NCBI GenBank assembly: GCA_023134675.1 | Contig: JAGLUQ010000009.1 | Span: forward strand, 1-13,884 | DNA: 13,884 nucleotides | Reading direction: 5' to 3' | DNA from: Candidatus Aenigmatarchaeota archaeon | Lineage (GTDB): Archaea > EX4484-52 > GLR71 | Shown: in pieces, positions 1 to 13,884 of the stretch | Layout: each line of letters begins with the position of its first letter | Position numbering within the stretch: position 1 is the first letter of the stretch | Program-made: the position numbers and the translations under genes | Notes under the pieces: model-generated | Databases searched by the model: none | Told to the model about the DNA's origin: nothing | What the model saw: only the letters and a program-made list of their open reading frames with translations

Positions 1-36
1 CTTTAACATATAAAATACTGTTCGCACATAAACAGA

Positions 37-42
37 TATATA
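37..42 (+). promoter_or_regulatory. TATA box for the first membrane protein gene
   Basis: A TATATA element is centred about 25 nt before the ATG at 64. That is the spacing expected if transcription starts at or next to the start codon, giving a leaderless mRNA. No Shine-Dalgarno sequence precedes the ATG, which agrees. A second AT-rich candidate (ATATAAAA, about 8-15) is too far upstream for a leaderless start. Confidence 0.5.
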
Positions 43-63
43 CCCTAAGACCCAATTATCACT

Positions 64-828
64 ATGGCATTCAGTGTCGAGTACATTATTGAGAGGCTTG
101 AGGAGCAGGGCCTGTTCAATATAATCCTTCCTATCCTTCTTGTGTTTGCGATAGTCTACGGCATCCTCGGAAAGATAAATCTATTCGGCGATAACGACAA
201 GATAAACGCAGTAATAGCCTTTGTTTTCGGCATGTATGTGACCATGTTCACAGAGTTTGCGTTTTTCCTTACAAATATAACTGCTGGCGGCATGACAATC
301 CTTGTAGGCCTCCTCTTCTTCCTCATGATAATCGGCTTCGGCTCATCCTTATCGGGCGGCAGCCCGACATCAGTCTTGTCTGATCACAAGGACGCACTGA
401 CAATAGCTCTGATGCTTATCGGCGGCATCCTTTTCGTCAACAGCGGCGGTCTTCTTATCATCGGTGGGTATGCGATAAGAATCGGCTTTTCAGATATCCT
501 TAGCCTGACCTTCCTCTATGTGGTCTACGCTGTGATAAAGAGTTTGTTAGGTGTCGGTAAACCTGACTATAACAAGGTGCGCAATCTTATGAAGCAATAT
601 AACAGGATAAAAATGGATATTGAAGACCTAAGTAATGATCCATCTGATAATCCGCGCAGGGAAGAGCTTCAAAGAGACCTCGGACGTATTGAAGAGAAGA
701 TAAAACGGATGGGTGTCAAGAACCTGGACGACTTGATGGGTGATGATAAAATGTATGCATACGATCATCCTATCCATATGGCAGGCCGTTATGGAAACCC
801 GTATCATAGAAGAAGAAGATTATATTGA
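64..828 (+). CDS. Polytopic membrane protein, unknown function
   Basis: This 254-residue protein has about five hydrophobic segments at residues 17-36, 47-70, 77-95, 111-138 and 145-163. A soluble, charged, probably helical C-terminal part follows (about 165-225), and the protein ends in a basic tail with RRRR. The first span contains an LPILLVFAIVYGIL-like stretch followed by a short glycine/aspartate turn. I recall this style of segment from uncharacterised membrane proteins of DPANN archaea, but I cannot name a family. By the positive-inside rule the C-terminal domain is probably cytoplasmic. The ATG at 64 is favoured because a TATA box sits about 25 nt upstream. The gene converges with the zincin-like gene, with 1 bp between the two stop codons. 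A channel, transporter or scaffold role is possible, but no catalytic motif is visible. Confidence 0.85.
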   Translation: MAFSVEYIIERLEEQGLFNIILPILLVFAIVYGILGKINLFGDNDKINAVIAFVFGMYVTMFTEFAFFLTNITAGGMTILVGLLFFLMIIGFGSSLSGGSPTSVLSDHKDALTIALMLIGGILFVNSGGLLIIGGYAIRIGFSDILSLTFLYVVYAVIKSLLGVGKPDYNKVRNLMKQYNRIKMDIEDLSNDPSDNPRREELQRDLGRIEEKIKRMGVKNLDDLMGDDKMYAYDHPIHMAGRYGNPYHRRRRLY

Positions 829-829
829 T

Positions 830-1498
830 TCAAACATCAAGATGCGCTGATTTCTTTCCATACACAACCTTAGAATCAGAATTAAGCATTGCATTAACAA
901 TATCTTTTATCGGCTCTGCAAGATACTCATATTTGTTTTTCAGCACATTATATGTTTCCTGAGCAGTCTTATATCCTTCTTCGCCACCTTTCTTGATAAG
1001 ATTATAGAACGATACAGCATAGTCAAGCTTGTCTTTTGCTGAAAGTTCGCCGTATTCTTTCACAGCAGACCTATAAAGTTCAGCACCCACCTCATCTGCT
1101 TTTGACCAGACATGCCCTATTTCATGGGTCGCTGTGGAATCAACAACGCTGTCTTTTATCTTGGTCATGAATTCCTTGTAAGTCTGCGCCTTGTCAAGTC
1201 CGACTTCACCCAATAGCTTATATTTATCTCTTATTGAATCATACACTGCCTGCGTTGTGCTTAATATCTCTTCTTTTATGTCTTTAGTGTTCACCAGCAT
1301 ATCTCCTGTTTCTGTATTGATAGCTGCTGTATCGACTGGACTTTCTCTAACACTAACGCCTCTTGCCTCTCTGTTCCCTGAACGCTTCATCTTAGCGACT
1401 GTCTCATTTATCTGCTTATAGATATCTCCAGTACTCAAAACTCCGACACCAACAACCCCTGCACAGAACACAGCAAATAAAAGAACAATCTCAAGCAT
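830..1498 (-). CDS. Membrane-anchored protein with HEIGH zincin-like motif
   Basis: This 222-residue protein starts with an uncleaved hydrophobic helix (residues 2-22), followed by a basic stretch (KMKRSGNREAR) that suggests an N-out, C-in topology. The soluble part is helical and charged. Residues 125-129 read HEIGH, preceded by T124, and are followed by the acidic residues E136 and E140 in DEVGAE. HExxH with a nearby downstream acid is the zinc-binding signature of gluzincin-type metallopeptidases, including the M78/ImmA-IrrE group. No full family domain is recognised, so protease activity is a motif-level inference. The N-terminus (MLEIVLLFAV) resembles the MIEF-type anchors of other small proteins in this window. 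Start choice: ATG at 1498, with a TATA box about 27 nt upstream implying a leaderless mRNA. The protein could instead be a structural coiled-coil protein with a chance motif. Confidence 0.8.
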   Translation of the reverse strand: MLEIVLLFAVFCAGVVGVGVLSTGDIYKQINETVAKMKRSGNREARGVSVRESPVDTAAINTETGDMLVNTKDIKEEILSTTQAVYDSIRDKYKLLGEVGLDKAQTYKEFMTKIKDSVVDSTATHEIGHVWSKADEVGAELYRSAVKEYGELSAKDKLDYAVSFYNLIKKGGEEGYKTAQETYNVLKNKYEYLAEPIKDIVNAMLNSDSKVVYGKKSAHLDV

Positions 1499-1520
1499 AC
1501 AATAAATAGTGTTCGTCCGG

Positions 1521-1529
1521 TTAATATAT
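1521..1529 (-). promoter_or_regulatory. TATA box for the zincin-like gene
   Basis: On the minus strand ATATATTAA is centred about 27 nt upstream of the ATG at 1498. That fits a leaderless transcript, and no Shine-Dalgarno motif is seen before this start. Confidence 0.5.
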
Positions 1530-1569
1530 GTTTAAAAGAAAAAACTTTTCGTTTGAAAAGAATGAAAAC

Positions 1570-1818
1570 CTAAACCTTTTCCTCTAAAACACCGATATCT
1601 TTGCCGATCTCAAGCCATGCCCATGCCCAGACAATAGCCTCAAATGCGCGTACAAGGTCATCCTTCTCAAGAAAATGCCCAGTATCTGATACATATGCCT
1701 TTATGTTCACTAGAAATTCTTCACCCTTGGAACCCGAAGCCTTTACCCTGACAACCTCTTCCTCGCACTTCTCAAGCCATTTGAGCGTCTCTGTCTTAAG
1801 CTGTTCATCAACACCCAT
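1570..1818 (-). CDS. DUF357 family protein
   Basis: This 82-residue protein matches the archaeal DUF357 family (as recalled). It has an N-terminal helix, a central N-I-K-A-Y-V-S-D segment, and the characteristic FLEKDDLVRAFEAIVWAWAWLEIG-like stretch at about residues 49-73, followed by G-V-L. Family members are short (about 80-100 residues), soluble, all-helical archaeal proteins of unknown function, so the length is typical. The start codon at 1818 is 11 bp downstream of the stop of the small membrane protein gene, so the two are probably co-transcribed from the promoter near 2100. There is no strong ribosome-binding site, only a weak TGATTC upstream. Family assignment is fairly secure; cellular role is unknown. 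Confidence 0.85.
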   Translation of the reverse strand: MGVDEQLKTETLKWLEKCEEEVVRVKASGSKGEEFLVNIKAYVSDTGHFLEKDDLVRAFEAIVWAWAWLEIGKDIGVLEEKV

Positions 1819-1829
1819 AAGAATCAGTT

Positions 1830-2066
1830 CTATTTTTTCTTTATCTTCCCAAGAAGCTTCTTTTTCATAACCATCTTATCTCTTGTGGCCTTGAAATTGC
1901 CGCCTGAAGATATCTTCTTGTCTATCTTGTCCTCTTCACTCTTTATCGCATCAAGAAGGAACGACATATTCTCCTCAAGTGATATTATTCTTCTAAGTCC
2001 CCAGATAATTCCGGCAATCATAACGATTATGAGTGCGAGGATATATGTCTCTGTACCTATTATCAT
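1830..2066 (-). CDS. Small single-span membrane protein with coiled-coil tail
   Basis: This 78-residue protein has one N-terminal transmembrane helix (about residues 7-24: ILALIIVMIAGIIWGL), then RR, an acidic/hydrophobic helical stretch and a very lysine-rich C-terminus ending in KKK. The positive charge after the helix predicts a cytoplasmic C-terminal tail. ATG at 2066 is chosen over the in-frame GTG at 2075, because that GTG lies inside GTGATT, a Shine-Dalgarno-like match to the archaeal 16S 3' end 4-9 nt before the ATG. The gene is followed after 11 bp by DUF357, probably as a two-gene operon. I recognise no family. Its tail differs from the MIEF-type proteins elsewhere in the window. 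Confidence 0.7.
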   Translation of the reverse strand: MIIGTETYILALIIVMIAGIIWGLRRIISLEENMSFLLDAIKSEEDKIDKKISSGGNFKATRDKMVMKKKLLGKIKKK

Positions 2067-2099
2067 AAGAATCACTATACTTATTTTTGCGCTTATAAC

Positions 2100-2106
2100 T
2101 TATATA
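2100..2106 (-). promoter_or_regulatory. TATA box for the small membrane protein / DUF357 pair
   Basis: TATATAA on the minus strand is centred about 37 nt before the ATG at 2066. This predicts a start site near 2077 and a leader of about 10 nt, just long enough to hold the GTGATT Shine-Dalgarno-like motif. Confidence 0.45.
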
Positions 2107-2108
2107 GA

Positions 2109-2840
2109 TTATCCAAGATTCTCAAGAAACTCCTCTTCAGCGAAATTAAGTTTTGCAGGGATAATCAGGCAATGCGGATGCTCCCCAAAATCAGCCTTTT
2201 GAAGGTCCTTTATCATCCCGTACCTGATAAGGCTTCCCTTACCCAGATGCGCGCAGACTGCAATCTTCGTCTCGGAAGATATAATCCTCCCTTTAACCTT
2301 CTTCTCAAGTTCTAAAAGCAGACCCATACCCTCGCCCGCACTCATGCCTATATCAAGCAGGATAAGGCTGTGCATCCCGTTACTTAGGTTATCTGAGATA
2401 TTCTCATATGGTGATGTCGGAAAATAATTGTCCTGCGGTTTTGGCAGGCTCACAACCTTGCCGAATTTATACAAAGAAAGCCCTGTCTCGGCAACAGCAG
2501 TGAATATCGATGATGAATGCACTATATCAACCTTTATCCCCTTCTTCCGTGCATCAAGAATAATCTCTGCATGAGTTGTGGCAGACAGTGGATCTCCGCC
2601 GACAAGAAGCACAGTATCTTTCTCAATAGCCGAACTGATAATCTTCCCGCTCTCCTCAACTCCTTTCCTGTCAAGTACAGTTATCTTTTTTTCGATAATC
2701 TTTTCAAGGTATGATATATCAATCTTAAGGGGGCATGTATAGATCTCAAGAAACACTTTTTCTGCCTTCTTGCACGCTTCAATCCCGCGTAGAGATATAT
2801 CTTTCTCATCACCGATTCCAAGCCCTATTAAATATAACAT
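2109..2840 (-). CDS. dph5: Diphthine synthase (diphthamide biosynthesis methyltransferase)
   Basis: Dph5/DphB is a cytosolic SAM-dependent methyltransferase. It methylates the modified histidine of translation elongation factor 2 to give diphthine, the second step of diphthamide synthesis. The 243-residue protein opens with the family signature MLYLIGLGIGDEKDIS. It then shows V-G-G-D-P-L-S-A-T-T-H at about residues 80-90 (the SAM-site loop), an S-S-S-I-F-x-A-x-x-x-x-G-L-S-L-Y-K-F-G segment, and YENI...NG.HSLILLDI. Length is slightly below the usual 250-290 residues. ATG at 2840 is chosen because the family signature begins there; an upstream in-frame start at 2897 would add a basic extension overlapping the neighbouring gene. 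The 25-bp gap to the upstream gene allows co-transcription. Dph1/2 and Dph6 are not in this window. Confidence 0.95.
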   Translation of the reverse strand: MLYLIGLGIGDEKDISLRGIEACKKAEKVFLEIYTCPLKIDISYLEKIIEKKITVLDRKGVEESGKIISSAIEKDTVLLVGGDPLSATTHAEIILDARKKGIKVDIVHSSSIFTAVAETGLSLYKFGKVVSLPKPQDNYFPTSPYENISDNLSNGMHSLILLDIGMSAGEGMGLLLELEKKVKGRIISSETKIAVCAHLGKGSLIRYGMIKDLQKADFGEHPHCLIIPAKLNFAEEEFLENLG

Positions 2841-2865
2841 GATCAATAATTCAAAGGAGAATTTT

Positions 2866-3375
2866 TTAAGCTTTCGCCTTATTGGCTTGAGGTGCATTCT
2901 TTCTCAATGTATAGGAGACTGTTGCCTTGTACGGATAAGCATATATATTGTCTGCAATTATTTTGATATTTTTATCCTGTGTCTTTCCATAGTATAATCG
3001 TTCTGTATATTTGTCACCTTCTGTTGTAATCTCTTTTTCAGTTAGCTCAAGAATTATAGTATTATCAATTGTTGCAGCTTCATCTCCTTTGAGATATAAG
3101 CTCATAGATTTGTCATCACGGCTTCTTAAAAACATGAAGCCCAGTCTGTTTTCCTTGATTGAGATAGTGCCGTTGATTCCATAGTCTTGGATGTTGTCTT
3201 CTTTTTTTATGAGCATAATCTCATGAGGTATAAATATCTCATAGAATCCATCCACATCGGGTTCAATCTTTATTTCTTCTGCAGATATATTAAATAATCT
3301 GGGCTGATTTTCCAGTGTGTTTATTGCTAATTCTAAGAGATCCTGTAAACTTGCTTTCGGTTTAGAATTCATCAT
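2866..3375 (-). CDS. Hypothetical soluble protein, 169 residues
   Basis: No family is recognised. The protein has an N-terminal helical stretch (residues 8-25, LQDLLELAINTLENQ) followed by an alternating hydrophobic/charged pattern suggesting mostly beta structure up to about residue 160, then a short alanine/lysine/asparagine-rich tail. There is no signal peptide or transmembrane helix, so it is probably cytosolic. It lies 25 bp upstream of dph5 on the same strand and may share its transcript. Two adjacent ATG codons (3375 and 3372) are possible starts. No Shine-Dalgarno is seen, and an ATAAAT element at about 3393-3399 lies about 21 nt upstream, so a leaderless start is plausible. Codon use looks similar to its neighbours. 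Confidence 0.75.
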   Translation of the reverse strand: MMNSKPKASLQDLLELAINTLENQPRLFNISAEEIKIEPDVDGFYEIFIPHEIMLIKKEDNIQDYGINGTISIKENRLGFMFLRSRDDKSMSLYLKGDEAATIDNTIILELTEKEITTEGDKYTERLYYGKTQDKNIKIIADNIYAYPYKATVSYTLRKNAPQANKAKA

Positions 3376-3417
3376 TATTTATTATCAAAGGGATTTATGC
3401 TTTATTCCTTTCTGGAT

Positions 3418-3816
3418 CTAATGCCCTATTGCTTGCATGGTCTGATCTTTTATTCTTTGTTGTTCAAACAGTTCATCAATAACTTTTATAAATTCAGTAT
3501 TTAGATGTCCTGTATATCTCTTATTTTTTGTATCTAATTTAAGGACACCATAATCTTCTTTTTTAATCTGTTTACTGTCTTTGATACAGTCTGGATTTTT
3601 TATAATATAAAATGATCTAGTATTGTCTTTTTCAGATATACCATATCTATAGAAAGAATTACCTAATTTGATATCTCCTCTTTCTGGCAGTTTATTTATG
3701 TCTTCTATGGGTATTTGTATATCTCCATTATCTCTATCAGAAGCCATACCAAGGCTTATCGTCGCAAGGATGACACTTCCTACACCCAAAGTCACGGCAA
3801 AAAGGAATTCTATCAT
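3418..3816 (-). CDS. MIEF-type single-span membrane protein
   Basis: This 132-residue protein consists of an N-terminal membrane helix (MIEFLFAVTLGVGSVILATISLG, residues 1-23) followed by a polar domain of about 109 residues with no recognised family. The anchor resembles those of three tandem genes at the right end of the window (MIEF...SLG), so I treat it as a divergent member of the same set; its polar domain is unrelated by eye. ATG at 3816 is preferred to the GTG at 3825. That GTG belongs to GTGATC, a full match to the Shine-Dalgarno complement of archaeal 16S rRNA, 3 nt before the ATG, and the paralogues also begin at MIEF. The first 69 coding bases and the ribosome-binding site lie inside an exact 80-bp tandem duplication. 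Confidence 0.8.
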   Translation of the reverse strand: MIEFLFAVTLGVGSVILATISLGMASDRDNGDIQIPIEDINKLPERGDIKLGNSFYRYGISEKDNTRSFYIIKNPDCIKDSKQIKKEDYGVLKLDTKNKRYTGHLNTEFIKVIDELFEQQRIKDQTMQAIGH

Positions 3817-3827
3817 TATGATCACTT
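3748..3827. repeat. 80-bp exact tandem direct repeat, copy 1
   Basis: Every base matches 3855-3934 at an offset of 107 bp. The copy covers the ribosome-binding site and first 23 codons (the whole membrane helix) of the gene at 3418-3816. A 27-bp unique spacer separates the copies. Lack of divergence suggests a recent duplication or ongoing gene conversion. Confidence 0.97.
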
Positions 3828-3923
3828 GTTTATGTGTTTATCATCTACAAGTTCACCAAGGCTTATCGTCGCAAGGATGACACTTCCTACACCCAAAGTC
3901 ACGGCAAAAAGGAATTCTATCAT
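3822..3923 (-). pseudogene. 33-codon ORF made by duplication of the membrane anchor
   Basis: The upstream repeat copy (3855-3934) restarts the same reading frame. ATG at 3923, behind an identical GTGATC ribosome-binding site, encodes the same 23-residue membrane helix, then ELVDDKHINK and a TGA stop. That stop (3824-3822) falls inside the ribosome-binding site of the downstream full-length gene. It may be an untranslated remnant, a functional membrane microprotein, or a leader peptide coupled to the downstream gene. The intact start and ribosome-binding site mean translation is likely if the region is transcribed, which the TATA element at 3956-3962 would allow. Confidence 0.6.
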
Positions 3924-3934
3924 TATGATCACTT
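3855..3934. repeat. 80-bp exact tandem direct repeat, copy 2
   Basis: Identical to 3748-3827. This copy lies upstream in the sense of minus-strand transcription and is followed by novel sequence that closes its frame after ten more codons. No inverted repeats or transposase genes flank the pair, so slippage or unequal recombination is more likely than transposition. Confidence 0.97.
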
Positions 3935-3955
3935 TAAATAAATTGCATTCTCTGG

Positions 3956-3962
3956 TTTATAT
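3956..3962 (-). promoter_or_regulatory. TATA box upstream of the duplicated anchor region
   Basis: ATATAAA on the minus strand is about 35 nt before the ATG at 3923. It predicts a start site near 3932 and a leader of about 9 nt containing the GTGATC ribosome-binding site. I see no equally good TATA box in the 27-bp spacer, so the short ORF and the full gene probably share this promoter. Confidence 0.4.
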
Positions 3963-3973
3963 GTTTTTTAGCT

Positions 3974-4831
3974 TCAGCTTGCAGAGTTCTCGCCATTTCC
4001 AAGGTCTTCATGTTTTTCAACAATATTTTTATCAACAAACCCCTGCTTTCCTTCAAGTATCATATCAATTATCATCTTGACGACCGGATCGTCTTTTGGT
4101 ATATGTATGAAACCATTCTCATCAGCATGGTACTTCTTTTCAAAATCATATCTTATACTCGGCGGCGGCGTAAGTGTCCTGCCATCAATCCCCCAATGCA
4201 CCGCAGACACAAGATGTTTCCTCTTGATGCCGAAAGCTTTTCCGAAGCTTTGTATATTTTTCTCAAGATTTTCTTCATCCTTGAAAGTTCCGGATATCTT
4301 GTCATAGCAATCTTCAACAGTCTTTGCGATATCAGAGAACACAAACTGCCCATAGTCAACAGAATAATGGATAAATATCTTTTTGCCGTCAGAAACCGCT
4401 TCTATATTCATAGGTATTGATGGTGCCTTTTTCTCAACAATATTATAATCTTCTTTTTCTCCCTGCATTACATCCTTTATTTCATAATCGCATATCTTAT
4501 ATAAGCGTAACTTTTCCTCAACACTTTCATCATCCTTGAATGTCCCGGTCTCCATGTCATAGCAGTCCTGAACAATTTGCGCTATTTCGCTAAGCTTTTC
4601 CTTTTCAAAATCTCCGCGGAAATAAAAGAACCGCATCTTATCCATATCTTCCTCAGCACATAAGGGTATTGAATAGATTTTGCCTGAACGCATATCCACA
4701 GGAGCTGGTACATCTATCTGATTTGTATACCTGAATGCATTAAAAGTTTTTTCCTCACCACTGATGTTTACAGTAACTGGTGACATCCTGCCTTGTACAA
4801 TATCTTCCAATGAAATACACTTTCCAGTCAT
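3974..4831 (-). CDS. Hypothetical protein with internal duplication
   Basis: No family is recognised in this 285-residue soluble protein. It contains two homologous segments: residues about 66-112 and 151-198 both run from a beta-like stretch through an I-A-x-x-V-x-D-C-Y-D helix to G-T-F-K-D-(D/E)-E and a further charged helix. The shared core, DCYD followed by GTFKD, is unmistakable. The region after the second unit contains R-T-L-T-P-P-P-S-I-R and a probable C-terminal helix. There is no signal peptide or transmembrane helix, so it is predicted cytosolic. The ATG at 4831 has no strong ribosome-binding site. The gene is divergent from trm5, with a 63-bp AT-rich spacer. A small-molecule-binding or structural tandem domain is possible, but nothing identifies a ligand. 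Confidence 0.8.
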   Translation of the reverse strand: MTGKCISLEDIVQGRMSPVTVNISGEEKTFNAFRYTNQIDVPAPVDMRSGKIYSIPLCAEEDMDKMRFFYFRGDFEKEKLSEIAQIVQDCYDMETGTFKDDESVEEKLRLYKICDYEIKDVMQGEKEDYNIVEKKAPSIPMNIEAVSDGKKIFIHYSVDYGQFVFSDIAKTVEDCYDKISGTFKDEENLEKNIQSFGKAFGIKRKHLVSAVHWGIDGRTLTPPPSIRYDFEKKYHADENGFIHIPKDDPVVKMIIDMILEGKQGFVDKNIVEKHEDLGNGENSAS

Positions 4832-4865
4832 AAATTTTAACCTATCTACATATTACACCCAACAA

Positions 4866-4873
4866 TATAAAAA
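4866..4873 (+). promoter_or_regulatory. TATA box for trm5
   Basis: TATAAAAA is centred about 26 nt before the trm5 ATG (4895), with adenine-rich sequence just upstream where a BRE would lie. This spacing predicts a leaderless trm5 mRNA, and no Shine-Dalgarno is present. The element sits in the 63-bp divergent spacer shared with the 285-residue gene. Confidence 0.6.
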
Positions 4874-4894
4874 TATATCCCTTAAAATCTATCT

Positions 4895-5716
4895 ATGAAT
4901 CTTAAAGAAGCTCTTGAAGGAAAAATCCCCCAAAAAGATGCGGAACACATCTACCGCGCTTTTGAGATAATAGGCGACATAGCCATAATCCAGGTACCAA
5001 AAGAGATAGAGCAGCATAAGATGCTCATGGCCGAGACCCTGTGCACTCTTCACAAGAATATAAAAGTAGTCATAAGAAAGATAGACGAGGTTTCAGGAAA
5101 ATACAGGGTAGGAAAATACGAGATTCTGATAGGCGAAAGGACAGACACTATCTATAAAGAAAATGGCATACGCCTGAAAGCAGACCCGACAAAGGCATAT
5201 TTCTCATCCCGGATGAGCACTGAAAGGGAAAGGATGACAGAGCAGGTAAAAGATGGAGAAAAAATAATCTGTATGTTTGCAGGCATCGGCCCGTATCCTA
5301 TAAATATAGCAAAAAAAAGGGATGTCAGCATAAAGGCAGTAGAGATAAATCCTGAAGCCACAAAGCTTTTTGCTGAGAGCCTGAAGTTAAACAAGCTTAA
5401 AGGTAATATTGAGATATTCACAGGCGATGTAAAAGACATAGTGCCTAACCTCCCCGAAAACTTCGACCGCATCCTCATGCCTGCCCCGAAAGACGCCCCC
5501 GAGTTCCTTGAGATAGCTCTGCAAAAAGTTAAAAAAGGCGGCATCATAAATTATTATGCTTTCGTCCCGTCAGAATATTTCGCAGACCTGGAATCTGATG
5601 TCAAAAACAAGTGCGAAAAATTAGGCAAAAAAGTAAAGATTCTCGCAAAAAGAAACTGCGGCAATATCGGCATCTGCCAGTTCCGTGCAGCAGTAGATAT
5701 ACAAGTCCTTGACTGA
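4895..5716 (+). CDS. trm5: tRNA (guanine37-N1)-methyltransferase, Trm5 family, lacking D1
   Basis: Trm5 uses SAM to form m1G37 next to the anticodon, which prevents +1 frameshifting and is also the first step to wyosine in tRNA-Phe. The 273-residue protein contains the D2 domain (about 20-98, including FEIIGDIAII and RVGKYE) and the Rossmann catalytic domain. Visible motifs are AYFSSRMSTER at 101-111, the SAM loop MFAGIGPYPI at 127-136, E150 in AVEINP, D178 in GDVKD, and MPAPKDAPEF at 195-204. The YFSxR...TER form favours Trm5 over the related wybutosine enzyme Taw2, which I recall as having a different residue pair there. Full-length archaeal Trm5b is about 330-340 residues; here only about 20 residues precede D2, so the N-terminal D1 domain appears absent. 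tRNA-Pro(GGG), a Trm5-type substrate, begins 7 nt after the stop codon. Confidence 0.9.
   Translation: MNLKEALEGKIPQKDAEHIYRAFEIIGDIAIIQVPKEIEQHKMLMAETLCTLHKNIKVVIRKIDEVSGKYRVGKYEILIGERTDTIYKENGIRLKADPTKAYFSSRMSTERERMTEQVKDGEKIICMFAGIGPYPINIAKKRDVSIKAVEINPEATKLFAESLKLNKLKGNIEIFTGDVKDIVPNLPENFDRILMPAPKDAPEFLEIALQKVKKGGIINYYAFVPSEYFADLESDVKNKCEKLGKKVKILAKRNCGNIGICQFRAAVDIQVLD
5694..5702 (+). promoter_or_regulatory. Possible TATA box for tRNA-Pro
   Basis: TAGATATAC within the end of trm5 is centred about 26 nt before the first tRNA base (5724). It could start the tRNA separately, or the tRNA could be processed from a trm5 transcript. It overlaps coding sequence and is a weak match. Confidence 0.3.
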
Positions 5717-5723
5717 TATTTAT

Positions 5724-5828
5724 GGGGCCTTAGGGTAGCTTGGTCATCCTTGGGGGCTGGGGGTCCTCAGACCTGCGTTCAAATAAGGTTAAGAGCTGTC
5801 TTTTCCTCTGAAAGTCGCAGGGGCCCCA
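5724..5828 (+). tRNA. tRNA-Pro(GGG) with a T-loop intron
   Basis: Folding by eye gives a complete tRNA once 31 nt are removed. The acceptor stem is 5724-5730 with 5821-5827 (GGGGCCT/GGGCCCC, one G-U pair), with discriminator A at 5828 and no encoded CCA. T8 A9 are followed by the D arm (GGGT at 5732-5736 region, loop with G18G19, TCCT). The anticodon stem is 5752-5756 with 5764-5768 and contains G-U pairs. The loop CTGGGGG at 5757-5763 gives anticodon GGG at 5759-5761 and G37. A 4-nt variable loop follows. The T stem is CTGCG (5773-5777) with CGCAG (5816-5820), and the T loop is TTCAAA plus T after splicing. The D arm sequence AGCTTGG with TCCTT is typical of archaeal tRNA-Pro. Trm5, which methylates G37 of such tRNAs, is encoded 7 nt upstream. 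Confidence 0.93.
5784..5814 (+). other. tRNA intron at position 59/60 with bulge-helix-bulge
   Basis: The intron is 31 nt. The T stem (CTGCG/CGCAG) is the outer helix. TTCA (5778-5781) pairs with TGAA (5809-5812) as the 4-bp central helix. The two 3-nt bulges are AAT (5782-5784) and AGT (5813-5815), cut after their second bases. Inside, AGG pairs with CCT and AAGAG with CTTTT, closed by a CTGT loop, leaving two unpaired T's and one A-C mismatch. This is the canonical hBHBh' substrate of the archaeal splicing endonuclease, but at a noncanonical site rather than 37/38. Ligation restores a normal 7-nt T loop. Confidence 0.9.
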
Positions 5829-5847
5829 TTTTTCTGTTCTTATCTTA
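5829..5847 (+). terminator. Possible T-rich terminator after tRNA-Pro
   Basis: A run of five T's directly follows the discriminator base and is followed by further T-rich sequence. Archaeal termination often uses such runs without a hairpin. The rest of 5848-5943 contains no gene that I can see. Confidence 0.4.
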
Positions 5848-5943
5848 AAAAATCAGCAATCCTGCCTGATTTATACAGGTATGTTATGTTCTTGATGATT
5901 TTGCAACAAAACCGAATTAAGTTATTGCACTGTACAAGTAATC

Positions 5944-5950
5944 TATATAT
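5944..5950 (+). promoter_or_regulatory. TATA box for the giant surface protein gene
   Basis: TATATAT is centred about 36 nt before the ATG at 5983, predicting a start site near 5973 and a leader of about 10 nt. A weak Shine-Dalgarno-like AGGTTG lies 2 nt before the ATG. Confidence 0.45.
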
Positions 5951-5982
5951 GAAACTTCTGCACAAATAAGTAGCAGGTTGTA

Positions 5983-8900
5983 ATGTCTAGGTCCGGATTG
6001 CTGTTTGCATTAAGTATTGTACTGTCTTTATCAGTTATTCTTTATAGTCCTATAATTGGTTACGATGTTCATGCAGTAAATTTGACAGCAGAAACAACAA
6101 TTAATTCTCCTTTATATGGAATAAACATCAACCAGAGTGATCAATTTAAAATTACATTTCTTTCACAAAGTGATTATTCTCTAAAAAATATGACAATATA
6201 TATCCCTCCAAACAACGAGACCTCAACAGATAATGAGCCATATTTTATTGTTGATAACAGTTCTAATTTTTCAGAGTGCTCTACTGGTATGTATTGTGAT
6301 ACTACTGCTATAACTTTTGCAGATTCTGCAGGTTATGTGAATGGAAAGGTTGTAAATTTTACATTTTATAGTAGAACTTTTGATTATGGTGCAAATATAG
6401 AAATATCCTTCGACGCAACCCCCATAAACACACAGACAAAACTCTACACCAACTGGACCGGAATGATAGATACTGATATCTATTCAACCGAAACCTCACT
6501 GGTAATAAACCCCCCTTACCTCACACTTTTAGATGATGCATTATCCTATAATTACACAAGAACAGCCTATGTCGGAGACAATCACAGTTTGGAAGACCTT
6601 AGTGTTGCAAATCTGGGTTCTGGACACGCCTACAATGTCACAGCGACAGCCAAAAACCTTACAGATAATGTGGAAATACTTTTTGATGAAACTATATTTA
6701 TCGTTGAATCTATGGGTTCAGGGAGGATTTACTTCAACTGGACCATAAACGCAAAGACACTAGGAACTTCAAACATATCAATAACAGTCCAGGACCAGAC
6801 CGGCGACTACAACGACACGATAAATGTCACGATAGATGTTGTAAACCTCACAGTCACCTCTTCTGTCCTTCAACAGAATCCAAATATCGGTGAAATGATA
6901 ACAATCGTAGCAAACATAACAGGCAACGCATCAGATCTTCTGCAAGATTTCACATATATCTATGCAAATATAACCTACGATGCAATAAATATTACATCTG
7001 GCAATGTAGAAAACTTTACAGAAGAAATATGCACAAACTATGATTTCACAAAAAATGACACATTATGCGGAAAAGACTACACAGTATTCACTTGCGACTA
7101 CATACCTGAAAGATCAGGCCTCTACAACCTGACAATATCGGCCACAGATGCATACATCGCTTTTAACGGAACAGATTATATAACAAAATACAAGACATCA
7201 ATAAACACATCCAACTTCACAGTCGCCTTCGGAAATATCAATATCACAAAGACATTCGCAATGATGCCGTCAGTCAACGAAACTTTTGACACAAAGAAAG
7301 GTTTCTGGCAGTATGGTGAGGATAATACAGATACTGCATGGCTCTTCAACACATCAGGAAGTATTATGGAAAAGAAAAAGATAGGATATCCTGATGTGAA
7401 TCTTCTGGAAGCCCTCCCGCCCAGCAAAGACTTCTACATGGAAGTTGATATAAAAGATATTAACCCGCAGGTAGGGTTAGTCTTCAGGGACAATGGGACG
7501 ACAAATTATAAATTTTATTATGCAAATGACTATTTTCTTATTACTGAAGGGGTTAATATTTTATCATACGTTGAGTATGAAATAAATGTTTCAGAAATCC
7601 AAAAATTATCAGTATATGCAATAGGGAATGAATTTATATGTCTTGTGGATGATGAAGTTGTCATCCATACCTTCGACAATGATCCAATAGAATACGGCAA
7701 GGTCGGTCTGTTCTCTAAAGAGACAGCAACATTCGACAATTTCACAATCTACAACATCCTTGAGCCGGAAAAAGGTATTCTCCTCAACCAGACATTCAGA
7801 ATGCACTCTTTCGCAGACATCCTTGACGGCGACATCTGGGGGCCTGTGAACATTTCCATGTCATTGAACGATTCAAAGATAATCAATACATCCGATTTGA
7901 CTTTCATAGATGGCGCGAATGTTACAGTAAACAAAACCATGATAATAACCTGGGATCTTGAGACAGAAACTCTCGGAGATATAAACATGACTATAAACAT
8001 CACACCTGCACACGGCACATCCGATACAAAAGACCTGAACGCGACAATCGTGCCATTGCTTGCATACCCGAACAATACTGTCATAAACTACAACGACCCT
8101 CAACTCCTTATCATAAATGTCACAGGTTTCGGTCCGTCTTTAGAAGGTGAGGATGGGATGTTTTCCGCAACATTCCAACAGCAGTACAGGTCTTATGGGG
8201 AGGGTACTGATCATTTTAATTTTGACTCTGACCTTTCAGACATAAGTAACAATCATTATGTATATAGTTGGTCATATATATGGACATCTATGTCGGGCAT
8301 CTATGACCTTTCATTCACAATGGAAAACCTCTACAGCAAGAGCATCTCAAACACGACTGAATCCTTCTTTGTCAATTACGGAATCTTAGATATATTAGTC
8401 GGTACAAATATTATAACGATAAAGGGTGGGGGGTATGATGAACAGTCTGCAATAATCATAGCTAATAATGGTGATGTAAGAAACATAACTCTGAATTTCA
8501 CATCTTTTAATACTACAGTTATCAATATATCGTCAACAGATACAATAAATCGAACTGAAGATCATCTGATGTCAGGAAAGAATAAAGAATATTTCTGGAA
8601 CATTTCTGCAATTTCAGAAGGCTTATCAAATGTGACAGTAAAAGGATCAGCACTTTTTGGAAATGTTTTGATCGCTCAAAATCATACAATAAATGTGACT
8701 CTTGCTGATGATACAGAAGCACCAAAGGTCAGCAATGTTTCAATTGAATATGATATCATAAATCTCAAGGAAAATATCACGATCTATGCGAAAATAACAG
8801 ATAACTATGCGGTCGATAAAGCAATAGTGCAGGTATTTTATCCTAATCTTTCTGGTTATTCTGAAAATTATACAATGTCGTCCACTTATTCCGAAGATAA

Positions 8901-11067
8901 CACATATTATTCAATTTTTTCAAATGCAACATTAATCACGAATGATACTGAATTATATAGGATTAAGATATATGCAAATGATTCTGCAAGCTTTATGAAC
9001 GCTTCAGACAACAAGACAACTTTCAACACCACAAACATATACCAGATAAATTACACATTAAATCACATCCTCTTCAATCGCGGCGAGACTGCAGAGACAA
9101 CACTCTCAATCCTTACAGTCAACAACAACACGATAGATAATTACAACCTTACCATGCTCATGAAAAAGTCAGGAGAAGAGAATGACACAACCCTTCTTCC
9201 AAACAACATGACGACAGGATACAATTACACGATAGATGCATTAGATTCGACAGGAACATACAATTTCAGCATGAATGTCTCAAAAAACGGCAACACTGCA
9301 AACATCTCCGGCAACTTTTCGGTGAGTAATCAGCTATCTCTTTCGTTTGAGCAGCCGACCGAAAACTTTCAGACACAACAGCCCCTTGCATGGCTGTATG
9401 ACTATTCAAGTCCGGAGATAAAGGTTTTCAATGCCAGAGGCGAACAGCTATACTGGGGACTTTATGTTGAAATAACATGCGCACAGCCATCTCTCCCACT
9501 GATGTATGATGGAAGTGGAATATATTATGTGGATACAGATACAGAAGCATGCCTGATGCCTTCTTTTGAAGGTCCTTTCGATATCCTTGCATTTACAAAT
9601 GACTCATACAACAACACAGGCAGTTCAAGCATAACAATGACTCTTACATATGGTAGTGGTGGTAGCACAGGAGGCGACGATTCCACCCCATCATCTTCAT
9701 CACCACCCGCGAATTTCCCTCCGCAATCAGATCCTGTGAATTACACAGGCCTGGAAAAGAGAAGCGAATTCTTTTTCAATATAGACCAAAAAGACATAAG
9801 CATAATGCAGGGTGAAAATGTAGAGATCATAGCAAACCTTGACAACACAGGCGACTACGACCTTAACATATCAATCACTTACACTTCCGGCTGCTGCGAT
9901 ATAGGTATAGATGAATCATACTTTGTCAAGGCAAAGAACAAGCAGTCTATTGAAATAGCAATCTCATCAAAGCTTTCAGAAAGCCCCGAATCCTACAAGC
10001 TCAAGATAATAGCATCTGAAGGCGACATAGAGAAAGAGGAGACTGTCAGCATACGCATCGAGAAAAACCCGTTCCTGACAACTCTTGAATATCAGGAGAC
10101 TGATTTAAACCGGCTGGAACATCTTGTCAATGCTTTAAGTATTGTAGGTATAGATGTGACGTCCTATCTTGAAAATATAGAGTTTTCAAAAGACCTCATA
10201 AACACGGCAAGGCAGGCTGTAGCATCAAATGATTTGCAGTCACTGGAATCTGCAACAGCCCAGCTTGCAGAGACTCTGGACGATCTTGACCGGAAGACAA
10301 CAGAACAGGAACGGCTCAGATGGATTCTTGAGAACAAGTACAACCTCGCAGGCTTTATATTCTCTATGATAGTCTTCCTTTTCATCTTCAAGAGCTACAT
10401 GCTCTCCTTTATCCTCATGAGCCTTGAACTCCAGCAATTGAAATCAAAAGAGTTCCGCCTTGCAGCAGAGGAGAAGTCCACAGAGAAAGAATATTTCACA
10501 AGAGTTATAGATAAAGAGACATTCAATAAGATAATAACAGAGAAACATAAGCAGCTGACAGATATAAGAACCCGCATAATACATATCAAAAAATCCCTGA
10601 AAAAACTTATCCACGGGCAACGCCTAAAAGCCGAAGACCTGGAACGATACAGGATAAAGAAAGATACTAAGGAAAAGATTAAGAAAAAATCTATGTTCAG
10701 GCTGCCTGAAATCCCTTCGCTTAAAAGTATTATAAAATCAAAGATTCATATAGGCTCACACGCAAAAGAGCAGGTAAGCAATCTGAACATGCCTGTTGAC
10801 ATGGCAGGCAAGAGTCCGGTATCACCGCAAGCACAGGGCCCTATGCAGATGCCTGCATCAAATCTTCAGCAGCAGGCACAGAAAAAGTCCACAACCTCTG
10901 TACCGCCTCAGCAGTCTGCATTTCCACAGAGAACACCTCAACAGCAGCCAAAGGAGAAAATACTCGGCAACGAGATGCGAAAAATATATGGAGAAACAGG
11001 GCCTACAGAACAGCCAAAAGAGTCTTTCGCAGACATAAAGAAGAAAGTCAACAACATATTTGACTAA
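5983..11067 (+). CDS. Giant sequon-rich type I surface protein
   Basis: This 1694-residue protein opens with a signal peptide (hydrophobic 5-25, possible cleavage after VHA at about 31). A long extracellular region rich in N-x-S/T sequons follows (about 78 by hand count between residues 33 and 1295), with beta-rich Ig/CARDB-like modules. Residues about 427-592 look like a concanavalin/LamG-like jelly roll (W...F..., F..D...YKFYY, KVGLFS, F.NF.IY). A serine/proline/glycine linker (about 1223-1251) leads to a NEW3/CARDB-like beta domain (about 1263-1364) and a helical stalk. One transmembrane segment lies at about 1453-1482, with an internal lysine. A strongly basic coiled-coil tail and a P/Q-rich disordered segment follow, ending in SFADIKKKVNNIFD. 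The likely role is a glycosylated adhesin, S-layer-associated or signalling surface protein. No catalytic motif is seen. The KaiC-like ATPase follows 60 bp downstream. Confidence 0.9.
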   Translation: MSRSGLLFALSIVLSLSVILYSPIIGYDVHAVNLTAETTINSPLYGININQSDQFKITFLSQSDYSLKNMTIYIPPNNETSTDNEPYFIVDNSSNFSECSTGMYCDTTAITFADSAGYVNGKVVNFTFYSRTFDYGANIEISFDATPINTQTKLYTNWTGMIDTDIYSTETSLVINPPYLTLLDDALSYNYTRTAYVGDNHSLEDLSVANLGSGHAYNVTATAKNLTDNVEILFDETIFIVESMGSGRIYFNWTINAKTLGTSNISITVQDQTGDYNDTINVTIDVVNLTVTSSVLQQNPNIGEMITIVANITGNASDLLQDFTYIYANITYDAINITSGNVENFTEEICTNYDFTKNDTLCGKDYTVFTCDYIPERSGLYNLTISATDAYIAFNGTDYITKYKTSINTSNFTVAFGNINITKTFAMMPSVNETFDTKKGFWQYGEDNTDTAWLFNTSGSIMEKKKIGYPDVNLLEALPPSKDFYMEVDIKDINPQVGLVFRDNGTTNYKFYYANDYFLITEGVNILSYVEYEINVSEIQKLSVYAIGNEFICLVDDEVVIHTFDNDPIEYGKVGLFSKETATFDNFTIYNILEPEKGILLNQTFRMHSFADILDGDIWGPVNISMSLNDSKIINTSDLTFIDGANVTVNKTMIITWDLETETLGDINMTINITPAHGTSDTKDLNATIVPLLAYPNNTVINYNDPQLLIINVTGFGPSLEGEDGMFSATFQQQYRSYGEGTDHFNFDSDLSDISNNHYVYSWSYIWTSMSGIYDLSFTMENLYSKSISNTTESFFVNYGILDILVGTNIITIKGGGYDEQSAIIIANNGDVRNITLNFTSFNTTVINISSTDTINRTEDHLMSGKNKEYFWNISAISEGLSNVTVKGSALFGNVLIAQNHTINVTLADDTEAPKVSNVSIEYDIINLKENITIYAKITDNYAVDKAIVQVFYPNLSGYSENYTMSSTYSEDNTYYSIFSNATLITNDTELYRIKIYANDSASFMNASDNKTTFNTTNIYQINYTLNHILFNRGETAETTLSILTVNNNTIDNYNLTMLMKKSGEENDTTLLPNNMTTGYNYTIDALDSTGTYNFSMNVSKNGNTANISGNFSVSNQLSLSFEQPTENFQTQQPLAWLYDYSSPEIKVFNARGEQLYWGLYVEITCAQPSLPLMYDGSGIYYVDTDTEACLMPSFEGPFDILAFTNDSYNNTGSSSITMTLTYGSGGSTGGDDSTPSSSSPPANFPPQSDPVNYTGLEKRSEFFFNIDQKDISIMQGENVEIIANLDNTGDYDLNISITYTSGCCDIGIDESYFVKAKNKQSIEIAISSKLSESPESYKLKIIASEGDIEKEETVSIRIEKNPFLTTLEYQETDLNRLEHLVNALSIVGIDVTSYLENIEFSKDLINTARQAVASNDLQSLESATAQLAETLDDLDRKTTEQERLRWILENKYNLAGFIFSMIVFLFIFKSYMLSFILMSLELQQLKSKEFRLAAEEKSTEKEYFTRVIDKETFNKIITEKHKQLTDIRTRIIHIKKSLKKLIHGQRLKAEDLERYRIKKDTKEKIKKKSMFRLPEIPSLKSIIKSKIHIGSHAKEQVSNLNMPVDMAGKSPVSPQAQGPMQMPASNLQQQAQKKSTTSVPPQQSAFPQRTPQQQPKEKILGNEMRKIYGETGPTEQPKESFADIKKKVNNIFD

Positions 11068-11078
11068 TGATGCTCATC

Positions 11079-11086
11079 TATAAATA
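11079..11086 (+). promoter_or_regulatory. TATA box for the KaiC-like ATPase gene
   Basis: TATAAATA lies about 46 nt before the ATG at 11128, giving a predicted start site near 11109. This gene therefore probably has its own promoter and is not only read through from the surface protein gene. The predicted start site coincides with an in-frame TTG at 11110. Confidence 0.5.
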
Positions 11087-11127
11087 TAGAAAAAACAAAG
11101 AGATACATATTGAACGGTGCAGTAAAT

Positions 11128-11850
11128 ATGGAAAGAGTAACGACAGGCATTAATGGTTTTGACGACAAGCTGGAAGGGGGTTTCGTGCCGGGATCCGTAG
11201 TTCTCATAGCCGGTAAGGCAGGCACCTGCAAGACACTCTTCTCGGCAAGCTTCATATATGAAGGCGTGAACAGGAACGAGCCAGGAGTATACATAACTAC
11301 AGAGGAGATGGAAAGCGAGATAAAGAATGACTTGATGTCTGTTTTCGGCTGGGATTTCTCCGCCCTTGAGCAGAAAGGCATCATAAATTTTATGTCTATA
11401 AAGCCTATATACCCGGACAAGGTCCTGGGTGATGCCGACCTGGCAAAGATAAGCAAGTTTTACACTTATGATATATCAAAGAAGATAATAGCGGCAGTGA
11501 AGGCTGTAGGTGCCAAGCGCCTTGTATTGGATTCTATATCAATCTTTGAGATGTTCATCAAGGACAAGTATCTGGCAAAGATATCTCTCATGACACTTTT
11601 GGAAGAGCTTAGGAAGACAGGTGTCACTACAATAATCACAGGCGAGATTCCCGAGACAAGCGATGGCCTCAGCAGGAACGAGATAGTTGAATATCTTGCA
11701 GACGGCGTCATGAAACTTGAGTTCGTGCCTGTATCAGAAGACTTCAAGAGAACAGTAACCATAAGAAAGATGCGGCGTACAAACCACTCAAGCGAGATAC
11801 ATCCTTTCGAGTTCGACAAGCAGGGCTTAAGTATTGTCAAGATCAAGTGA
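11128..11850 (+). CDS. Single-domain KaiC/RAD55-like RecA-fold ATPase
   Basis: This 240-residue cytosolic ATPase has one KaiC-type domain. Visible motifs are TTGINGFDDKLEGGFVPGS at 5-23, Walker A GKAGTCKT at 29-36, the paired glutamates E59-E60 after YITT (catalytic position in KaiC), Walker B RLVLDS at 131-136, and the KaiC signature RKMRRTNHSSEIHPFEF at 213-229. Single-domain archaeal relatives include RAD55-type ATPases and the archaellum regulator ArlH/FlaH, but no other archaellum gene is present here. ATG at 11128 is chosen because GGTG lies 11 nt upstream; an in-frame TTG at 11110 would give six extra residues on a leaderless mRNA. Its position beside a surface protein with a cytoplasmic tail suggests a partner or signalling role. 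The gene ends in GTTTTTTC just past the stop, a possible terminator. Confidence 0.92.
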   Translation: MERVTTGINGFDDKLEGGFVPGSVVLIAGKAGTCKTLFSASFIYEGVNRNEPGVYITTEEMESEIKNDLMSVFGWDFSALEQKGIINFMSIKPIYPDKVLGDADLAKISKFYTYDISKKIIAAVKAVGAKRLVLDSISIFEMFIKDKYLAKISLMTLLEELRKTGVTTIITGEIPETSDGLSRNEIVEYLADGVMKLEFVPVSEDFKRTVTIRKMRRTNHSSEIHPFEFDKQGLSIVKIK

Positions 11851-11896
11851 GTTTTTTCATGCTCCTGAAGGCGCATGTGCTTAAACTAGATATTCT

Positions 11897-12412
11897 CTAC
11901 ATTTTTTTGTTTTTAGATATTTTATATTCTTGTTTAATTTTAAAAAGATTTTCTAAATATTCTGAAATTTGGTCGCATGTTCTGTTTAGTTTTGTTATTT
12001 CTCTTAAATATTTTAATAATTCCTCTTCATTCTCAGGCTTCAACGCCTCATTCTGTAATTCTTCTTTTTTATCTTGAGCAGCGTTGTAATCCTTAAGTGC
12101 ACTAGCATATGCATCTTTTGCTTCTTCACCTGATATATCTTCCTTTATGATATATTTGGATTGATCAGTATCATCTGATACCTCTTTTTTAGGGCCGGTA
12201 TATGTTTTTTTATCAACTTTATCAAGTAGGCCCCCCGCATTAAGGGGTATATTGTTTAAAGGAACTTTTCTCCCCTCTTCTTCACTGCCTTTTCCTGAAA
12301 AAATTCCAAGAAATCTGCGGCCATATCCACCGTCATCCTTCTTCTTCTCATACCCTAAAGATATCATCATAAACACAGATGCAAAACCGATCAAAACCAT
12401 GAACTCAATCAT
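11897..12412 (-). CDS. MIEF-type single-span protein with coiled-coil tail (paralogue C)
   Basis: This 171-residue protein has an N-terminal helix (MIEFMVLIGFASVFMMISLG, 1-20), then YEKKKDDGGYGRR, a flexible linker and a charged helical domain containing EEAKDAYASALKDYNAAQDKK (split here: EEAK, DY, AA, KK are shared with paralogue B). Basic residues after the helix predict a cytoplasmic C-terminus. The start is ATG at 12412, 5 nt after a clear GAGGTGA ribosome-binding site at 12424-12418; the in-frame GTG at 12421 lies inside that site. It is the last of three tandem paralogues, 15 bp after B, and converges with the ATPase gene. No enzymatic motif is visible. Confidence 0.8.
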   Translation of the reverse strand: MIEFMVLIGFASVFMMISLGYEKKKDDGGYGRRFLGIFSGKGSEEEGRKVPLNNIPLNAGGLLDKVDKKTYTGPKKEVSDDTDQSKYIIKEDISGEEAKDAYASALKDYNAAQDKKEELQNEALKPENEEELLKYLREITKLNRTCDQISEYLENLFKIKQEYKISKNKKM

Positions 12413-12427
12413 ATCTTTCACCTCAAA

Positions 12428-12946
12428 TCATACAGGTGCATGTGCTGGTTCGACATGTTTTCTTAGGTCAGGAGTTGTATCTATTTTTGCTTCATTCGCA
12501 CTTTCATGTTTTTTGACTATTACTCCAAGAAGTTTACCATAGCCCTCAAGCACTTCAAGTTGTTTGTTAACCAATCCTATATTCAATTTATATCCATGTA
12601 TCTTGGTTACAGCACGTTCTCTATTCACTCTGATCATTGTTTGGCTTGTCTCATTCTCAGCATATTCTTTGAACTTAGATTTAACAGATTCTATTTGTTT
12701 TTCAATAACTTTCTTTTTATTTTCTGCAGCCAAATATTCTCTTGCGATATCTTTGAAAAGCGTTTTTGCTTCATCATAAGGCATACCTGGACTGATTATA
12801 TGCCCTTTATATGTTATTGCATCTTCTGCAACTTCCTGTTTTTTTCCTATCGTATTGTTGTATTTATCTTTTAATCCGCTTAGAAACCCAAGCGACATCA
12901 TCGCAAAAACAGAAGCCAGACCTAAAAGCATAACAAATTCAATCAT
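12428..12946 (-). CDS. MIEF-type single-span protein with coiled-coil tail (paralogue B)
   Basis: The protein has 172 residues. The anchor MIEFVMLLGLASVFAMMSLG (1-20) is nearly the same as in paralogue C. The C-terminal part is a long charged helix (about 55-150) with YDEAKTLF...EYLAAENKK, aligning to the EEAK...DY.AA..KK segment of C, so the two are homologous over more than the anchor. The protein ends in VEPAHAPV, loosely like the end of paralogue A. The start is ATG at 12946, with GGAGTG upstream; the GTG at 12955 overlaps the stop region of A. Spacing to A is 5 bp, so translation is probably coupled. Predicted membrane-anchored with the coiled coil in the cytoplasm; function unknown. Confidence 0.8.
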   Translation of the reverse strand: MIEFVMLLGLASVFAMMSLGFLSGLKDKYNNTIGKKQEVAEDAITYKGHIISPGMPYDEAKTLFKDIAREYLAAENKKKVIEKQIESVKSKFKEYAENETSQTMIRVNRERAVTKIHGYKLNIGLVNKQLEVLEGYGKLLGVIVKKHESANEAKIDTTPDLRKHVEPAHAPV

Positions 12947-12951
12947 ATCAT

Positions 12952-13437
12952 TCACACTCCGTGAGGATGTCCTTTCTTATGGTAAACAGGTTCCACATCT
13001 TTTCCTTCTTCCCACGCTTTCATAATATCATCCAGATTGTCAGGTATCTCTTGTTCTTTATTTTTATCATATTCTGGATCATTTGCATTCAATTCAGCCA
13101 GAATCTCCTCTTCAGATGGTGGTGTCTTATTGCCATAGTTATGTTTACTCAAAATGCCAATAATATCATCAGCATGCGCATCCTGTTCAGCACGTTTCTG
13201 TTCAAGTCTGGCAGTTTCCTTATCTATCATAGCCTGAGTAGTTTCTATCCTGCCCATACCCTCTATAATAGAAGATCCTTCATATCCATGACCTTGTGTC
13301 TTTTTTCCGCCATCTAAAACCCTTCTAAAAAGTCTGCCGACATATCCACCATCATCATTCTTATTCGAATACCCCAAAGACAGCATCACAAACACAGATG
13401 ATGCTGCGATAAGAACCATAAACAAAGCAATTTCCAT
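12952..13437 (-). CDS. MIEF-type single-span protein (paralogue A)
   Basis: The protein has 161 residues. It begins MEIALFMVLIAASSVFVMLSLG, then YSNKNDDGGYVGRLFRR, closely matching the juxtamembrane motif SLGY..K.DDGGY.GR.F of paralogue C. The rest is polar, with a predicted helix at about 75-105 and an acidic region before a histidine-rich end (HKKGHPHGV). ATG at 13437 is chosen: an upstream in-frame ATG at 13491 would overlap the preceding gene and put charged residues before the membrane helix, and GAGTGG lies about 7 nt before the chosen start. First of three tandem genes, 25 bp after the helical protein gene. Function unknown. Confidence 0.8.
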   Translation of the reverse strand: MEIALFMVLIAASSVFVMLSLGYSNKNDDGGYVGRLFRRVLDGGKKTQGHGYEGSSIIEGMGRIETTQAMIDKETARLEQKRAEQDAHADDIIGILSKHNYGNKTPPSEEEILAELNANDPEYDKNKEQEIPDNLDDIMKAWEEGKDVEPVYHKKGHPHGV

Positions 13438-13462
13438 AACAATCCACTCAAAATATTTATCT

Positions 13463-13884
13463 TCAATCCCTTTTAACCTTTTCTCTCTCAATCTCTTCCA
13501 TCAGATCTTCCATCCTGCGGATAAACCTTCCTGCATGCTCTAGCATTCTGTCAAGCATGTCGCCTGATATCGTCTTTATCTTCCCGTGCTCATAATCCTT
13601 CCATGTCCTGACAATCTCGTCAGCATATCTCACATACTCCGGCTCAAGCTTTTTCTTCTTCACAAAGACATCTTTAAGGGTAGAAGCAACCATCTTTTGT
13701 GCAGGCGGCGAGAACCCGGCCATTATAAGTGGAGCCTGCCCGGAATCCACAACAGCAGTATATATCTTCTCAAGCACATTAAGCATGAACTCATGCCGTA
13801 TCCTCTTTATCCTCAAAGGTGCCTTACCAATCAAAGCCCGCATAGACTCCTTGGTGCCCGGTATCCTTCCCTGTGACAGCAGTT
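13463..13884 (-). CDS. Helical protein, 5' end outside the window (partial)
   Basis: The frame is open to the window edge with 139 residues visible, so the true start is probably beyond 13884; an internal ATG at 13843 would give 126 residues. The visible part is basic and alpha-helical, with a segment DSGQAPLIMAGFSPPAQKMV around a possible turn and a strongly charged C-terminal helix (RRMEDLMEEIEREKVKRD). There is no transmembrane helix in the visible part. I recognise no family. It is followed after 25 bp by the three MIEF-type genes and is probably in the same operon, so a cytoplasmic partner of those membrane proteins is conceivable. Confidence 0.7.
   Translation of the reverse strand, partial: LLSQGRIPGTKESMRALIGKAPLRIKRIRHEFMLNVLEKIYTAVVDSGQAPLIMAGFSPPAQKMVASTLKDVFVKKKKLEPEYVRYADEIVRTWKDYEHGKIKTISGDMLDRMLEHAGRFIRRMEDLMEEIEREKVKRD

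Follow-up and report, generated by a model that had tools for sequence, protein, structure and literature searches.

Position 59/60, in the T-loop, is among the listed non-canonical sites of archaeal tRNA introns, and non-canonical introns are reported to be rich in Crenarchaeota and Nanoarchaeota, according to the cited part of PMC4090602. In Thermoproteales, introns have been transposed between tRNAs, a finding attributed to Fujishima 2010 in the relevant passages of PMC4033280 and PMC4090602. The alpha4 form of the splicing endonuclease EndA is described as narrow in its specificity, and only the (alpha beta)2 and epsilon2 forms as efficient on relaxed motifs, in the sections cited of PMC6379350 and PMC12397907. 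The tRNAscan-SE 2.0 program, as outlined in the cited portion of PMC8450103, seeks non-canonical introns with crenarchaeal/euryarchaeal and thaumarchaeal models.

The window analyzed here, 13,884 nucleotides of a Candidatus Aenigmatarchaeota archaeon (contig C208, one of the 218 contigs of an 85%-complete, 1.12-Mb genome), contains at positions 5724-5828 a tRNA-Pro(GGG) gene with an intron of this kind. As far as the cited passages describe the known 59/60 introns with a bulge-helix-bulge (BHB) motif, the position, the 4-bp centre with 3-nt bulges and the expected removal by EndA are the same here; the differences are that the host belongs to another DPANN lineage, outside the Crenarchaeota and Nanoarchaeota described there as rich in such introns, and that many of its tRNAs are interrupted in the T-loop. 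The likeness to the Thermoproteales, within the same limits of the sources, consists in similar introns in different isoacceptors and an apparently recent spread, whereas the lineage is another one, the intron is a structured ~102-nt sequence confined to one genus, and copies are also found beside tRNAs and in open frames. Taken alone, the 59/60 gene is of an established type and ordinary; an intron population centred on the T-loop and driven by a family is, as far as the literature searched goes, new in the form seen in this lineage. Among open-licence PMC texts, judged by title and abstract, the search found nothing on tRNA introns of Nanohaloarchaea or on a DPANN splicing endonuclease like the one described here, and nothing on the subject among the papers on palindromic elements.

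The interrupted tRNA-Pro(GGG) gene

The letters of the gene are those of a tRNA with a 31-nt interruption of the T-loop (Table 1). The acceptor stem (5724-5730/5821-5827) is paired in 7/7 positions, with one T-G pair, and the T stem (5773-5777/5816-5820) in 5/5; the D stem contains one mismatch and one G-U pair and the anticodon stem two G-U pairs (ARAGORN drawing), and the discriminator position is A73 (5828). With the interruption removed, ARAGORN types the joined exons as tRNA-Pro(ggg) of 74 nt, so that the initial annotation, made from the letters of the window, was right to derive a cloverleaf from the removal of these nucleotides, and its placement of a single intron at 59/60 is corroborated by the sequence and by the insert at the same site in orthologues. 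As a control, single blocks of 20-44 nt were deleted along the gene and the 1759 resulting variants, the one without the intron included, were submitted to ARAGORN: 63 yielded a tRNA call and, among the matches listed (40 of the 63), the deletions start at 5778-5785 and all give tRNA-Pro(GGG). The unspliced gene yields no tRNA in the window by ARAGORN, and Rfam finds no family in the window or, with E relaxed to 10, in the interval 5650-5900; the prediction that standard annotation would miss the gene holds for these two tools.

Table 1. Features of the tRNA-Pro(GGG) locus and of three hairpin-2 loci
Feature	Position	Strand	Evidence or remark
Trm5/Taw22-like tRNA G37 methyltransferase gene	4895..5716	+	PF02475, E 2.6e-44; ends 7 nt before tRNA
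5' exon of tRNA-Pro(GGG), positions 1-59: acceptor 5', D arm, anticodon arm with GGG, T stem 5', T54-A59	5724..5783	+	sequence; spliced product typed by ARAGORN
T54-A57 (TTCA), 5' strand of central BHB helix	5778..5781	+	pairs with 5809-5812
5' bulge AA|T with inferred 5' cut	5782..5784	+	sequence; position from BHB rule
31-nt T-loop intron at 59/60, boundary one-T ambiguous	5784..5814	+	sequence; insert in 8/10 orthologous Pro genes
Intron 3' end TGAA, 3' strand of central BHB helix	5809..5812	+	TGGA in G003, pairing kept
3' bulge AG|T with inferred 3' cut	5813..5815	+	sequence; position from BHB rule
3' exon, T60 to A73 (T stem 3', acceptor 3')	5815..5828	+	sequence; ARAGORN; orthologues
Hairpin-2 between tRNA and duplicate 3' end	L110 (G001:C39), L227 (G001:C11), L228 (G001:C7)		Val, Glu-TTC, Ile-TAT

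The exon-intron junctions can form a BHB motif in which the 5' exon and the 3' end of the intron contribute a 4-bp central helix (TTCA/TGAA), flanked by the 3-nt bulges AAT and AGT, and the exon-side helix is the 5-bp T stem. The motif had been called a textbook one, a description that does not extend to the intron-side helix, which opens with an A-C mismatch, followed by AGG/CCU. The cuts would fall at 5783|5784 and 5814|5815; because a T occupies both 5784 and 5815, the junction is ambiguous by one base and the product is identical. The minimum-energy fold of the precursor (RNAfold; z -1.72, with 12/200 shuffles of equal or better energy) leaves TTCA/TGAA unpaired; the case for the BHB is therefore comparative and not energetic.

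A second tRNA-Pro(GGG), the presence of which the initial annotation had proposed to check, is not found among the 15 RF00005 matches and the 23 matches to R1 (a model of tRNA positions 8-58, built from 12 tRNAs) in the window's own genome; this absence is weak, because the genome is incomplete and the gene in the window is itself not among the R1 matches.

Orthologous genes and their genomic context

A G37 methyltransferase gene stands directly before the gene for a tRNA with G37 (4895-5828). Its product has its best NCBIfam matches in Taw22 and Trm5b, both under the cut-offs, and the gene is found in 28 of the 34 genomes analyzed for the order. It also neighbours tRNA-Pro in several relatives, including the intron-free G007, where an insert-free tRNA-Pro gene directly follows it; in G004, the contig ends within the methyltransferase gene. 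The closest named records are from 'archaeon GLR71' (93% identity) and from 'Nanohaloarchaea archaeon' CSMAG_1717 (80%) and GLR72 (78%), and the proteins of genomes G001 and G003 are 93% and 80% identical to that of the window. The relatives of the host EndA are recorded as Aenigmarchaeota (88%), archaeon, DPANN group archaeon and Nanohaloarchaea; given these mixed names, the lineage is DPANN, its name being unsettled. The association of 59/60 introns with Thermoproteales, on which the gene was originally interpreted, does not apply to this host, which lies outside that group, the nearest named records being archaeon GLR71, Nanohaloarchaea and Aenigmarchaeota.

The tRNA-Pro gene was read in ten genomes, the window's own (G000) included. 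The T-loop insert is of 31 nt in G000, G001 and G003, 161-168 nt in G002, G005 and G006, and 38-39 nt in G027 and G033, and there is none in G007 and G008. Twelve pairs followed through the ten genes show a single break, at 50-64 in G007 (C-A), and the pairs 4-69 (GC, GU or AU) and 52-62 (CG, UA or AU), which are split by the intron site, change together. The compensatory change across the intron site, along with the two intron-free orthologues, amounts to a signal beyond chance. The tRNA-Pro genes of G002, G003, G005, G006, G027 and G033 also contain a D-loop insert.

The T-loop as an intron site in three genomes

The intron sites were surveyed in G000, G001 and G002, where R1 has 23, 30 and 36 matches, respectively. 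RF00005 added Leu-TAG in G000 (typed by ARAGORN) and Gln-TTG, Thr-GGT and Trp in G002, and tRNA-Pro(GGG), which is not among the R1 matches in any of the three genomes, was added by hand. A script sought the nearest 3' half that re-forms the T stem and the acceptor; seven T-loop genes were assigned by string match and Ile-TAT of G001 by visual inspection. The census is incomplete, as model R2 (see below) revealed, by eye, copies in Tyr and Gln-TTG of G001 that are absent from the R1 list; within it, a T-loop intron interrupts 31 of the 90 tRNA genes that could be classified, so that the gene in the window, presented at first as a rarity, represents a common intron site of the genus. These introns are present in 6 of the 22 classifiable genes of G000 (Pro-GGG, Gly-CCC, Gln-TTG, Lys-CTT, Arg-TCT and Met; two more run off contigs), 14 of the 29 in G001 (leaving out an unclear gene and a duplicate fragment) and 11 of the 39 found in G002. 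In G002, no His, Asp or elongator-Met gene (the last typed by reading) was found other than those interrupted in this manner; since these tRNAs are hard to do without, this supports working, spliced genes. The Rfam tRNA model accepts tRNA-Met in loci L101 and L102 (42.1 bits, cut-off 29), where its alignment leaves two stretches unaligned, of 35 nt (T-loop) and 56 nt (anticodon loop), read as two introns.

Of the 31 T-loop introns, 24 pair fully with T54-57 next to a 3-nt bulge, against an expectation of 0.61 when other places in the introns are tested, six pair three of the four bases, and one is looser. Fewer than four central pairs are thus formed by 7 of the 31 introns examined; the central helix and the bulges of the intron in the window do not call for the endonuclease of relaxed specificity that had been thought necessary for it. 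The T54-57 sequence is mostly TTCA, with TTCG or TCCG in some tRNAs, and the intron ends follow it in part: TGAA, TGGA with TCCG, and AGAA with TTCG (three pairs). Because T54-57 is nearly invariant, an intron ending in TGAA would be portable to nearly any tRNA T-loop, and we infer that this portability drives the spread of the introns. D-loop inserts occur in Arg-TCG, Arg-TCT and Pro tRNAs (L147, L150, L011, L030, L038); those of the Arg genes finish in CCAAAA opposite a conserved TTTGG and perhaps are portable in the same way, at G18G19. One contig of G000 ends in the T-loop of tRNA-Arg(CCT) (L145, G000:C34:3460-3510), as expected if repeated introns break assemblies. The annotation of tRNAs is affected: in G002, 29 places score above the cut-off of the Rfam tRNA model, compared with the 39 tRNA genes found.

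A family of ~102-nt introns

A query of 164 nt from the long Pro intron retrieved copies in Lys-CTT, Ser-GGA and Leu-TAA of the genus. The alignment of eleven ~102-nt copies from G000, G001 and G002 (mean column identity 74%) has a consensus of 22 pairs, 11 of which show two-sided change. The fraction of paired cells is 97.5%, compared with 86.2% in shuffles (0/500), and the covariation is 0.514, compared with 0.271 in shuffles (0/500) and at most 0.14 for slid pairings, with the caveat that related sequences can exceed such shuffles without structure. The model of the family, R2, has 56 matches at E up to 0.01, which are found in 7/7 genomes of the genus and 0/27 others (the 34 genomes being the whole phylum sample). 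Of these matches, all of which were inspected, 31 lie in the T-loop by the script and six more are T-loop-like by eye (G001:C18, G004:C1, G001:C59:12315, G005:C47:7030, G001:C6 and G000:C35:12386). When the 3' flanks are exchanged, 42/273 T-loop frames result, a weak control that says little because the R2 matches share tRNA types.

At least 11 isoacceptors carry the family intron in the T-loop: nine hosts were typed by the script (Ser-GGA, Glu-TTC, Gly-TCC, Gly-CCC, Lys-CTT, Lys-TTT, Leu-TAA, His-GTG and Arg-TCG), and Pro-GGG was recognized from the reading of the orthologues and Arg-TCT by reading. Eight family introns of G001 (in Lys, Gly-TCC, Glu-TTC, Ser, Leu, His, Arg-TCT and Arg-TCG) are alike far beyond the BHB ends, and those of Gly-TCC, Glu-TTC, Arg-TCT and Arg-TCG are absent in G002. 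The closely similar introns in several isoacceptors, combined with intron-free orthologues, identify the ~102-nt sequences as a transposed tRNA intron family. The 161-168-nt Pro inserts belong to it; the 44-45-nt introns of Gly-CCC and Arg-TCT in G000 resemble the family minus the upper hairpin; and the 31-nt intron of the window has no match to R2. No Rfam match to the long Pro intron exists at E up to 10, and readings of it as a small ribozyme or as a guide RNA of the H/ACA or C/D type were set aside on visual inspection only. A link to IS200/IS605 was likewise dropped, no transposase being seen by eye among the ORFs of >=120 codons in L113-L118.

The remaining 19 R2 matches include four directly after a tRNA gene (Lys-TTT, two Ala-GGC and an Arg-TCG that carries an interruption of its own), two shortly behind Tyr and Ser genes, nine elsewhere (eight in G004 and one in G001) and four weak ones that look like other hairpins (G000:C183, C35:6407 and C214; G001:C68). 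In G004, four copies are located within three continuous open frames (L268, L269 and L270, with two in L269), where they lie on the opposite strand and correspond to Lys/Ala-rich stretches; these open frames are only putatively genes, and one of them, considered for a time to encode an FKBP, matches 0 Pfam families, so that this reading was abandoned. Rickettsia palindromic elements are short palindromic repeats found within RNA genes and, read in frame, within protein-coding genes. The repeats described here are similar in being short, palindromic and present both in RNA genes and in open frames, a likeness that need not mean kinship, and differ in that the tRNA copies occupy sites from which BHB splicing could excise them.

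A second short repeat, hairpin-2 (about CACCYGAGCGNAAGCGARYGGTG), occurs at L101 532-574, at L102 563-605 and in the next copy there, and in L103, L104, L105, L107, L108, L109 and L110. Copies precede tRNA-Met and tRNA-Ser, follow tRNA-Val, stand away from tRNAs and are also located within the long Pro and Lys introns. At three loci of G001 (Table 1), hairpin-2 separates a complete or spliceable tRNA from a second copy of its 3' end, an arrangement like that of small integrated elements.

Splicing enzymes

A single PF01974 (EndA) match is present in 27 of the 34 genomes, none in 7, and two in none; RtcB is present in 3/3 genomes searched. The EndA gene of the host (L009:1240-1806, 189 aa), which in G000 comes after tRNA-Asn and after what was read as tRNA-Phe with an intron at 37/38, answers the question of endonuclease type that had been raised: one gene was detected, of alpha4-like layout, without an evident CSL or ASL. 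A single subunit gene of ~180-190 aa with no second subunit detected corresponds to alpha4, a divergent beta subunit being possible. The protein shares with the alpha4 EndA of Methanocaldococcus jannaschii (1A79) the single ~190-aa subunit, the active-site Tyr and His (Tyr118 and His135) and an acidic C-terminal stretch, located where L10 is expected. It differs in having Ala aligned to the catalytic Lys156 (numbering reckoned from the 179-residue length), and in occurring in a genome with many introns outside 37/38. It differs further in ~7 residues inserted between Tyr and His, an insertion present in 3IEY (N. equitans), largely present in 4FZ2 (ARMAN-2) and absent from 1A79, 1R0V and 2CV8. 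Of the catalytic Tyr/His/Lys set of alpha4-type EndA, Tyr and His are thus kept and Lys is missing from its column; hence the enzyme is termed only 'alpha4-like'. Among 13 clade homologues, some of them named Aenigmarchaeota or Nanohaloarchaea, the Lys156 column holds 12 Ala and 1 Ser; the next residue is Lys in 5/13, the host included, so that a one-residue shift of the alignment is possible. Another Lys, two residues after the active-site His, is invariant in the clade.

Compared with 1A79, the EndA loop is 4 residues longer; compared with the crenarchaeal 2cv8 and with 4fz2, it is 7 and 3 residues shorter, respectively. The broad-specificity CSL or ASL (a long loop with a conserved Lys near the active site) is not seen in the host enzyme; equating the conserved lysine of an FGK motif with the CSL/ASL lysine was considered and dropped after profile alignment. 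Given the Ala or Ser in the Lys156 column, activity of EndA in the host clade is an assumption.

Origin of the T-loop introns

The sequence, the possible pairing, the comparative signal and the presence of EndA and RtcB genes make it highly probable that the window encodes a working tRNA-Pro(GGG), with a 31-nt intron at 59/60 that is removed by BHB splicing (EndA, RtcB) and belongs to a genus-wide population of T-loop introns. In the transcript, the BHB would form when T54-A57 pairs with the TGAA end of the intron; the one detected alpha4-like EndA would then cut both bulges, RtcB would join the exons, and the T-loop and the elbow would form only after the joining. With a TGAA end that could be spliced from almost any T-loop, this loop would be a natural landing site for intron copies. 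That the gene is instead a decaying pseudogene, its T-loop broken by an insertion and its proline codons read by another tRNA-Pro, appears highly improbable: a Pro(TGG) gene of G002 could read some proline codons and the gene in the window escapes R1, but pairing on both sides of the intron is kept by compensatory change in six genomes of the genus, each with an insert at the same site, and the G002 census turned up His, Asp and elongator-Met only as genes interrupted likewise.

As to where the introns come from, we tentatively consider them one habitat of a small, mobile, structured element that could be spliced out by the host and so may spread through essential tRNA genes at little cost; this is a substantial possibility, somewhat short of being probable. 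Only slightly more doubtful is a vertical origin of the intron in the window, as a plain non-canonical intron unrelated to the copied family, which agrees with its lack of an R2 match and with the 31-nt intron of G003, whose similar 3' half suggests an old short intron at the Pro gene; against it, the same site holds family members of 161-168 nt in G002, G005 and G006 and, for the population as a whole, eight introns of G001 fall into one ~102-nt family, with four of these genes intron-free in G002. It is rather unlikely that the T-loop introns derive from elements that integrate at tRNA 3' ends and were captured by loss of the first copy of the duplicated 3' half. Hairpin-2 lies between a tRNA and a duplicate 3' end at the Val, Glu-TTC and Ile-TAT loci of G001, family copies directly follow several tRNA genes (Lys-TTT, two Ala-GGC and the interrupted Arg-TCG), and a mobile element has been proposed for intron gain in tRNA-Thr of Caldiarchaeum, in the cited part of PMC3293823; yet the duplicated 3' ends belong to hairpin-2 elements and not to the ~102-nt family, and neither an integrase nor an intermediate was identified.

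The coexistence of many T-loop introns with one alpha4-like EndA gene contrasts with the reviews which, in the passages cited above, tie relaxed motifs to two-subunit or ARMAN-type enzymes. For the gathering of introns in the T-loop, a testable reason can be proposed, namely, that their pairing partner is an exon stretch nearly identical in all tRNAs. If the tentative reading of a host-spliced mobile element is true, the copies that follow tRNA genes and those within open frames for lysine-rich protein segments would be further habitats of this element, and the host would manage with one EndA gene, as far as detected, in which the catalytic lysine is missing from its customary position.
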